A program made the translations under genes and the position numbers. A stretch of 64,000 nucleotides of DNA from the NCBI RefSeq assembly GCF_018279705.1, contig NZ_CP036498.1, forward strand, positions 2,745,001 through 2,809,000, given 5' to 3'. Of this stretch, positions 1 to 64,000 are shown in pieces. A model generated the notes under the pieces. The model was given only the letters and a program-made list of their open reading frames with translations, ran no database searches and was not told the origin of the DNA. The stretch's first letter is position 1, and each line of letters opens with the position of its first letter. This DNA comes from Tardiphaga alba (lineage in GTDB: Bacteria; Pseudomonadota; Alphaproteobacteria; Rhizobiales; Xanthobacteraceae).

Positions 1-651
1 GGCAAGCTGGGCAAGAGCAAGCACGACGTTGAGATGAAGAAGGATTCCATCGTCAAGCTCTATCGCGCCCGGCAGCGTTTCGTTCGATCGATCGATACCG
101 ACTGGCTCGGCAGCGCGGAAAATCTCGCGCTCAAGATCGATGGCGACGTCAACAACACGTCGCTGGCGCTGGCGTTGGAGCTCTCCGACAAGCGGGTCCT
201 GCTATTCCCCGGCGATGCGCAAGTCGGCAACTGGTTGTCGTGGGGAAAGCAGACCTATCCCGAGAGCGATGGCGGGCGGGGACGGCTGAAGATCGAGGAC
301 ATTCTCGCACGCACCATCCTCTACAAAGTGGGGCATCATGCCAGCCACAATGCGACGCTGAGCAAGCTCGGTCTCGAATTGATGACGCATGTCGATCTGT
401 GCGCAATGGTGCCCGTGGTCGAACGGACCGCGCGAGAGCAGGTGACGAGCAGGACGCCAGATGGTTGGGGGATGCCTCATGATCCGCTCTACGTGCAGCT
501 GAAAAAGCGCACCGCCAACAGGGTGATCCGCGGCGATGGCGATGTCCGCTCGGAAAAGGATAAATTCGACAAGGCCGCCTTCGGGTTGAGCTATGGGCCG
601 CTTTTCAAGCCGGCCGATCCGCTGTGGGTGCAGCTGACGCTAGCCTTGTAG
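1..651 (+). CDS. MBL-fold (metallo-beta-lactamase-like) protein, 5'-truncated
   Basis: The reading frame is open from the first base, so this is the C-terminal part of a longer protein that begins before the window; the ATG at 34 is probably internal. About 216 residues are visible. The stretch LALELSDKRVLLFPGDAQ followed about 40 residues later by YKVGHHASHNAT resembles the last metal-binding segments (the Asp ligand and the GHHGS-type His) of ComEC/Rec2-like or related MBL-fold hydrolases. The substrate cannot be told from this fragment. No gene within 40 bp downstream is clearly co-functional. The fold call is fairly safe; the specific activity is unknown. Confidence 0.6.
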   Translation, partial: GKLGKSKHDVEMKKDSIVKLYRARQRFVRSIDTDWLGSAENLALKIDGDVNNTSLALALELSDKRVLLFPGDAQVGNWLSWGKQTYPESDGGRGRLKIEDILARTILYKVGHHASHNATLSKLGLELMTHVDLCAMVPVVERTAREQVTSRTPDGWGMPHDPLYVQLKKRTANRVIRGDGDVRSEKDKFDKAAFGLSYGPLFKPADPLWVQLTLAL

Positions 652-721
652 GGCGTCGCACCGGCTTTCAATTGCCACGCTTGTATGCGTTAAGATGCGC
701 GAAACAAGCGAGACAGACCCG

Positions 722-1381
722 ATGGATATTTTCGACCGCCTCAAAGCTGCCGCCGCCGACGACTGGTCGTCTTATGTGGATCACGACTTCGTCCGCCAGC
801 TCGGCGCCGGCACGCTGCCGGAGACGGCGTTCCGGACCTATCTGGTGCAGGACTATCTGTTCCTGATCCAGTTCGCGCGCGCTTATGCGCTCGCGACTTA
901 CAAGAGCCGCTCGCTTGACGACATGAAGATCGCGCAAGGCGGACTGGCGTCGATCCTCGGTGAGATGGAACTGCACATCAAACTGTGTGGCCGCTGGGGA
1001 TTGTCGCCGGCCGATATCGAGGCGGCGCCCGAGCTGCAGGCGACGGTGGCCTATACGCGTTTCGTGCTCGATTGCGGCGCGGCCGGCGATCTGCTCGATT
1101 TGCATGTGGCGCTGACGCCGTGTGTGATCGGCTATGCGGAGATCGGGCGCAACCTGACGCCCCGCGGTGTCGATGCGCTCGGCGATCATCCCTATCGCGA
1201 ATGGATCGGCGAATATGCGGGCGCCGGCTATCAGGACATCGCGGTGAAGGCACGCCGGCATCTCGACGATCTCGCAGCGCGCGCGATGACGGAGCGGCGC
1301 TTTGACGACCTCGTCAAACTGTTTGGCCAGGCATCGAGGCTGGAGGCGGATTTCTGGCAGATGGGGCTGGATGCGCGCTGA
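722..1381 (+). CDS. tenA: TenA/THI-4 family aminopyrimidine aminohydrolase (thiaminase II-like)
   Basis: A 219-residue TenA-family helical protein, the usual length. Members hydrolyse thiamin breakdown products (aminopyrimidine salvage) in the cytoplasm. Visible signatures are the early YLVQDYLFLIQFARAYA helix, the catalytic Cys at residue 134 in LTPCVIGYAEIG, and the C-terminal EADFWQMGL with the conserved Glu near residue 208. An in-frame ATG at 695 would add nine residues, but alignment with the family favours the MDIF start at 722. No TPP riboswitch was found upstream. The next gene is a periplasmic binding protein 185 bp away; a role for that protein in thiamin-precursor uptake is possible but only inferred. 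Confidence 0.9.
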   Translation: MDIFDRLKAAAADDWSSYVDHDFVRQLGAGTLPETAFRTYLVQDYLFLIQFARAYALATYKSRSLDDMKIAQGGLASILGEMELHIKLCGRWGLSPADIEAAPELQATVAYTRFVLDCGAAGDLLDLHVALTPCVIGYAEIGRNLTPRGVDALGDHPYREWIGEYAGAGYQDIAVKARRHLDDLAARAMTERRFDDLVKLFGQASRLEADFWQMGLDAR

Positions 1382-1566
1382 CTCCGCCGCGGAAATTTCG
1401 TGAGCTGAAATGTGTATCTGCCGCGCTGCATGCAGCGAGCGTTGATCCCGACGCGTTGTCGTGCGAACCTTGTCGCCAATGAGATCTGGTCGATCGGTTT
1501 GACGCGCGCCGCGTCTTGATTGAAAACAGACCGAGCGAACCAGGCATTGTCCAGGGAGACACGCCT

Positions 1567-2823
1567 ATGCCGACCTCGCTCCGGTTCGCTCGCGCCTCCG
1601 CGCGTACGCAACAGTCCCGCAACATCATCGCTGCTATCGCAGGCCTTGCACTCTCCGCCGTGACATCGGTGGCCGCGGCGCAGGACAAGCCGCCGTTGAA
1701 GCTCGGCGCATTGATGGACATGACCGGTGTCTATGCCGACACGTCGGGCCCGGGCAGCGAAGTCGCTGCCAAAATGGCGATCGAGGATTTCGGTGGCGAG
1801 GTGCTCGGCCGCAAGATCCAGGCCGTGTTCGTCGATCATCTCAACAAGCCCGATCTCGCTGCCAGCCAGGCGCGCGAGATGATCGAGAACCAGGGCGTCG
1901 AGGCCATCGTCGATTTTGCGGGGTCTGCGACCGGCCTTGCGATCATCGAAGTCGCGAAAGCGCGCAACAAGATCGTCATCGTCAACAGCGCCGGCTCCAT
2001 GCGCATCACCAATGAAGCCTGCACGCCCTATACGGTGCACTATACGTGGGACACGTTCTCGCAGGCGAATGTCACCGGGCTGGCAACGGTGCGTAAGGGG
2101 CTCGACAGCTGGTTCTTCCTTGCGGTCGATTATGCCTTCGGCCAGGAGCTGGAGCGTGACACGGCAGCCGTCGTGCAGAAGAGCGGCGGCAACGTGATGG
2201 GCTCGGTCAAGCATCCGCTTAACACGTCGGACTTCTCGTCCTTCCTGCTGCAGGCACAGAGCTCCAAGGCGAAAGTCGTCGGCCTTGCCAATGCGGGCAA
2301 CGACGCCATCACCGCCATCAAGCAGGCCACCGAGTTCGGCCTGACCCAGGGCGGCCAACAGCGCCTGTCGCCGCTGCTGGCTTTCATCACCGATATCGAC
2401 AGTATCGGCCTCGATATCGGGCAGGGGCTTCTGGTCACCGAATCCTGGTATTGGGACCTCAATGACGAGACGCGCGCTTTCACCAAGCGTTTTCGCGAAC
2501 GTACCCAGCGCGCGCCGACCTCGGTGCAGGCCGGGCTCTATTCATCGCTCACGCATTACCTAAAGGCGGTGAAGGCGGCGGGGACGACGGACTCCGCGGC
2601 TGTCATCGCGAAAATGAAGGAGATGCCGATCAACGACATGTATGCGAAGGGTGGCCGCATCCGCGAGGATGGGCGCATGCTGCACGACATGTATCTGTTC
2701 GAGGTGAAGAAGCCGTCGGAGAGCAAGGGGCGTTGGGATGTCTACAAGCTGCTCGACACAGTCTCCGGCGAGCAGGCATTCCAGCCGATCGAAACGTCGC
2801 GCTGCCCGCTGGTGAAGAAATAG
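1567..2823 (+). CDS. ABC transporter substrate-binding protein, LivK-like (orphan paralogue)
   Basis: A 418-residue periplasmic ligand-binding protein (type I fold, Leu/Ile/Val-binding family). A Sec signal peptide ends near AAAQDKPP. The mature part starts LKLGALMDMTGVYAD and ends with a Cys-containing tail (SRCPLVKK). The start is ATG 1567, which has AGGGAG a few bases upstream; an upstream in-frame TTG at 1516 is less likely. It is a clear paralogue of the two binding proteins at 10170 and 11434, sharing the LLQAQSSKAKVVGLANAG and WDVYKL-type segments, but has no permease or ATPase beside it. It may feed the livHMGF transporter at 8.6-14.6 kb with a different ligand. The ligand is unknown. 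Confidence 0.85.
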   Translation: MPTSLRFARASARTQQSRNIIAAIAGLALSAVTSVAAAQDKPPLKLGALMDMTGVYADTSGPGSEVAAKMAIEDFGGEVLGRKIQAVFVDHLNKPDLAASQAREMIENQGVEAIVDFAGSATGLAIIEVAKARNKIVIVNSAGSMRITNEACTPYTVHYTWDTFSQANVTGLATVRKGLDSWFFLAVDYAFGQELERDTAAVVQKSGGNVMGSVKHPLNTSDFSSFLLQAQSSKAKVVGLANAGNDAITAIKQATEFGLTQGGQQRLSPLLAFITDIDSIGLDIGQGLLVTESWYWDLNDETRAFTKRFRERTQRAPTSVQAGLYSSLTHYLKAVKAAGTTDSAAVIAKMKEMPINDMYAKGGRIREDGRMLHDMYLFEVKKPSESKGRWDVYKLLDTVSGEQAFQPIETSRCPLVKK

Positions 2824-2841
2824 AACGGAAGCGAGGAGACG

Positions 2842-3453
2842 ATGGCGCCGGTCAAGGTCGATCCTGCAAAGGTGCGCGAGTTCAAGACGGCCGACGCATT
2901 CTACAAATGGCTCGGCAAGAACCACGACAAAGATGACGAGGTCTGGATCAAGATTCATAAGGTCAAATCCGGCCTCGCGTCGATCACTCCGAAGGAGGCC
3001 ATTGATGTCGTGCTGTGTTGGGGCTGGATCGATGGCATCCGCAAGGGGCTGGACGAGGCCAGCTTCCTGCAACGCTATTCGCCGCGTGGAAGGCGCAGCG
3101 TCTGGAGCAAGATCAATGTCGAGAATGTCGCGCGCCTGATCGAAGAGGATCGCATGACGGCACATGGTCTCACCCATGTGGACGCGGCCAAGGCGGATGG
3201 CCGTTGGGACCGCGCCTATGCGGTCAAGGACAAGGACATGCCGGCAGATCTACAGGCCGCCATCGATGCCGTGCCCAAGGCCAAGGCGATGTTCGCGAAA
3301 CTCAGTGCGCAGAACCGGTTCGCCCTGTCGTTTCGGGTAAGCAATTTGAAGACCGAGGCAGGGCGTCGCAAACGTATTGCTGCTTTTGTCGAGATGCTGT
3401 CCAGGGGCGAGACGATCCATCCGCAGGGGAAGCGATCGAACACGGCCAGATAG
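2842..3453 (+). CDS. YdeI/OmpD-associated family protein
   Basis: A 203-residue cytoplasmic protein of the YdeI/OmpD-associated (bacteriocin-protection-like) family. The typical N-terminal core is present, with FYKWLGKNHDKDDEVWIK, AIDVVLCWGWIDGIRKGLD and FLQRYSPRGRRSVWSKIN. The C-terminal half has the usual LSAQNRFALSFRVSNLKTEAGRRKRI helices. The exact biochemical role of the family is not established. It begins 18 bp after the binding-protein stop, behind GAGGAG, so the two may be co-transcribed, although no functional link is evident. Confidence 0.85.
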   Translation: MAPVKVDPAKVREFKTADAFYKWLGKNHDKDDEVWIKIHKVKSGLASITPKEAIDVVLCWGWIDGIRKGLDEASFLQRYSPRGRRSVWSKINVENVARLIEEDRMTAHGLTHVDAAKADGRWDRAYAVKDKDMPADLQAAIDAVPKAKAMFAKLSAQNRFALSFRVSNLKTEAGRRKRIAAFVEMLSRGETIHPQGKRSNTAR

Positions 3454-3486
3454 GTTTGGGCACTGACAGCCGGATGTCGTGAATAC

Positions 3487-3544
3487 TCAACCGGATGGTT
3501 GACTATTGGGTCGGCCCCCTTTATATTCAACTCCATGGTTGAAT
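3487..3544 (+). promoter_or_regulatory. arsR promoter with two matched palindromic operators
   Basis: TTGACT (3499-3504) and TATATT (3522-3527) are separated by 17 bp, a near-consensus sigma-70 promoter. Two copies of TCAAC-N6-GTTGA, at 3487-3502 and 3527-3542 (the second extends to ATTCAAC/GTTGAAT, 3525-3544), have centres 40 bp apart. The first overlaps the -35 box and the second overlaps the -10 box and the arsR start codon. This is the arrangement expected for ArsR-family autorepression. The predicted transcription start falls at or within a base or two of ATG 3535. Confidence 0.7.
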
Positions 3545-3903
3545 TACTCGCGCCTCAGCTCGACAATGTCTTTCACGCCCTTGGCGATGCCACGCGGCGG
3601 CAGATGCTGCGGGAACTTGTGATGGGCGAGCGAACCGTCGGCCAGCTCGCTGAGCCTCACAAGATGTCGCTGGCGGCGGCGTCCAAACACATCAAGGCGC
3701 TGGAAAGTGCCGGCCTGATCCGCCGCGAGGTGCGCGGGCGCACCCACTGGTGCCAGCTCGCGCCGGGGCCGCTGGCCAGCGCGCATGAGTGGCTGGGCTT
3801 CTACGAGCGGTTCTGGACCGACCGTCTCAATGCGCTCGAGCAATTGTTGCACGCCGACGATGCAGCGAAATCCAAAAAGCCGACAACAGGAGAGAAGCGA
3901 TGA
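3535..3903 (+). CDS. ArsR-family winged-helix transcriptional regulator
   Basis: A 122-residue ArsR/SmtB-type repressor of the kind paired with SRPBCC (AHSA1) proteins. It opens LDNVFHALGDATRRQMLREL, has the recognition region TVGQLAEPHKMSLAAASKHIKALESAGLI, and a wing REVRGRTHWCQL. No Cys-rich metal site (CxCxxC) is present, so arsenic sensing is not supported. ATG 3535 is chosen because homologues begin MV..LAPQLD; upstream in-frame codons would place the start before the promoter. It overlaps the SRPBCC gene by 4 bp (ATGA), so the two are translationally coupled. It is probably autoregulated through the flanking palindromes. Confidence 0.9.
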   Translation: MVELLAPQLDNVFHALGDATRRQMLRELVMGERTVGQLAEPHKMSLAAASKHIKALESAGLIRREVRGRTHWCQLAPGPLASAHEWLGFYERFWTDRLNALEQLLHADDAAKSKKPTTGEKR

Positions 3904-4430
3904 ACGACATCACGCCATCGGCCTATGGCGCCTTCACAGGTCCCGCCGAACTCACCATCCAGCGCCTGCTGCCGGGGCCGATCGAGCGCGTCTGGGCCTA
4001 TCTCACCGACAGCGATCTGCGCAGACAGTGGCTGGCCTCCGGCGACATGCAGATGCGTGTCGGCGCGCCGTTCGAGTTCGTCTGGCGCAATGACGAGCTG
4101 TCCGATCCGCCAGCAAAGCGGCCGGATGGTTTTGCGGCGGAACATCGCATGCAGAGCGAGATCATCGAGGTCGATCCGCCGCGAAAAATCACCTTCAGCT
4201 GGGCACCGCGCGGGGAAGTGACATTCGAACTCAACCCGCAAGGCAGCAAGGTGCTGCTCACCGTGATCCACAAACGGATCAGCGATCGCGCCAACACGCT
4301 CAAGGTCAGCGCCGGTTGGCACACCCATCTCGATGTGCTGGTGGCGCGTCTCAATGGCGAAGAGCCCAAGCCCTATTGGGATGTCTGGCAGCGCTTGCAC
4401 GAGGAATATGGAAAGCGCCTGCCGGAGTAA
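3900..4430 (+). CDS. SRPBCC family protein (AHSA1-like)
   Basis: A 176-residue START/Bet v1-like (activator of Hsp90 ATPase homologue 1-like) protein. The fold signature is visible as ELTIQRLLPGPIERVWAYLTDSDLRRQWLASGDM, then EIIEVDPPRKITFSWAPR, and a C-terminal helix GWHTHLDVLVARLNGE. Such proteins bind hydrophobic small molecules, but their function in ArsR operons is not settled. Its ATG overlaps the arsR stop, and AGGAGAG lies just upstream. The DUF899 gene follows 32 bp later, so arsR-SRPBCC-DUF899 probably forms one operon. Confidence 0.88.
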   Translation: MNDITPSAYGAFTGPAELTIQRLLPGPIERVWAYLTDSDLRRQWLASGDMQMRVGAPFEFVWRNDELSDPPAKRPDGFAAEHRMQSEIIEVDPPRKITFSWAPRGEVTFELNPQGSKVLLTVIHKRISDRANTLKVSAGWHTHLDVLVARLNGEEPKPYWDVWQRLHEEYGKRLPE

Positions 4431-4462
4431 GCCCGCAGCTCAAGGAAATCAGGGAGGTCATC

Positions 4463-5158
4463 ATGCAGAACACTGTTGTCCCACACGCAGACTGGCTGAA
4501 GGCGCGGCTCGAATTGATGGAGGCCGAAAAGGCCTTCACCCGCCAGCGCGATGAACTCACGCGGTGGCGCATGGCGCTGCCATGGGAGCGTGTCGCAAAG
4601 CCCTATCTGTTCGAGACGCCGGACGGCGAGCGCGTGCTGGCCGATCTGTTCGGCGACTGCTCGCAGCTCATCGTCTATCACTTCATGTTCGGGTCGGATT
4701 GGCAGGAGGGCTGCAAATCCTGCTCGTTCTGGGCCGACAATTTCAACGGCATTCCGGTCCATCTCAGACATCGTGATGTCGCCTTCACCGCAGTCTCGCG
4801 CGCCCCGCTGGACAGGCTAATGGCCTATCGCAAGCGTCTCGGCTGGAGCTTTCCCTGGGTGTCGGATCGCAGCACCTTCAGCATCGACTATTACGGCGCG
4901 TTCCCGCCGGAGGATCTGGCGAAGGGCGAGACCTTCTGGAACTACAAGGTGCAGCCGAACACCACGTCGGAACAGGTCGGCATCAGCGTGTTCGCGAAGA
5001 ATGATGCGGGCGAGGTGTTTCACACCTATTCGATCTTCGGCCGCGGCGTCGAGGAAGTGAACGGCGCCTATCACTTCCTCGACATGGTGCCGAAAGGTCG
5101 TGACGAGGACGGGCTCGATTTCACGATGTCATGGGTCCGGCGGCACGATCAGTATTGA
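4463..5158 (+). CDS. DUF899 family thioredoxin-fold-like protein
   Basis: A 231-residue DUF899 member. The family is related to thioredoxin/peroxiredoxin folds but has no established reaction. It shows YHFMFGSDWQEGCKSCSFWADNF, where GCxxC matches the redox-type Cys pair, and the conserved C-terminal DMVPKGRDEDGLDFTMSWVRRHD. The start at 4463 has an AGGGAGG ribosome site 7 bp upstream. It follows arsR-SRPBCC in the same direction, and this three-gene grouping recurs in related bacteria. A stress or detoxification role is only inferred. Confidence 0.88.
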   Translation: MQNTVVPHADWLKARLELMEAEKAFTRQRDELTRWRMALPWERVAKPYLFETPDGERVLADLFGDCSQLIVYHFMFGSDWQEGCKSCSFWADNFNGIPVHLRHRDVAFTAVSRAPLDRLMAYRKRLGWSFPWVSDRSTFSIDYYGAFPPEDLAKGETFWNYKVQPNTTSEQVGISVFAKNDAGEVFHTYSIFGRGVEEVNGAYHFLDMVPKGRDEDGLDFTMSWVRRHDQY

Positions 5159-5167
5159 GCGGATGGC

Positions 5168-5659
5168 TCAGCGCCGCGACAGTTTCTCGAAACGCTTGAT
5201 GATCCGCTCGCGCTTGATGCGCGAGAGGCGCTGGATCCAGAACATGCCATTCAGCTGATCGATCTCGTGCTGATGGCAGACGGCGCGCAGACCGTCGGAT
5301 TCTTCTTCATGCGTGGTGCCGTCGATATCCCGATAGCGGATCCGCACGCGCGCGTGTCGCTGGATGTCATCATTCACGCCCGGCATCGAGACGCTGCCTT
5401 CCTGATGCATGATCATCTCGGGCGAGGTCCAGATCATTTCCGGATTGATGTAGGTCTTCGCATCATCGCCGAGATCGAGCACGACCACGCGCAGTAAAAC
5501 GCCGACATGCGGCGCGGTGATGCCGATGCCCGGTGCGGCATGCATGGTGTCGCGGAGATCCTCGGCGAGAATGCGCAGCGCATCGTCGAACACGCTGACA
5601 TCAGCGGCCGGTAGCGCGAGGCGTGGATCGGGATAGCGAACGAGGGGGCGGATGGTCAT
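5168..5659 (-). CDS. Peptide deformylase-like protein with altered metal-site residues
   Basis: 163 residues with the overall deformylase layout, but all three signature motifs are changed. Motif 1 is GIGITAPH (residues 44-51) instead of GxGxAAxQ. Motif 2 is EGSVS (87-91), with Ser in place of the Cys metal ligand. Motif 3 is HEIDQ (131-135), keeping the catalytic Glu but losing the second His ligand. True deformylase activity therefore looks doubtful. The N- and C-terminal regions (IRPLVRYPDPRL; WIQRLSRIKRERIIKRF) still fit the family. No fmt gene is adjacent, unlike most housekeeping def genes. It may be a divergent paralogue with another role. Confidence 0.85.
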   Translation of the reverse strand: MTIRPLVRYPDPRLALPAADVSVFDDALRILAEDLRDTMHAAPGIGITAPHVGVLLRVVVLDLGDDAKTYINPEMIWTSPEMIMHQEGSVSMPGVNDDIQRHARVRIRYRDIDGTTHEEESDGLRAVCHQHEIDQLNGMFWIQRLSRIKRERIIKRFEKLSRR

Positions 5660-5701
5660 GGGTGTTCCATCGCAGATGACACGACATCCGCGCGTTAGCA
5701 G

Positions 5702-6376
5702 CTAACCAGCGGTCGGATCAACCGCGCCGACTTCGCTCATGAAAGCGGCAAGAAACGCGTCGGTCCGCGCGTGGCGCTGCTGCGCCATGCGCTTGCCTTC
5801 GGCGGTGTTGAAACCGTCCGCGAGGGTCAGCAGCTTGGCCGGCAAATGATCGATGGCGAAGGCGCGGTCGTCCAGTGCGCGGTGACGCGCGGCCGGGTCT
5901 TCGGCATCGTAGAGAAAAGATTGCATCCGTCCCGCGGTGTAGAAACAGCGCGCGATGCCGATGGCGCCGATGGCATCCAGCCGGTCGGCATCCTGCAGGA
6001 TCTTCGCTTCGATCGTCTCGGGCGTGATTTTGGCAGAGAAACTATGCGCCGTGATCGCATGCCCGATGCGTTCCAGCCGGTCATTCGCCCAGCCGAATGG
6101 CGCCAGCAGCGTCACCGCATGTTCGGCGGCGAGGCGGGAGGCCTGCGCGCGCAACGGCGAGTTCTTCTCGACCGCGACGCAATCATGCAGCAGTGTCGCG
6201 GCCGCCAGGATTTCGAGGTCGCCGCCTTCGACGGCCTGGATGCTGCGGGCATTGGACCAGACGCGCGCCAAGTGCGCGACGTCATGCGAGCCGTCGTCGG
6301 TCTTGATGTGCTGCAGAAGTGCGGAAGCCAGCGTTTCGAACGGTGCGAAAGCGACTGTGATGCCTGTCATGGTCAT
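5702..6376 (-). CDS. HD-domain phosphohydrolase (YedJ-like)
   Basis: 224 residues of the metal-dependent HD superfamily. Visible ligands are H31 and H35 in GSHDVAHLARVW, the HD pair in ATLLHDCVAVEKN, and a further Asp in KILQDADRLDAIGAIGIARCF. This pattern is typical of the small YedJ/YpgQ-type HD hydrolases. The substrate (nucleotide or other phosphoester) is not known. Either of two near-adjacent ATGs (6376 or 6370) could be the start. It lies 10 bp downstream of dsbB on the same strand and could share its transcript, without an obvious functional link. Confidence 0.88.
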   Translation of the reverse strand: MTMTGITVAFAPFETLASALLQHIKTDDGSHDVAHLARVWSNARSIQAVEGGDLEILAAATLLHDCVAVEKNSPLRAQASRLAAEHAVTLLAPFGWANDRLERIGHAITAHSFSAKITPETIEAKILQDADRLDAIGAIGIARCFYTAGRMQSFLYDAEDPAARHRALDDRAFAIDHLPAKLLTLADGFNTAEGKRMAQQRHARTDAFLAAFMSEVGAVDPTAG

Positions 6377-6386
6377 TCCGGTCTCG

Positions 6387-6938
6387 TTACATGCGCCGCT
6401 TCATTAGCTCATACGCGATGGGATCGTCGGCGCAAGCCTTGAAGCCGCATTCGAGCAAAGCGGATGCAAAGTTGCCCGCAGTCAAGGCGATGATGAGGAC
6501 AATGGCGATGGTCACGAATGCGCCTGCCGCGACCGAATCCGGCGGCGTCACGAATTGACTGTCGAACAGCAGCACCAGCGAGATCAGTGCGATGGCGGCG
6601 ATAAAGGCGATCAGGGCCAGCGTGTAGAAGTGATAGCCGAACAGCGCGGTGCCATAGCCGGTATCGCCGGGCAGGATGTGCAGCAGCACCTGCCGGGTCG
6701 AGACCACGGCGCCGACGATCGCGGCCAGCAGCGACAATGCATAATGGCTCGGGCGCGGGCCGTAGCGGATATTGAGGATCGGGCCGATGGCCAGCAGCGC
6801 GAACATGATCCGCTGCAGCAGGCAGAGCGGGCAGGGCAACTCCCCCAGCATGAACTGCGCGCCGAAGGCGGTCGCGAGCACGCCGGCGAGCGCGTAGAGC
6901 GAAATGACGTTCAGGGTGATGGCGCGATCGGGTGTCAT
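6387..6938 (-). CDS. dsbB: DsbB-family disulfide bond formation membrane protein
   Basis: 183 residues with at least four predicted membrane helices. DsbB oxidises periplasmic DsbA and passes electrons to quinone. The first redox pair, ELPCPLC (C36, C39), is canonical and is followed by LLQR. Unlike the E. coli protein, the loop between helices 3 and 4 has no cysteine; the only other pair is at the C-terminus (C164 and C169 in LECGFKACADDP). It begins 7 bp after a 52-residue membrane protein gene on the same strand, so the two form a unit. The family assignment is good; the position of the second pair is unusual relative to the classical enzyme. Confidence 0.88.
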   Translation of the reverse strand: MTPDRAITLNVISLYALAGVLATAFGAQFMLGELPCPLCLLQRIMFALLAIGPILNIRYGPRPSHYALSLLAAIVGAVVSTRQVLLHILPGDTGYGTALFGYHFYTLALIAFIAAIALISLVLLFDSQFVTPPDSVAAGAFVTIAIVLIIALTAGNFASALLECGFKACADDPIAYELMKRRM

Positions 6939-6945
6939 GGCCGCC

Positions 6946-7104
6946 TCAGAACGACAGTTTCAACGTGTCGGTAGCGTGGTGCATGAACGTCGCGATGCAG
7001 GCGATCAGCACCACGGCAAATAGCGACAGCGCGAGCGGCCTCGGGCCCCACCATGCGACCAGCATGGTGACGGTGATGGTGAGAAAGAGGGCCGTGAATT
7101 CCAT
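6946..7104 (-). CDS. 52-residue membrane protein upstream of dsbB (DUF5993-like)
   Basis: A short open frame running from ATG 7104 to TGA 6946, translated by eye. It encodes 52 residues with two hydrophobic helices (FTALFLTITVTMLVAWW and LALSLFAVVLIACIATF) and one Cys, ending HHATDTLKLSF. The 7-bp gap to dsbB and membrane character support a real gene. Small proteins of this type (DUF5993) sit next to DsbB in related genomes, so it may be a DsbB partner; the exact role is not known. It is easily missed because of its length. Confidence 0.75.
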   Translation of the reverse strand: MEFTALFLTITVTMLVAWWGPRPLALSLFAVVLIACIATFMHHATDTLKLSF

Positions 7105-7230
7105 GATGGCATCCGGTGCGAGACGAGATCCGCTCTATGCCAGATTCGGCAGTGGACCGCTTCTCTTCGGTCTTGCGCATAGCGGCGCTCCATCAGATGG
7201 AAAGAGATCGGGACCAAGGGATCAAACGGC

Positions 7231-7584
7231 ATGGCGAAGGCGAACACCCTTTACGGCATCAAGAACTGCGACACGATGAAGAAGGCGCGCACCTGGCTCG
7301 ATAGCCATGATGTCGCCTATGCCTTTCACGACTACAAGGCCGAAGGCATCGACAAGGCGCATCTCGTGCGCTGGTCGAAGGCGGTTGGCTGGGAGACGCT
7401 GCTCAATCGCGCCGGCACCACGTTTCGCAAGCTCGACGATGCGTCGAAGCAGGGGCTCACCGAGGCCAGGGCGATCGCGCTGATGCTAGAGCAGCCGTCG
7501 ATGATCAAGCGTCCGGTACTGGAAGCGGGCAGCAAGATCCTGGTCGGCTTCAAGCCGGAGATCTACGCGAAGGAACTCGCGTAA
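7231..7584 (+). CDS. ArsC-family (YffB/Spx-like) reductase
   Basis: A 117-residue thioredoxin-fold protein of the ArsC/Spx superfamily. LYGIKNCDTMKKARTWLDSH carries a single N-terminal Cys (C13) in the arrangement of YffB rather than of true arsenate reductases. The C-terminal MIKRPVLEAGSKILVGFKPEIYAKELA, with its RPV motif, is characteristic. YffB-type proteins use glutathione, but their physiological substrate is unclear. No ars genes are nearby, so arsenate reduction should not be assumed. Confidence 0.85.
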   Translation: MAKANTLYGIKNCDTMKKARTWLDSHDVAYAFHDYKAEGIDKAHLVRWSKAVGWETLLNRAGTTFRKLDDASKQGLTEARAIALMLEQPSMIKRPVLEAGSKILVGFKPEIYAKELA

Positions 7585-7585
7585 C

Positions 7586-8200
7586 TCAGTCGATCTCGAT
7601 CACGTCACCCATGGCCAGTCGGCCCGGCAGGCGGTGGGCGAGGTTGCGGTCGATGACCACACTGAGCTTCGGCGTTGGCACGCTGTGATGGCCGCGCATC
7701 AGGTTGCGGATCTCGAAGCTGCCGTCTTCGCTGATGGTCTTCAAAGAGGCGATGATGTGGGTGACCACGGTGTCGCCGCGCTCGCTGAAGGGGAGCAGCA
7801 ATCGCTCATAGGCGACCAAATGCCCGTTGACGTCGTCGATCATCGAGATCGTATAGACCGGCAGTCGTCGTGCGGTGCAAGCATGATAGGCCGGCAGCGC
7901 CACGGGGCCGAGGATCGGGCCGAGATAGTCGTCGAGATAGCGACCTTTGCCGGTCGAGCCATATGCACTCGCCATCCGCGTGCCGTTGCTGTCGATGATA
8001 AAGCGGGCCGGCGAATAGTTGTGATCGACGATGTAATTGACGAGATCGGCGCGTTCGTCATCGATCCGTTCCGGCTGATAGGCAGCAAGCCGGGGCAGCG
8101 CCTGTGCGGGCGCATAAAGCCGCAGCCAGCAATTCAGCAGATCGCGCTGTCGGATCGACTTCACAACGGATGCGTCTGAGCTTTCGAAACTCACGGCCAT
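7586..8200 (-). CDS. PAS-like domain protein (PAS_5 type)
   Basis: 204 residues without membrane segments or an output domain. The segment from RQRDLLNCWLRLYAPAQALPRLAAYQPERID through RYLDDYLGPILGPVALPAYHACTARRLPVYTISMIDDVNG and YERLLLPFSERG has the shape of the short PAS-like sensor proteins common in Rhizobiales. Ligand and partner are unknown. It converges with the YffB-like gene with one base between the stops. The PAS assignment is from pattern only; a generic 'conserved hypothetical' label would also be acceptable. Confidence 0.65.
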   Translation of the reverse strand: MAVSFESSDASVVKSIRQRDLLNCWLRLYAPAQALPRLAAYQPERIDDERADLVNYIVDHNYSPARFIIDSNGTRMASAYGSTGKGRYLDDYLGPILGPVALPAYHACTARRLPVYTISMIDDVNGHLVAYERLLLPFSERGDTVVTHIIASLKTISEDGSFEIRNLMRGHHSVPTPKLSVVIDRNLAHRLPGRLAMGDVIEID

Positions 8201-8606
8201 CGTCTCACTTGTGCGAATGCGAGAAGTATGAGCCGCTCAGGCAAATAAAGAATGAAGAAGGCGTGGTCGATTAATCATACAATTAATAAGCGACTTCAAT
8301 CTCGTTCCATGCGCGTGGCGCACGGCTTTGCCGTCAAAAGTTCTGTTTGGCGGAATGTTCTGGCACCCTATTTGTGCAGTGCGTTAAGGGCGCAACCCCC
8401 TACGACTAATGGCGAAGTTGGTGCGACGAGGCGTCCCCGGCAAAACGCCTGTACTGCACTTGCGTTAATTGATCGCTTGACGGCATAGTCCGTGCCGCGA
8501 CATGCAGCCGGGCTGGGGCGACCCGATTTCATATCGTTCACGACCGCTGCGCAAAAAACTGGCCGATCGCGCGACACCGCGACAAGGCTGGTTGGGGGAA
8601 ATTTGC
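8201..8606. other. Intergenic region upstream of the liv operon
   Basis: About 400 bp without a convincing gene, between divergent units. It holds an AT-rich patch with ATTAAT at 8270-8275 and again at 8282-8287 (6-bp spacer), a possible regulator site. The promoter of livG must lie here, but no clear -35/-10 pair could be chosen. Confidence 0.4.
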
Positions 8607-9354
8607 TTGACCGATGAGTTCATTCTCGAAACCCACGGACTGACCAAACAATTTGCGGGATTCTACGCCGTTCGCGACGTCAATCTCCAGGTCCGCAAGG
8701 GTACCATTCACGCGTTGATCGGCCCGAACGGCGCCGGCAAGACGACGTGCTTCAACCTGCTCACCAAGTTTCTGCAGCCCTCGGAAGGCCAGATCCTCTA
8801 CAAGGGCAAGGACATCAGCGCGATGGCGCCGGCCGACGTGGCTCGTCTTGGCCTCGTGCGCTCGTTCCAGATCTCGGCAGTGTTTCCACATCTGACCGCG
8901 CTGGAGAATGTCCGCGTCGCGCTGCAGCGTCAGCACGGTGCGTCGTTCGATTTCTGGCGCTCGAAGTCGGTGCTCAACAAGTACAACCAGCGCGCCGCAG
9001 AACTGCTTGAAGACGTGGGCCTGTCCGAATTCGCCAATACCCCGGCAGTCGAGATGGCCTATGGCCGCAAGCGCGCGCTGGAGATTGCGACGACGCTCGC
9101 GCTCGATCCGGAAATGATGCTGCTCGACGAACCGATGGCCGGCATGGGCCATGAGGACATCGACAAGATCGCCGCGCTGATCAAGCGGATCTCGGCGAAA
9201 TACACCATTCTGATGGTCGAACATAATCTGAGCGTCGTCTCGACGCTGTCGGACAAGATCACCGTTTTGACGCGCGGCAAGATCCTGGCGGAAGGCAACT
9301 ATGCCGACCTGACCAAGGACGAACGCGTGAAGGAAGCTTACCTGGGAGCCGGAC

Positions 9355-9362
<8 letters not shown>
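8607..9362 (+). CDS. livG: ABC transporter ATP-binding protein, LivG-type
   Basis: A 251-residue cytoplasmic ATPase of a branched-chain-amino-acid-type uptake transporter. Walker A is GPNGAGKTT, the signature region is AYGRKRALEIATTLALDPEMMLLDEPMAGM (Walker B within it), and the H-loop lies in MVEHNLSVV. TTG 8607 is chosen as start because GGGGGAAA lies 6 bp upstream and homologues begin just before ILETHGLTKQF; the longer frame from 8502 has no family support. It overlaps livF by 8 bp, heading the operon livG-livF-binding protein-binding protein-livH-livM. Confidence 0.93.
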
Positions 9363-10101
<739 letters not shown>

Positions 10102-10169
10102 TTCATAAAAGCTACGGAACGAGCCAACGGTCCGAGTGAAATCATGAATATCTCAGGGAGAGAGACACA

Positions 10170-11393
10170 ATGCTGAACAGGAAGGTTACCTCATCGCTAC
10201 TTGCAATCGCGGCAGTGTTTGCCGCGAATTCAAGTGCATCGGCGCAGGACAAGACGGCCAAGATCGGCGTGCTGAACGACCAGTCTGGCCTCTATGCCGA
10301 TATCACCGGGCAGGGCTCGGTGCTGGCTGCGCAGATGGCGGTCGAGGATTCGGGGCTGACGGCGAAGGGCTGGAAGATCGAAGTGCTGGTGGGCGATCAT
10401 CAGAACAAGCCGGACGTGGGTGTGAACATCACGCGTCAGTGGTTTGATCGCGACAAGCTCGACGTCGTCGTCGACGTTCCGACCTCGTCGGTCGGCCTTG
10501 CCGTCAGCAATGTCGTCAAGGAAAAGAACGGCGTCTATCTCAACTCCGGTTCGGGCACCTCGGATCTCTCAAACGCCCAGTGTTCGCCGAACACGATCCA
10601 CTGGGCCTACGACACCTATCAGCTCGCCAACGGCACCGGCACAGCGCTGACCAAGGCTGGCGGCAACACCTGGTTCTTCCTCACGGCGGACTATGCTTTC
10701 GGCACTGCGCTCGAGCGCGACACCACCAACGCCGTCAATGCCGTCGGTGGCAAGGTGGTCGGCAGCGTGCGTCCGCCGCTCAACACGCCGGACTTCTCGT
10801 CCTTCCTGCTGCAGGCGCAGACCTCGAAAGCCAAGGTCATCGGCCTCGCCAATGCCGGTGGCGACACCATCAACTCGATCAAGCAGGCGTCCGAATTCGG
10901 CATCGTGAAGGGTGGCCAGAAGCTGGCCGGTCTTCTTATGTTCATCACGGATATCCATTCGCTCGGCCTGCCGGTCGCCAATGGCCTGAACCTGACCGAG
11001 ACCTTCTACTGGGATCTCAACGATGGTACCCGCGCTTTCTCCAAGCGCTTCCAGGACCGCGCGAAGAACAAGGCGATGCCGACCACGGTGCAGGCCGGCG
11101 TCTACTCGTCGCTGATCCACTACTTCAAGGCACTCGATGCCGCCGGCGGCAATTCACATGACGGCCTCAAGGTCGTCGAGAAGATGAAGGCAACGCCGAC
11201 GGACGATGTGATTTTCGGGAAGGGAACGATCCAGCCCAACGGGCGCAAACTGCATCCCGCCTATCTGTTTGAGGTGAAGAAGCCCGAAGAATCCAAGGGG
11301 CCGTGGGATTACTACAAGCTGGTGGCGACGATCCCTGCGGATCAGGCGTTCACCCCGCTTGAGAAGAGCACCTGCCCACTGTTGAAGAAATAG
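10170..11393 (+). CDS. ABC transporter substrate-binding protein, LivK-like (first of tandem pair)
   Basis: 407 residues with a Sec signal peptide ending near SASAQDKTA. The mature protein has the type I periplasmic fold, beginning KIGVLNDQSGLYADITGQGS and ending in a Cys-containing tail (STCPLLKK). AGGGAGAGA precedes the ATG. It is strongly similar to the next gene (shared QPNGRKLHPAYLFEVKKP and WDYYKLVATIPADQAFTPL), so the pair arose by tandem duplication. It is placed between the ATPase and permease genes of one operon and should supply LivHM. The ligand could be an amino acid, an aromatic acid or another small organic compound; the sequence does not decide. Confidence 0.9.
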   Translation: MLNRKVTSSLLAIAAVFAANSSASAQDKTAKIGVLNDQSGLYADITGQGSVLAAQMAVEDSGLTAKGWKIEVLVGDHQNKPDVGVNITRQWFDRDKLDVVVDVPTSSVGLAVSNVVKEKNGVYLNSGSGTSDLSNAQCSPNTIHWAYDTYQLANGTGTALTKAGGNTWFFLTADYAFGTALERDTTNAVNAVGGKVVGSVRPPLNTPDFSSFLLQAQTSKAKVIGLANAGGDTINSIKQASEFGIVKGGQKLAGLLMFITDIHSLGLPVANGLNLTETFYWDLNDGTRAFSKRFQDRAKNKAMPTTVQAGVYSSLIHYFKALDAAGGNSHDGLKVVEKMKATPTDDVIFGKGTIQPNGRKLHPAYLFEVKKPEESKGPWDYYKLVATIPADQAFTPLEKSTCPLLKK

Positions 11394-11433
11394 TGCTCTC
11401 GGCGCGTGCCGGGAGCAGTCCAAGAGGAATTGA

Positions 11434-12651
11434 ATGTCTAAAGTGATTACCAGACTTCTGCTCGGCACCGCCATTGCCGCCGCGACCGTCTCTGCGGCCG
11501 CGGCTCAGGATAAGAACGTCAAGATCGGCGTACTCACCGATCTCTCGGGTATCTATGCCGATCTCGCCGGTCCGGGCTCGACCCTGGCCGCGCAGATGGC
11601 CGTCGAAGACTCCGGCCTCAAGGCCAAGGGCTGGACCATCGACGTGATCTCCGGCGATCACCAGCATAAGCCGGACATCGGCGCCAACCTGGCGCGCCAG
11701 TGGTTCGACCGCGAAAAGATGGACATGATCACCGACGTGCCGAATTCGGGCGTCGCGCTGGCCGTGAACAATGTCGTCAAGGAAAAGAACGGCGTCTACA
11801 TCAATTCCGGCGGCGGCACCTCGGATCTCACCAATGCCCAGTGCACGCCGAACACGATCCACTGGACCTACGACACCTATAACCTCGCTTACGGCACCGG
11901 CACGGCGCTGACCAAGGCCGGCGGCGACTCGTGGTTCTTCCTCACTGCCGACTACGCCTTCGGTGCCGCGCTCGAGCGTGACACCACCAATGCGTTGAAG
12001 GCTGCGGGCGGCAAGGTGACGGGCTCCGTCAAGCATCCGCTGAACTCGTCGGACTTCTCAAGCTTCCTTCTGCAGGCGCAGTCGTCGGGTGCCAAGGTCA
12101 TTGGTCTCGCCAATGCCGGCGGCGACACCTCGACCACCATCAAGCAGGCGGCCGAGTTCGGCATCAGCAAGAGCCAGAAGCTGGCCGCGCTGCTGCTGTT
12201 CCTCACCGACGTGAAGTCGATGGGTCTCGATCTGGCCCAGGGGCTCTCGTTCACCGAGACCTTCTACTGGGACATGAACGACGACACCCGGGCCTTCTCG
12301 AAGCGCTTCTCGGAGCGTTCGAAGGGCGCGGCTCCGCCGACCATGGTGCAGGCGGGCGTCTATTCCGGCACGCTGCATTACCTGAAGGCGCTGGAAGCGC
12401 TGGGTGGCAATCCGCATGATGGCGCCAAGATCGTCGCCAAGATGAAGGACATGCCGACTGACGACAAGCTGTTCGGCAAGGGCTCGATCCAGCCGAACGG
12501 CCGCAAGATCCATCCGGCCTATCTGTTCGAGGTCAAGAAGCCCTCGGAATCGAAGACGCCGTGGGATTACTACAAGCTGGTGGCCACGATTCCGGCCGAC
12601 CAGGCCTTCACGCCGCTCGACAAGAGCACCTGTTCGCTATTGAAGAAATAA
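11434..12651 (+). CDS. ABC transporter substrate-binding protein, LivK-like (second of tandem pair)
   Basis: 405 residues with a signal peptide ending near AAAQDKNV. The mature start KIGVLTDLSGIYADLAGPGS and tail STCSLLKK match the preceding gene closely. It begins 40 bp after that gene, with AGAGGAA upstream. Keeping two nearly parallel binding proteins in one operon suggests related but different ligands for the same permease. The third paralogue at 1567 adds to this set. Individual ligands are unknown. Confidence 0.9.
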   Translation: MSKVITRLLLGTAIAAATVSAAAAQDKNVKIGVLTDLSGIYADLAGPGSTLAAQMAVEDSGLKAKGWTIDVISGDHQHKPDIGANLARQWFDREKMDMITDVPNSGVALAVNNVVKEKNGVYINSGGGTSDLTNAQCTPNTIHWTYDTYNLAYGTGTALTKAGGDSWFFLTADYAFGAALERDTTNALKAAGGKVTGSVKHPLNSSDFSSFLLQAQSSGAKVIGLANAGGDTSTTIKQAAEFGISKSQKLAALLLFLTDVKSMGLDLAQGLSFTETFYWDMNDDTRAFSKRFSERSKGAAPPTMVQAGVYSGTLHYLKALEALGGNPHDGAKIVAKMKDMPTDDKLFGKGSIQPNGRKIHPAYLFEVKKPSESKTPWDYYKLVATIPADQAFTPLDKSTCSLLKK

Positions 12652-12720
12652 CGAGAGCAGTGGCCCGGCGGTATCCGCCGCCGGGCTGCGACTTCCACTA
12701 AGATCAGAGTTGAAAGCGCC

Positions 12721-13596
12721 ATGTCGATCAATCTCCAGGCCCTGTCCGCACAATTGCTGGTCGGGCTCATCAACGGCTCCTTCTACGCGTTGCTGAGTCT
12801 CGGTCTCGCCGTGATTTTCGGCATGCTGAACATCATCAACTTCGCCCATGGCGCGCTCTATATGATGGGCGCTTTCGTGGCTTACTTCCTGCTCAATCTG
12901 GCAGGGATCGGCTACTGGCCGGCGCTGTTCCTGGCGCCGATCATCGTCGGCGTCTTCGGTATGATCCTGGAGCGGACGATGCTGCAATGGATCGCCAATC
13001 TGGATCACCTGTATGGCCTGCTGCTGACCTTCGGTCTGGCGCTGATCATCCAGGGCGTGTTCCAGAACTATTTCGGTTCGTCGGGTCTGCCTTACGCGAT
13101 CCCGGATGCGCTGAAGGGCGGCGTCAATCTCGGCTTCATGTTCCTGCCGATCTATCGCGGCTGGGTCGTCATTTTCTCGCTGGTGATCTGTATCGCCACC
13201 TGGTTCCTGATCGAGCGCACGCGCCTCGGTGCTTACCTGCGCGCCGCGACCGAGAACCCGACGCTGGTGCGCGCCTTCGGCATCAACGTGCCGCTCATGA
13301 TCACGCTGACCTACGGTCTCGGTGTCGGTCTGGCCGCCATGGCCGGCGTGCTCTCGGCGCCGATCAATCAGGTTCGCCCCCTGATGGGCGCAGACCTCAT
13401 CATCGTCGTGTTCGCTGTCGTCGTCATCGGCGGCATGGGCTCGATCATGGGATCGATCATCACCGGTTTCACCCTCGGCATCATCGAGGGCCTGACCAAG
13501 TATTTCTACCCCGAGGCCTCCAACACCGTCGTCTTCGTGCTGATGGTGCTGGTGCTCCTCGTGAAACCCTCGGGCCTGACGGGACGGACCACCTGA
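12721..13596 (+). CDS. livH: Branched-chain-amino-acid-type ABC permease, LivH
   Basis: A 291-residue inner-membrane permease with about eight hydrophobic segments. The N-terminal QLLVGLINGSFYALLSLGLAVIFGMLNIINFAHGALYM is the LivH hallmark, and the C-terminal GGMGSIMGSIITGFTLGIIEGL carries the ATPase-contacting region. It follows the second binding protein after 69 bp and is separated from livM by one base, so expression of the two permeases is coupled. Together they form the translocation pore. Confidence 0.93.
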   Translation: MSINLQALSAQLLVGLINGSFYALLSLGLAVIFGMLNIINFAHGALYMMGAFVAYFLLNLAGIGYWPALFLAPIIVGVFGMILERTMLQWIANLDHLYGLLLTFGLALIIQGVFQNYFGSSGLPYAIPDALKGGVNLGFMFLPIYRGWVVIFSLVICIATWFLIERTRLGAYLRAATENPTLVRAFGINVPLMITLTYGLGVGLAAMAGVLSAPINQVRPLMGADLIIVVFAVVVIGGMGSIMGSIITGFTLGIIEGLTKYFYPEASNTVVFVLMVLVLLVKPSGLTGRTT

Positions 13597-13597
13597 T

Positions 13598-14620
13598 ATG
13601 ACCACCATCACTGACAATTCGATCCCCACGACGCAGACCCGTGGCACCAAGGATGAGATGATCGCTTTCGTGATCATGACAGTCCTCCTTGTGGCCGTGC
13701 CGTTCTCCGGGCTGTATCCGTTCTTCGTGATGCAGGCGCTGTGCTTCGCGCTGTTCGCCTGCGCCTTCAACCTGCTGATCGGTTACGGCGGCCTGTTGTC
13801 CTTCGGCCATGCGATGTTCATGGGCACCGCGGGCTATGTCACCGCGCATATGGCCAAGGTCGGCACCATTGGCTTCAAGGTCCCGTTGATCGGCGAGTTC
13901 ATGATCAATATGGGGCCGCTGTCGCCGGAACTGTCGATCGTGTTCGGTCTGATCGCGGCCTTGGTGCTAGCCGTTGTCACCGGGCTCATCGCCATCCGTC
14001 GTCAGGGCATCTACTTCGCGATGATCACGCTGGCGCTGTCGCAGCTCATCTTCTTCCTTTATCTGCAGACGCCGTTCACCCATGGCGAAGACGGCATCCA
14101 GGGCATCCCGCAGGGCATGCTGTTCGGCCTGTTCGACCTGTCGAAGCCGACCATCCTGTACTATGTGATCCTCGTGGGCTTCCTGATCGGCTTCCTGATC
14201 ATCTTCCGCGCCATCAATTCGCCGTTCGGCGAGGTGCTGAAGGCGATCCGCGAAAACGAGCCGCGTGCCATTTCGCTCGGCTACAAGACCGATCAGTACA
14301 AGCTGATGGCCTTCATCCTCTCGGGCGTGCTCGCCGGCTTCGCCGGTGCGCTGAAAGTGTTCGTGGCGCAGAACGCCTCGCTCACCGACGTGCACTGGAC
14401 CATGTCGGGTGAAGTCGTGCTTATCACGTTGGTGGGCGGTCTTGCGACCCTCTACGGCCCGGTGGTCGGCGCCTTCGTGATCATCGCCATGCAGCAATAT
14501 CTCGCCGGCTTCGGCCAGTGGGTGACGGTGATTCAGGGCGTGATTTTCGTGGTCTGCGTGCTCACCTTCCGCCGCGGCATCATCGGCGAGATCGGCCACC
14601 TGTTTAAGCGCTCGCTGTAA
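13598..14620 (+). CDS. livM: Branched-chain-amino-acid-type ABC permease, LivM
   Basis: A 340-residue inner-membrane permease. Family features are QALCFALFACAFNLLIGYGGLLSFGHAMFMG, the EAA-like contact LKAIRENEPRAISLGYKTDQYKLMAF, and GGLATLYGPVVGAFVIIAMQQYLAGF near the end. It is the last gene of the operon: a strong intrinsic terminator starts 20 bp after its stop. About ten hydrophobic segments are predicted, usual for LivM. Confidence 0.93.
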   Translation: MTTITDNSIPTTQTRGTKDEMIAFVIMTVLLVAVPFSGLYPFFVMQALCFALFACAFNLLIGYGGLLSFGHAMFMGTAGYVTAHMAKVGTIGFKVPLIGEFMINMGPLSPELSIVFGLIAALVLAVVTGLIAIRRQGIYFAMITLALSQLIFFLYLQTPFTHGEDGIQGIPQGMLFGLFDLSKPTILYYVILVGFLIGFLIIFRAINSPFGEVLKAIRENEPRAISLGYKTDQYKLMAFILSGVLAGFAGALKVFVAQNASLTDVHWTMSGEVVLITLVGGLATLYGPVVGAFVIIAMQQYLAGFGQWVTVIQGVIFVVCVLTFRRGIIGEIGHLFKRSL

Positions 14621-14640
14621 AAGCAGGGCGCATCGACAAA

Positions 14641-14670
14641 CAAAACGCCGCGGGAAACCGCGGCGTTTTG
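14641..14670 (+). terminator. Intrinsic terminator of the liv operon
   Basis: A perfect 13-bp stem (14641-14653 with 14658-14670) closed by a GAAA tetraloop. The outer pairs are CAAAA/TTTTG, so a T run sits on the 3' arm, and reading from the other strand gives the same layout. It lies 20 bp after the livM stop. Confidence 0.9.
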
Positions 14671-14693
14671 CGTTGAGGAGAATCATCTCCGTC

Positions 14694-14816
14694 CCCGTCA
14701 TCCTGAGGTGCTCGCCGTCTTCGGCGAGCCTCGAAGGATGCGGCCACGAACACCGGCGCCCGCGGCCATCCTTCGAGGCTCGCAAGTGCTCGCACCTCAG
14801 GATGACGGCGGAGTGG
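14694..14816. repeat. Dispersed 123-bp palindromic repeat, copy 1
   Basis: The outer arms CGTCATCCTGAGGTGC and GCACCTCAGGATGACG are complementary. Inside are CCTCGAAGGATGCGGCC and its complement, so the whole folds as a long hairpin. A second copy of identical length without gaps lies at 26498-26620. Both copies sit directly after transport operons, between a gene end and a gene on the opposite strand. Confidence 0.9.
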
Positions 14817-14841
14817 GGGCGCAGCAGATCACACATTTTCT

Positions 14842-14867
14842 CGGGCTCAGCATAGATGCTGAGCCCG
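14842..14867. repeat. Perfect palindrome, 12-bp arms
   Basis: CGGGCTCAGCAT and its complement ATGCTGAGCCCG are separated by AG. No T run follows on either strand, so a terminator is not supported. It lies between the repeat and the DUF2971 gene end. Positions 14621-14963 hold no gene. Confidence 0.6.
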
Positions 14868-14963
14868 ACGTCGCTGAGGATCCGAATTGCCCTGTATACA
14901 AGACGAGCAATCGCCATGCAGCGCTGCGGCCTGAGTTTTGGCTATTGTTTCGAACAAAATAGG

Positions 14964-15863
14964 CTACGCGATCGGAAGGTTTGCATGAGAAACGACCGGA
15001 TTATTGGTGTAGTTTGCCAAAACACTGTCGATATTCGGGTCGGCTCTGTTGCCGATGATGATCCGGCGAGGCGTCAACGTCGGCTCCCAGAATTCGCCGA
15101 TGTCGATGTACTGCTTACCCTGTGAAGGTTGCCGCACCTGCTTTCGCACAGCAATGCCGGTGAACGGGCGAGCCATGGCTTCGTCTGCGGGGAACGCAAA
15201 AATTCGCATCTCCCGCTCATCTTCGAAACATGGATCTTTGTGGCTTGCGCAGAATTCCATGAGCTTACGATGCAGGTAGGTCGAGGCCCACATATCGCTC
15301 AGATCAGGATCCAATCGTAGATCCGGGCGTTCTCGAGCGGCTTGGAGCAAGAATGCCTTCGAAAGCTGAGTGCATAGCTTTTTGTACTGTAAGGAATTGA
15401 TGTCCACTCCGTACTTGACGCGCTCAAGGGAGAGAGCGGCGTAGCTGCCTTTCATCAATTCCAGTTCAAGGAGATTCCTGATGTCCCGCTCGTCAAACTG
15501 AAGGCAGTACCCCTGGTGACCTGTATACCGATCCCAGATTGTTAGGATGCCTCGTCGTTCCTCATCTTCGTTGCGGCAGGTTGCAAAGGAAGTGACGAAC
15601 ATCATTCCTCCATTTGGGCCGAACAGCGCTCGGAAAGCAGCTGTTGATGTGGCGATGTGTGCGTCAAGATCAACAGGCTGCGATATCAATCCTGGCGGCA
15701 ATTGGCTAATCGCTTCCAGGAGGCCGCCTCGCTGCAGTATCTCCCATGCGTAGAAATGTTCGGTCCTATCGTTCAACTGCTGAAAATCAGTCGCTCGGAG
15801 CGTTTTGGAGCGAGCGATTCCCTCTAGACCGACACGGGATGTGTAGTGCGATAGAACCGCCAT
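14964..15863 (-). CDS. DUF2971 family protein
   Basis: 299 residues. It opens LSHYTSRVGLEGIARSKTLRATDFQQLNDRTE, and has SFATCRNEDEERRGILTIWDRYTGHQGYCLQF in the middle and SHKDPCFEDEREMRIFAFP further on, the three marks of the DUF2971 family. Its function is unknown. The coding sequence is visibly less GC-rich than its neighbours, and it sits beside a dispersed repeat, both pointing to recent acquisition. Some family members are found in mobile or defence-like contexts, but no partner gene is adjacent here. No membrane segment or signal peptide is seen. Confidence 0.8.
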   Translation of the reverse strand: MAVLSHYTSRVGLEGIARSKTLRATDFQQLNDRTEHFYAWEILQRGGLLEAISQLPPGLISQPVDLDAHIATSTAAFRALFGPNGGMMFVTSFATCRNEDEERRGILTIWDRYTGHQGYCLQFDERDIRNLLELELMKGSYAALSLERVKYGVDINSLQYKKLCTQLSKAFLLQAARERPDLRLDPDLSDMWASTYLHRKLMEFCASHKDPCFEDEREMRIFAFPADEAMARPFTGIAVRKQVRQPSQGKQYIDIGEFWEPTLTPRRIIIGNRADPNIDSVLANYTNNPVVSHANLPIA

Positions 15864-15953
15864 TTCGCGTCGATCTCCCCAGATTGGTCAGTATTGGCCA
15901 AGGTTAGCCTACTTACGAGGATTTTTCGACGTGTTGAACAAGAGACGATCCGC

Positions 15954-16328
15954 ATGAAGAGAGCCATCTTCGCCAGTCTCGGCGGCCTCATGCTGCTGCT
16001 CGGCATGATCGGCATCGTCACGCCGCTGCTGCCGACCGTGCCTTTCCTCATCCTGGCGGCATGGTGCTTCGGCGAATCGTCCCCGCGCCTTGAAGCGTGG
16101 ATGCTCAATCACCCACGTTTCGGCCCGAGCCTGCGGCGCTGGCGCGAGCAGGGTGCGAGTCCTCGCCGCGCCAAATGGATGGCGGTGATGGGGATGACGT
16201 TCGGCTATGCGCTATTCTGGACGCAGGCCCGGCCGGGCTGGATGCTTGCAACGGCAGTCGCGGTGCTGATGATCGGCTCCGCCGCTTATGTTGTATCTCG
16301 GCCGGAGCCGGTGGCGACCGACAGCTGA
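15954..16328 (+). CDS. DUF454 (YbaN) family inner-membrane protein
   Basis: A 124-residue small membrane protein. The family pattern is clear: LGGLMLLLGMIGIVTPLLPTVPFLILAAWCFGESSPRLEAWMLNHPRFGP, with two further hydrophobic stretches. ATG 15954 is chosen; an in-frame TTG at 15894 would add an N-terminus not seen in the family. It converges with the LysR gene, whose stop abuts its own. The role of DUF454 proteins is not settled. Confidence 0.88.
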   Translation: MKRAIFASLGGLMLLLGMIGIVTPLLPTVPFLILAAWCFGESSPRLEAWMLNHPRFGPSLRRWREQGASPRRAKWMAVMGMTFGYALFWTQARPGWMLATAVAVLMIGSAAYVVSRPEPVATDS

Positions 16329-17204
16329 CTACGCTCTTTGTTCGGCGATGCATTCGACGAAGCAGCGTAGCGCCGCTGTTACGAATGTATCCCGGCGCTG
16401 CACGAACACCGTCTCCGCATGGGCGATCTCGTTGGGCAGTGCGTGCGCGCGGATGCGGCCGTCGCTGATGGCAGCGGCAATCACCGCGCGCGGCAGCAGC
16501 GCAAAGCCGACGCCCGCCGTGACGCATCCCACAATGCCGTCGAACGTGCCCATCTCCATCCGGGGCACGCTGACCAGGCCCTCGCGTGCCAGAAATTCGT
16601 CCGTGCGCTGGCGGTAGGAGCAGCCCGCCCGAAACACGATGACCTTGCCGGCCGCCCGGCCGTCGCGGCGTAACTCCGCCACGCCCGAGATGCGCGGGGC
16701 GGTGGCCAGCACGAGTTCTTCTTCGGCGATCCTGAAAGAGGTGAGTTCGGCATGCTCGGCGGGACCGGCGACGAATGCGCCCTCCAGCTCGCGATGAAGC
16801 ACCCGCGCGACAAGAGCCTCGGTCGTGCCTGTGGCGATGGTCACCGATACATCCGGATAGCGCCCGGAATAGGAGGCGAGGATCGGCGGCAGGCGCAGGG
16901 CCGCCACGGTCTCCATCGCACCGATCCGCAACTCGCCGCCCGGTACCGCGTCGTCGCTTGCAACGAGGCGAGCTTCCTCGAGCAATTCCGCCACCCGGCG
17001 GGCATAGGGCAACAGACGCTCGCCGACCGTGGTCAACGTGACGCCCTGTTTGGAGCGGTGGAACAGCGGGACGCCCAGCTTGTCCTCCAAGGCACGCACC
17101 CGCTGGGTCACGTTTGATTGGACGGTATTCAGCTGTAAGGCCGCGCGCCCGATGGCGCCGGCCTCCGCGACGGCGACAAAGACACCCAGTTCGATGCTGT
17201 TCAT
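16329..17204 (-). CDS. LysR-family transcriptional regulator
   Basis: 291 residues. An N-terminal winged helix (LGVFVAVAEAGAIGRAALQLNTVQSNVTQRVRALEDKLGVPLFHRSKQGVTLT) is followed by a periplasmic-binding-like effector domain from about residue 90 (GELRIGAMETVAALRLPPILASY). It is divergent from the MFS gene, with about 90 bp between the starts, the classic layout for a LysR regulator and its target. The AT-rich stretch 17205-17260 should contain the shared control region, but no clear T-N11-A site was fixed. The inducer is unknown. Confidence 0.92.
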   Translation of the reverse strand: MNSIELGVFVAVAEAGAIGRAALQLNTVQSNVTQRVRALEDKLGVPLFHRSKQGVTLTTVGERLLPYARRVAELLEEARLVASDDAVPGGELRIGAMETVAALRLPPILASYSGRYPDVSVTIATGTTEALVARVLHRELEGAFVAGPAEHAELTSFRIAEEELVLATAPRISGVAELRRDGRAAGKVIVFRAGCSYRQRTDEFLAREGLVSVPRMEMGTFDGIVGCVTAGVGFALLPRAVIAAAISDGRIRAHALPNEIAHAETVFVQRRDTFVTAALRCFVECIAEQRA

Positions 17205-17292
17205 ATCATCTCCATTTCAGATGAATGGCATCGATTATAATCATTATTCTTGGTTGACCGATAGGTCTAAGGCGAAGGGACGGAGGTCACTC

Positions 17293-18519
17293 ATGTCCAC
17301 CATTCCCGATCGCTCTTCCGGTTCCATTCAGCCCCATCCTGTCGTCTCATCCGATATGTGGCGCTGGGCCTGCGCCGGTCTGTCCGCATCCTTCGTGGGG
17401 ATCGGTCTGGCGCGCTTCGCCTATACGCCATTGGTCCCGGCGCTGATTGCCGCCAAATGGTTCGCGGCATCCGACGTGATCTATTTCGGTGCCATCAATC
17501 TCGTCGCCTATTTCATCGGAGCGGCGGCGGCACGTCCGCTCGCGGCGCGGTTCGGGGCCGTGCCTGTGTTGCGGGCCTCGATGGTGTCCGTTGTTGTCGC
17601 CTGCCTCGCTTGCGCAGTGCCGCTGTCCTTCACCTGGTATCTGGTCTGGCGCATTGTCCCAGGCATTGCCGGCGGACTCATCATGGTGCTCGCCGCATCG
17701 ACCATCCTGCCGCATGTCGCTGCGTCGCGCCGCGGGCTTGTCGGTGGCCTTGTATTCGTCGGCGTTGGCCTCGGCGCGGCCGCGTCGGGAACGCTGGTGC
17801 CGCTGCTGCTGCGTGAAGGTCTTGCCGCCTGCTGGATCGGCTTTGCGGTGCTCTCCGCATTGCTGACGGCTGCGAGCTGGCGCAGCTGGCCGCGTGAAAC
17901 GGGCGAGGGCGCGCATGCCGATCCCGTGCAGCAGCAACTCGGCGTCAAAGCGCGCCGGCTCAACCGTTCCCTCATCGCGGAATACGGTCTCGTCGCCTTC
18001 GCGATGGCGCCGCACACGATCTTCCTCGTGGATTATGTAGCTCGCCAACTTGGTCTCGGCATCAATGCAGGTGCTGGCTTTTGGGTGCTGTTCGGATGCG
18101 GCGCAGTCATCGGTCCGCTCGTGACCGGCCGCGTCGCGGACAAGATCGGTTTCGGGCGCGCGCTGACATTCAGCTATGCTCTGCTGGCGCTGGCTATCGT
18201 CGCTCTACCGCTCGGCACGCACATGCCGGCACTGCCGATCATTTCGAGTGTTGTCGTCGGCGGCTTCACGCCGGGTATCGTGCCGCTCGCCCTTGGCCGC
18301 GTGCATGAACTCGTGCCCGGCGATCCCGCCCGGCAGCGCGCCATCTGGGGCCGCGCCGTGACCTGCTTTGCAGGCGGGCAGGCTGCCGGCGCCTACGGTC
18401 TGTCGATACTGCTCGCCCATGGCGTCGTGAGCTACGCGACGCTGTTTGTTTTGGCCGCCGCTGCTGCCGTACTTGCGCTGGCGCTCAATCTCATGACTGC
18501 ACTAACTGTTCGAGAGTGA
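17293..18519 (+). CDS. YbfB/YjiJ-family MFS transporter
   Basis: 408 residues with about twelve hydrophobic segments. The YbfB/YjiJ signature is GLSASFVGIGLARFAYTPLVPALIAAKWF near the N-terminus; the second half begins LIAEYGLVAFAMAPHTIFLVDYVA. ATG 17293 has GGAGG 6 bp upstream, whereas the longer frame from 17029 would overlap the divergent LysR gene and has no family support. It is the likely target of that regulator. The substrate is unknown. Its stop overlaps the start of a MerR remnant. Confidence 0.88.
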   Translation: MSTIPDRSSGSIQPHPVVSSDMWRWACAGLSASFVGIGLARFAYTPLVPALIAAKWFAASDVIYFGAINLVAYFIGAAAARPLAARFGAVPVLRASMVSVVVACLACAVPLSFTWYLVWRIVPGIAGGLIMVLAASTILPHVAASRRGLVGGLVFVGVGLGAAASGTLVPLLLREGLAACWIGFAVLSALLTAASWRSWPRETGEGAHADPVQQQLGVKARRLNRSLIAEYGLVAFAMAPHTIFLVDYVARQLGLGINAGAGFWVLFGCGAVIGPLVTGRVADKIGFGRALTFSYALLALAIVALPLGTHMPALPIISSVVVGGFTPGIVPLALGRVHELVPGDPARQRAIWGRAVTCFAGGQAAGAYGLSILLAHGVVSYATLFVLAAAAAVLALALNLMTALTVRE

Positions 18520-18794
18520 GGTTCGATTCCGCTAGGGAGCGCCATGCGTATGGCGTTGCGCCGCCTCGCGATCTCGGTTTCGAGATCGCGGATATCAGCG
18601 AATTGCTGGCCCTGAGCGAGGGGCCGGATCAGTCCTGCAGGAAGGTTGACGAGATCACCCGTCGGCATCTCACACAGGTCGATCGCCGGATTTCCCAGCT
18701 CACTGCGTTGCGCGGCGAGCTTGTGCGTATGGTGGACGAGTGCAGCCACGGCCGCGTCGGTGATTGCAGGGTGATTGAGACGCTGTCGGGCTGA
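18516..18794 (+). pseudogene. Remnant of a MerR-family regulator (C-terminal part only)
   Basis: From RDLGFEIADISELLALSEGPDQSCRKVDEITRRHLTQVDRRISQLTALRGELVRMVDECSHGRVGDCRVIETL, this matches the second half of MerR regulators of the helper type (dimerisation coiled coil plus CxH...C metal-like residues). The DNA-binding half that should precede it is missing: the upstream bases belong to the MFS gene, and the preceding residues (DSARERHAYGVAPP) do not match. An open frame of 92 codons survives from GTG 18516, but it cannot bind DNA as a MerR. It looks like a deletion scar. Confidence 0.7.
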
Positions 18795-18884
18795 TCAGCT
18801 GCGCTGTCATTCTCTCGGTCCTGTCGAAATGTTTTCGAGAGCTCTGGTCGGATCCATTCTGTCCGGGAAGGTCTTCGCGCAGGC

Positions 18885-19166
18885 CTACTGCGCGACGGCC
18901 ACCCATTGGTCGATGGCCTGTGCCGCATGCGAGACCTCGATGGGAGAGGACCTGAAATTGCTGTGGCCCAGCCGGATCACCAGCGCATAAATCGCTTCCA
19001 GTGCAGCCTCTTCGGCATTCGTGACTGGCGGCGAGGTCCCTCCCGTCGCGCGCTCGGTTGCAAGGCTGTTGCAGAGATGCGTCGCCTCGACGTCGGAATG
19101 TCGTGAAGCCATTTTCAGGATCGAGCTGCAATATCGTGCTTTGAGCAGGCTGATATGATCACTCAT
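18885..19166 (-). CDS. Small hypothetical protein (93 aa)
   Basis: 93 residues, soluble, starting MSDHISLLKARYCSSILKMASRHSDVEATHLCNSL. No known domain is recognised. It starts 7 bp after the stop of the CxxC miniprotein at 19174, which supports co-expression and a real gene. The AEEAALEAIYALVIRLGH stretch is predicted helical. It may be specific to this bacterial family. Confidence 0.55.
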   Translation of the reverse strand: MSDHISLLKARYCSSILKMASRHSDVEATHLCNSLATERATGGTSPPVTNAEEAALEAIYALVIRLGHSNFRSSPIEVSHAAQAIDQWVAVAQ

Positions 19167-19173
19167 ATCGGCA

Positions 19174-19326
19174 TCACTTCGCCTTGCAGTGACAGTCGAG
19201 CTTCGCCGCTTCGAGATCCTCGATCAAAATCTTGATGCTTTGACGCGCCAGATTGTCGGCTGGCCCGAGAGCAAATGATCGATAATGCTCGATCCTGAGA
19301 TCGATTTCGTCGCACTTCTTGCACAT
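19174..19326 (-). CDS. 50-residue CxxC protein
   Basis: A short frame translated by eye: it begins MCKKCDEIDLRIEHYRSFAL and ends LDCHCKAK. The N-terminal CxxC and C-terminal CHC could bind a metal. Miniproteins beginning MCKKCDE.. with a helical core are common in Bradyrhizobium and relatives, which supports coding. It is the first gene of a pair with the 93-residue protein. Function unknown. Confidence 0.7.
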   Translation of the reverse strand: MCKKCDEIDLRIEHYRSFALGPADNLARQSIKILIEDLEAAKLDCHCKAK

Positions 19327-19590
19327 GGGACATCCCGATTCAGTCAGCCGGGACCATTTTCGATCTCATCACCGAAGGCCGAGTGCGGTGCGGTGGTGAA
19401 TGTTAAATCGGCAGCTGATGGAAAGGTTCAGATAAACTTTGCGAAATATTGCAGACGCCTCGGAAATATAAGGCTGGCTATTGGCCCGGGAAGCGCGCAT
19501 GGTGAGACACCGCTGAACGGCTCCAGGTTTCTATCAGCGATGAGAGCGCCTGAATGCGCTCCCGCCATCCTCTAGCAGGAGCGGTTCACG

Positions 19591-19785
19591 ATGAGACGCA
19601 ATCCTTTTTCCGAGCGTAACTCCGAAGACATCGTCGCTGATCTCACGCGCGAGGCCGTGACGAGGGCAATGAGAATGCCGGCGGGCGTCGAGCGGGATCG
19701 TCTGCTCAGAATCGCCGGCCACGATGACATCCAGGCGAATATCGCCGCCTGGGCCTATTCATCTGGCCTGCAAAAGCCGGTTTGA
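19591..19785 (+). CDS. Small hypothetical protein (64 aa)
   Basis: 64 residues with an AGGAG ribosome site about 10 bp before ATG 19591. Predicted helical (EDIVADLTREAVTRAMRMPAGVERDRLLRIAGHDDIQANIAAWAYSSGL), with no domain recognised. The strong ribosome site and lack of a competing frame make coding plausible. Confidence 0.5.
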   Translation: MRRNPFSERNSEDIVADLTREAVTRAMRMPAGVERDRLLRIAGHDDIQANIAAWAYSSGLQKPV

Positions 19786-19871
19786 TGGTTGTTTCGCTTC
19801 GCCGGACGCATCGACAAACGAACACCCAGCACCGCCGCGCGAGCACATTGGCTTCCGCACAGCTCGATACC

Positions 19872-20183
19872 ATGGCTGACAAAGGCGCTACGACTGCCGA
19901 TGTCGAACATCGCAAGCAGCGCCTGTTGCGTGGACCGGAAGAGTTTCGGGACAGCAGGTCGGATCATCACTACACAAGGCCTTTCGCGCGGATACCCGCC
20001 GAGCGAAGGCTGGTTGACGCCGCGGAGGGAATGGCGGCCTATCGCGAGAGGGAGGCTGTTGCTCTGGCCAATCTGCAGCGCCTCAGGGCGGAGCGTCTTG
20101 CCCGAGATCTTGCGCGTGAGCAGGACCTATCGCTCGCAACGGAAACACGGCCTGACAGAAAGAAACGCGGCAACGAGCCTTAG
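19872..20183 (+). CDS. Hypothetical protein, Arg/Glu-rich (103 aa)
   Basis: Read from ATG 19872 (MADKGATTADVEHRKQRLL); the frame is open from 19782, but the earlier part looks non-coding. The C-terminal AAYREREAVALANLQRLRAERLARDLAREQD is a charged helix. No domain recognised, and no strong ribosome site. It could be a chance frame, but its charged-helix character resembles other small Bradyrhizobiaceae proteins. Confidence 0.35.
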   Translation: MADKGATTADVEHRKQRLLRGPEEFRDSRSDHHYTRPFARIPAERRLVDAAEGMAAYREREAVALANLQRLRAERLARDLAREQDLSLATETRPDRKKRGNEP

Positions 20184-20352
20184 AAAGATCGCATTTGCAG
20201 GGCACATACGTCCCATCGACGTTGCATGCGATGCTTTGAACGCTTGGTGTCCTTGGATGACACCGCTGACGAACCTCCTCTTCAAATTCGATCTGAACCG
20301 CTTCCGACAGATTTGGAAGTCGATGCCCTATGACCGATTGAAAGGAATCGTC

Positions 20353-20562
20353 ATGCCCACAGGTACCGTAAAATTCTTCGACGCCAATAAAGGCTTTGGC
20401 TTCATCGCGCCGGAAGGCGCCAGCCAGGATGTGTTCGTGCACATCTCGGCTGTGGAGCGCGCCGGCCTGCACTCCCTCACCGAGGGACAGAAGGTGAGCT
20501 TCGAAGTCGTGAAGGATAAACGCAGCGGCAAGAACGCTGCCGACAATCTTCAGGCTCTCTGA
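20353..20562 (+). CDS. cspA: Cold-shock protein (CspA family)
   Basis: A 69-residue single OB-fold protein that binds single-stranded RNA/DNA and acts as an RNA chaperone. RNP1 KGFGFI and RNP2 VFVHIS are intact, preceded by TGTVKFFDANK. ATG 20353 is chosen because the family starts M.TGTVKFF; the open frame runs further upstream only by chance. A hairpin (20578-20606) and a terminator (20617-20650) follow. The region 20184-20352 would form a long leader, as is usual for csp mRNAs. Confidence 0.95.
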   Translation: MPTGTVKFFDANKGFGFIAPEGASQDVFVHISAVERAGLHSLTEGQKVSFEVVKDKRSGKNAADNLQAL

Positions 20563-20577
20563 TGCGATGACATCCTT

Positions 20578-20606
20578 GTCACGTCCACGGATGTACTGGA
20601 CGTGAC
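20578..20606 (+). repeat. Hairpin just downstream of cspA
   Basis: GTCACGTCCA and TGGACGTGAC pair perfectly around a 9-nt loop, 15 bp after the cspA stop. No T run follows; the true terminator lies 11 bp further on. It may stabilise the mRNA 3' end. Confidence 0.6.
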
Positions 20607-20616
20607 TTGGACCATG

Positions 20617-20650
20617 AAAAAGGGCCGCGCATCTGCGCCGGCCCTTTTTT
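20617..20650 (+). terminator. Intrinsic terminator of cspA
   Basis: AAAAAGGGCCG (20617-20627) pairs with CGGCCCTTTTT (20639-20649), followed by a run of six T in total. It could also stop transcription from the other side. Confidence 0.85.
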
Positions 20651-20725
20651 GTTGCCTGGCACATCGCGCCTTGGCGACGGCGACGGGAATGCCTGTCTAC
20701 CCATCCGCTCTCGCGCGGACTAGAC

Positions 20726-21691
20726 TCAGTAGTCCCAGGAGATCGGCACCCAGCGGAAAGCGTCGCCGTCGATGGCTACGCGACCGGCCGAGGGGAAGGG
20801 CAGGTGAGTCGCGACCAGCAGTTCGCCGGTGGCGGCCAGTTCCCGCAGCATGCGGGTCCGTACCCGCGCAGCTTCTTCCGGATCGTGCTCGAAGCCGTTG
20901 TGCCAGTCGGGCTGGTCGAAGCCCACGGTGAACACAGCGTCGCCGGCAAAGGTCAGCGCGTCACCGCCGGAGGCGAGACGGACGACGCTATGCCCAGGCG
21001 TATGGCCACCGGTACGACGGACGATGACGCCTGGCGCAAGTTCGTACGCGTCTACAAATGTCCGGAAATAGTTTCCGTATTCTGCCATGAACCGTTTGGC
21101 CGTCGCCCGCAGCGCGTCCGGGAATCCGTCCGGCATTCTGGTATGTGTGAAATCGGGCGCTTTCCAGAATTCGACCTCGGCCGCAGCCACGTGGATACGC
21201 AGGTCCGCACGCATCTTCTCTTTCACGCCTTCGACGAGCAATCCGCCGATATGGTCCATGTGAAGATGGGTGAGCACGATATCGGTGACGCAGCCGAGGT
21301 CGATATCGGCCGCGGCTAGACGCTGGATCAACTGTCCGGCCCGCGGCAAGTGCAGGTCGGGATCGAGCCCGAGCCCGGCATCGACGAGGATGATCTGGTC
21401 GCCACTGCGCACCACCACCACGTTCAGCGGCCAGTCGGACGCGTCCGGCGGCAGGAACATGTCGTGCATCCAGGCGGCGCGAGCGGCGGGATCGGCATTG
21501 TGGCCGAGCATGGTGTTGGGAAGCGGCAGTACGCCGTCGCTGACGACCAGCACGTCGATGTCGCCGATCTTCACCGCATAGCGTGATGGTACCAGCTCGT
21601 CGCGCCCCGACCTGATCGGGGCTGGGATCGTATCAAAGCTCATGGGTTTCTCCTTGGCGATCTGCCGGGTGGATTCAATAGTCTGTGTCAT
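20726..21691 (-). CDS. MBL-fold metallo-hydrolase
   Basis: 321 residues of the metallo-beta-lactamase superfamily. The metal site THLHMDHIGG, the later His in GGHTPGHSVVRL, the Asp in FAGDAVF and the last His in LVATHLPFPS are all present, so the enzyme looks active. The substrate is unknown; lactonase/hydrolase members share this layout. Two starts with good AAGGAGA sites are possible: 21691 (MTQTIES) and 21643 (MSFDTIP). It lies 40 bp after the flavoprotein gene and probably shares its operon. Confidence 0.88.
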   Translation of the reverse strand: MTQTIESTRQIAKEKPMSFDTIPAPIRSGRDELVPSRYAVKIGDIDVLVVSDGVLPLPNTMLGHNADPAARAAWMHDMFLPPDASDWPLNVVVVRSGDQIILVDAGLGLDPDLHLPRAGQLIQRLAAADIDLGCVTDIVLTHLHMDHIGGLLVEGVKEKMRADLRIHVAAAEVEFWKAPDFTHTRMPDGFPDALRATAKRFMAEYGNYFRTFVDAYELAPGVIVRRTGGHTPGHSVVRLASGGDALTFAGDAVFTVGFDQPDWHNGFEHDPEEAARVRTRMLRELAATGELLVATHLPFPSAGRVAIDGDAFRWVPISWDY

Positions 21692-21731
21692 CTGTGAGTT
21701 CTCCTTGGTAGGTCGACAGGTTTAGGGGACG

Positions 21732-22937
21732 TCAGAGGTCGGTCACGCGTTCTGGATCGGCGGAGGCAAGCGCTGCGGCGCGCTCGGCTTTCGGCGGATA
21801 GATCCAGACGGTGTTGATCTCCTGCTTGGTCTTCTTGGCGACATCGCCGATCATCTCGACGTTGCGATCCCAGCCGCGCGTGAACAGCGCACCGGCTTCG
21901 CCGAGATCGAGGCAGGTGACATAGGCCTTCTGGTGATACGGCCGGCTCGGCACGCCCAGGAGTTCGGCGGCGGCGTTGTTACCGGCAAAGGCGCCCATGC
22001 GTGTCGCGTGCTGGCACGACATCAGCGCGTAGTTGCCGATGTCGTCGCAGGCGGCGCGGGCGGCATCGCCCGTTGCAAACACGCCAGGCACCGAAGGCAC
22101 GCGCAAATCGCGGCTGACCAGCAGACGGCCGAAATTATCGCGTTCGGCTGGGATCTGCGTCGTCAGTGGCGCGGCGCGAATGCCGGCCGCCCAGATCACC
22201 GTCGCTGCTTCGATATGCTCGCCGTCGGACAGCGTGATGCCGGATGCGTCCAGTGAAGCCACGCCGGCACCGAGTCTGGTTTCCACGCCGAGCTTGCGCA
22301 GTGCCTCCTCGATGATCGGACGCGGACCATCGCCCATGTCGGGTGCGATGGCGCTGTTGCGATCGACGATGATGATGCGTAGCTTGGCGTCATTGCCGAG
22401 GATCGCGCGAAGTCGCGTCGGAATTTCAGTTGCCGCTTCGATGCCGGTGAAGCCGCCGCCGGCGACCACGACCGTATTGCGTGTGATCGAATCCGGTCGG
22501 CGGGCGAGATCGTGCAGATGCTTGTCGAGTGCGATGGCATCGTCGAGACTGTCGACGCTGAAGCCGTGTTCTGCGAGGCCCGGAATATTGGGGCGAAACA
22601 GCCGGCTGCCGGTCGCGATGACGAGGCGATCGTATGACAGTGACGTTGGCGTCTTGTCGTTTGCGGCGATCTTGACCATGCGCGCTGCGGTGTCGATCGT
22701 CTCGGCACTGCCTTGCACATAGGTCACATCGATAGCCTTGAGCACGTCGAGCAGCGGTGCCGTCAGCGTCTCGGGCTTCGGCTCATAGAGCCGCGGGCGC
22801 ACCACCAGCGTCGGCTCCGGTGCGACCAGCGCGATTTCGAGCTCGTCAGGCGATACGCCCTTGATGTCGCGCAGGCGTGCAGCAGAGAGTGCGGTATACA
22901 TGCCGGCGAAGCCGGCGCCGATGATAACAATTCGCAT
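21732..22937 (-). CDS. NAD(P)/FAD-dependent oxidoreductase, NDH-2-like
   Basis: A 401-residue two-dinucleotide-fold flavoprotein. The FAD site IIGAGFAGMYTALSAA is at the N-terminus, the NAD(P) site VVVAGGGFTGIEAATEI near residue 160, and the FAD-closing motif GVFATGDAARA near residue 290. ATG 22937 has AAGGAGA upstream; an upstream start would add residues before MRIVIIG. Similarity is to type II NADH dehydrogenases and related carotenoid/rubredoxin-type reductases. The C-terminus lacks an obvious membrane anchor, so a respiratory role is uncertain. It is first gene of a likely operon with the MBL hydrolase. Confidence 0.85.
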   Translation of the reverse strand: MRIVIIGAGFAGMYTALSAARLRDIKGVSPDELEIALVAPEPTLVVRPRLYEPKPETLTAPLLDVLKAIDVTYVQGSAETIDTAARMVKIAANDKTPTSLSYDRLVIATGSRLFRPNIPGLAEHGFSVDSLDDAIALDKHLHDLARRPDSITRNTVVVAGGGFTGIEAATEIPTRLRAILGNDAKLRIIIVDRNSAIAPDMGDGPRPIIEEALRKLGVETRLGAGVASLDASGITLSDGEHIEAATVIWAAGIRAAPLTTQIPAERDNFGRLLVSRDLRVPSVPGVFATGDAARAACDDIGNYALMSCQHATRMGAFAGNNAAAELLGVPSRPYHQKAYVTCLDLGEAGALFTRGWDRNVEMIGDVAKKTKQEINTVWIYPPKAERAAALASADPERVTDL

Positions 22938-23058
22938 GGGACGTTCTCCTTGGGGTGGGTTGCTCGGTTGCACGCGCGTCATCACCGCCGCGGTCTAGCT
23001 GCGGCCCATGTGGTGCGATCGGTGACGATGCGGAGAGGGGACGTGATGAAAGCGAGGC

Positions 23059-23343
23059 TTATGGCGGCAAGCAGTCCAGCACCGCTGCCAGTTGCAGCGG
23101 ACGGTCACATCCGTTGCGGCAGATGCGCGAGATCGGCGGCCGATCGCGGAATGTGTAGTTGCGGTCCTTCACCATGATGTAAAATGGCGCGCTGCTTTTA
23201 TGTATGGGCGGCGCCGGCGGAGGTGCGTCCTGTCCGGCCGAGGTCGTCAAGCGAATGGTGAGCGTTAATCCGTAGATGAGGGCGCTCGCAACGATCCTTC
23301 GCGATAGAATGGCGAATGGATCACCGAGGATCTTCCAGGCCAT
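23059..23343 (-). CDS. Small hypothetical protein with N-terminal hydrophobic segment
   Basis: 94 residues behind a GAGGGAGA ribosome site. One hydrophobic segment (IVASALIYGLTLTIRLTTSAG) is followed by a Pro-rich stretch and three Cys residues (ICRNGCDRPLQLAAVLDC). Probably membrane-anchored or exported. No family recognised. Confidence 0.45.
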   Translation of the reverse strand: MAWKILGDPFAILSRRIVASALIYGLTLTIRLTTSAGQDAPPPAPPIHKSSAPFYIMVKDRNYTFRDRPPISRICRNGCDRPLQLAAVLDCLPP

Positions 23344-23447
23344 TGCTCGTCTCCCTCTGTTGCTGCGTCAGCATGGAGACGGTTTAGCGGTCCTGATCTG
23401 CGGCTGCGCCAGAGCGATTGCTGCCGCTGTAGAGCGATTGCGGTTAG

Positions 23448-23494
23448 AGCATGATCCCGAAAAGTGGATTCCGGTTTTCGGACAAGATCATGCT
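23448..23494. repeat. 47-bp Rhizobiales palindrome, copy 1
   Basis: AGCATGAT...ATCATGCT ends enclose CCGAAAAGTGG and CCGGTTTTCGG. A copy of the same length lies at 62255-62301 before fabF. Flanking AGAGCGATTGC is itself repeated just upstream (23411 and 23431 area). Confidence 0.85.
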
Positions 23495-23509
23495 CTTACA
23501 AATACAAAA

Positions 23510-24451
23510 CTATCGCGTGCGTTGTCGCCAATCGCTTGGGCTTTGTCCGGTGAGCTTCCTGAAGGCGGCTGCGAAAGCGGTCTGCGAGGCATAGCCAAGC
23601 GCTGCCGCCACCGACGCGATCGTGAGGTCCGTATAGCGCAGCATGGTCATCGCCTGATCGAGCCGATGTTGCCGCAGCCACGCATGGGGCGACAATCCCG
23701 TGCTTTCCTTGAAGGCGCGGCCGAAGTGAAAGCGCGACAGGCCAGCCTCTGCAGCAAGCGCAGATAGCGAGATGTCGGCATCACTGTCCGAGCGCAAACG
23801 CTCGATGGCGCGCGTCAGCGTCTTCGGTGCCAGCCCGCCCATCACCGGTTGATGCGGTGCCGGTGAACCTGCATGCGCAGCAAGGAGGCGTGTGGCCAGC
23901 AGATCTGTCAGTTGCTGCCTGAACAGTGCATCGAGCGCCGCATTGCCTTCCAGCACGTCGGCGGCGCTGAGCAGGAGGCGTGAGGTGATCGGGTCGGGAT
24001 GCGCCGTGCGTTCGATAATGTTGGCGGGTGCGCTCGCGTCGGCTTCGTCCGCAATCCGTTTCAGCGTTCGCTCCGGGAGACTCAGAAGAACGAATTCGAC
24101 AGAGCCGGAAATATCCCATCGCGCGCTTGATCCGGCGGGAATGATCGTGACCGCGCCTGAACGTGCGGTTCCGATCGCAATCGACTGGCCGGAGCGCCGC
24201 TCCAGACGCTGCATCGATCCGCTATGCGCCATGATAACATGATCGGCCATGGCGCCGACCACGTCGTGCAAGGAGCCGTGTTTCCAGTGGGCGATGGTGC
24301 CGTCGGCCCCGCTTGCAGCCACGCGCAGCGGCGCTGTCTTCGACACCCGTGCCAGCTCTTCGCCTGCAGGGCGTCGCCCGGTCTGTGGCGCGTCGTCGGT
24401 CATATCGGATGCGCCTTTCGGAACCTGCAAGGACGTACAAGGCTTGCCCAT
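23510..24451 (-). CDS. AraC-family transcriptional regulator
   Basis: 313 residues: an N-terminal cupin-like sensing region (SGQSIAIGTARSGAVTIIPAGSSARWDISGSVEFVLLSLP), then a C-terminal double helix-turn-helix of AraC type from about residue 215 (ISLSALAAEAGLSRFHFGRAFKESTGLSPHAWLRQHRLDQAMTML...VAAALGYASQTAFAAAFRKLTGQSP). Either ATG 24451 or the internal one at MTDDAPQ could start translation. It precedes the flavoprotein/MBL operon on the same strand, which it may control; this is inferred from position only. Confidence 0.9.
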   Translation of the reverse strand: MGKPCTSLQVPKGASDMTDDAPQTGRRPAGEELARVSKTAPLRVAASGADGTIAHWKHGSLHDVVGAMADHVIMAHSGSMQRLERRSGQSIAIGTARSGAVTIIPAGSSARWDISGSVEFVLLSLPERTLKRIADEADASAPANIIERTAHPDPITSRLLLSAADVLEGNAALDALFRQQLTDLLATRLLAAHAGSPAPHQPVMGGLAPKTLTRAIERLRSDSDADISLSALAAEAGLSRFHFGRAFKESTGLSPHAWLRQHRLDQAMTMLRYTDLTIASVAAALGYASQTAFAAAFRKLTGQSPSDWRQRTR

Positions 24452-24802
24452 GACGTTTCCTTCGATTGGTGGTGGTCGTCGCTCCTGTGAGCGCGCTCAG
24501 CATGCGCGCGTGCCGGCCGCAAAGCCTTGGAGGGCTCTTGCGGCGGGGTTGGATTTCCCTTGGCTTCCGGTGCAATCGGGGCGTGAATGTGCGGTTTCTG
24601 CTCGGGAGGCGCAGTGCCGACTTACGCACACACCACCGCCAACATCTTGCGCCGACTGATAAAAAATCATCGCGCACAATTCGGTGGATGACGCGGCGAG
24701 GGGCCACCGGTGATTGCTCCGGCTCCCCGGACATGCTTTATGACGGTTTCGTGACAATGGGCCGCCCGGCGGCTCCGTCACGTTGTCTGTCCTGTTGCCT
24801 GG
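24452..24802. other. Intergenic region upstream of DUF47-pit
   Basis: About 350 bp between divergent genes, without a supportable gene. It contains a PHO-box-like element at 24740-24757 and must hold the promoters of the AraC gene and of the phosphate operon. Confidence 0.4.
24740..24757 (-). promoter_or_regulatory. Candidate PHO box (PhoB site)
   Basis: On the minus strand the bases read TTGTCACGAAACCGTCAT: two TGTCA-like direct repeats with an 11-bp period and an A-rich spacer, as in the PhoB consensus. It sits about 45-60 bp before the DUF47 gene. Orientation is opposite to the downstream gene. In Sinorhizobium meliloti the equivalent orfA-pit operon is repressed by PhoB, which makes the match meaningful. 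Confidence 0.5.
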
Positions 24803-25456
24803 GTGCCCCGCATGATGCGCTTGTTCCGATCCTTTCTGCCGCGGGAGGAGCGGTTTTTCGACCTGTTCGCCCAGCATTCGCGTGCAGTGAGCGAGGGCGC
24901 AAAGGCGCTGGCGGGGATGCTGGAAGGCGGCGAGGAAACGCCGGTCTATTGCCAGCGCGTCAACCAGTTCGAGAACGACGCCGACAACATCACGCGTGAA
25001 GTGCTGACCGCCGTCCGCCGCTCGTTCATCACCCCGTTCGACCGCATCGACATCAAGAACCTGATCGGCGCGATGGATGATTCCATCGACCAGATGCAGC
25101 AGACCGCCAAGGCCGTGATGCTGTTCGAGGTGCGCCAGTTCGAGCCGCCGATGCGCGAGATCGGCACGATCCTGGTGCAATGCGCCGACCTGATCGGCCA
25201 GGCCGTGCCGCTGATGGACAAGATCGGCGACAATGTCGGTCTGCTCACCGCGCTCACCGAGGAGATAGGCAAGCTCGAAGGGCGCGTCGATGACCTGCAT
25301 GACATCGGGCTGAAGGAGCTGTTTCTTAAGCATCGCGACGCCAACACGATGGACTTCGTGGTCGGTGCCGAAATCTACAAGCATCTCGAAAAGATCGCGG
25401 ATCGCTTTGACGACGTTGCGAACGAGATCAGCAGCATCGTCATCGAGCAAGTGTAA
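24803..25456 (+). CDS. DUF47 (PhoU-like) phosphate transport regulator
   Basis: 217 residues, all helical, of the DUF47/PhoU-related family. The metal-binding-type segments QFENDADNITREV and HLEKIADRFDDVANEIS are present. This protein usually accompanies Pit transporters and is called OrfA in Sinorhizobium. The start is GTG 24803 or ATG 24812; neither has a strong ribosome site. It ends 11 bp before pit and is clearly co-transcribed with it. It probably modulates Pit activity in the cytoplasm. Confidence 0.9.
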   Translation: MPRMMRLFRSFLPREERFFDLFAQHSRAVSEGAKALAGMLEGGEETPVYCQRVNQFENDADNITREVLTAVRRSFITPFDRIDIKNLIGAMDDSIDQMQQTAKAVMLFEVRQFEPPMREIGTILVQCADLIGQAVPLMDKIGDNVGLLTALTEEIGKLEGRVDDLHDIGLKELFLKHRDANTMDFVVGAEIYKHLEKIADRFDDVANEISSIVIEQV

Positions 25457-25467
25457 GGGCAGGGCCA

Positions 25468-26484
25468 GTGGACGCCTCGCTCGCTCTCCCCGTGCTGGTC
25501 GGCCTGATCGCCGTCGCACTGCTGTTCGATTTCCTCAACGGGTTGCACGATGCCGCGAATTCCATCGCGACCATCGTTTCGACCCGCGTGCTCCGCCCAC
25601 AATATGCGGTGTTCTGGGCGGCGTTCTTCAATTTCATCGCCTTCATGGTGTTCGGCCTGCATGTGGCCAACACCATCGGCACCGGGATCATCGATCCCTC
25701 AATCATCGATCCCGCAGTGATCTTTGCGGCGCTGATGGGCGCCATCGTGTGGAATCTGATCACCTGGGCGCTCGGCATTCCCTCGTCGTCGTCGCATGCG
25801 CTGATCGGCGGTTTGCTCGGGGCAGGTCTTGCGAAAGCCGGGCTCTCTGCCGCTGTGTGGAGCGGGCTGCTCAAGGCGCTGCTGGCCATCGTGCTGTCAC
25901 CGCTGGTGGGCTTCCTGCTGGCGCTGGTGCTGGTGGCGATCGTGTCCTGGGCCTCGGTGCGCTCTACGCCCTTTGCCGTCGATCGTGCCTTCCGCGTGCT
26001 GCAATTCGTCTCGGCCTCGCTCTATTCGCTCGGCCATGGTGGCAATGACGCGCAGAAGACCATGGGCATCATCGCTGTGCTGCTTTATTCGCAGGGCTAT
26101 CTCGGCAGCGAATTCTCGGTGCCGTTCTGGGTGGTGATCTCGTGCCAGGCCGCGATGGCGCTGGGCACACTGATGGGCGGCTGGCGCATCGTCCGCACCA
26201 TGGGCCTGCGCATCACCAAGCTGACCCCGATGCAGGGTTTTTGCGCCGAGACCGGCGGTGCGGCGACCCTGTTCGCGGCGACCTTCATGGGCGTGCCGGT
26301 GTCCACCACCCACACCATCACCGGCTCCATCGTCGGCGTCGGCGCGGCGCGGCGTGTTTCAGCGGTGCGCTGGAACGTGGCGAGCTCGATCGTCTATGCC
26401 TGGGTGATCACGATTCCGGCGGCTGCGATCGTCGCGGCCGTGACATGGTGGGCGGTGAAGCTGCTGCATCTGAGCTTTATCTGA
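25468..26484 (+). CDS. pit: Low-affinity inorganic phosphate transporter, PiT family
   Basis: A 338-residue inner-membrane phosphate/metal-phosphate:H+ symporter. Both inverted family signatures are present: LFDFLNGLHDAANSIATIVSTRVL at the N-terminus and GFCAETGGAATLFAATFMGVPVSTTHTITGSIVGVGAARR near the C-terminus, plus the central SLGHGGNDAQKTMG. GTG 25468 is the start, 11 bp after DUF47. About nine to ten hydrophobic segments. Likely used when phosphate is plentiful, consistent with PhoB repression. Confidence 0.93.
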   Translation: MDASLALPVLVGLIAVALLFDFLNGLHDAANSIATIVSTRVLRPQYAVFWAAFFNFIAFMVFGLHVANTIGTGIIDPSIIDPAVIFAALMGAIVWNLITWALGIPSSSSHALIGGLLGAGLAKAGLSAAVWSGLLKALLAIVLSPLVGFLLALVLVAIVSWASVRSTPFAVDRAFRVLQFVSASLYSLGHGGNDAQKTMGIIAVLLYSQGYLGSEFSVPFWVVISCQAAMALGTLMGGWRIVRTMGLRITKLTPMQGFCAETGGAATLFAATFMGVPVSTTHTITGSIVGVGAARRVSAVRWNVASSIVYAWVITIPAAAIVAAVTWWAVKLLHLSFI

Positions 26485-26497
26485 CAAACACTCCCAA

Positions 26498-26620
26498 CCC
26501 GTCATCCTGAGGTGCTCGCCTTCTTAGGCGAGCCTCGAAGGATGCGGCCACGAACTCCGACGCGTGCGGCCATCCTTCGAGGCTCGCAAACGCTCGCACC
26601 TCAGGATGACGGCGGAGTGG
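26498..26620. repeat. Dispersed 123-bp palindromic repeat, copy 2
   Basis: Same length and end points as the copy at 14694-14816, differing only by scattered substitutions, several near the hairpin centre (for example CTTCTTAGGCG for CGTCTTCGGCG). It lies between the pit stop and the sugE stop. Confidence 0.9.
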
Positions 26621-26630
26621 AGAGCTCCCT

Positions 26631-26945
26631 TCAGCTGACCAGCTTGAGCCCGGCAATCCCGGCCACGATCAGGCCGATACAGGCGATCCGCGCCACCGTG
26701 GCGGGGTCGCCGAACAGGTAGATCCCCAGCGCCGCGGTGCCGACCGCACCGATGCCGGTCCAGACCGCATAGGCGGTTCCCATCGGCAGTTCCTTCAGCG
26801 CCAGCGCCAGCATGCCCACCGACGCCGCCATGCTGGTCAGCGTCAGCACGGATGGCACGAGCTTGGTAAAACCCTCGGTATATTTGAGACCCACGGCCCA
26901 GCCGACCTCGAGCAGGCCGGCAACGAACAGAATGAACCAGGCCAT
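26631..26945 (-). CDS. sugE: SugE/Gdx guanidinium exporter, SMR family
   Basis: A 104-residue, four-helix small multidrug resistance protein. Glu13 in [22 protein letters not shown] is the coupling residue, and the WAVGLK motif after it is typical of the SugE/Gdx (guanidinium/H+ antiporter) branch rather than EmrE. ATG 26945 is set by the AGGGAGG ribosome site (26953-26959); the longer open frame upstream runs through the riboswitch. A guanidine-II riboswitch directly upstream confirms the guanidinium role. Confidence 0.93.
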
Positions 26946-26967
26946 GGAAGGGCCTCCCTGTGAACAG

Positions 26968-27011
26968 GCAGGGCCGTCCCTGCAGTGAATGAAAATTTGG
27001 AGGTCGTCCTC
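26968..27011 (-). promoter_or_regulatory. Guanidine-II (mini-ykkC) riboswitch controlling sugE
   Basis: On the minus strand two hairpins carry ACGR loops, the defining feature of the class: GAGG-ACGA-CCTC (27011 to 27000) and GCAGGG-ACGG-CCCTGC (26983 to 26968), with a 16-nt linker. The ribosome site AGGGAGG and sugE start follow 9 and 23 nt later. The CCTCC made of the first hairpin's 3' arm plus one base (27003-26999) is complementary to GGAGG of the ribosome site, suggesting that ligand-stabilised hairpins free the site and switch translation on. Confidence 0.88.
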
Positions 27012-27118
27012 GCGGGCTTTATATGGGGTCCTGATGCGCCCGCCGCAACGCGGCCGAAGGTCGCCGCATCCCGCCAAAAACCCTTGAAATCGCTCCCTTT
27101 CCCTGCCACAGCCTCGCC

Positions 27119-28735
27119 ATGTCCGACACCGCCGCCATTTCCAATTCCGCCGCGTCTCCGCTCGCCCTCGAAGTGGCGCGCCGCCGCACCTTTGCGATCA
27201 TCTCGCATCCTGACGCCGGCAAGACCACGCTGACGGAAAAGCTGCTGCTGTTCGGCGGCGCCATCAATCTCGCCGGCCAGGTCAAGGCCAAGGGCGAGCG
27301 CCGCAACACGCGCTCCGACTGGATGAAGATCGAGCGCGACCGCGGCATCTCCGTCGTCACCTCGGTGATGACCTTCGAATTCCAGGGCCATGTCTTCAAC
27401 CTGCTGGACACGCCCGGCCACGAAGACTTCTCGGAAGACACGTACAGAACGCTCACCGCGGTCGACTCCGCGATCATGGTGATCGACGCCGCCAAGGGCA
27501 TCGAGGCGCGCACGCTGAAACTGATCGAGGTCTGCCGCCTGCGCGACATCCCGATCATCACCTTCGTCAACAAGATGGACCGCGAGAGCCGCGACATCTT
27601 CGATCTCCTGGACGAGATCGAGAAGACGCTGGCGCTGGATACCGTGCCGATCAACTGGCCCGTCGGCCGCGGCCGCGATTTCGTCGGCACCTATGACATC
27701 GAGACCGGCGGTATCCGCCTGCTCGAAGGCGGCGGCGCCAAGACCGGCGCCGGCGAGAAGATCGAAATCTCCGAACTCGCCAGCCGCAACACCAATCTCG
27801 ACGCCGATGAAATCGCCGGCGAACTCGAACTCGTCAAGGAAGCCGGCAAGCCGTTCGACCTGCAGGCGTTTCGCGAGGGCCACATGACCCCGGTCTATTT
27901 CGGCTCGGCGCTGCGCAATTTTGGCGTCGGCGACCTGCTCGAAGGCCTTGGCCGTTTCGCCCCGTCGCCGCGCGCGCAAGAAGCGGATATCCGCAAGGTG
28001 GAAGCCGAGGAGCCGCGCATGTCGGCCTTCGTGTTCAAGATCCAGGCGAATATGGATCCCAACCACCGCGACCGCATCGCCTTCGCGCGCCTGTGCTCGG
28101 GCAAGCTCACCCGCGGCATGAAGGCCAAGCTGGTGCGCACCGGCAAGAACATGTCGCTGTCGTCGCCGCAATTCTTCTTCGCCCAGGACCGCGCCATCGC
28201 GGACGAAGCCTATGCCGGCGACGTGGTCGGCATTCCCAATCACGGCACGCTGCGCATCGGCGACACGTTGACGGACGGCGAGGACATCACCTTCATCGGC
28301 GTGCCGTCATTCGCGCCGGAAATCGTCCGCCGCGTCCGCCTCGGCGATGCCATGAAGGCCAAGAAACTCAAGGAAGCCCTGCAGCAGATGTCGGAAGAGG
28401 GCGTCGTGCAGGTGTTTCGTCCGCGCGACGGCGCGCCGGCCCTGGTCGGCGTCGTCGGCCCGCTGCAGCTCGACGTGCTCAAAGCGCGCCTCGATGCGGA
28501 ATATCAGTTGCCCGTGAGCTTCGAGATTTCGGAATTCTCGCTGGCGCGCTGGATCTCGTCGGAAGACGCCAAGAAGCTCGACACCTTCATGAACGCCAAC
28601 AATTCCGGCGTTGCCGACGACGTCGACAACGATCCCGTGTTCCTGGCCAAGAACGACTTCTATCTGAACTACACGAAAGAGCGCGCGGAAGGCATCGTGT
28701 TCTCGAGTGTGAAGGATGTGAAGAAGAAGGGGTGA
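27119..28735 (+). CDS. prfC: Peptide chain release factor 3
   Basis: A 538-residue translational GTPase that recycles RF1/RF2 from the ribosome. The G1 box is [10 protein letters not shown]3 is [16 protein letters not shown], and G4 is NKMDRE. The RF3-specific domain 2/3 follows ([48 protein letters not shown]), as does the C-terminal [27 protein letters not shown]. Full family length. Start ATG 27119. It is divergent from sugE across about 100 bp that holds the riboswitch. Confidence 0.96.
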
Positions 28736-28744
28736 CGGTGCATG

Positions 28745-28847
28745 CGTAGGATGGGTGGAGCGTAGCGAAACCCATCACAACACGCACGGAACGCGCGGTG
28801 ATGGGTTTCGCTCCGGCGCTCTGCGCCTGCGTTCTACCCATCCTACG
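28745..28847. repeat. Intergenic palindrome (GTAGGATGGGT family)
   Basis: CGTAGGATGGGT (28745-28756) is complementary to ACCCATCCTACG (28836-28847), and inside them CGAAACCCATCA pairs with TGATGGGTTTCG. It fills the gap between the prfC stop and the antitoxin stop. Shorter relatives occur at 34481 and 43385. Confidence 0.75.
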
Positions 28848-28862
28848 AATTGCGCGCATCGG

Positions 28863-29243
28863 CTACGCCGCTGCCGTGTCCAGTTCATACGGTTTGATCA
28901 GCAATTCCAGTGGAAGCTTCCAGGCCTCGTTGAGGCGACGGATCATCTCGATCGAAAGCGGTCGCTTGCGATTAAGAACTTCAGACGCGCGGGACCTGGA
29001 GCCCAGCAGCTCTGCAAGTTCGGCTTGCGTGTGACCGAATTCATCAATCGCGAACTGTAGCAGATGAATCGGGTCCATCGTGTCGTCGGTGGGCCAGCGT
29101 GCGTCCTCATAGCGATCCACGAGCGTGGCAAGAATGTCGAGTTTGTCGCCGTCCTCGGTGCCCGCCGTCGCGCCCCACAGCCGACCAATCTCCGCCACGG
29201 CGGCGTCGTAATCCTGTTCAGTCCGAATCGGGCGAATATCCAT
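28863..29243 (-). CDS. HigA-type antitoxin with XRE helix-turn-helix
   Basis: 126 residues. The N-terminal part (MDIRPIRTEQDYDAAVAEIGRLW) and the helix-turn-helix (FGHTQAELAELLGSRSRASEVLNRKRPLSIEMIRRLNEAWKLPLELLI) are those of HigA antitoxins. It follows its toxin by 9 bp. HigA should neutralise HigB and repress the promoter through the palindrome at 29564-29580. Gene order (toxin first) is usual for higBA. Confidence 0.9.
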   Translation of the reverse strand: MDIRPIRTEQDYDAAVAEIGRLWGATAGTEDGDKLDILATLVDRYEDARWPTDDTMDPIHLLQFAIDEFGHTQAELAELLGSRSRASEVLNRKRPLSIEMIRRLNEAWKLPLELLIKPYELDTAAA

Positions 29244-29252
29244 TGCGGCCTC

Positions 29253-29558
29253 CTAGAACATCGAGACGCGCAAAGCGTCGATGGCATCATATTCATCATG
29301 GGTGCCCAGAAACTTGATCCAGGCGATCTGATGGGAAAAATCGAAGGCGACGATCATTCTGTAGTTGCCGCCAGCGATTTCAAACCTCGCACGATCGGCG
29401 TTCAAAATCTTGGCTTTGGGAAACGCTCTTGCGACATCGTCCATGGTTGTGAACTGCGCAGCTCTGAAGACCTGCTGCCATCGCTTCAACGAAGGCGCCG
29501 TTTCAGGATGGATCCTCCAAAAAGCGGCCAAAGTGCTTCGTTTGATGATCCTCATCAT
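29253..29558 (-). CDS. HigB-type mRNA interferase toxin
   Basis: 101 residues of the RelE/HigB superfamily. Family features are STLAAFWRIHPETAPSLKRWQQVFRAAQF, then NADRARFEIAGGNYRMIVAFDFSHQIAWIKFLGTHDEYDAID with the conserved basic and KFLGTHxEYD residues. HigB cleaves mRNA on the ribosome. Two adjacent ATGs (29558 and 29555) are possible; MRIIKRS is the more usual start. The cognate antitoxin is directly downstream. Confidence 0.9.
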   Translation of the reverse strand: MMRIIKRSTLAAFWRIHPETAPSLKRWQQVFRAAQFTTMDDVARAFPKAKILNADRARFEIAGGNYRMIVAFDFSHQIAWIKFLGTHDEYDAIDALRVSMF

Positions 29559-29563
29559 GGAAT

Positions 29564-29580
29564 GTTCCCGTATTGGGAAC
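29564..29580 (-). promoter_or_regulatory. higBA operator palindrome
   Basis: GTTCCC-N5-GGGAAC is a perfect inverted repeat 6 bp before the toxin start. TTGACA on the minus strand (29589 to 29584) lies just before it, a possible -35 box; the -10 (AACATT, 17 bp on) is weak. The position suits repression by the antitoxin. Confidence 0.65.
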
Positions 29581-29585
29581 GTTTG

Positions 29586-30056
29586 TCAATTGTTTTGCTC
29601 GACTATCTTTCTGATACTCCCCAGCCCCAATTCCGCCTCCGCATCGATCCGTGCCATGATCTCCGCGCTTGCTTCCTTCGGTCGGGCCGGGTTGCGCACC
29701 GTGCGGATGAATTTCGTGCCGCCATCCACCTCGTGACAGACATATTGCACCACGATCGGCCCGATCGCGCTCATATGCGTCAGGCCGATCCATAGCCGCG
29801 GGCGTTCGCAGGCGATCACCAGCCAGTCGAGCGAAACAGGGCCGGAGCGGGTCGACCAGTGTTCGTGAAACGTGTCGCCGAAGCCCATCGGGCGGTCGTC
29901 GCAGTCGATCTCGTGGGAGGAGGGCAGCCATTCCGGCCATGATTTCGGATTGGTGACATAGTCGAACACGGTCTCGGCCGGCGCTGCGATCACGATGGAG
30001 TGGCTGCGCTCGAATGGATGCGTGGCGCCCTGCGGCTTGAGATCGATGGTGGACAT
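29586..30056 (-). CDS. SRPBCC family protein (polyketide cyclase/dehydrase-like)
   Basis: A 156-residue START-like fold protein. FERSHSIVIAAPAETVFDYVTNPKSWPEWLPSSHEI is the typical first strand-helix unit, followed by SLDWLVIACERPRLWIGL and a long C-terminal helix. No catalytic residues can be assigned. It lies upstream of the higBA promoter on the same strand but is separate from it. Ligand unknown. Confidence 0.82.
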   Translation of the reverse strand: MSTIDLKPQGATHPFERSHSIVIAAPAETVFDYVTNPKSWPEWLPSSHEIDCDDRPMGFGDTFHEHWSTRSGPVSLDWLVIACERPRLWIGLTHMSAIGPIVVQYVCHEVDGGTKFIRTVRNPARPKEASAEIMARIDAEAELGLGSIRKIVEQNN

Positions 30057-30080
30057 TGCTGAATTTCCCCCTTTGAAACG

Positions 30081-30171
30081 CCGTCATGGCCGGGCTCGTC
30101 CCGGTCATTCGCGCTTTCTTTTGTTGCTACCTTGCAAGACGTAGATGCCCGGACAAGCCCGGGCATGACGG
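30081..30171. repeat. Intergenic palindromic repeat (CCGTCATGGCCGGG family)
   Basis: Starts CCGTCATGGCCGGGCT and ends GCCCGGGCATGACGG, with inner short hairpins (GCCCGGACAAGCCCGGGC). A related element lies at 46151-46239. It separates divergent genes. Confidence 0.7.
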
Positions 30172-30243
30172 AGTGGAATTGCGGGTGACGGAGAATTGAC
30201 GACGCTGCGCTGATGGCAGATCGATCTCGTGCGTTAGAGTCCC

Positions 30244-30855
30244 ATGATGTGCGTTCGCTTGCTCATTCTTGCCATGATGGCCGTGGCCTCGGCCGCCTAT
30301 GCCGAGCCGCGCCGCCTGCGCGCGGGGGAGGCGGTGCCGTTCTCGCATGCGCCATGCAGCTTGCTCGATGGCCCGCCTTGCGCGCCCTATATCTGCAGCC
30401 TGCTGGATGATGCTGGGCCGTGCATGTCCGAGATCGACCATCCCATCGGCCAGAACCTGCAGGTCACGGTGATGACCGTGCCGCCCGAGGACAAGGCCGA
30501 CTGGTATCGCCGGCCCGAGCACGATCTCGATAATCTCGGCGATCTCTTCGCGGCGCTGCGGTCCTGCTGGACGCCGCCGGCGCGCGATGTCGCCCGCGCG
30601 GGGATGCAGATGTCGGTGATGTTCTCGTTCAACCGCGCCGGCATGCCGATTGCGCCGCCGCGGGTTACTTTTGCCTCGCAGGATGCGCCGAAGGAGGCAC
30701 GCGACATCTATCTCAAGGCGATCAATGACTCGCTGAATGGCTGCCTGCCGATGAAGCTCACCAAGGGGCTCGGCGGCGCCATTGCCGGACGGCCGATCAT
30801 GATCCGCTATGTCGACAATCGCGAACCCGGCGAGGGGGCAGGGCCGGTGCGCTGA
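30244..30855 (+). CDS. Exported protein with TonB C-terminal-like domain
   Basis: 203 residues with a signal peptide ending near ASAAYAEPRR. The second half (LRSCWTPPARDVARAGMQMSVMFSFNRAGMPIAPPRVTF...YLKAINDSLNGCLPMKLT...GRPIMIRYVDNR) has the strand pattern and the CW.PP and C.P residues of TonB/TolA C-terminal domains. There is no membrane anchor and no Pro-rich spacer, so it would be a free periplasmic domain. Several other Cys in the N-terminal part (APCSLLDGPPCAPYICSLLDDAGPC) could form disulfides. Function unknown. Confidence 0.6.
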   Translation: MMCVRLLILAMMAVASAAYAEPRRLRAGEAVPFSHAPCSLLDGPPCAPYICSLLDDAGPCMSEIDHPIGQNLQVTVMTVPPEDKADWYRRPEHDLDNLGDLFAALRSCWTPPARDVARAGMQMSVMFSFNRAGMPIAPPRVTFASQDAPKEARDIYLKAINDSLNGCLPMKLTKGLGGAIAGRPIMIRYVDNREPGEGAGPVR

Positions 30856-30965
30856 ATTGCGACGATGTGGCTTTGAACCGGTTTGGCGCCTGCTGCGACT
30901 GATCGAAACCACAGTGGAATCCGCTGCGGAATGTCATCACTCATGCACGCTGATTGGAGTCTCGG

Positions 30966-31424
30966 ATGTTGAAATGGTTGGGCTGCACCGCCGTCGCCGC
31001 ATTGTTCGCGATCGTCCAGGTCGAACCGAGCCTCGCCCAGAGCGCAGCGCCGGCCGAGAAGGCCGAGCCGGCTGCGACAACGGAGAAGACTGCGGACAAG
31101 CCCGCGGTAGACAAGGCGGCCGAGAAGCCGGCGGACAAGCCCGTTGCCGAGAAGCCGGCCGCCGAGCGTTCAACCACCGACAAGGCAGCGACGGAAAAAC
31201 CCGCCGAGAAGGAAGCCGTGCGTTCGCCGACCAAGCCGGCGGCTTCGACCCCGGCCGCTGACAAGGCCGCAGTTGCTGACGACGAGAAGCCGAAGAAGAA
31301 ACCGAAGAAGATGACCCGCCAGCAGGAGCTGGATCACTCCATCGACACCGGCACGGTGCCTGCGCGCTATCGCAGCCAAGTGCCGAAGGAATATCACCAG
31401 TTCATCCCGTTCGCGAAGCAGTAG
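30966..31424 (+). CDS. Exported Ala/Lys/Pro-rich low-complexity protein
   Basis: 152 residues: signal peptide (MLKWLGCTAVAALFAIVQVEPSLAQ), then about 80 residues of imperfect EKPA/DKPA-type repeats, then a conserved-looking end (MTRQQELDHSIDTGTVPARYRSQVPKEYHQFIPF). ATG 30966 gives a proper signal peptide; a TTG at 30954 would add four residues. Probably a periplasmic linker-type protein; no family recognised. Confidence 0.6.
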   Translation: MLKWLGCTAVAALFAIVQVEPSLAQSAAPAEKAEPAATTEKTADKPAVDKAAEKPADKPVAEKPAAERSTTDKAATEKPAEKEAVRSPTKPAASTPAADKAAVADDEKPKKKPKKMTRQQELDHSIDTGTVPARYRSQVPKEYHQFIPFAKQ

Positions 31425-31673
31425 TTCAAAGCGCTGTCGCTTCTTGCCGTCTTCCCGCGCTTGAGCGGGCAGATGGTAGGAGCGCGCTTCGTTCAGTCCT
31501 CATCCAGCCGCAAAATCCCGCGACAGCGGGCGCCGCTCGCGTCCGTAATCTGTGGGCGCGCGTGTTTTCCTTTGATTTTTCTCAGCATCATCCGCGTTTC
31601 TGCCGACGGTGTCGTGATAGTCCGGCGGATATAACGAATCCGCTCGGGCTGAGCGGGGCTGGGGAATGCGAGA

Positions 31674-33746
31674 ATGCGTATCATCTACAAGACAATGCTG
31701 TTGTCATCGGTGGCATCGGCTGCGATCAGCTGTGCAGCGCTGGCGCAGGACAGGCAGGGTGTTTATCAGCTCGGTGAAATCGTCGTCACCGGTGCGCGCA
31801 ACAGCAGCGAAACGGGCATCAGCGAATCCGTCGTCACCCGCGAGGACGTCTGGAATTTCGACAAGAAGTCGCTCGATCAGGCCGTCAGTCTCATCCCCGG
31901 CGTCAGTGCCAATCTCGATGCCAACGGCCGCCGCAATGAAAGCGACATCTATGTCCGCGGCTTCAACCGCCAGCAGGTGCCGCTGACCATCGATGGCGTG
32001 CGTGTCTATCTGCCCGCCGACAACCGTCTCGATTTCAGCCGCTTCATGATGTCGGACATTTCCGAGGTGCAGATCCAGAAGGGCTACTCCTCGGTGCTGA
32101 GCGGCCCCGGTGGCATGGGCGGCGCCATCAATCTCGTCACGCGCAAGCCGGCGAAGCCGTTCGAGGCCGAATTCCAGAGCGGGTTGTCGTTCGGCGGCAA
32201 GGGCGAGTTTCAGGGCTGGAATAGCTACGCGTCTGCCGGTACGCGTCAGGAGGGCTACTATGTCCAGGGTAGCGCGAGCTATCTCAATCGCGATTTCTGG
32301 ACCATGTCGGACAATTACAATCCGACGCCCGGTTCGCTCGAAGACGGCGGCAAGCGCGGCAGCTCCGACAGCCGCGACTGGAGCATCAATGCCAAGGTTG
32401 GCATCACGCCGAACGCCACCGACGAATATTCGATCAATTTCATCAAGCAGTCCGGCGAGAAGGGCGCGCCGCTCAACGTCAATAATAACCCGCCGGTGCC
32501 GGCGAACAACTATTGGCGCTGGCCGCTCTGGGACCTGCAGAACATCGCGTTTCTCTCCAACACGGCGCTCGGCGACGCGTCCTATGTGAAGACCAAGTTC
32601 TTCTACAATACGTTCAACAACGGCGTCGATGCGTTCGACAACATCAACTATACCACGCAATCCCAAAACGGCCGTTTCATCAGCCGCTATGCGGACAAGG
32701 CCTATGGCGGCAGCACCGAGATCGGCACCGATCTCATTCCGATGAATTCGCTGAAGGCCGCGCTGCACTACCGCGCCGACCAGCACAGCGAATACAATCA
32801 CAACCGGCCGACCAGTGCGCAATTCCAGTCGCTCGAGCCGACGCAGTATCAGGAGCAGACGACCTGGTCGGTCGCGGCCGAGAACACGTTCCACGCTACG
32901 CGCAATATCGATCTGGTCGGTGGCGTCAGCTACGACAAATACTGGATCAGCAAAGCCGAGGACTTCAACAGCACCACCGCGCAGCTGTTTGAATATCCGA
33001 AGGGCGGCTCCACGGCGTTCAACTGGCAGAGCGCTGCCATCTGGCGTTACAGCGACACTGGCCAGCTCAATGTCAGCGTGTCGGACCGTGCCCGTTTTCC
33101 GACGATTTTCGAACTCTACAGCACGCGTTTCGGAACGGCGACGCCGAACCCGAATCTCGGGCCAGAGCGCGCGACCAACTATGAAATCGGCTGGAAGGAC
33201 TATCTCACCTCGGATATCCGCGCGTCCGGCGCGATTTTCTACAGCGACGTCACCGACATGATCCAGACGGTGCAGATCGGGCCCGGCATCACGCAGACAC
33301 AGAATGTCGGCAACGGAAATTTCTACGGCTATGAGGTTTCGCTCGATGCACAGGTCAATGCGCAGCTGAAGGTCGGCGGCAACTACACCTATCTGTATCG
33401 GACCATCACTGATCCTGGTCAGCCCAATCTGCAGCCGACCGGCGTGCCCACGCATAAGGCGTTCTTGTATCTGGCATGGAAGCCGACCGACCGCCTCACC
33501 ATCACGCCGAGCCTCGAAATCGCCAGCGCACGCTGGAGCGATGTCTCGACCAATCCGGTCCAGGCTTTCCCTTATGTCATGACCGGCGCCTATACGATGG
33601 CGAATGTGCAGATGGACTATAAGGTCGCGCAGAATTTCGACATCGGCGCCGGCGTGCGTAATCTGCTCGACCAGAACTACGAACTGTCCTGGGGCCTGCC
33701 GCAGCCCGGCCGGAATTACTATCTCAAGGCGCGCATGACGTTCTGA
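31674..33746 (+). CDS. TonB-dependent outer-membrane receptor
   Basis: 690 residues. A signal peptide ends near AALAQDRQ, a TonB-box-like stretch GEIVVTGARN follows, and the plug domain spans about residues 45-150 (SIPGVS-type segment, DIYVRGFNRQQVPLTIDGVRVY, GGMGGAINLVTRKP). The 22-strand barrel ends with the typical aromatic C-terminus (YYLKARMTF). The ligand (siderophore, metal or vitamin) cannot be told; no Fur box was recognised upstream and no transport partners are adjacent. A hairpin follows the stop. Confidence 0.9.
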   Translation: MRIIYKTMLLSSVASAAISCAALAQDRQGVYQLGEIVVTGARNSSETGISESVVTREDVWNFDKKSLDQAVSLIPGVSANLDANGRRNESDIYVRGFNRQQVPLTIDGVRVYLPADNRLDFSRFMMSDISEVQIQKGYSSVLSGPGGMGGAINLVTRKPAKPFEAEFQSGLSFGGKGEFQGWNSYASAGTRQEGYYVQGSASYLNRDFWTMSDNYNPTPGSLEDGGKRGSSDSRDWSINAKVGITPNATDEYSINFIKQSGEKGAPLNVNNNPPVPANNYWRWPLWDLQNIAFLSNTALGDASYVKTKFFYNTFNNGVDAFDNINYTTQSQNGRFISRYADKAYGGSTEIGTDLIPMNSLKAALHYRADQHSEYNHNRPTSAQFQSLEPTQYQEQTTWSVAAENTFHATRNIDLVGGVSYDKYWISKAEDFNSTTAQLFEYPKGGSTAFNWQSAAIWRYSDTGQLNVSVSDRARFPTIFELYSTRFGTATPNPNLGPERATNYEIGWKDYLTSDIRASGAIFYSDVTDMIQTVQIGPGITQTQNVGNGNFYGYEVSLDAQVNAQLKVGGNYTYLYRTITDPGQPNLQPTGVPTHKAFLYLAWKPTDRLTITPSLEIASARWSDVSTNPVQAFPYVMTGAYTMANVQMDYKVAQNFDIGAGVRNLLDQNYELSWGLPQPGRNYYLKARMTF

Positions 33747-33771
33747 TCGGAGCCGAACGGAAACACGGATT

Positions 33772-33804
33772 TAGCCCGAACGGACTTGCGGTCCGTTCGG
33801 GCTA
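33772..33804. terminator. Hairpin between convergent genes, probable terminator
   Basis: A perfect 14-bp stem, TAGCCCGAACGGAC with its complement, and loop TTGCG, 25 bp after the receptor stop. No clear T run follows on the plus strand, so efficiency is uncertain. Confidence 0.6.
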
Positions 33805-33843
33805 TCGCAGAGAGAGAATATTCGCGGCGTTCCCGAGGGGCGA

Positions 33844-34341
33844 TCAATCGGCGGGGAGCACGGCGAGGCTGATACTGGCGTCGTTCACGTCGGACACCTG
33901 CACAACGAGTGGTCCTGCGGAAAGGTCGTATTTCACCGACTTCCGCATACCGTTGCAGCTTGTTGCGCCGCTGTGATCGATCGAATTCAGCCGCTTGTCG
34001 TTCTGCACGACATCGATCCAGGCGCGAGACGACAGATTGACGGTGTAGACGCCCGCTTTCGAAGGGCCCTTGAAGCTGACGAAACCTGCGAAACTGCCTT
34101 CTCTTGGTTTTCTTTCGGGCGCCATCGGCAGCTCTGCCTTGGTGTGACGTTTCAATTCCAGTATCGCCGCGGCCGGAATCTGTAACTCGCCACCTGAGGC
34201 CATCTTGGCGCGATCTGGTGCCGACAATACTGCAATGGCTTTATCGGCCGGCCATTTGAATTTGTCGCAGCCACCTTGCTCGGCGGCCCATGCGGGCGCT
34301 GTGCCCAGCAGGCAAATGGCGATGATCAGACGGGCTTGCAT
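33844..34341 (-). CDS. Conserved exported protein of unknown function
   Basis: 165 residues with a cleavable signal peptide (MQARLIIAICLLGTAPAWAAEQ). The mature domain has two Cys (GCDKF and ATSCNGMRKSVKY) likely to form a disulfide. The segment AGVYTVNLSSRAWIDVVQNDKRL and the ending VVQVSDVNDASISLAVLP give a beta-rich protein of a type common in Bradyrhizobiaceae. No enzymatic motif is visible. It converges with the TonB-dependent receptor. Confidence 0.65.
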   Translation of the reverse strand: MQARLIIAICLLGTAPAWAAEQGGCDKFKWPADKAIAVLSAPDRAKMASGGELQIPAAAILELKRHTKAELPMAPERKPREGSFAGFVSFKGPSKAGVYTVNLSSRAWIDVVQNDKRLNSIDHSGATSCNGMRKSVKYDLSAGPLVVQVSDVNDASISLAVLPAD

Positions 34342-34480
34342 GACCAGTCCTCCGTGTTCATGAGGTTAAAGGGATAGCAACCGCCGTTGGCTCGTTCAGC
34401 CGCCCGCTTACGGCGTGACGGCGCGGTGTTTTAGCCCAGCCTCGCAACACGACGATAGAAGCCAGATCAAACGCAGAGTT

Positions 34481-34520
34481 GTAGGGCGGACACGTCGCTA
34501 CGTTCCTTTGCCCACCCTAC
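34481..34520. repeat. Short intergenic palindrome (GTAGGG...CCCTAC)
   Basis: GTAGGGCGG at one end and CCACCCTAC at the other with a short inner region; it resembles the outer arms of the element at 28745. It lies in the gap before the Bug-type binding protein stop. Confidence 0.5.
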
Positions 34521-34545
34521 GGGACTGGCCGCCCTACGGCCGCCT

Positions 34546-35538
34546 TCACTCGATCCTGATCCCCGCCGCCTTGATCACGTCGGCCCACAGCGCCTTTTCG
34601 TCATTGATGCGCTTCTTCAATTGCTCCGGCGTGGTCGGCGACGGCGTGATCAGTTGCGCCTTCAGCTTCTCGATCACCGCCGGCTCGGTCAGCGTCTTGC
34701 GCACCTCCGCATTGATGGCGGTCACCACGTCCTTGGACAGCCCGCCCGGACCGACCAGCGCATTCCACGCGTCAGACTGCACATCCACGCCGCTTTCCTT
34801 CAGCGTCGGCACATCCGGTAGGAACTGCGAGCGCTGTGCCGTCGTCACCGCGAGGATCTTCACTGCACCGGTTGCAAGCTGAGGCGTCACGCCGATGGCC
34901 GGCAGGCACGCCACCTGTACATCGCCGCGGATAAGCGCCGTGGTCGCGGCAGGCGAGGAGGGATAGGGGATGTGCACCATCTTCACCCCGGCCTTCTGCG
35001 CGATCGCTTCCATGCAGATCTGCGACAGCGTGCCGACGCCGATGGAGCCATAAGCGAGGCCCTTGTTGTCTGCTTTCGCCTTGGCCAGCAGCTCCGCCAC
35101 CGAATTGACGCCGAGGCTGGTGGGCACCGCTAGCGCGCTCGGCAACTGCGTCAGCAGCGTGATCGGCGCGATGTCGGTGTCGGGATTATAGGGCAGCTTG
35201 GCAAACAGCAGCGTGTTGATCGCCAGCGGGCCGCCGAGCGAGATGCCGATCGTCGCGCCATCCGGCGCCGCCTTGGCAATCGCATCGGTGCCGATATTGC
35301 CGGAGGCACCGGGTTTATTCTCCACCACGAAATTGGTGCCGGGATGCCTGGCCTGCAGGCTGTCGGCCAGCACGCGGCCGACAATATCCGGGCTGGCACC
35401 GGCGCCGAACGGCACGATGATGCGCACCAGTTTTGGCGGCCACACGGCCTGCGCAAAGGCTGCGTTCGGCGCGGCGAGCAGCAGCGCTGCAGCGAGCGCC
35501 ATGCGCGCCCGGGCGGAGGTGGTGACTTTTCGCAGCAT
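34546..35538 (-). CDS. Tripartite tricarboxylate transporter-type (Bug) substrate-binding protein
   Basis: 330 residues; signal peptide ends near NAAFAQAVWP. The Bug-family core is complete: VRIIVPFGAGASPDIVGRVLADSL, VENKPGASGNIGTDAIAKAAPDG, and the C-terminal LKKRINDEKALWADVIKAAGIR. ATG 35538 is chosen to give a proper signal peptide. No tctA/tctB membrane genes are adjacent, which is common for orphan Bug proteins in soil proteobacteria. The ligand, probably a carboxylate, is not predictable. Confidence 0.9.
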   Translation of the reverse strand: MLRKVTTSARARMALAAALLLAAPNAAFAQAVWPPKLVRIIVPFGAGASPDIVGRVLADSLQARHPGTNFVVENKPGASGNIGTDAIAKAAPDGATIGISLGGPLAINTLLFAKLPYNPDTDIAPITLLTQLPSALAVPTSLGVNSVAELLAKAKADNKGLAYGSIGVGTLSQICMEAIAQKAGVKMVHIPYPSSPAATTALIRGDVQVACLPAIGVTPQLATGAVKILAVTTAQRSQFLPDVPTLKESGVDVQSDAWNALVGPGGLSKDVVTAINAEVRKTLTEPAVIEKLKAQLITPSPTTPEQLKKRINDEKALWADVIKAAGIRIE

Positions 35539-35677
35539 TGCGCGTTTCCCCAGAAAAGTGATACCGGACAGCGTCCTGACGCCGTGGGCGACGGGACCAT
35601 AATTGGAATTTCGGGGCGAGCAACCCATCCGGCACGCAACCGCCCTGCGAGAGGACCAAGATCATGAGGCGGCTGTC

Positions 35678-36262
35678 ATGGGCTTGAGCGTGATGATCCT
35701 TGGCCTCGTGCTGTTTCTCGGCATCCATCTCTTCATCACCAGGCGCGATGCGCGCGCCGACCTGATCGCGCGGATCGGCGAGGGCGGCTACAAGGTCGCC
35801 TTCTCGCTGGTCTCAGCCGTCGGCCTGGTGCTGATCGTCTGGGGCTATGCCAATTACCGCGCCAATGGCTGGATCGATGTCTGGTATCCGCCGGTGGCGA
35901 TGAAGCACATCACGATCCTGCTGATGCTGCCGGCGGTGATCATGATCGCCGCGTCCTATATCCGCGGCCGCATCTACACCACGCTGAAACATCCGATGCT
36001 GGCCGGCATTAAATTGTGGGCTCTGTCGCATCTGCTCGCCAATGGCGATCTCGGCTCGATCATCCTGTTCGGTTCGTTTCTCGCCTGGGCGGTGATCGAT
36101 CGCATCTCGCTGAAGCGTCGGCCCGACAGCGGCGCACCGCCGATTCCTGTCGGTGGTGCCGGCAATGATGCGATCGCGGTCGGCGTCGGTGTCGTCGCCT
36201 ATCTTGCCTTGGCATTCGCCTTCCACCCCGTGGTGATCGGCATGCCTGTGTTCGGAGCCTAA
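35678..36262 (+). CDS. NnrU family membrane protein
   Basis: 194 residues with about five to six hydrophobic helices. [43 protein letters not shown] start, the HP motif in [48 protein letters not shown], and the C-terminal hydrophobic segment match NnrU. The family was named from denitrification clusters but is widespread without them; no nitrogen-oxide genes are near. It ends 4 bp before panB, so the two are co-transcribed. Confidence 0.88.
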
Positions 36263-36266
36263 GACC

Positions 36267-37115
36267 ATGTCGATTCAGTCAGCCGTCAAGCGCAAGACCG
36301 CCCCGGATATTCTGGCGCGCAAGAATGGCGAGCCGATCGTGATGCTCACCTCGTATCACGCGCATACGGCCTCGCTGGTCGATCGCTATTGCGACGTGAT
36401 TCTCGTCGGCGACAGCCTCGGCAATGTCATGCACGGTTTCGAGACCACGGTGCCGGTGACGCTGGAAATGATGATCCTGCAGGGCCACGCGGTGATGCGC
36501 GGCTCCAAGCAGTCGCTCGTCGTCGTCGACATGCCGTTCGGTTCCTATGAGGCGTCGAAGGAGCAGGCGTTTCATTCTGCCGCGCGCATCATGAAGGAGA
36601 CGCATTGCGGCGCCGTGAAGCTGGAAGGCGGCGCGCGTATGGCGGAGACGATCGCATTTCTTACCGAGCGCGGCATTCCGGTGATGGCGCATATCGGCCT
36701 TACACCACAATCCATCAACGCGCTCGGCTCGTTCCGCTCGCAGGGCAAGGACGAAGCCGAAGCGCTGGCGCGCGGCGAGAATGTCTCGGGTCCGATCCAG
36801 AATGACGCGATCGCAGTGGCGCAGGCCGGTGCCTTCTCCGTCGTGATCGAAGCGGTGGCCGAGCCGGTCGCGCGAAAGATCACGCAGACGATTGCGATCC
36901 CCACCATCGGCATCGGTGCCAGTTCGGCGTGCGACGGCCAGGTGCTGGTGCTCGAGGACATGCTCGGCCTCAATGCGCGCGTGCCAAAATTCGTGAAGAA
37001 GTATGGCAATCTCGGTTCCATGATCGAGGAGGCCATCCAAGACTATGCCAATGAGGTGCGCTCCCGTGCATTTCCGGCGCCCGAGCATGTCTATGGTGGC
37101 AAACTGAAAGCCTGA
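36267..37115 (+). CDS. panB: 3-methyl-2-oxobutanoate hydroxymethyltransferase
   Basis: A 282-residue cytoplasmic enzyme that makes ketopantoate from 2-oxoisovalerate and methylene-THF, the first committed step to pantothenate and CoA. Metal/substrate residues are visible in [36 protein letters not shown] and [35 protein letters not shown](V) and ATIGIGAS-type motifs follow. Full length. Its partner panC is not in the window. Preceded closely by the NnrU gene. Confidence 0.95.
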
Positions 37116-37192
37116 CACAGACCGGCGCGCTGGTCGGGAATTTCGCATCAGGTTCGGTGTTGTAGCGGTAGGGCGACGACGGAGGATGGTCG

Positions 37193-37450
37193 ATGATAAA
37201 GGCCTTGAAATATCTGACCCTTGCAGCTGCCTTCAGCGTGGTTCCTCAGGCCTGTTTCAGCGAGCCCGTGAAAAAGCCCCGCAAGGCCTATGTTCGCTCT
37301 GTCGAGCCGCGGCCGGTCTATCGATCCAAGGAAGATATCTATCGCGGCAATGCGGCCCTCGGCGGCAATAACGCCAATTCCGCCTATGGCTCGAACAGCG
37401 CCGAGGAAAACGCCAATGGCCGCACCAGCGGCGGCTTCGGCGGCAACTGA
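37193..37450 (+). CDS. Small exported Gly/Asn-rich protein
   Basis: 85 residues with a signal peptide (MIKALKYLTLAAAFSVVPQACFSEP), a basic middle (KKPRKAYVRSVEPRPVYRSKED) and a Gly/Asn/Ser-rich tail ending FGGN. GGAGG precedes the ATG. Small periplasmic proteins of this type occur in related genomes. Function unknown. Confidence 0.6.
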   Translation: MIKALKYLTLAAAFSVVPQACFSEPVKKPRKAYVRSVEPRPVYRSKEDIYRGNAALGGNNANSAYGSNSAEENANGRTSGGFGGN

Positions 37451-37617
37451 GTTCGGCACCGTTTGACTGCGTTAAGCTTTTCGGGATAACGCATTGATCG
37501 CATTGGCTTTGCCTTGCCAATGCCATAACGCTAGGGTATCGCCGCCGCCATGCTGGCGCCAATGCGCCCGGCAATGCTCGGGGTGAGCGCGGCTGATCCG
37601 CGACGGGAAATCTTTAA

Positions 37618-38271
37618 GTGTCTGAATTATTTAATGAAGTCGACGAGGACCTGCGTCGCGAGCAGCTCAAGAAGATTTGGGAGAAGTATTCGCTCCTGAT
37701 CATTCTGGTCGCCATCCTGATCGTCGGCGGCGTCGGCGGCTGGCGCGCGTATTCCTATTTCGAGGCCAAGAAGGCCGCCGAAGCCGGCGCAGCCTTCGAT
37801 AAGGCGTCGGAATTGTCCGAGCAGAACAAGCCGGCGGAAGCCGAAGCCGCGTTCACCAAGCTCGCTGCCGAGGCGCCATCGGGCTACCGTACGATGGCCC
37901 GTCTGCGCGCAGCCGGTGAGGCCGCCAAGCGCGATGTCGCCGCCGCCGTGAAACTTTATGACGAGGTCATCGCCGACAACACCGTTGGCGCTTCCGAGAA
38001 GGATCTCGCCCGCGTCCGCGCCGGCGCCTTGCTGGTGGAAACCACGCCTTACGATACGCTCCTGTCGAAGCTCGAGCCTGCCACATCGGCGACGTCAACC
38101 TATCGCCATTCGGCCCGCGAGCTGCTCGCTCTGGCCGCCTGGAAGGCCAACAATGCCGGCGAGACGCGGAAGTGGGTCGATCTGATTTCGAATGACGGCG
38201 AGACGCCGTCGAGCATCCGCACCCGCGCCGAAGCGCTGCAAGCCCTGCTGCCGCCTGCGGCGAAGAGCTGA
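37618..38271 (+). CDS. YfgM-like membrane-anchored TPR protein
   Basis: 217 residues: short cytosolic N-terminus (SELFNEVDEDLRREQLKKIWEKY), one membrane helix (LLIILVAILIVGGVGGWRAY), then a periplasmic helical-repeat domain. This layout matches YfgM/DUF2133, an ancillary subunit associated with SecYEG and periplasmic chaperones. The start is GTG 37618. Position before a lipoprotein gene and der agrees with the conserved yfgM-bamB-der order. Confidence 0.85.
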   Translation: MSELFNEVDEDLRREQLKKIWEKYSLLIILVAILIVGGVGGWRAYSYFEAKKAAEAGAAFDKASELSEQNKPAEAEAAFTKLAAEAPSGYRTMARLRAAGEAAKRDVAAAVKLYDEVIADNTVGASEKDLARVRAGALLVETTPYDTLLSKLEPATSATSTYRHSARELLALAAWKANNAGETRKWVDLISNDGETPSSIRTRAEALQALLPPAAKS

Positions 38272-38305
38272 TTGCCGGTCTCCGAACGAGTTGAGTGAGA
38301 AGCCT

Positions 38306-38854
38306 ATGCGCTCGTCGATGCAACGTCTTGTTTCCGCTGCTGTTCTCGTCACGCTTGCGAGCGTGCTGACGGGCTGCGGCGGTGCGTCCAGCTGGGATCC
38401 GTCGGATCTGCTCGACTTTATGGACACCAAGAAGAAGCTTCCCGGCGACCGCAAGCCGGTGTTCCCGGAAGGCGTCCCAGGTCTCGAACAGGGCGTGCCG
38501 CGCGATCTCTACAAGGAAAGCCAGCAGCGCCAGCAGGCCGAACAGGCCGCTGCTGCAGCCGCCGCAGCTCCGCCGCCGCAGGCCGCACCAGGCGCGCCGA
38601 GCGGTCGCAAGGCGTCGAAGTCGAAGAGCCGCGGCGATGGCGAGGTCGGTACCGTGCGCCAGGACGGTTCGCCCGCCGCTGCGGAAGAGGGCAGCGCTGC
38701 CGGCGTCGCCCAGCCGCCCGCCGGCCGCAAGATCACCCGCCGTCGCACCACCGCGCCGCCGCCGGAAGAGCCGGCAGCAGCACCTCCTCAGCAACAGCAG
38801 CAGCCTGCGTCGGCATTCCCGGCGCCGATGCCGTCGGGCAGTTTTTCGCGCTAA
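38306..38854 (+). CDS. Lipoprotein with Gln/Ala/Pro-rich tail
   Basis: 182 residues. Lipobox ASVLTGC places the lipidated Cys at residue 24. The mature part starts GGASSWDPSDLLDFMDTKKKLPGDRKPVFPEGVPGLEQGVPRDLYK and then becomes Gln/Ala/Pro/Lys-rich. It occupies the bamB position between yfgM and der, but the eight-bladed BamB propeller is absent, so BamB is not supported. In Rhizobiales a short lipoprotein of this kind is often found here. Confidence 0.7.
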   Translation: MRSSMQRLVSAAVLVTLASVLTGCGGASSWDPSDLLDFMDTKKKLPGDRKPVFPEGVPGLEQGVPRDLYKESQQRQQAEQAAAAAAAAPPPQAAPGAPSGRKASKSKSRGDGEVGTVRQDGSPAAAEEGSAAGVAQPPAGRKITRRRTTAPPPEEPAAAPPQQQQQPASAFPAPMPSGSFSR

Positions 38855-38910
38855 CCTCGCGCGTAAGTGCGCATTGACAGAACGTCCATAACGGGCGCAC
38901 GGATCGCCCC

Positions 38911-40299
38911 ATGTCTTCTTATACGATTGCCATTATCGGCCGACCCAATGTCGGCAAGTCCACGCTGTTCAACCGTCTGGTCGGGCAGAAGCTGGCGCTT
39001 GTCGATGACACGCCCGGCGTCACCCGCGACCGTCGCGAGGGTGCGGCTCGTCTCGGCGATCTCGACTTCACCATTATCGATACCGCCGGCCTCGACGAAG
39101 GCGCCAAGGGCTCGCTGACCGCGCGGATGCAGGAGCAGACCGAGACCGCGATCGCGCTCGCCGACGCGCTGTTCTTCGTCATCGACGCGCGCATGGGCCT
39201 GACGCCGAACGACCGCGCTTTTGCGGACTTCGCACGCCGCGCTAACAAGCCGGTGCTGCTGCTTGCCAACAAGAGCGAAGGCAAGCATGGCGAAATCGGC
39301 GCGATGGAAAGCTACGCGCTCGGCCTCGGCGATCCCATCCAGATCTCCGCCGAACATGGCGAGGGCATGGGCGAGCTCTATGACGAGCTGGCCAAGCTGA
39401 TGCCTGTGCCGGTCGAGGAAGAGGACGAAGAAGAGCCGATCGCGGAAGAGTGGACCGACGAGGAAATCGCCACGCGCCCGATCCGCGTCGCAATCGTCGG
39501 CCGCCCCAATGCGGGCAAATCAACGACGATCAACTATCTGCTCGGTGAGGAGCGCCTGCTGACGTCGCCTGAAGCGGGTACGACGCGCGACTCCATTTCG
39601 GTCGAATTGGACTACAAGGGGCGCGACTTCCGCCTGTTCGATACCGCGGGCCTGCGTCGCCGCTCGCGCATTGAAGAGAAGCTGGAAAAGCTCTCTGTCG
39701 CCGACGCTCTGCGCGCGATCCGCTTTGCGGAAGTCGTCGTGATGATGATGGACTCGCAGAACAAGTTCGAAGAGCAGGATCTGCGCATCACGGATCTCAT
39801 CGAGCGCGAGGGCCGTGCGCTGGTGCTTGCCGTGAACAAGTGGGACCTCGTGGAGAAGCGGGGCGGCATGATCGGCCAGCTGCGTACCGAGGCCGATCAC
39901 TGGCTGCCGCAGATCAAGAGTGTGCCCATCGTCGCGATTTCCGGCCTGATGGGCGAGGGCATCGATCGCCTGATGGCGGCGATCCAGGAATCCTACAAGA
40001 TCTGGAACAAGCGTATCCCGACCGCGGCGCTGAACCGCTGGTTCGAGGATGCCATCGGCAACAATCCGCCGCCGGCAGTGTCAGGCCGTCGCCTGAAGCT
40101 GAACTACATCACCCAGACCAAAGCGCGCCCGCCGAGCTTCGTCGTGTTCTGCTCACGCGCCGACGCGGTGCCGACCAGCTATCTGCGCTATCTCACCAAC
40201 AGCATGCGCGAAGCCTTTGAGCTGCCCGGCACCCCGATCCGCATCACGCTGCGTGAGAAGGCGAACCCGTTCGCGCATAAGCGCAAGCGGCCGAACTGA
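38911..40299 (+). CDS. der: Ribosome biogenesis GTPase Der (EngA)
   Basis: 462 residues with the diagnostic tandem G domains: GRPNVGKST (about residue 10) with DTAGLDEGA, and GRPNAGKST (about residue 196) with [10 protein letters not shown], each followed by an NKxD box (NKSE and NKWD). A KH-like C-terminal domain ends RKRPN. Needed for 50S subunit assembly; essential in most bacteria. Start ATG 38911. Downstream of yfgM and the lipoprotein gene in the usual order. Confidence 0.97.
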
Positions 40300-40309
40300 G
40301 CGCCTGTTG

Positions 40310-40392
40310 CTCGGATGAGCGAAGTGACATCCGGGGACCGGCGTTTCCACATGCGCCGACGTCCCGCATATCGCTCCGCTCATGCGGGCTAC
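40310..40392. repeat. Intergenic repeat (GATGAGCGAAGTGACATCCGG type)
   Basis: The left part GGATGAGCGAAGTGACATCCGGG resembles the complement of the right part CCCGCATATCGCTCCGCTCATGCGGG. Imperfect arms fold back across the der-receptor gap. This type is frequent in Bradyrhizobiaceae genomes. Confidence 0.45.
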
Positions 40393-40394
40393 GG

Positions 40395-42683
40395 TCAGAA
40401 ATTCACCGTCAGCCGTGTGTTGAACGAGCGCCCCATGCCCTTGACGCCAAAACCGTAGGCGGCTGACGAGCCCATCATCGAGACCACCTGATGGTTGACC
40501 AGATCGGCGCCACCGAGGGGGAGGTCGTAGGTCTGGTCGAACAGGTTGTCGATGCCGACATCGAGGCGTGCGTGTTGCCACTGATAGCCGCTGCGCAGAT
40601 TGACAAGGGCATAGGCTGCGGTGGTCAGTTCGTTGCGGACCTGATTGACCTGGTTCTTGGCGCCGACGAGTTGCAGTTCGATGCTGTTGGTCCAGCCGCC
40701 GAGCTTGTGGTCGAGGGCGAGCTTCGCATTGAGCGGCATCATGCGATAGAGATCGACGCCGTCGGTGCGCTGGCCGGCGACATAGCCGATCAGGCCGCGA
40801 AGCTGCCCCTGGCCGTAAGCAAGGCTGTCCCAGACCGCGACGCGGGCTTCGACGTTGACGCCGTAAAGGACGGCGTCGTGATTGGCGAAGCGCAGATAGA
40901 CGAAATCGTTGGTCGCCGTGAGATTGGCGGGATTGCTGGCAAGGCAGCTCGCCAGCGCGCAGCGATCGACGTCGATATAATCCTGCACATAGGTCGCATA
41001 GGGCGTGATCTTCACGTCCCAGAATTTTTGTGCGGCATCGTGCCAGCCGGCGGTGAAGCTCACGGTGTGGGCCTTCTCCGGCTTGAGGTCGAGATTGCCG
41101 ACGTAACCGTTACCGTCGCCGAACCAGCCGATCATGCTCATGGCCATGGCATTGCTGGACCATGCATAGCGCTCATACAGATTGGGCGAGCGTGTCTTGC
41201 GGGCGAATCCGAGTTCGTACTGGCTCGCATCGTTCGGCGTGTAGCGGACGATGGCGGAGGCATCCATATGAACATCGGTGCGGGCGCGGTCAGCGGCGTT
41301 AAAGGCGGCAGCATCTGCGCCATACATCATCGCGTTATAGCCTTGCACCTCGCCGGTGTTCATCCACACCACGTCGTTGCGGATGCCGATGATGGAAGAC
41401 CATTCGCGGCTCCAGTGTCGCTCCCATTCCACGAATGTGCCGACGCGGTTGCGGCTGCCGCCATTGATGGTGGAGAAGGTGTTCGGGCCCATCATCATCG
41501 AGCCTGCCACCGGCTTCCACCAGTCGTCGAGCCGGTTCATGGCGAGCTCGTTGCCGATGCGGAGCAGGTCGTGACTGGAGACGGGGATGGACGCCTTGAT
41601 GGTGTAGCCGCCATCCAGCGACTTCGTGTCCATCGGCATGTCCGACACCTTGTCGGGCGCGATGAAGCCCATGGTGTGGCGGATCTGGTGCACGAAGGCA
41701 GTGGCTTCGAACTTGCCCCAGTCGAACACACCCTCGTAGCGGCCGTTTGCGTAGAGGCCGCGGTTATAGACCATGTCCATATACTGGTTCACATAGCCCT
41801 GATACGGGATGAACTGGCCGCCGACCTGCACCGTGAAGAGATTGCCGAAACTCTGCTTTGAGATGCTGATGGCGTGGTTCTGCGTCTCGTAAAGCGTCGA
41901 ACGAATGGTGGAGCCGTCACCGGCCTTGTAATTGCCGGAGCGCGCCCAGCCGCCTGTATAGGTGACGCTGGTGTCGTGATTGGCCATGGTGGCGGTGGCA
42001 TCGACGCCATAGGCATTGCCGTTGCTGCGGAAAAATCCGGAGAGCTGCGCGCTCGTGACCCAGCCGGCATCCTTCGGCGCGAAAGCGGGTGGCGCGGTGG
42101 TGACGTCGATGCGACTGCCGATGTAATCGCCGCCGACCGAGACCGGGCCGATGCCGAGATAGGCACGCATATTTGCGATCATCGCCGGATTGACGAAGGA
42201 CAGCGGCGGATTCATTTCGTTCGGGCAGGCCGGGCTGATGAGCATGGAGTTCACCGCGACCTGCACGCGGTCGGCGCCCATGCCGTTGATGGCCGGCAGG
42301 CTGGAGACGCCGCCGGCGCCCCAGGCTGCGCCACCCGGCAGATCGCTCACGAGCGAAGCGGAGTCGCTGGAGGAGAGGGCGCGCTGCGTGCCTGTCAGCG
42401 TGGGTAAGGTCGTCGCCGGCGGTGGCGCCGTGCGCTCCTTCATCGACACCGGGACGGATGTGCGTGGTGCCGATGCAGCCGGCACCGCGGCTGCGGCGCG
42501 CGGCTTGCGCTGGCGATGATGCGGCGCATCGATGGTGACCGGCGGCAGTTGCGCCCGGGTCTGTGCAAGCGCGGATACGGCCAGCGACGGCATGAAGGCC
42601 GTGGTGGCGAGCGCTGCAGGGCTGCACAGGATGGATGTGGCGAGCAGGAGGGAGCGGCGAAGGCCGCATGAGCGACTGAACAT
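40395..42683 (-). CDS. OprC/NosA-like copper TonB-dependent receptor
   Basis: 762 residues. The signal peptide region is followed by a His/Pro/Ala-rich stretch, then a plug domain (about residues 95-200: LPAINGMGADRVQVAVNSMLISPACPNEMNPPLS), then a barrel ending RSFNTRLTVNF. CPNEM (C153-M157) fits the CxxxM motif and HTM (H336-M338) the HxM motif that together bind copper in OprC. ATG 42683 gives the best N-terminus. The DUF2946 gene lies upstream on the same strand, as in other copper-related loci. Copper import is inferred from these matches. Confidence 0.88.
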   Translation of the reverse strand: MFSRSCGLRRSLLLATSILCSPAALATTAFMPSLAVSALAQTRAQLPPVTIDAPHHRQRKPRAAAAVPAASAPRTSVPVSMKERTAPPPATTLPTLTGTQRALSSSDSASLVSDLPGGAAWGAGGVSSLPAINGMGADRVQVAVNSMLISPACPNEMNPPLSFVNPAMIANMRAYLGIGPVSVGGDYIGSRIDVTTAPPAFAPKDAGWVTSAQLSGFFRSNGNAYGVDATATMANHDTSVTYTGGWARSGNYKAGDGSTIRSTLYETQNHAISISKQSFGNLFTVQVGGQFIPYQGYVNQYMDMVYNRGLYANGRYEGVFDWGKFEATAFVHQIRHTMGFIAPDKVSDMPMDTKSLDGGYTIKASIPVSSHDLLRIGNELAMNRLDDWWKPVAGSMMMGPNTFSTINGGSRNRVGTFVEWERHWSREWSSIIGIRNDVVWMNTGEVQGYNAMMYGADAAAFNAADRARTDVHMDASAIVRYTPNDASQYELGFARKTRSPNLYERYAWSSNAMAMSMIGWFGDGNGYVGNLDLKPEKAHTVSFTAGWHDAAQKFWDVKITPYATYVQDYIDVDRCALASCLASNPANLTATNDFVYLRFANHDAVLYGVNVEARVAVWDSLAYGQGQLRGLIGYVAGQRTDGVDLYRMMPLNAKLALDHKLGGWTNSIELQLVGAKNQVNQVRNELTTAAYALVNLRSGYQWQHARLDVGIDNLFDQTYDLPLGGADLVNHQVVSMMGSSAAYGFGVKGMGRSFNTRLTVNF

Positions 42684-42852
42684 GGGTATGGTGTCTTCTC
42701 GGGCGCGCAGGCGCTGCGGCGCGTGAAAGGAAGCGGGGCGCCATGGCGACGTCCCTGCCGGTGATGCGGCAAATGGAGGTGTGCTTTGCAAGCGGCCGCA
42801 CGCAATCCGTGACGGGGGCAGACAATGTCTGCGCCGGTCAGCGTGCTGGCGA

Positions 42853-43236
42853 TCAGGCCTGTGCGGGCGGTGCGCGCGCGCGATGCGCGCGGTCGATCGC
42901 GACGATGACGGCCGCGTCTGATGAGATGAGTTTGAATGCGATGCCGGGCGTGCGCTGGAGCGCGACGCGTGGCGCATCCGGCGGCGTCAGCAGTGCAAAA
43001 GCGGGACTGACGCAAAGCGGACAATGCGGCGCCGATGCAGCAGGAGCATTGGCGGGCGCATCGGCCTGGCCGGTGGGGGCCTGCACGTGGCAGATCCCGG
43101 AATCGGTGTAAGCGAGGGAAACGGGATGACCGGCGCCCAGCAGCAGCGCCAGCGTCACCTGCGCCGCCAGCACATAGGCCATCACACAGGCGACAAAGCC
43201 TGTTCGACGATGGCGATATGAGTGGCGATGCTGCAC
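42853..43236 (-). CDS. DUF2946 family protein (copper-locus membrane protein)
   Basis: 127 residues with one N-terminal hydrophobic helix (TGFVACVMAYVLAAQVTLALLLG) and a conserved HCPLCVSPAF motif typical of DUF2946. An upstream single Cys/His pair (GICHVQ) may add to metal binding. The family often precedes copper TonB-dependent receptors. Starts at ATG 43236. The exact role is unknown; copper handling is inferred from the neighbour. Confidence 0.78.
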   Translation of the reverse strand: MQHRHSYRHRRTGFVACVMAYVLAAQVTLALLLGAGHPVSLAYTDSGICHVQAPTGQADAPANAPAASAPHCPLCVSPAFALLTPPDAPRVALQRTPGIAFKLISSDAAVIVAIDRAHRARAPPAQA

Positions 43237-43384
43237 GATTTCGAGTTCCTCGCGGAGACTATCGGTAACTGATGGTGCCTTGGCAAGATGATGCCGATGG
43301 CTCCATCCGGTTTACATCCGTTGTGTAACCGCGAGGTCACGATGCAATTGCGATGGATCAATCGCGCGTGCGATGATCCAGAGC

Positions 43385-43420
43385 TGCAGGATGGGTGTCG
43401 CTTCGCTCAACCCATTCTGC
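43385..43420. repeat. Short intergenic palindrome (GCAGGATGGGT...)
   Basis: GCAGGATGGGT and ACCCATTCTGC pair (one mismatch) around GTCGCTTCGCTCA. A small relative of the 28745 element, 12 bp past the stop of the propeller gene; could act as its transcript end. Confidence 0.5.
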
Positions 43421-43431
43421 ACACGCCATCC

Positions 43432-44535
43432 TCACTTCAACGCATCCGAGATCAGCTTGAATTTCTGGATGCGTTTTCCAGTGTCGACTTCGGCCGTATA
43501 GACGTTGCCCTTGGCATCGACGGCCATGGCGTGAATCCAGTGGAATTGACCGGCATTGCGGCCGCTACGGCCGAGCGTGCCGACGACCTTGCCGTCGTCG
43601 CGATTGATGACGCGGATTTCGTTGTTCTCGCCGTCCGCCGTCAGCAACCAGGTCTGTTTCGGATCAGGCCACACGGCGATGTCCCACACTGCGCCATTGC
43701 CGAGCGTGGCTTTCTCGTAGAACCACTCCTTCACGAAGGAGCCGTCCTTCTTGAACACCTGCACGCGGTTGTTGATGCGGTCGCAGACATAGACCAGGCC
43801 GTCGCTGGCGATCTTCACGCAGTGGACGGGATTGGCGAATTGCTGCGACACTGGCGCGTTGGGATCATAGGGCGCCTGCTTGTCGTCATTAGGCTTGTTG
43901 CCATAGGCGCCCCAGTGCCGCTTATAGGCGCCGGTATTGGTATCGAACACGATGACGCGGCGATTGCCGTAGCCGTCGGCGACATAGATTTCGTTCGCAT
44001 CCTTGTCGATGGCGGTCTCGGCGGGCTTGCCGAGTTGCGTCGTATCGTTGCTGCCCTTGCTCGGCGCGATCTTGCCGATCTGCATCACGAACTTGCCGTC
44101 GAGGGTGAATTTGAGGATCGCATTGTCGTTCGCTTCATTGCCGCCGATCCAGACAAAACCGTCGTCGCTGACCTCGATGCCATGCTCGCGGCCGACCCAT
44201 TCATAGCCTTCGCCGGGGCCGCCCCAGGAACGGAGCAGATTGCCCTCGGCGTCGAATTCGAGCACCGGCGGCGCGGCGATACAGCATTTCGAGCGCGGCG
44301 GATTGAGCGAGGCGCCTTTCTCGTCATCGGTGAGCGATTTCGGGCGTTGGATCACCCAGACATGGCCGTTCTTGTCGGTGGTGATGCCGCCGACCTGGCC
44401 GAGGATCCAGTTATTGGGAAGCGGCTTTGGCCACGAGACTTCGACTTCGAAGCGGGGAATGTCGGCGGCGCGGGCGGAAAAGGCGGCGAGGGTGAGTGTT
44501 GCAGCAAGTGCGAACATGCGCAGGCGTGACGCCAT
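43432..44535 (-). CDS. Exported NHL-repeat (six-bladed beta-propeller) protein
   Basis: 367 residues with signal peptide (ALAATLTLAAFSARAADIP). Repeated blade motifs of NHL type are visible: GGITTDKNGHVWVIQR, HGIEVSDDGFVWIGG, TAIDKDANEIYVADGYGNRRVIVFD, CVKIASDGLVYVCDRINNRVQVF and AMAVDAKGNVYTAEVDTGKRIQKF. Similar proteins are labelled peptidylglycine alpha-amidating lyase-like, but catalytic identity here is not shown. A long open frame on the opposite strand is a shadow. No operon partner. Confidence 0.85.
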   Translation of the reverse strand: MASRLRMFALAATLTLAAFSARAADIPRFEVEVSWPKPLPNNWILGQVGGITTDKNGHVWVIQRPKSLTDDEKGASLNPPRSKCCIAAPPVLEFDAEGNLLRSWGGPGEGYEWVGREHGIEVSDDGFVWIGGNEANDNAILKFTLDGKFVMQIGKIAPSKGSNDTTQLGKPAETAIDKDANEIYVADGYGNRRVIVFDTNTGAYKRHWGAYGNKPNDDKQAPYDPNAPVSQQFANPVHCVKIASDGLVYVCDRINNRVQVFKKDGSFVKEWFYEKATLGNGAVWDIAVWPDPKQTWLLTADGENNEIRVINRDDGKVVGTLGRSGRNAGQFHWIHAMAVDAKGNVYTAEVDTGKRIQKFKLISDALK

Positions 44536-44612
44536 GACGACCTCCCTGTGTGATGCGGGTTTGTCCCGCTTGGGAGGAAGTGTAGCTCGGATGGAGCGGA
44601 GTGCAATCGGGG

Positions 44613-44951
44613 TTATGCGTCTTGTACGCCTGCGTCTTCAAGCTCGCTGAAATTGGCGATGGTAACGCTGCCTTCTGGAAAGTGAGCGGTGATTTCAAGT
44701 GAGCCGCCCAAGGCTTCAATATAGCGCCGGAGGTTGCTCACATACATATCCGTGCGCCGTTCGAGTTTCGCCACGGCAGGCTGGCCAACCTTCAGTTCGC
44801 GCGCCAGCTCTTCCTGCGAACGTTGGCGCGCGTGACGTAACTCATGCAGTGCCATTTCCTTTTTCAAGCCATCGGCGCGCGCGGCGACACGCGCTTGACG
44901 CTCTGGCGAAAAGCCCTTGGTCAATTCCCTGAATGCGCGATGGCCGGCCAT
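44613..44951 (-). CDS. XRE-family antitoxin (HigA-like)
   Basis: 112 residues; helix-turn-helix RQRSQEELARELKVGQPAVAKLERRTDMYVSNLRRYIEALGGSLEITAHFP. Its ATG overlaps the toxin stop by one base (TAATG), giving tight coupling. The C-terminal part (GSVTIANFSELED) likely contacts the toxin. Toxin-first order resembles the other module at 29 kb, but the sequences are not close relatives. Confidence 0.88.
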   Translation of the reverse strand: MAGHRAFRELTKGFSPERQARVAARADGLKKEMALHELRHARQRSQEELARELKVGQPAVAKLERRTDMYVSNLRRYIEALGGSLEITAHFPEGSVTIANFSELEDAGVQDA

Positions 44952-45313
44952 TAGATCGACCCTTCCTTCTTCAGTTCTTGGAGATGCACGTCATACAGCT
45001 TGTCCGCGACTGGTAGCATCTCGGCGTAAAAACGATCTTTGCCGGTCTTGTCTCCGCCAATCAGCAGAATCGCGGAACGGCGTGGGTCGAATGCGTAAAA
45101 AATCCGAAGCGGTCGGCCGCCGCTCTGTACGCGTAGCTCTCGCATATGAGTGTGTCGGGAGCCTCCGATGCCGGACGAGTACGGAAACGGCAACTTTGGC
45201 CCGCGCTCTGCGAGGAGCATGACTGAAGCAGTGACATCGTCCTGAGCGGATTCGCTGAGAGTGCTCCAGAAATCTCTCGCGAATTCGTCAGTATATTCGA
45301 CGTTCCAGCTCAT
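44951..45313 (-). CDS. RelE/HigB-superfamily toxin (Gp49-like)
   Basis: 120 residues from ATG 45313 (MSWNVEYTDEFARDFWSTLSE); an upstream in-frame ATG at 45328 lies inside the operator palindrome. The GIGGSRHTHMRELRVQSGGRPLRIFYAFDPRRSAILLIGGDKTGKDRFY segment is the usual core of phage-derived Gp49/HigB-like toxins, with the catalytic-type Arg and Lys residues. Predicted translation-inhibiting RNase neutralised by the downstream antitoxin. Confidence 0.88.
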   Translation of the reverse strand: MSWNVEYTDEFARDFWSTLSESAQDDVTASVMLLAERGPKLPFPYSSGIGGSRHTHMRELRVQSGGRPLRIFYAFDPRRSAILLIGGDKTGKDRFYAEMLPVADKLYDVHLQELKKEGSI

Positions 45314-45321
45314 GGCAGGAT

Positions 45322-45337
45322 ATTCCATAAATGGAAT
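45322..45337 (-). promoter_or_regulatory. Operator palindrome of the second toxin-antitoxin module
   Basis: ATTCCAT-AA-ATGGAAT is a perfect 16-bp palindrome 8 bp before ATG 45313. On the minus strand TTGGCA and TATCCT flank it with a 17-bp gap, a plausible promoter whose spacer is the operator, though the implied start would be unusually close to the ATG. Confidence 0.6.
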
Positions 45338-45396
45338 GTTGCCAATAATTATTCCACGGGCGGTGTGAGGGTCGCAACACGCACTGCGTGTAGATC

Positions 45397-46140
45397 TTAC
45401 GACGGCGCGTGAAAATCCATCACCTTACCGGTATTGTAGTCCACGAACTTGCCCGTCTCCGTCCATGACGGCAGGCATAGCGGCACGATCGCCTCGGCGG
45501 CCTGTGCCGGTGTGTCGAGGGTTTCCGGATCTTCGCCGGGCATCACGATGGCGCGCATATGGGTGCGGATCGGGCCGGGATTGAACAGGTTGACCCGCAG
45601 CGGCGTGGTGGCGGTCTCGTTGGCCCAGACGCGCACCAGCGCTTCCAGCGCGGCCTTGGAGGCGGCATACGGGCCGCGATAGGCTGAGGCCTTGTTGGCG
45701 GTGCCGGATGTCACGAAAACCGCGCGGCCGGCATCGGACTGCTGCAGCAGCGGCTCCATGCAGCGGATCAGCTGGAAGTTCGCATTGACGTTGACGTCCA
45801 TGGTCTCGTTCCAGGATTTCGGTTCGACATGGCCGAGCGGCGAGGACGCACCGGCGACGCCGGCATTGCCGATCAGGATGTCGATCTTGCCGTGGCGCTC
45901 ATGCAGCGCGGCGCCGAGACGCGCGACGCCGTCCCAATCGGTAACGCTAAGCGGCACCAGCGTAGCGCTGCCGCCTTCCGCACTGATGGCGTCGTCGAGC
46001 TCTTCAAGGCCGCCTTGTGTGCGGGCCACGGCGATGACATGCGCGCCGGCCTTGGCGAGTGCGATGGCAGTCGCATAGCCGATGCCGCGCGAGGCGCCGG
46101 TGACGAGAGCGATACGGGAGGCGAGGGATTTTGTCGTCAT
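45397..46140 (-). CDS. Short-chain dehydrogenase/reductase (SDR)
   Basis: 247 residues, classical SDR. The NAD(P) site is VTGASRGIGYATAIAL, the structural NAG motif is IGNAGVAG, and the catalytic Ser-Tyr-Lys is in VTSGTANKASAYRGPYAASKAAL. The C-terminus (PGEDPETLDTPAQAAEAIVPLCLPSWTETGKFVDYNTG) resembles YciK-type reductases. Substrate unknown. Downstream of purF on the same strand, separated by a palindromic repeat. Confidence 0.88.
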   Translation of the reverse strand: MTTKSLASRIALVTGASRGIGYATAIALAKAGAHVIAVARTQGGLEELDDAISAEGGSATLVPLSVTDWDGVARLGAALHERHGKIDILIGNAGVAGASSPLGHVEPKSWNETMDVNVNANFQLIRCMEPLLQQSDAGRAVFVTSGTANKASAYRGPYAASKAALEALVRVWANETATTPLRVNLFNPGPIRTHMRAIVMPGEDPETLDTPAQAAEAIVPLCLPSWTETGKFVDYNTGKVMDFHAPS

Positions 46141-46150
46141 GATGCAGCTT

Positions 46151-46239
46151 CACTCCGCGCCCGGACTTGCTCCGGGCATCCACGTCTTTGTGAAGGGTTT
46201 TATAGACGTGGATGGCCGGGACAAGCCCGGCCATGACAG
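46151..46239. repeat. Intergenic palindromic repeat (GGCCGGGACAAGCCCGGCC family)
   Basis: CGCGCCCGGACTTGCTCCGG on the left, ATCCACGTCT and its complement AGACGTGGAT in the middle, and GGCCGGGACAAGCCCGGCC on the right. Related to 30081-30171. Confidence 0.7.
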
Positions 46240-46269
46240 TGATTGATCGCGATCAAAGAGCTTGGCGGC

Positions 46270-47761
46270 TCAGCTCGCCTCGGCCAGCAGCGACAGCTGG
46301 CGGGGTCGTCGATCTCGGTCATGTCGGTGAGCGGGGTCGGGTAGTCGCCGGTGAAGCAGTGGTCAGCGAATTTCGGCTGGGCCGGATTGCGGCCGGGCTC
46401 ACCCATGGCGCGGTAGATGCCGTCCACCGAGACGAAGGCCAGCGAATCCGCACCGATCAGTTCACGCATCTGCTCCAGCGAATGCGTGGCGGCCAGGAGG
46501 CCGGAGCGGTCGGGGTGTCGATGCCGTAATAATCGGGATGGGTGATCGGCGGCGATGCGATGCGGAAATGCACTTCCGTGGCGCCGGCATCGCGCATCAT
46601 CTTCACGATCTTCTTCGAGGTGGTGCCGCGCACCAGGCTGTCGTCGATCAGGATGATGCGCTTGCCGGCGATGGCCGCGCGGTTGGCCGAATGCTTCATG
46701 CGCACGCCGAGCTCGCGCACGCTCTGGGTCGGTTGGATGAAGGTGCGGCCCACATAGTGATTGCGGATGATGCCGAGTTCGAACGGGATGCCTGACTGGC
46801 GGGAATAACCGATCGCGGCGGGCACGCCTGAGTCAGGCACCGGCACGACCACATCGGCTTCCACATGCGTCTCGCGGGCGAGTTCTTCGCCCATGCGCTT
46901 GCGGGTGTCGTAGACGGAGCGGCCGTCATTGATCGAGTCCGGGCGCGCGAAATAGATATATTCGAAGATGCAGGGGCGCGGCGGCTGCGGTGCGAACGGC
47001 TTGTGGCTCTGCGCACCCTTGTCGTCGAACACGACGACTTCGCCGGGCTCGATGTCGCGGATGTATTTGGCGCCGATGATGTCGAGGGCGCAGGTTTCCG
47101 ATGCGAGGATCGGACAACCGTCGAGTTCACCAAGCACCAGCGGACGGATGCCGAGCGGATCGCGTGCGCCGACCAGCTTCTTGTTGGTGAGGGCGACCAG
47201 GGCATAGGCGCCTTCGATGGCGCGCAGGGCTTCGATATAGCGGTCGATGAAGGAGTTGCGCTTGGAATGCGCCACCAGATGCAGGATCACCTCGGTGTCG
47301 GTGGTCGACTGCATCATCGCGCCGTTCTTCACGAGCTCGCGGCGCAGCGTCAGGCCGTTGGTGAGGTTGCCGTTATGGGCGACGGCGAAGCCGCCTGCAT
47401 TCAGTTCTGCGAACAGCGGCTGCACATTGCGCAGGATGGTTTCGCCGGTGGTGGAATAACGGGTGTGGCCGATGGCGGCACTGCCGGGGAGGCGTTCGAT
47501 CACCTCGCGGCGGGAGAAGGTGTCGCCGACAAGACCGAGGCGGCGTTCGGAGTGGAAGCGACGGCCATCGAAGGCGACGATGCCGGCGGCTTCCTGACCG
47601 CGGTGCTGCAAGGCATGCAGGCCGAGCGCGGTGATGGCGGCGGCATCCGGATGACCGTAGATGCCGAATACGCCGCATTTCTCACGCAGCATGTCGCCGG
47701 AAAGATCGTCGTCCAGGTCGAAGCTGTTATGGGCTGCGCCGTCGTCGAAAGAGTTTTGCAT
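46270..47761 (-). CDS. purF: Amidophosphoribosyltransferase, broken by two 1-base contractions
   Basis: The first step of purine synthesis: PRPP plus glutamine to phosphoribosylamine. The N-terminal glutaminase domain has its catalytic Cys in [11 protein letters not shown] (residue 29, exposed after propeptide removal), then [14 protein letters not shown]; the PRTase domain has [18 protein letters not shown]. After [10 protein letters not shown] the frame is lost at a G4 run (46512-46515 as given). Adding one base restores [25 protein letters not shown] second loss at 46302-46305, once repaired, restores [10 protein letters not shown] and the stop at 46270. As given, translation would stop at 46457. 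The gene is essential for purine prototrophy, so sequencing error is likely. Confidence 0.9.
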
Positions 47762-47838
47762 CGGATGCACCGCGCCTCTGTTGTCGCGAGTCGTGCAACA
47801 CACGCACCCTCGCGCAGTCAGTTCAAGCTCGGGACGGG

Positions 47839-48468
47839 TCAGCGTCCCGCGGGTTTGTCGATCAGCTTCTTCATGCTGTCGCGTGCCGTCTTGGAATAGC
47901 CATCGTTTCCACCCGGAGCGTCCGGCGCCGCTTCCGTCGACTCGTCTTCAGGCTTGTTCTTCTTGAACTTCTTCAAAATGGTGTTTTCAGGGTCATCCGG
48001 CAAGAGCGACATCAGCCAGTTCCCGGTAGATTCCAGCACCACGCGCGATTTTGCACCGGTGACCCAATCCGGACGCTGCTTGTCCGGAACCAGCCAGGTG
48101 AAGAACAGAAAGGCGACGACCACGATCAGCATGCCGCGGGCAAGGCCGAACAGGAAACCGAGGGTGCGGTCCAGCGCGCCGATGCGCGAGTCCAGGATCA
48201 TGTCCGAGATGCGCACGGTGATGATGGAGACCACGATCAGCGTCAGCACGAACAGGCCGCCGATGGTGGCGGCGGTCGCGATGGTGTCGTTGGCGATATA
48301 GGATTTGGCGGAAGGAAGTACCTTCGGGAACGCGTAAAGCGTGACCAGGGCAGCGGCGCCCCAGGCGGCGATCGAGAGGATCTCGCGCATGAAGCCGCGC
48401 ACCATCGCGAGCAGGCCGGAGATCAGCATGACGCCGAGCAGGACAAGGTCGAGAATGGTAATCGGCAT
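47839..48468 (-). CDS. cvpA: CvpA family membrane protein
   Basis: 209 residues with four hydrophobic helices: ITILDLVLLGVMLISGLLAMVRGFMREILSIAAWGAAA, then TIGGLFVLTLIVVSIITVRISDMI and GFLFGLARGMLIVVVAFLFFTWLV. The family is required for colicin V production in E. coli and affects envelope integrity. A charged soluble tail (KKFKKNKPEDESTEAAPD) is typical of the alphaproteobacterial form. It precedes purF by about 80 bp on the same strand, as in many bacteria. Confidence 0.92.
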   Translation of the reverse strand: MPITILDLVLLGVMLISGLLAMVRGFMREILSIAAWGAAALVTLYAFPKVLPSAKSYIANDTIATAATIGGLFVLTLIVVSIITVRISDMILDSRIGALDRTLGFLFGLARGMLIVVVAFLFFTWLVPDKQRPDWVTGAKSRVVLESTGNWLMSLLPDDPENTILKKFKKNKPEDESTEAAPDAPGGNDGYSKTARDSMKKLIDKPAGR

Positions 48469-48693
48469 CGTCGGGTCTGGTCCGCTCGGTCAGAAAACGC
48501 GAATCGGCAGCAAAGCCGCCAGTTCAGGTGACGGTGATATGGCACGTCTCGCGAGAGCGGAAAACCGCCTGCGGGCCATGCCACACATCAATGTTCCGCT
48601 TCGGATGAAGAACCTGAACGAAGCGTTGCGCGATGGCCACGTTTTTCGCGCGTGTTTTCTATAGCCGGCTGCGTGCGCGAGGTCACGCAACCG

Positions 48694-50148
48694 TCACCCG
48701 TTGTCGCGGCGGAAACGAGCAGGGGCAGTGCTTTTCTCGCTCTGTGTGGTATTGCCGCCATCGCGCGCCGGTTTGACGCCGCGGGCGGCGATCTCGGCCA
48801 CCAGTGTCGTGAGATTGCCGACGCTGTTGAGCGTGAGGCCCGCATCGCCGCCGGGATCGCCGCGCGCAGCCTCCGGCAGCACCGCGCGACCGAAGCCGAG
48901 TTTTGCGGCCTCCTTCAGCCGTGCGGAGGTCTGCGCGACCGGGCGCACCGCGCCAGACAGCGAGATTTCACCGAAATAGACGGCATCGGTGGGCAAGGGC
49001 GCGTTGCAGAGCGAGGAGACGAGGGCGGCAGCCGCCGCCATGTCGGCCGCGGGCTCATTGATCCGCAGGCCGCCGGCGACGTTGAAGTAGACGTCGTAGC
49101 CGGAGAGTTTGACGCCGCAATGCGCCTCCAGCACCGCGAGCACCATCGAGAGGCGCGAACTATCCCAGCCGACCACGGCGCGCCGGGGGGTGCCGAGTGT
49201 CGTCGGGGCAACCAAAGCTTGCAACTCGACCAGCACGGGGCGGGTGCCCTCCATGCCGCCGAACACCGCGGTGCCGGGCGAGCCGAGATCGCGATCGGAC
49301 AGGAAGAGTTCGGACGGGTTCGAAACTTCGCGCAGGCCGAGCCCGGTCATCTCAAATACGCCGATCTCGTCGGTGGGGCCGAAACGGTTCTTCACGGCGC
49401 GCAGAATGCGGAACTGCTGCGAGCCTTCACCCTCGAAGGACATCACCGCATCGACCATATGCTCGACCACGCGCGGGCCGGCGATCTGGCCATCCTTGGT
49501 GACATGGCCCACCAGGATGATGGTGGCGCCGGTCTTCTTGGCGAAGCGAATGAGCGCCTGAGCGGAGGCGCGGACCTGGGTCACGGTGCCGGGCGCGGAT
49601 TCCACCGTGTCGGTCCACATGGTCTGGATCGAGTCGATCACGATCAGCCGCGGTACGGTGCCTTCGGAAAGCGTGGCGACGATGTCCTCCACCGAGGTCT
49701 CGGAGGCAAGCTGCACCGGCGCATCGGCGAGGCCGAGGCGGGCGGCGCGTAGCCGCACCTGTGCCACCGCTTCTTCACCGGAGATATAGACGACGCGGTG
49801 GCCGGCCTTGGCCATCATGGAGGTCGCCTGCGTCAGCAGCGTTGATTTGCCGATGCCGGGGTCACCGCCGATCAGGATAATGGAGCCGCGGACAAAACCG
49901 CCGCCGGTGACGCGGTCAAGTTCGCCCATGCCCGATGGAATACGCGGCGCGTCCTGGCTGCTGCCGGTCAGGCTTTCCAGATTAAAGGTGCGCCCCTTGC
50001 GCTTGGAGCGCGCCGAGACAGGGATCGCGGTGGCGCTGTCCTCGGCCGCCAGCGTATTCCACTCGCCGCACGCCTCGCACTTGCCCTGCCACTTGTTATA
50101 GGCAGCGCCGCAATTCTGGCAGACGAAAGAGGGGGCGGATTTGGCCAT
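48694..50148 (-). CDS. radA: DNA repair protein RadA (Sms)
   Basis: A 484-residue RecA-like ATPase that helps branch migration in recombination. The N-terminal zinc finger is CQNCGAAYNKWQGKCEACGEW, Walker A is GGDPGIGKST, and the RadA-specific KNRFGPTDEIGVF motif is present. The C-terminal Lon-protease-like domain lacks an active site, as usual (VDVYFNVAGGLRINEPAADMAAAAAL-type). Start ATG 50148. Upstream of cvpA and purF in the conserved order. Confidence 0.96.
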   Translation of the reverse strand: MAKSAPSFVCQNCGAAYNKWQGKCEACGEWNTLAAEDSATAIPVSARSKRKGRTFNLESLTGSSQDAPRIPSGMGELDRVTGGGFVRGSIILIGGDPGIGKSTLLTQATSMMAKAGHRVVYISGEEAVAQVRLRAARLGLADAPVQLASETSVEDIVATLSEGTVPRLIVIDSIQTMWTDTVESAPGTVTQVRASAQALIRFAKKTGATIILVGHVTKDGQIAGPRVVEHMVDAVMSFEGEGSQQFRILRAVKNRFGPTDEIGVFEMTGLGLREVSNPSELFLSDRDLGSPGTAVFGGMEGTRPVLVELQALVAPTTLGTPRRAVVGWDSSRLSMVLAVLEAHCGVKLSGYDVYFNVAGGLRINEPAADMAAAAALVSSLCNAPLPTDAVYFGEISLSGAVRPVAQTSARLKEAAKLGFGRAVLPEAARGDPGGDAGLTLNSVGNLTTLVAEIAARGVKPARDGGNTTQSEKSTAPARFRRDNG

Positions 50149-50312
50149 GGGATGGAATCGCTTCTGGGTGGGGCTTGCCGAACTCCCATTGTAGGCAAGA
50201 CGATGCCCTCCGTCGATCCCGTTTTGTTCTTTTTAAGCCGGTGCAGGCCTGATCGTCACGTCGATACGATCGAGGTCGGCCCGGGATACGCGGCGTCGAG
50301 AGAGATGGCCGC

Positions 50313-50843
50313 TTATTTGCCGAGACGCGGGCGTGGCCTCGGTCCATCGGCCAGGGCAACCACCACCAGGATTTCATCGGGTCGCGGCGCGTGGCCCACG
50401 GTGACGTCGATCGTGTCGATGAAGTCTAGTGCCCATGGGTCATCCTTGTGGCCGATCGGCACATTGATGGTCGCACCGACGGCACCGATGATCACATTGG
50501 AGGGGATGAGCGCCGCACCGCCGCCGATCGCTTCGCGCATCGGTTTGCCCATGCGGGGATGCAGCACGGCCGCACCATGTTCGATATCGCCGGAGGTGCC
50601 GACGATGGCGGCCTTGCCATAGCAGATGGCGGCGCCCGGCAACGCGGCGAGGGCTTCCTTCACCAGGAGAGCGCCGAGTTCGGCGCCGAATGGAAAGAGC
50701 TCGCTGACATCGTCGCGCGCGCTGCTCGCCAACGGATTGGCAACGACGGCGCAGGCTGCCACGCGCGTGGTGCGTGCGGTCGCATCGAGCCTGCCTTCGA
50801 CGTGCACACAATCCTTGATGATGGTGAGACGATGGATCTTCAT
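50313..50843 (-). CDS. Amino acid synthesis family protein (DUF1185)
   Basis: 176 residues. The family pattern DDVSELFPFGAELGALLVKEALAALPGAAICYGKAAIVGTSGDIEHGAAVLHPRMGKPMREAIGGGAALIPSN is complete. The 'amino acid synthesis' name comes from early annotation and the reaction is not established. Start ATG 50843. It stands alone between radA and a divergent secreted-protein gene. Confidence 0.82.
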   Translation of the reverse strand: MKIHRLTIIKDCVHVEGRLDATARTTRVAACAVVANPLASSARDDVSELFPFGAELGALLVKEALAALPGAAICYGKAAIVGTSGDIEHGAAVLHPRMGKPMREAIGGGAALIPSNVIIGAVGATINVPIGHKDDPWALDFIDTIDVTVGHAPRPDEILVVVALADGPRPRPRLGK

Positions 50844-51003
50844 TGCAACCCCATGAGCGGCTGCCAGCTGATTTCGCGATGCATCGTCATCTCTTCTTAA
50901 CGACGTTCGTCAAGGTAAATAACAACTCCGCGTTGACGGTTGGTGGTGCTCATTTAAGTCTGGCGTCCGAGAGTTTTCCAACTGGATTTCACGGGACCTG
51001 ATC

Positions 51004-51423
51004 ATGAAGAATTCAATTGCCGCTGCCATCGTTGCCGTCGCCGGTCTGGCGCTGCCGAGCGTTGCGTCTGCCGGTTGCTATAACTGCTACGCGCCGCCGC
51101 CGTGCACCACCTGCTATCAGCAGCAGGTGATCCCGCCGCAGTATCGCACGGTGGAGGAGACAGTGCAGGTGGCTCCGAGCCGCGTCGTTCGTCATCACCG
51201 TCCAGCACAGTATCGCACCGTGATGGTGCCGAAGACCGTGATGGTCGCGCCAGCCAGTGTCGACTATGAGCGCATCCCGGCGCAGTACGCGACCCAGCAG
51301 CGCACCGTGCAGGTGGCGCCGGCGCAGGTCTATTATCAGCCGGTGCAGACGGGCTGCGCGAGCTGCGGCCGCAACGGCTTCAATTTCGGCTTCGGCTCGG
51401 GCTACGGCGCTTACGGCTACTAA
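51004..51423 (+). CDS. Exported repeat protein, Cys- and Tyr-rich
   Basis: 139 residues with signal peptide (AAAIVAVAGLALPSVASA). The mature protein begins GCYNCYAPPPCTTCYQQQ, then has three variants of a QYRTV..TVQVAPS unit (near residues 46, 69 and 93) and ends GCASCGRNGFNFGFGSGYGAYGY. CxxC pairs at both ends suggest metal binding or disulfides. Probably periplasmic or envelope-associated. No named family, but similar small proteins occur in Bradyrhizobiaceae. Terminator immediately downstream. Confidence 0.75.
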   Translation: MKNSIAAAIVAVAGLALPSVASAGCYNCYAPPPCTTCYQQQVIPPQYRTVEETVQVAPSRVVRHHRPAQYRTVMVPKTVMVAPASVDYERIPAQYATQQRTVQVAPAQVYYQPVQTGCASCGRNGFNFGFGSGYGAYGY

Positions 51424-51448
51424 GCCAGCCGCGCTGTTATGAGTTTCG

Positions 51449-51479
51449 ATCGGCCGCCGCGAGGCGGCCGATTTGCTTT
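51449..51479 (+). terminator. Intrinsic terminator
   Basis: ATCGGCCGCC pairs with GGCGGCCGAT (10 bp) around a GCGA loop, followed by TTGCTTTTT. It lies 26 bp after the stop of the repeat protein. Confidence 0.88.
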
Positions 51480-51497
51480 TTGAGCTACGCGTCGATG

Positions 51498-52232
51498 TCA
51501 GATCACATGCAGGCCCGATAGCACCATGCTCGCGCCGGCGATCAGCATGATGCCGTCCATGATGCGGCGAAACGTTTCCACGCTCAGCTTCAGCACATAG
51601 CGCTTGGCGATAAAGGCGCCGAACATTAGCGAGGCACCAGCGATCAGGCCCTTCACCAGCACCGCCATGTCGAGCGCGCCGAAGCGCTGGAAGGTGATCG
51701 ATTTGCTGAGATACAGGCCGAGCGAACTCGCGGCCTCGGTGGCGAGGAAAGCGCCCTTGGCGAGGCCGTAAAACAAAAATAGCGGCACGCTGAGCGGACC
51801 GCTGGAGACGACGATGCCGGTGAGATAGCCGATGACCGCGCCGCCGAGCGCGAGCTGCCACAGGCCGATGGTGAAGGAGCGTTTCGCCAGCCAGTGCCGC
51901 AGCGGCACCATGGCGATGAAGAACACGCCGATGGTGAGATCGACCGCCTGCGACGGCAGCACCAGCAGCGTGCGGGCGCCGAGGGCGGCGGCCGGAATGC
52001 CGGTGAGCGAATAGGCCAGCGTGGCGCGCCAGTCGATCTCGCGCCACCACGCCATGATGCGCGAGAGATTGGCCATCACGGCCGCGACAGCCATGATCGG
52101 TACCGCTTCCTTCGGCCCGAATTCATAGATCAGCACCGGCATCAGCATGATCGACGAACCGGTGCCGACGATGCCGGAAATGGTGCCGGCCAAAAGGCCA
52201 ACGGCGCAGACGAAGATGAAGCTGCTGATCAA
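51498..52232 (-). CDS. TauE/SafE-family sulfite/organosulfonate exporter
   Basis: 244 residues with about seven to eight membrane helices in two repeats, each opening with a Gly-rich motif: GLLAGTISGIVGTGSSIMLMPVLIYEFGPKEAV and GYLTGIVVSSGPLSVPLFLFYGLAKGAFLATEAASSL. The family exports sulfite, sulfonates or related anions; the actual substrate is unknown. It lies downstream of alr on the same strand with a 109-bp gap. Confidence 0.88.
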   Translation of the reverse strand: MISSFIFVCAVGLLAGTISGIVGTGSSIMLMPVLIYEFGPKEAVPIMAVAAVMANLSRIMAWWREIDWRATLAYSLTGIPAAALGARTLLVLPSQAVDLTIGVFFIAMVPLRHWLAKRSFTIGLWQLALGGAVIGYLTGIVVSSGPLSVPLFLFYGLAKGAFLATEAASSLGLYLSKSITFQRFGALDMAVLVKGLIAGASLMFGAFIAKRYVLKLSVETFRRIMDGIMLIAGASMVLSGLHVI

Positions 52233-52341
52233 CGCCGTGCGTCCCTGAGCGAATCTCGATTGCTCTTAGTCTGCCTCTGTCGCGGCACGTCCAACAGCGT
52301 TATCCAGCGCCAAGCGGACGTCATTCAACGCAAGCGCAGCG

Positions 52342-53475
52342 TCAGCCGCCCGTGTAAACCCGCTGATAGCGCCGGCCCAGGCTCGTCAGCACTTCATACG
52401 GAATCGTGCCGAAGTGATGGGCGAGGTCGTTCACGGTGAGGCCGTCGCCGATCAATGTGGCCATGTGACCACGACGCGCCGCGTTTGGCGGCAGGTCGGT
52501 GATGTCGATGGCCATCAGGTCCATGGAGATGCGGCCGGCGATGGGGCAGCGCTGGCCGGCGATCACAACTTCGGTGCCGCGCGAGCCGTCGCTGCTGCCG
52601 GCGGCGCGGAAATAGCCATCTGCATAGCCCGACGCGACGATGGCAAGGCGGGTCGGGCGGCGCGCGGTCCAGGTGGCGCCATAGCCGACGGTGTCGCCGC
52701 GGGCGACATCGCGGGTCTGCAGGATGCGCGCCTTGAGCGTAACCACCGGCAGCATGGGATTGGCGGCTTCCGGCGTCGGGTTGACGCCGTAGATCGCAGC
52801 ACCCGGGCGCACCATGTCGAACATGTAGCTCGGCCCGAGATAGATGCCCGACGAATTGGCGAGCGACGAGGTGACGCCCGAGAACAGATGCGCGATCTCG
52901 CGGAAGGCACCGACCTGTTTTGGATTCAAGGGATTGTTGAGCTGTTCGGCGCAGGCGAGATGGCTGATCACCAGCGTAAAGCCGTGATTGCCGGAATTGA
53001 TGCGCGGCGCCAGGCTCGCCGCTTCGTCCGGCGACAGGCCGAGCCGGCTCATGCCGGTATCGACATGAACGCCGGCACCGCCAGCCCAGTTGGTGCGGCG
53101 GCAGAACATGTCCCATTCGGCGAGTTCATCGAGCGTGCCGATGACCGGTTGGGCCTTGATGGCGGCGAAGGCGTCGCCCGCATTGGGCGACAGGCCGTTC
53201 AGCACATAGATCGCTGCATCCGGCGCGCCTTCGCGGGCGGCACGCGCCTCGTCGATCGTCGCGACGAAGAAGGTCTTGCAGCCGGCCTTGGCGAGCGCAG
53301 GGACGACGCGATCGATGCCGCAGCCATAGGCGTCGGCTTTGACAGCGGCACCGCATTCGGCCGGCACGCTGGCTTTTTCCAGCTTGCGCCAGTTGGTGAC
53401 GATGGCGTCGAGATCGATAGTGAGGAGGCCGGTGGCCGTGGGGGCGAGGTCGGCGGTGGTCGTGGTTTCGGTCAT
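52342..53475 (-). CDS. alr: Alanine racemase
   Basis: A 377-residue PLP enzyme that makes D-alanine for peptidoglycan. The PLP lysine is K46 in AAVKADAYGCG, the catalytic Tyr region is GDTVGYGATW, and HVDTGMSRLG and GRISMDLMAIDIT are the other signatures. ATG 53475 fits the family; earlier in-frame ATGs would run into the repeat upstream. It follows dnaB on the same strand, as in related genomes. Confidence 0.95.
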   Translation of the reverse strand: MTETTTTADLAPTATGLLTIDLDAIVTNWRKLEKASVPAECGAAVKADAYGCGIDRVVPALAKAGCKTFFVATIDEARAAREGAPDAAIYVLNGLSPNAGDAFAAIKAQPVIGTLDELAEWDMFCRRTNWAGGAGVHVDTGMSRLGLSPDEAASLAPRINSGNHGFTLVISHLACAEQLNNPLNPKQVGAFREIAHLFSGVTSSLANSSGIYLGPSYMFDMVRPGAAIYGVNPTPEAANPMLPVVTLKARILQTRDVARGDTVGYGATWTARRPTRLAIVASGYADGYFRAAGSSDGSRGTEVVIAGQRCPIAGRISMDLMAIDITDLPPNAARRGHMATLIGDGLTVNDLAHHFGTIPYEVLTSLGRRYQRVYTGG

Positions 53476-53527
53476 CGATGGGTCTCGGGTGATCGCCGTC
53501 CTGCGTAACAGGAGCAAACTCTCGGTT

Positions 53528-53628
53528 GTCATCGCCCGACTCGATCGGGCGATCCAGTAAACACCGGTCAACGTGAGAATTATGACCGACGGTGTCTACT
53601 GGATTACCCGCTTTCGCGGGTAATGACA
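53528..53628. repeat. Intergenic palindromic repeat between dnaB and alr
   Basis: TGTCATCGCCCGA...ATCCAGTAAACACCGGT on the left is complementary to ACCGACGGTGTCTACTGGAT...CGGGTAATGACA on the right, with two inner small hairpins (GCCCGACTCGATCGGGC and ACCCGCTTTCGCGGGT). Confidence 0.8.
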
Positions 53629-53655
53629 GTCAGGAGGAATGCCGCCGCGACTAAA

Positions 53656-55161
53656 TCACTCGTGCTGCACTGCCGGCATGTACTGGTCGCCCTCGGCGAG
53701 ATCGCTGAAGCGCGTAAACTGGCCTTCGAACTGCAGGGGGACCGCTCCCGTGGGACCATGTCGCTGTTTGGCGACGATCACCTCGGCCTTGCCGTGGACC
53801 ATCGACATGTCGAGCATCCATTTCTCGTGCTCCGGCGTCCCTGCCTTCGGCTCTTTGGCCTGCAGGTAATACTCCTCGCGATAGACGAACATCACGACGT
53901 CGGCGTCCTGCTCGATCGATCCGGATTCACGCAAGTCGGCGAGCTGCGGGCGCTTGTCCTCGCGGTTTTCAACCTGACGCGACAGCTGCGAGAGGGCGAT
54001 GATGGGGACGTTCAGCTCTTTCGCCAGCGCCTTGAGGTTGGTGGTGATCTCGGTGACTTCCTGCACGCGGTTGTCGGAGCGCTTGCCCGAGCCCTGCAGC
54101 AACTGGATGTAGTCCACCATGATCACGTCGAGGCCCTTCTGCCGCTTCAGGCGGCGGGCGCGGGCGGTGAGCTGCGAGATCGACAGGCCGCCGGTTTCGT
54201 CCACATAGAGTGGCAGGTTCTGCAGCTTGATCGTGTAGTCGCGGACCTTGTCGAACTGGTCCTGGGTGATGCCGCCGCGGCGGATCAGGCTCGACGAGAT
54301 TTCGGTCTGTTCGGCGAGAATACGGGTGGCCAGCTGTTCGGCCGACATTTCGCACGAGAAGAAGCCGACCACGCCGCCATTGATCGTCTTGTTGGTGCCG
54401 TCAGGTTGCAGCTCGGCCTGATAGGCGGCGGCGATGTTGTAGGCGATGTTGGTGGCCAGCGAGGTCTTGCCCATGGCGGGACGGCCGGCCAACACGATCA
54501 AGTCGGAGCGCTGCAATCCACCCATGCGACCGTCGAGGTCGCGCAGGCCGGTGGAGATGCCGGACAGTTTTCCGTCGCGCTGATAGGCATTGGCTGCCAT
54601 TTCGAGGGCGGTGGTCATGGCCTGCGAGAAACGCTGGAAACCGCCGTCGTAGCGGCCGGCTTCGGCGAGCTCATAGAGCCGGCGCTCGGCGTCCTCGATC
54701 TGGGCGCGCGGCGCGAAATCCACGGGCGCGTCATAGGCGACATTGACCATGTCCTCGCCGACGCCGATCAGCTGGCGGCGGATCGCGAGGTCATAGATGC
54801 TGCGACCGTAGTCTTGCGCATTGATGATGGTGGTCGCTTCGGCGGCGAGGCGGGCGAGGTATTGCGCGACCGTCATGCCGCCGAGATCGGTATCGGCGGG
54901 CAGGAAGGTCTTCAGAGTCACCGGGGTGGCGATCTTGCCGGCGCGGATGATGCTGGCCGCAGTGTCGAAAATGGTCTGGTGCAGCGGCTCGTAGAAGTGC
55001 TCGGGCTTCAGAAAGTCCGACACGCGGTAGAACGCGTCATTATTGACCAGCATGGCCCCGAGCACGCCCTGTTCGGCCTCGATATTATGCGGCGCGCTGC
55101 GATAGGCAGGCGTACCGGCTTCGGGGGCGAGCTTGAGGACGTTGGAATCGGATGCGGCCAT
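53656..55161 (-). CDS. dnaB: Replicative DNA helicase
   Basis: A 501-residue hexameric helicase that unwinds DNA at the fork. The N-terminal domain begins PHNIEAEQGVLGAMLVNNDAF; the RecA-like domain has Walker A AGRPAMGKTS, Walker B VIMVDYIQLL, the LSQLSRQVENREDKRPQLADLRESGSIEQDADVVMF block and the C-terminal KQRHGPTGAVPLQFEGQFTRF. ATG 55161 fits the family; earlier in-frame starts have no support. No intein is present. Confidence 0.97.
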   Translation of the reverse strand: MAASDSNVLKLAPEAGTPAYRSAPHNIEAEQGVLGAMLVNNDAFYRVSDFLKPEHFYEPLHQTIFDTAASIIRAGKIATPVTLKTFLPADTDLGGMTVAQYLARLAAEATTIINAQDYGRSIYDLAIRRQLIGVGEDMVNVAYDAPVDFAPRAQIEDAERRLYELAEAGRYDGGFQRFSQAMTTALEMAANAYQRDGKLSGISTGLRDLDGRMGGLQRSDLIVLAGRPAMGKTSLATNIAYNIAAAYQAELQPDGTNKTINGGVVGFFSCEMSAEQLATRILAEQTEISSSLIRRGGITQDQFDKVRDYTIKLQNLPLYVDETGGLSISQLTARARRLKRQKGLDVIMVDYIQLLQGSGKRSDNRVQEVTEITTNLKALAKELNVPIIALSQLSRQVENREDKRPQLADLRESGSIEQDADVVMFVYREEYYLQAKEPKAGTPEHEKWMLDMSMVHGKAEVIVAKQRHGPTGAVPLQFEGQFTRFSDLAEGDQYMPAVQHE

Positions 55162-55477
55162 AGTGCTGAAAATCTCGCTCGAATGGGGCGGATGCGCGGC
55201 CCCGGACATAAGCGCACTGGCGCGGGCGGGGGGAGCACAGATCAGCCTTATGCCCGATTCACACTGCGCCTTGTGGGAAATCGCCGGCATTTCCATTCGA
55301 CGCTTGACGCGTTCCGACCGGTGGCGCGGGCAGGTTCCTCAACGGCTCCTTAAAGGAACCCGAAAAATTGCCGGGCAGGCCTGAACCGGACAGCGACTTG
55401 TCTCACTTATAACAAGAACAGGGATTGCAATTGCGCCACACCCGGAACCCGAATCGGGCTTCGGACGTTGGAACGCA
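55162..55477. other. Intergenic region upstream of dnaB
   Basis: About 315 bp between divergent genes; no supportable gene or clear motif. It must hold the dnaB promoter. Confidence 0.35.
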
Positions 55478-55708
55478 ATGACAAGAGGCGTGAAGGACAG
55501 GTCGATGGGTCAGCATCAGCCGTTTTCGGCAGCCGACGATAATGCGTGGTTGTCCAGTCTGGTCGATACGTTCGAGCAGACCGAAGAACTGTCCGGGCAG
55601 CAATGTGACCCGGCGGCGCTTGCGGCCGTCATGGCCCGCTTGCAGAGCCCGACGCCAGCGCGCCGCAATCTCTCGCGTCGGGCCGAAGTACTGCAGCTGT
55701 CGTTTTGA
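55478..55708 (+). CDS. Small hypothetical protein (76 aa)
   Basis: A frame of 76 codons, start ATG 55478 or ATG 55505 (MGQHQPFSAADDNAWLSSL). It is acidic and helical in the middle (VDTFEQTEELSGQQCDPAALAAVMARL) and basic at the end (RRNLSRRAEVLQLSF). No family recognised and the ribosome site is weak; coding is plausible, not shown. Confidence 0.4.
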   Translation: MTRGVKDRSMGQHQPFSAADDNAWLSSLVDTFEQTEELSGQQCDPAALAAVMARLQSPTPARRNLSRRAEVLQLSF

Positions 55709-56047
55709 TATCTCGCTGATATCTTTTGGGCGATTTGAGCGAAGCAGGGCTCATCGCCATCTGCACCGATATGTCCTGGCAGACTCGTCCTGTCTTGTGA
55801 CGCTGACTCCACTCCCCAAATCGCCTCATCTCCCCAACGGTGTTAGCCCGCCATGTCGCGACTATTGCCGCGCGTGATTTGGACGCGCCTGTCAAACAGG
55901 CTGCGCGGGGACGAATGATGCGCGCTCGCCTCACGCCCGAACTGTTCACAGCGGCGTGCACAGCTTGCGTCACGAGGCCGCTTCCATTCGGAACGCAATC
56001 GTCTACAACATGTCTAAATTGGTGACCTGCACTTTCGGGAGATTGAT
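55709..56047. other. Intergenic region with short hairpin
   Basis: About 340 bp before the CxxCH protein. A small hairpin GCCTGT-CAA-ACAGGC lies at 55887-55901. No convincing gene. Confidence 0.35.
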
Positions 56048-56938
56048 ATGTTGAGCCGAGCGCTCAGTTTAGCGACGGCGATGCTCCTGATAGGCCTCGC
56101 AGCACCTTCCTCCTTCATCGCTCCCGCCAACGCGCAGAACCTCGAGGCCGGCAAATCGCCGGCGCAGCTGTTCAATGGCAATTGCTCGGTCTGCCACAAG
56201 AGCGCGCGCGGGCTGCTGAAGAGCGTTGCGCCCGGCCAGTTACAGAGCTTCTTGCGTCAGCACTATACGACCAGCGCCGACATGGCGAAGGTGATGAGTG
56301 CCTATGTCACCGCCAATGGCGCCGGCGCCAGCGGCGGTGGTCGTCGCGGCAATGACGATGGCCTGACCCGCCAGGGCCGCGAACTCTCCCGCGAGCAGCA
56401 GCCGGCACCCGCCGATGCAGCGCCCGCCGGTCGCCAGCGCCCCGCGGCAGCGGAGCGTCAGCAGGCGCAGCCGGGTCCCGATGGCGCCGCGCCGGCCGAA
56501 CAGCCGACGCGCCGCAACCGCAATGCCAAACGTCAGCCGCCTGCCGAGACCGCTTCACCCGATGCGGCCAAGCCTGCCGGTGAGGCCCAGGCGCCCGCCG
56601 AGGCCGAACGTCCTGTCAATCAGAAGCAGAAGGGCAAGAAGAACCGTCGCCATCAGGAAGAGCCGAAGCCGGATACGGTGAAGGACGAGCCGAAGAAGGA
56701 CGACGCCAAGCCGGCCACCGACAAGGCCGAGCCTGCGAAGCCCGTCGAGGACAGCAAGCCTGAAGCCAAGCCTGAAGCAAAGCCTGAGCCGAAGGCGGAG
56801 ACGCCGCCAGCAACGCGGAGCGATCCAGTCCCGGCCGTGACCCCGGCACCGAAGGAGCCGGAGTCGAGCGCGCCCGCGGCTGCAACGCCGCCTGCTGCGG
56901 CGCCTGCACCTGAGCCGGCCAAGCCGAGCGCAGACTGA
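56048..56938 (+). CDS. Exported protein with a CxxCH heme-type motif and long Lys/Pro/Ala tail
   Basis: 296 residues. A signal peptide (MLLIGLAAPSSFIAPANAQ) precedes a short folded part with CSVCH at residues 46-50, matching a c-type heme attachment site, and a nearby DMAKVMSAY that could supply an axial Met. From about residue 100 the chain is low-complexity, rich in Pro, Ala, Lys, Glu and Gln, to the end. The head resembles a minimal cytochrome c domain of about 55 residues. A perfect terminator follows. Its place between the rplI and dnaB genes is conserved in relatives; role unknown. Confidence 0.7.
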   Translation: MLSRALSLATAMLLIGLAAPSSFIAPANAQNLEAGKSPAQLFNGNCSVCHKSARGLLKSVAPGQLQSFLRQHYTTSADMAKVMSAYVTANGAGASGGGRRGNDDGLTRQGRELSREQQPAPADAAPAGRQRPAAAERQQAQPGPDGAAPAEQPTRRNRNAKRQPPAETASPDAAKPAGEAQAPAEAERPVNQKQKGKKNRRHQEEPKPDTVKDEPKKDDAKPATDKAEPAKPVEDSKPEAKPEAKPEPKAETPPATRSDPVPAVTPAPKEPESSAPAAATPPAAAPAPEPAKPSAD

Positions 56939-56950
56939 CACGCGACACAG

Positions 56951-56980
56951 AAAAAGCCCGGCCGTGAGGCCGGGCTTTTT
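56951..56980. terminator. Bidirectional intrinsic terminator
   Basis: Perfect 13-bp stem AAAAAGCCCGGCC/GGCCGGGCTTTTT with loop GTGA, between the convergent CxxCH gene and rplI. A/T runs on both sides allow use from either strand. Confidence 0.92.
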
Positions 56981-57052
56981 TGTATGGCTTGAGAGGATCC
57001 TGGATCTGCGATGCAGCGTGTTGTGCTGCACCGAGTCCGGGACCAATCAAAT

Positions 57053-57637
57053 TTAGCCGTTGTCTTCGTCGTCGCCGCCCTGGGCTTCCGGATCGAAGAA
57101 TTCGCCGGCAGCGGCGAGGGCTTCGGCGGCAGCGTCCTGGTCATCCTTGCGCGACGAGATGTCTTCGCCACGGTTGATGCGCTCGGCTTCAGCTTCAGAG
57201 CGGGCCACGGTGACGCTGACGGTGACTTCGACTTCCGGATGCACGGCGATCGAGATCGTGTGCTGGCCGATGGTCTTGATCGGGGCGTCGAGCAGCACCT
57301 GGCTGCGGGCGAAGGTGATGCCATCGGCTTCGAACGAAGCGATGATGTCGCGCACCGAGACCGAGCCGAACAGCTGGCCGGTTTCCGATGCCTGGCGGAT
57401 GACGACGACGTTGCGGCCGTCGATCTGCTCGGCAACCTTGGTGGCTTCGCCCTTGGCCTTGATGTTGTTGGCTTCGAGTTCAGCCTTCATGCCATCATAC
57501 TTGCCGCGGTTGGCGGCGGTGGCGCGCAGCGCCTTGCCGCGCTTGAGCAGGAAGTTACGGGCGTAACCGTCCTTGACGCGGACGACTTCGCCCATCTGGC
57601 CGAGCTTGGCGACGCGTTCCAGCAGAATGACTTCCAT
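57053..57637 (-). CDS. rplI: 50S ribosomal protein L9
   Basis: 194 residues. The N-terminal L9 signature is [37 protein letters not shown], and the C-terminal domain has [18 protein letters not shown]. The acidic tail ([38 protein letters not shown]) is longer than in E. coli but normal for Rhizobiales. The start is one base after the DUF2232 stop; its ribosome site is inside that gene's end. Confidence 0.97.
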
Positions 57638-57638
57638 T

Positions 57639-58643
57639 TTAGATCTCCTTGTTTGTGTTCGATGTTGTCAGATGTTGCAGTGAAGCTTTGTCACGCCACC
57701 GATGGGGCGGGCGACGTTCGCCAAGACGCTGGCGAAATCCGAAAAAGGCATCGGCAAGGCCTAGACAGGCCGCCACGAGAATGGGCCAGCCAAGAACGAG
57801 CGTCATGGCATACACCATGCTCAACACGATCGTGCGGCTGCCCAGGCCGGTGGTGAGTGCATGCAAGGTCGCAAAACCCGTGAAGGCATAGGCCATCAGC
57901 AGCGTTGCCGAGACGATCTGCGCGAAGATGCCGACGATGCCGCCGAGGAAGATCAGCGCGATCGCGACGCACAGCACCACCAATGTCATTGGCGGCAAGG
58001 CAAGCGTGTGCAGATCCGGCCACGGCCGCTTGAGCCGGCCTGAGGTCGATGTGATGCGGCCGGCGAGCCAGAGGTTCAGCGTCAGCGTGATGATGGCAAC
58101 CACCGATGCGGCCGACGGCGCGATCATTGCGATGGTGTTGGCGATGGTGTCGCTGTCACCTTCCGTACGGCCGGCCATGATGCGACCGAAGGAGCGCTTA
58201 AGCGTGCCGAGGATCGTCTCGCTGTCGGTACCGAGCGTCAGCAAGGCCGCCATTGTGGTGATCGAGGCGAACACGGCGATCCACAACAGGATACGGCCGA
58301 TCGGATACCACTCCGATTTCGGTTCGGCAGGGCCGGTGACCGATGCGGGGGCTTCCACTGCGCGGCCGAGCAGCGCGAGATGGCCGAGCCACCAGGCAGG
58401 CAACGCGATCGTAATGGCGAAAATGGCGAGATAGCCCATGCCGAACATCAGGCCGAGCGAGGTCGCAGCCGCAATGCCGCCGATCGTGGCGGTCATCGGA
58501 CCCCAGCCGAGGCATGCGACCATCAGCGGGAGCGGGGCGAGATAGAACAGGAAAATGGAGACCAGCGCGCCCGAAATAATCGAGGCGAACATCACGGCGG
58601 AGGCAGCGCCCGCGGCAAGCGCGATGAGGAGACTGGAGATCAT
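57639..58643 (-). CDS. DUF2232 (YybS-like) membrane protein
   Basis: 334 residues with about eight hydrophobic helices ([44 protein letters not shown] opens the family pattern). It occupies the usual position between rpsR and rplI in alphaproteobacteria. ATG 58643 is chosen; an upstream in-frame start would run into the intergenic region. The function is unknown; an energy-coupling-factor S-component-like fold has been suggested for relatives. Confidence 0.88.
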
Positions 58644-58721
58644 CAGCTGTCCCGCCCCCTTTGAGCGGTTAGGAGCATTTCGCCCCAACCATCGGCGACC
58701 GGACGACCCGGAAGCCTTATG

Positions 58722-58762
58722 AGAAAAAAGAAAGAGCGACCGGCGGTGCGAGACCGCCGGTC
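58722..58762 (-). terminator. Terminator after rpsF-rpsR
   Basis: GACCGGCGGT pairs with ACCGCCGGTC (10 bp, 5-nt loop) 9 bp after the rpsR stop; on the minus strand it is followed by a T-rich run (TTTCTTTTTTC). DUF2232-rplI then probably relies on read-through or its own promoter. Confidence 0.8.
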
Positions 58763-58771
58763 GGAAACGTC

Positions 58772-59011
58772 TTAGCGGATCACGTAGGGCAGCAGGCCGA
58801 GGAAGCGGGCGCGCTTGATGGCGCGGGCCAGCTCGCGCTGCTTCTTGGCGGACACGGCCGTGATGCGGCTCGGCACGATCTTGCCGCGCTCGGACACGTA
58901 ACGCATCAGCAGCTTGCTATCCTTGTAATCGATCTTCGGCGCATTGGCTCCCGTGAACGGGCAGGTCTTGCGGCGACGGAAGAACGGGCGACGTGCACCA
59001 GCTTCAGCCAT
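58772..59011 (-). CDS. rpsR: 30S ribosomal protein S18
   Basis: 79 residues. The core [61 protein letters not shown] is the full S18 signature. S18 pairs with S6 on the small subunit platform. It is 5 bp downstream of rpsF in the same operon. Confidence 0.97.
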
Positions 59012-59016
59012 GTTTC

Positions 59017-59472
59017 TTACTCCTCAACCGATGCTTCGTTATCTTCACGCGGGCGGCGCGGGCCGCGATCCGGACGGTCGCCACGGAAACCGCCTTCACG
59101 GTCGCCACGGAAACCACCACCCGGACGATCATCGCGTTCACGATCGCGATCGGCCTTACGCATCATCGCCGACGGACCTTCCTCGTGCTCTTCGACACGG
59201 GTGGTCAGATAACGGATGACGTCTTCATTGATGCGCTCCTGGCGCTCGATCTCGACGATCGCGGCCGACGGTGCATCGATGTTCAGCAGAACGAAGTGAG
59301 CCTTGCGGTTCTTGTTCATGCGGTAGGTGAGGGAGCGCACGCCCCAATTCTCGGTCTTGGTGATCTTGCCGCCAGCGCCTTCGACGATGGTGGTGATCTG
59401 CGCGGTGAAATCTTCCACCTGCTGCGCACTCGCGTCCTGACGCGCGAGGAAAACATGCTCGTAGAGAGCCAT
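59017..59472 (-). CDS. rpsF: 30S ribosomal protein S6
   Basis: 151 residues. [22 protein letters not shown], then [26 protein letters not shown] and [10 protein letters not shown], are the S6 core. A basic Arg/Gly/Asp-rich tail ([26 protein letters not shown]) extends it beyond the E. coli length, common in alphaproteobacteria. ATG 59472 is set by the MALYEH start. First gene of the ribosomal operon. Confidence 0.97.
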
Positions 59473-59856
59473 GGGAGTCCTTTCCAGTGTTAGCGCATCA
59501 CCCGGCGGCAAGCCCTTCGAACCCTTCGGAAAGGACTCGACTGCTCAGAAGGCGGAAGCACGGGACGACGGACCGACTGGCCCTATCGCAACATAATCTC
59601 TGTGGATTTAAGACAGGTGGATTGTGCTGTGACCGTCCGTTCAGCTCCCGGCCGGGATCTGCGGATCGGCGCCTTATACGGATTTTTGCCGGAATGGCAA
59701 GGGAAAGGGGACGGTAGCGGCATGTGCGGCGAGTGTCCGGCAAATAGCGGCGGGAACCCGGTTCTGGCGCTGCAACTTGACATCGGCGGCCATGCCAGTG
59801 TCTTACGGCGCACGTTTTCAGCAGTTTAACCGAAAAAGCGAGACCGGGGCGAGCCG
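59473..59856. other. Divergent control region between rpsF and fabD
   Basis: About 380 bp without a supportable gene. It must carry promoters for both the ribosomal operon and the fatty-acid genes; no pair of boxes stood out. Confidence 0.4.
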
Positions 59857-60810
59857 ATGACCGCAGCATTCACATTTCCCGGCCAGGGTTCCCAGGCCGT
59901 CGGTATGGGCAAGGCCCTGGCTGACGCGTTCCCCGCTGCCAAGGCTGTCTTCGACGAGGTCGATTCGGCGCTCGGCGAGAAGCTGACCGCCATTATTTGG
60001 GAAGGTCCGGCCGAAACCCTGCAATTGACCCAGAATGCCCAGCCGGCGCTGATGGCCGTTTCGCTGGCCACCATGCGTGTGCTCGAGACCGAAGCCGGTA
60101 TTTCCCTGGCCAGGGACGCCGCGTTCGTCGCTGGCCACTCGCTGGGCGAATATTCGGCGCTGGCAGCAGCCGGCAGCCTCTCCATCAGCGACGCCGCGCG
60201 CCTGCTGCGGACCCGCGGCCAGGCCATGCAGAAGGCTGTGCCGGTGGGCGTCGGCGCCATGGCTGCGCTGCTGGGCATGGAATATGACGCAGCGGTCGCC
60301 GTTGCTGCCGAAGCGGCGCAGGGCCAGGTTTGCCAGGCCGCCAATGACAATGGCGGTGGACAGGTGGTTGTGTCCGGCGACAAGGCGGCGGTGGATCGCG
60401 CCGTTGAGATCGCCAAGGCCAAAGGCGCCAAGCGCGCCATGCTGCTGCCGGTGTCGGCGCCGTTCCATTGCAGCCTGATGCAGCCCGCCGCCGACGTAAT
60501 GGCCGAGGCGCTGGCAAAGGTCACCATCAACAAGCCGGCGGCACCGCTGGTGTCCAACGTGCTGGCCGCGGCGATCACCGATCCCGACGAAATCCGTCGC
60601 CGTCTGATCGAGCAGGTCACCGGCACCGTGCGCTGGCGCGAGTCCGTCGCTTATATGGCCGGGCAGGGCGTTACTCATTTTCTGGAGATCGGCGCCGGCA
60701 AGGTGCTGAGCGGTCTCGTGAAGCGTATTGCAGACGGTGCCGTCGGCGTTGCCGTCGGTGGCCCCAATGACATTGCCGCAGCCAAGGACGCGCTGACCGC
60801 AGCGAAGTGA
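59857..60810 (+). CDS. fabD: Malonyl CoA-ACP transacylase
   Basis: 317 residues. It loads malonate onto ACP for fatty-acid elongation. The oxyanion motif TFPGQGSQAVGMG is at the N-terminus, the catalytic Ser is S95 in GHSLGEYSALAAAGSL, and the His is in SAPFHCSLMQPA. Start ATG 59857. First of the cluster fabD-fabG-acpP-fabF. Confidence 0.96.
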   Translation: MTAAFTFPGQGSQAVGMGKALADAFPAAKAVFDEVDSALGEKLTAIIWEGPAETLQLTQNAQPALMAVSLATMRVLETEAGISLARDAAFVAGHSLGEYSALAAAGSLSISDAARLLRTRGQAMQKAVPVGVGAMAALLGMEYDAAVAVAAEAAQGQVCQAANDNGGGQVVVSGDKAAVDRAVEIAKAKGAKRAMLLPVSAPFHCSLMQPAADVMAEALAKVTINKPAAPLVSNVLAAAITDPDEIRRRLIEQVTGTVRWRESVAYMAGQGVTHFLEIGAGKVLSGLVKRIADGAVGVAVGGPNDIAAAKDALTAAK

Positions 60811-60818
60811 CGTAGTCT

Positions 60819-60845
60819 TCACCTCTCCCCACCGGGGAGAGGTGA
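60819..60845. repeat. Hairpin between fabD and fabG
   Basis: TCACCTCTCCCC and its complement GGGGAGAGGTGA around ACC, 8 bp after the fabD stop. No T run follows, so read-through to fabG is likely. The sequence matches a widespread intergenic element type. Confidence 0.7.
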
Positions 60846-60903
60846 TCCGAGCGTCGTTGCTTCGGTGTTCTGAAATTCGCCCTCATGGGCAAAGGAGAAA
60901 CGA

Positions 60904-61641
60904 ATGTTCGATTTGACAGGCAAGACCGCGCTGGTCACCGGCGCGACCGGCGGCATCGGCGGCGCGATCGCAACGGCGCTGCATGCGCAGGGCGCCACCG
61001 TGGCGCTGTCCGGCACCCGCCGCGAGGTGCTGGAAGCGCTGGCCGCCAAGCTCGGCGACCGCACGCATGTGCTGCCGTGCAATCTCTCTGACGCGGCGGA
61101 AGTCGAGGAATTGGTGCCATCGGCCGAGAAAGCGATGGGGCAGCTCGACATCCTGGTCGCCAATGCCGGCATTACCCGCGACAACCTGTTCGTCCAGCTC
61201 CGTGACGAGGACTGGGACAATGTGATCAACGTCAATCTGACGTCGACCTTCCGTCTCGCCCGCGCCGCCACCAAGCTGATGATGCGCAAGCGTTTCGGCC
61301 GGATCATCGCTATTACCTCGGTGGTCGGCGTCACCGGAAATCCCGGCCAGGGGAATTATACGGCGGCCAAGGCCGGCCTCATTGGCATGATGAAGACGCT
61401 GGGCGCCGAATATGCCAAGCGCGGCGTCACCGCCAACTGCATCGCCCCCGGTTTCATCGCCACGCCGATGACCGATGTGCTGAACGACAAGCAGCGCGAA
61501 ACGATTCTGACCAAGGTGCCGGCAGGCCGTCTCGGTTCGCCGGAGGACATCGCCTCCGCAGCGGTTTATCTCGCCTCCAACGAGGCCGCCTATGTCACCG
61601 GACAGACCATTCACGTGAATGGCGGGATGGCCATGATCTGA
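60904..61641 (+). CDS. fabG: 3-oxoacyl-ACP reductase
   Basis: 245-residue SDR. NADPH site VTGATGGIGGAIATAL, NAG motif ANAGITRDNLF, and the catalytic SxxxxxxxxxxxYxxxK in ITSVVGVTGNPGQGNYTAAKAGLIG, all as in FabG. It reduces 3-ketoacyl-ACP in each elongation cycle. GGAG lies just upstream of the ATG. Confidence 0.96.
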   Translation: MFDLTGKTALVTGATGGIGGAIATALHAQGATVALSGTRREVLEALAAKLGDRTHVLPCNLSDAAEVEELVPSAEKAMGQLDILVANAGITRDNLFVQLRDEDWDNVINVNLTSTFRLARAATKLMMRKRFGRIIAITSVVGVTGNPGQGNYTAAKAGLIGMMKTLGAEYAKRGVTANCIAPGFIATPMTDVLNDKQRETILTKVPAGRLGSPEDIASAAVYLASNEAAYVTGQTIHVNGGMAMI

Positions 61642-61937
61642 CGTTGCGGGTTCCCGCAACGCCGTGATTCAATTGAGCTTTGGACGACTGTCGCAGTGTG
61701 TGGCAATGCCATATGATGTGTGCTAATCGAGCGTCCAACGGTGGGGCAAAGAAGGCCATTGCAGGAAGTTGAAACCCTGTATATTGGCGGGGCCGAGCCT
61801 ACCGTTTTCGCGAGGCTCCGACGGGGACGGCGGGGTCATTCCACACAGCGCGCAAGCGCTAAGGTTTAACGAGTTTAACGCTCCAGGATGGCTCGTATCG
61901 TCTGCGGACGAGCCTATGTAACAAGCACGAGGTTGAT
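61642..61937. other. Intergenic region upstream of acpP
   Basis: About 295 bp. A hairpin GTTGCGGG-TT-CCCGCAAC (61643-61660) follows the fabG stop without a T run. acpP, a highly expressed gene, probably has its own promoter here, but none is clearly identified. Confidence 0.4.
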
Positions 61938-62177
61938 ATGAGCGAGATTGGCGAGCGAGTGAAGAAGATCGTGGTCGAACACCTTGGTGTCGAACCCGAG
62001 AAGGTGATCGATTCCGCGAGCTTCATTGATGATCTCGGCGCTGACAGCCTCGACACCGTCGAGCTCGTGATGGCGTTCGAAGAAGAGTTCGGCTGCGAAA
62101 TTCCGGACGATGCCGCTGAGACCATTCTCACCGTCGGCGACGCGACCAAGTTCCTCGAGAAGAATGCCAAGAGCTAA
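61938..62177 (+). CDS. acpP: Acyl carrier protein
   Basis: 79 residues, acidic, four-helix. The phosphopantetheine Ser is S37 in [20 protein letters not shown]. It carries the growing chain in type II fatty-acid synthesis. Between fabG and fabF, the usual position. Confidence 0.97.
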
Positions 62178-62254
62178 CTTCTTCGCGTGACACATTCTGA
62201 AGCCGGACGGATCGCGTCATTGCGGTCCACCGGCTTCTTGCTGTGAAGCGCGGG

Positions 62255-62301
62255 AGCGTGATCCCGAAAAGTGGATATCGGTTTTCGGACCAGATCATGC
62301 T
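62255..62301. repeat. 47-bp Rhizobiales palindrome, copy 2
   Basis: Same layout as 23448-23494 (AGCGTGAT...ATCATGCT ends enclosing CCGAAAAGTGG and CGGTTTTCGG). It lies 32 bp before the fabF start, so it will be within or next to its leader. Confidence 0.85.
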
Positions 62302-62332
62302 CAGGAGTGAGCTTTTGAAGGAAGCTGTGGAG

Positions 62333-63597
62333 ATGCAGATGAGGCGGGTAGTCGTCACGGGCCTGGGCATGGTGTCGCCATTAGCCTGCGGTGTCGAGCC
62401 GACCTGGAAGCGTATCCTGAACGGGGAAAGCGGCGCCAAGCGCATCGACACGTTCGAAGTGTCGGATATCCCCGCCCAGATCGCCTGCATGATTCCGCGC
62501 GGCGACGGCACCAACGGCACGTTCAATCCCGATCAGTGGATGGAGCCGAAGGACCAGCGCAAGGTCGATGACTTCATCATCTTCGCCATGTGCGCCGCCA
62601 AGCAGGCGCTCGACGATGCCAACTGGCATCCGACCGAGCATGAAGATCAATGCGCCACCGGCGTGCTCATCGGCTCCGGCATCGGCGGTCTGACCGGCAT
62701 CGCCGAAACGGCAATCGTGCTGAAGGAGCGTGGCCCCCGCAAGGTCTCGCCATTCTTCATTCCCGGCCGCCTTATCAATCTGGCGTCGGGCTATGTCTCC
62801 ATCGAACACGGCCTCAAGGGCCCCAATCATTCCGTCGTCACGGCATGCTCCACCGGCGCTCACGCGATCGGCGATGCTGCGCGCCTGATCGCCCTTGGCG
62901 ATGCTGACGTGATGGTCGCTGGCGGCACGGAGTCGCCGGTCAGCCGCATCGCCATGGCGGGCTTCGCCGCCGCGCGTGCGCTGTCCACCGGTTTCAACGA
63001 CACGCCCGAAAAGGCATCGCGTCCCTATGACAAGGACCGCGATGGTTTCGTGATGGGCGAGGGCGCCGGCGTCGTCATTCTCGAAGAATACGAGCACGCC
63101 AAGGTGCGTGGCGCCAAGATTTACGCGGAAGTCGTCGGCTATGGCCTGTCGGGCGACGCCTATCACATCACGTCGCCGTCGCCCGATGGCGATGGTGGTT
63201 TCCGCAGCATGAGCGCCGCTTTGAAGCGTGCCGGCATGACGGCTTCGGATCTCGATTACATCAACGCCCACGGCACCTCGACGCCGCTTGGCGACGAAAT
63301 CGAACTCGGCGCCGTCCAGCGCCTGCTCGGCAATGCCGCATCGAAGATTGCGATGTCGTCCACCAAGTCGTCTACCGGCCACCTGCTGGGGCGGCGGGCG
63401 CCATCGAGGCGATCTTCAGCATTCTCGCGATTCGCGACAACGTCGCCCCGCCTACCATCAATCTCGACAATCCGTCGGTGGAGACCGCGATCGACCTCGT
63501 GCCGCATAAGGCGCGGCCGAAGGAGATCAATGTCGCGCTGTCGAACTCTTTCGGTTTTGGCGGGACTAATGCGTCGGTGATCCTCAAGCGGGTGTGA
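62333..63597 (+). CDS. fabF: 3-oxoacyl-ACP synthase II, broken near its end by a 1-base contraction
   Basis: KASII condenses acyl-ACP with malonyl-ACP. It begins [17 protein letters not shown]; the catalytic Cys is in [13 protein letters not shown], and the two His residues are in [12 protein letters not shown] and [11 protein letters not shown]. Directly after the latter the frame is lost at a G4 run (63388-63391). One extra base restores [24 protein letters not shown] and [16 protein letters not shown] with the stop at 63597. As given, translation would shift and end at 63580. ATG 62333 or 62339 is the start. An essential gene, so sequencing error is the likely cause. Confidence 0.93.
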
Positions 63598-63724
63598 TCG
63601 CTGTAGAGGTCTTCCACCGTTTCGCCGCAATCCGCATCGATTGCTGCTGTGGGCGTATGTTATTGATGGTATTCGGATTCGATCTCGGATTCGGTCCCGT
63701 CAGGATTGGACTCTAGGTACATCG

Positions 63725-64000
63725 ATGAGTGAGCGGTCGCCCATTTCGCCCCGAAGCCCGCGCGCTGCGCTGGAACCCGAACAGGTTCCGCCGCCGCCGA
63801 AGCGTTCGGATGTGGCGCGCAGCCCGCTCGTCGTGTTCGGCAATGCCGTCATTACCTTCGTCATTCTGGTCATGCTCGCGACCGGCGGCGTCTATGTCTA
63901 TGGCAAGCAGGCTCTTGAAGCGCCGGGACCGCTGTCGGACGACAAGATCGTCAACATTCCGACTCGCGCCGGCAAAGGCGACATCGCCGAAGTGCTGCAG
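63725..64000 (+). CDS. mltG: Endolytic transglycosylase MltG, 3'-truncated by window end
   Basis: 92 residues are visible: a cytoplasmic Pro/Arg-rich start (SERSPISPRSPRAALEPEQVPPPPKR), one membrane helix (VVFGNAVITFVILVMLATGGVYVYG), then periplasmic sequence (IVNIPTRAGKGDIAEVLQ) matching the first LysM-like part of MltG. MltG cleaves nascent peptidoglycan strands. Its place after fabF is conserved in alphaproteobacteria. The catalytic domain is outside the window. Confidence 0.85.
   Translation, partial: MSERSPISPRSPRAALEPEQVPPPPKRSDVARSPLVVFGNAVITFVILVMLATGGVYVYGKQALEAPGPLSDDKIVNIPTRAGKGDIAEVLQ

Follow-up and report, generated by a model that had tools for sequence, protein, structure and literature searches.

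The gdx/sugE gene on the minus strand of the analysed DNA (a stretch of 64 kb, referred to as the window) is preceded by a further member of a known riboswitch class, Guanidine-II (mini-ykkC, Rfam RF01068). Based on folding models, we consider it likely that this leader acts as an ON switch for the translation of the exporter, with the P2 hairpin as the main lock of the ribosome site and the P1 hairpin as a second lock. Translational control in the ON direction would be consistent with the class. The presence of the element, its class, its target gene, its conservation and its complementarity to the ribosome site were computed or read directly. The features of the locus are the following:

27119..28735, plus strand: prfC (release factor 3), divergent neighbour (profile match and genus comparison)
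27043..27048, minus strand: TTGCGG, -35-like (comparison of genus leaders)
27020..27025, minus strand: CATATA, -10-like (comparison of genus leaders)
27000..27011, minus strand: P1 hairpin GAGG-ACGA-CCTC (sequence reading and Rfam alignment)
26999..27003, minus strand: CCUCC, the P1 3' arm and one C beyond the stem, complement of the ribosome site (sequence, folding, leader comparison)
26984..26999, minus strand: 16-nt linker CAAATTTTCATTCACT (sequence reading)
26968..26983, minus strand: P2 hairpin GCAGGG-ACGG-CCCTGC (sequence reading and Rfam alignment)
26946..26980, minus strand: predicted OFF hairpin, which excludes P2 (MFE structure of 27011-26943)
26953..26957, minus strand: GGAGG ribosome site, 7 nt ahead of the ATG (sequence reading)
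26939..26955, minus strand: possible AGGCC/GGCCU hairpin across the start codon, which competes in some ensembles (terminator-like scan and folding)
26945-26943, minus strand: ATG start of gdx (sequence reading)
26631..26945, minus strand: gdx/sugE, SMR guanidinium exporter of 104 aa (ORF frame, NF008512, PF00893, PDB match 6wk5)

An earlier note on this DNA had described the two hairpins, the 16-nt linker, the CCTCC at 27003-26999 and the GGAGG at 26957-26953, all of which proved exact on direct reading. Its observation of a guanidine-II element before gdx is confirmed as real. The covariance-model search that it had proposed, realized with the Rfam models (cmscan, 4227 families) on the whole window, detected Guanidine-II at 27015-26969 of the minus strand with 33.5 bits (gathering score 32, E = 0.0061). 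In a search of the own genome (5.86 Mb) with this single family, the gdx leader obtained an E-value of 1.3e-4 and was the third of three elements above the cut-off. The score is marginal, barely past the gathering score, and the class assignment receives extra weight from conservation, the two-hairpin leader being found before 17 of the 18 best gdx matches of the genus. The element displays two stem-loops with ACGR loops and G-C closing pairs, and it precedes a guanidine efflux gene (SugE/Gdx). No Guanidine-I element was found in the own genome.

The protein encoded downstream of the leader passes the cut-off of the SugE equivalog NF008512 (146 bits vs 126), and its best solved relative is the SMR protein 6wk5 (104 bits), which we take to be a Gdx protein; EmrE obtains 47 bits. 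By these scores the gene is of the Gdx/SugE subtype of the SMR family, in agreement with the target proposed in the earlier note. Among the matches listed, the closest named record is a Tardiphaga MAG with 99% identity in Gdx. The divergent gene prfC is located upstream in all 17 genus leaders. Directly downstream of gdx, a palindromic repeat of 114 bp occupies positions 26499-26612 of the window (24-nt arms complementary at 88%, inner 17-nt arms at 100%), with a further site at 14699-14804; the end motif CATCCTGAGGTGC is present in four copies in the window, which form two opposed pairs with equal spacing. Elsewhere in the window, positions 20519-20653 (plus strand) match the alphaproteobacterial sRNA ar35 in Rfam (45.1 bits vs a gathering score of 45).

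No promoter was reported at the leader by a generic scan, and the promoter-like motif was seen only by comparing relatives: the sequence TTGCGV-N17-CATATA lies 12-13 nt ahead of the P1 loop in 15 of the 17 genus leaders. From the spacing of this motif, the transcript probably starts at or just before P1, near 27015-27011.

The gdx match itself is present in all 18 genomes of the genus, and the Rfam model matches anywhere in 14 of them (E up to 0.01). Among the 17 leaders of the genus, L235 carries the altered P2 loop AACGG with one extra A, a possible natural loop variant in a relative whose Gdx is 99% and PrfC 97.75% identical. The genome that breaks the pattern, L251 (Gdx 77% identical, genome 81% complete), shows no element in the 100 nt examined upstream. 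In L237 and L239 long inserts separate P2 from the ribosome site, as natural variants of the expression platform, and the insert of L239 has palindromic ends by eye; the linker is longer in L240, L242 and L243. Beyond the genus, Guanidine-II matches were detected in 145 of the 296 genomes sampled from the family (E up to 0.01), in 194 of 265 genomes of genus g25 (E up to 0.05) and in 111 of 397 genomes sampled across the order (E up to 0.001). Genus g25 is taken as Bradyrhizobium because its leaders match named Bradyrhizobium ones. Some loci of the family (L012-L017, L023, L025 and others) carry two ACGR hairpins before non-SMR genes, the proteins of which begin with MILTEQEKAEVE or MTVSVETQ.

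The leaders were compared from 378 loci, those of genus g25 being 30 + 60 chosen stretches that are part of the matches. These loci contain 267 SMR starts, of which 31 have no two-hairpin leader by a strict rule (4 bp, ACGR loop); the 236 others gave 205 unique leaders, and after removal of seven without a recognisable ribosome site, 198 were analysed. The leaders are related and the counts below are therefore not independent. Ensembles were computed ligand-free with ViennaRNA, in a model without ligand, kissing loops or magnesium.

In these 198 leaders, the ligand-free ribosome site is paired on average with the 3' arm of P2 at 0.43 and with the tail after P2 at 0.20, and the minor partners are the P1 3' arm (0.09), the coding start (0.09) and the linker (0.06). 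The dominant partner is the P2 arm in 103 leaders, the P1 arm in 25, the segment between P2 and the site in 22, the linker in 19, the coding start in 18 and the spacer in eight, and three leaders have none. When the P2 stems are randomised, P2 pairing drops from 0.42 to 0.15 and that of P1 climbs from 0.115 to 0.265; in 162/198 leaders the real P2 exceeds its control. With random P1 stems, P1 pairing falls from 0.115 to 0.015 and the real stem exceeds the control in 100/198. When the tails are swapped between leaders, P2 pairing falls from 0.42 to 0.29 and P1 pairing is unchanged (0.118 vs 0.115), with no sign in these swaps of P1 tracking its own ribosome site. P2 is matched to the tail of its own leader, and P1 to ribosome sites in general.

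The complementarities themselves are found in the 3' halves of both hairpins in the clade, far more often than chance would give, for P1 and for P2 with the spacer. They were counted in the 127 leaders that share the P2 type of the window, a group whose definition makes no use of P1. The P1 arm forms at least 5 bp with the ribosome-site region in 107 of these 127 leaders, against 22% for random P1 stems (arm plus one base; the region extends from 1 nt upstream of the site to 5 nt downstream of it; G-U allowed); the same match is found in 11/52 other leaders and in 0/19 Rhizobium-type leaders. The P2 loop and arm form at least 8 bp with the ribosome site and spacer, G-U allowed, in 63/127 leaders, against 3.9% for spacer shuffles, and such matches are absent from the 19 Rhizobium-type leaders and from 51 of the 52 other leaders (the one without a full spacer being left out). 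P2 matches of 6 bp are only mildly enriched (98/127 vs 61% with random P2 stems that keep the loop and the GG/CC pairs). The P2 complement includes the ACGR loop that binds the ligand, as in the pairing of ACGACCCU with AGGGUCGU.

In the same 127 leaders, the last position of this loop (R) was compared with the base that follows the ribosome site: 78 have A-T, six A-C, 10 G-T and 21 G-C, and 12 have A after the site (raw Fisher p = 1.3e-10). On the gdx gene tree, this pair undergoes four complementary double changes and one double breaking change; among the single changes, five from A to G leave a G-U wobble and eight break the pair (four of R, four of the spacer base). The covariation of the loop R and the spacer Y is weak, and we rejected it as decisive proof since the table is convincing but the changes on the gene tree are mixed.

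The cost of opening the ribosome site was calculated for 197 leaders, one long leader being excluded. For the genus set (14 leaders) it averages 9.4 kcal/mol when the RNA is free, 6.05 when P2 is held and 5.0 when P1 is held as well. If P2 alone is held, the share of the site paired with the P1 arm is 0.52 in these 14 leaders, against 0.14 with random P1 stems. The Bradyrhizobium-like set was partly selected on the P1 arm, which introduces some circularity into its P1 values. The 100 leaders that belong to neither set show a small effect (from 5.5 in the free RNA to 3.95 when P1 and P2 are held).

For the window's own leader (L003), the MFE structure of the RNA 27011-26943 keeps P1 and places the P2 loop and 3' half on the ribosome site, at -23.2 kcal/mol against -19.1 when P1 and P2 are enforced. 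In the resulting predicted OFF hairpin, the inner helix pairs GGCC 26975-26972, which spans the junction between the P2 loop and its 3' arm, with GGCC 26954-26951; CCUG 26968-26965 pairs further with CAGG 26960-26957, and GGGA:UUCC is outermost. Over 35 choices of transcript ends, the site pairs more with the P2 loop and 3' arm in 27 and more with P1 in five, with a tie in three; in three of the 35, the sequence downstream of the site (spacer and coding start) outweighs P2. The 111-nt RNA folds no better than its shuffles (z 0.96).

The model of the earlier note can be put as a single lock in which the CCUCC of the P1 3' arm pairs with GGAGG, P2 being folded in both states, and we consider this unlikely. 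The pairing is the MFE structure of the RNA 27030-26920. In the RNA 27011-26943, together with P2 and CUG(UUCA)CAG, it reaches -18.9 kcal/mol, and the comparable state in which P1 and P2 are folded has -16.0, but the P2-based hairpin of this shorter RNA lies lower, at -23.2. The share of P1 as a partner is only 0.01-0.19 for transcripts that start at 27011 or 27013 and up to 0.58 for a start at 27020, so the favoured lock would depend in this model on the transcript start. Because 22% of random P1 stems reach 5 bp, a match of this length is unremarkable in a single sequence, and the support for the P1-arm pairing therefore rests on its conservation. As a conserved option the CCUCC:GGAGG pairing is plausible, but it is probably secondary here: it is a minority partner in most ensembles, and the larger computed partner, the P2 loop and 3' arm, is absent from the earlier model.

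Two other readings place the block elsewhere. Published models of other members, in the accessible parts of PMC9094411, PMC9300104 and PMC9561414, put the anti-ribosome-site strand in the linker (E. coli) or block the site with a P0 helix that involves the 5' flank (P. aeruginosa). Such an arrangement appears extremely improbable for this leader, where CAAATTTTCATTCACT contains no CUCC, the anti-SD strand is not in the P1-P2 linker as in the E. coli type, the linker pairs with the site at about 0, and the promoter-like element lies so close to P1 that it would leave little 5' flank for a P0 helix. That the element is a decayed or weakly active relic, with a start-codon hairpin hiding the site regardless of ligand, is very improbable. 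The score close to the cut-off (33.5 bits vs 32) speaks for a relic, as do a pairing of 0.58 between site and coding start that persists when P1 and P2 are held, and an opening cost that goes only from 8.5 kcal/mol (free) to 6.5 (both held); however, both ACGR loops and both stems are intact and the leader is kept in 17/18 genus matches. With P2 alone held, the P1 share in this leader is low (0.14) because the site pairs with the first codons, which take 0.50. Such first-codon pairing (AGGCC/GGCCU) would blunt the ON state.

For the reading that we prefer, with P2 as the main lock and P1 as the second, we infer the dominant helix, the logic of two locks and the ON direction in this leader. Without guanidinium, the ribosome site would be masked by the 3' half of one of the sensing hairpins. 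As the main lock, the end of the P2 loop and the P2 3' arm would pair with the site and the following bases to form one long alternative hairpin; should P2 fold, the 3' arm of P1 would take over with CCUCC:GGAGG. Guanidinium bound in both ACGR loops of the P1-P2 kissing complex would keep both hairpins folded, and with both of them held, GGAGG would be freed and more exporter made. If this is true, the gate would open only with both hairpins held, and cooperativity would be built into the platform. A P1-arm lock was not found in the accessible parts of the guanidine-II papers cited here, and we do not claim its novelty.

The own genome contains two further Guanidine-II elements above the cut-off. 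One lies before a second SMR gene, whose 117 bits fall short of the SugE cut-off (126), and the other is located 123 nt before a second gene for the ATP-synthase subunit a, of which the genome has two copies by PF00119. The loci are:

L001:1580-2329 (minus strand) and L002:1501-1545, in the own genome at G000:C1:1403848-1404843: extra subunit a and its element
L382, L383, L388, L403-L406, L411 and L431: further subunit-a loci with the element

In the sample of the order, seven of 397 genomes have two matches to the extra subunit a (E up to 1e-70). Six of these seven were examined (the second copy of G105 was left out), and in all six (G000, G730, G735, G818, G843 and G910) Guanidine-II is found a short distance upstream of whichever copy resembles the query most. 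A switch-linked subunit a is also present in G169, G189 and G244, which belong to the genus, and in G1295, where the switch was recognised only as two ACGR hairpin loops. This gives ten switch-linked copies from four families, and an SMR start lies downstream of the linked gene in seven of the ten. Among 51 distinct subunit a genes, taken from the best-scoring part of the matches, all ten linked ones read RLFAV, with Val at the fourth residue past the conserved Arg (Arg+4), against Asn in 40 unlinked ones; one further gene is truncated. A DNA pattern for the variant subunit a recovered none of 385 genomes, but this count is uninformative as the pattern missed the own genome too (Leu codon TTG).

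By its spacing, Arg+4 would correspond to N214 of E. coli, a residue near the c-ring and Ag+-accessible according to the accessible part of PMC6377231. The extra subunit a is possibly a guanidinium-resistant stator subunit. A guanidine switch with ATP synthase or atpB is not reported in the accessible parts of PMC9971707 and PMC12342949, and we regard guanidine-II before a variant subunit a as more novel than the gdx leader itself. Taken jointly, a two-lock gate that needs both hairpins and a switch-linked subunit a (Asn to Val) that answers guanidinium poisoning of F0 form a tentative proposal, which we hold for possible and somewhat doubtful. If true, guanidinium would be a poison of the F0 motor, and the cell would swap a stator subunit while exporting the ion. 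The link to the variant subunit a would then suggest a molecular target for the toxicity of guanidinium, an effect that is ascribed to general chaotropic protein damage in the part of a review that could be accessed (PMC12186494).

Compared with the RF01068 family, the leader displays the same two ACGR hairpins, the GG/CC closing pairs and the short linker directly before sugE/gdx; it differs by a P1 of only 4 bp and by complements of the ribosome site that are included in both 3' halves and not in the linker. The known systems are described here from the accessible parts of the reports. In P. aeruginosa, ribosome loading in vitro increases with guanidine (apparent K1/2 2.2 mM, Hill coefficient 1.5), and the difference lies in the proposed P0 helix that sequesters the SD (PMC9561414); by their numbering, the mutated residues C7, C8, C32 and C34 would lie in the 5' flank and the linker. 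For G. violaceus, the authors suggested a stem loop that overlaps both P2 and the ribosome site and cannot coexist with the folded riboswitch (PMC5486947). This is the same idea as the P2 lock proposed here, but it was suggested for one sequence and the P1 lock is not in the accessible text. The gdx leader of E. coli has the same gene, the same aptamer class and a proposed ON switch by freeing of the SD, but its anti-SD is drawn in the P1-P2 linker (PMC9094411, PMC9300104), and the predicted one here is in the 3' halves of the hairpins. Folded in the same way, the E. coli leader places the site on the P2 arm at 0.64-0.73, unlike the drawn linker model, a mismatch that may be a limit of the folding model. 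The platform with two hairpins offers a testable alternative to the linker model drawn for E. coli.
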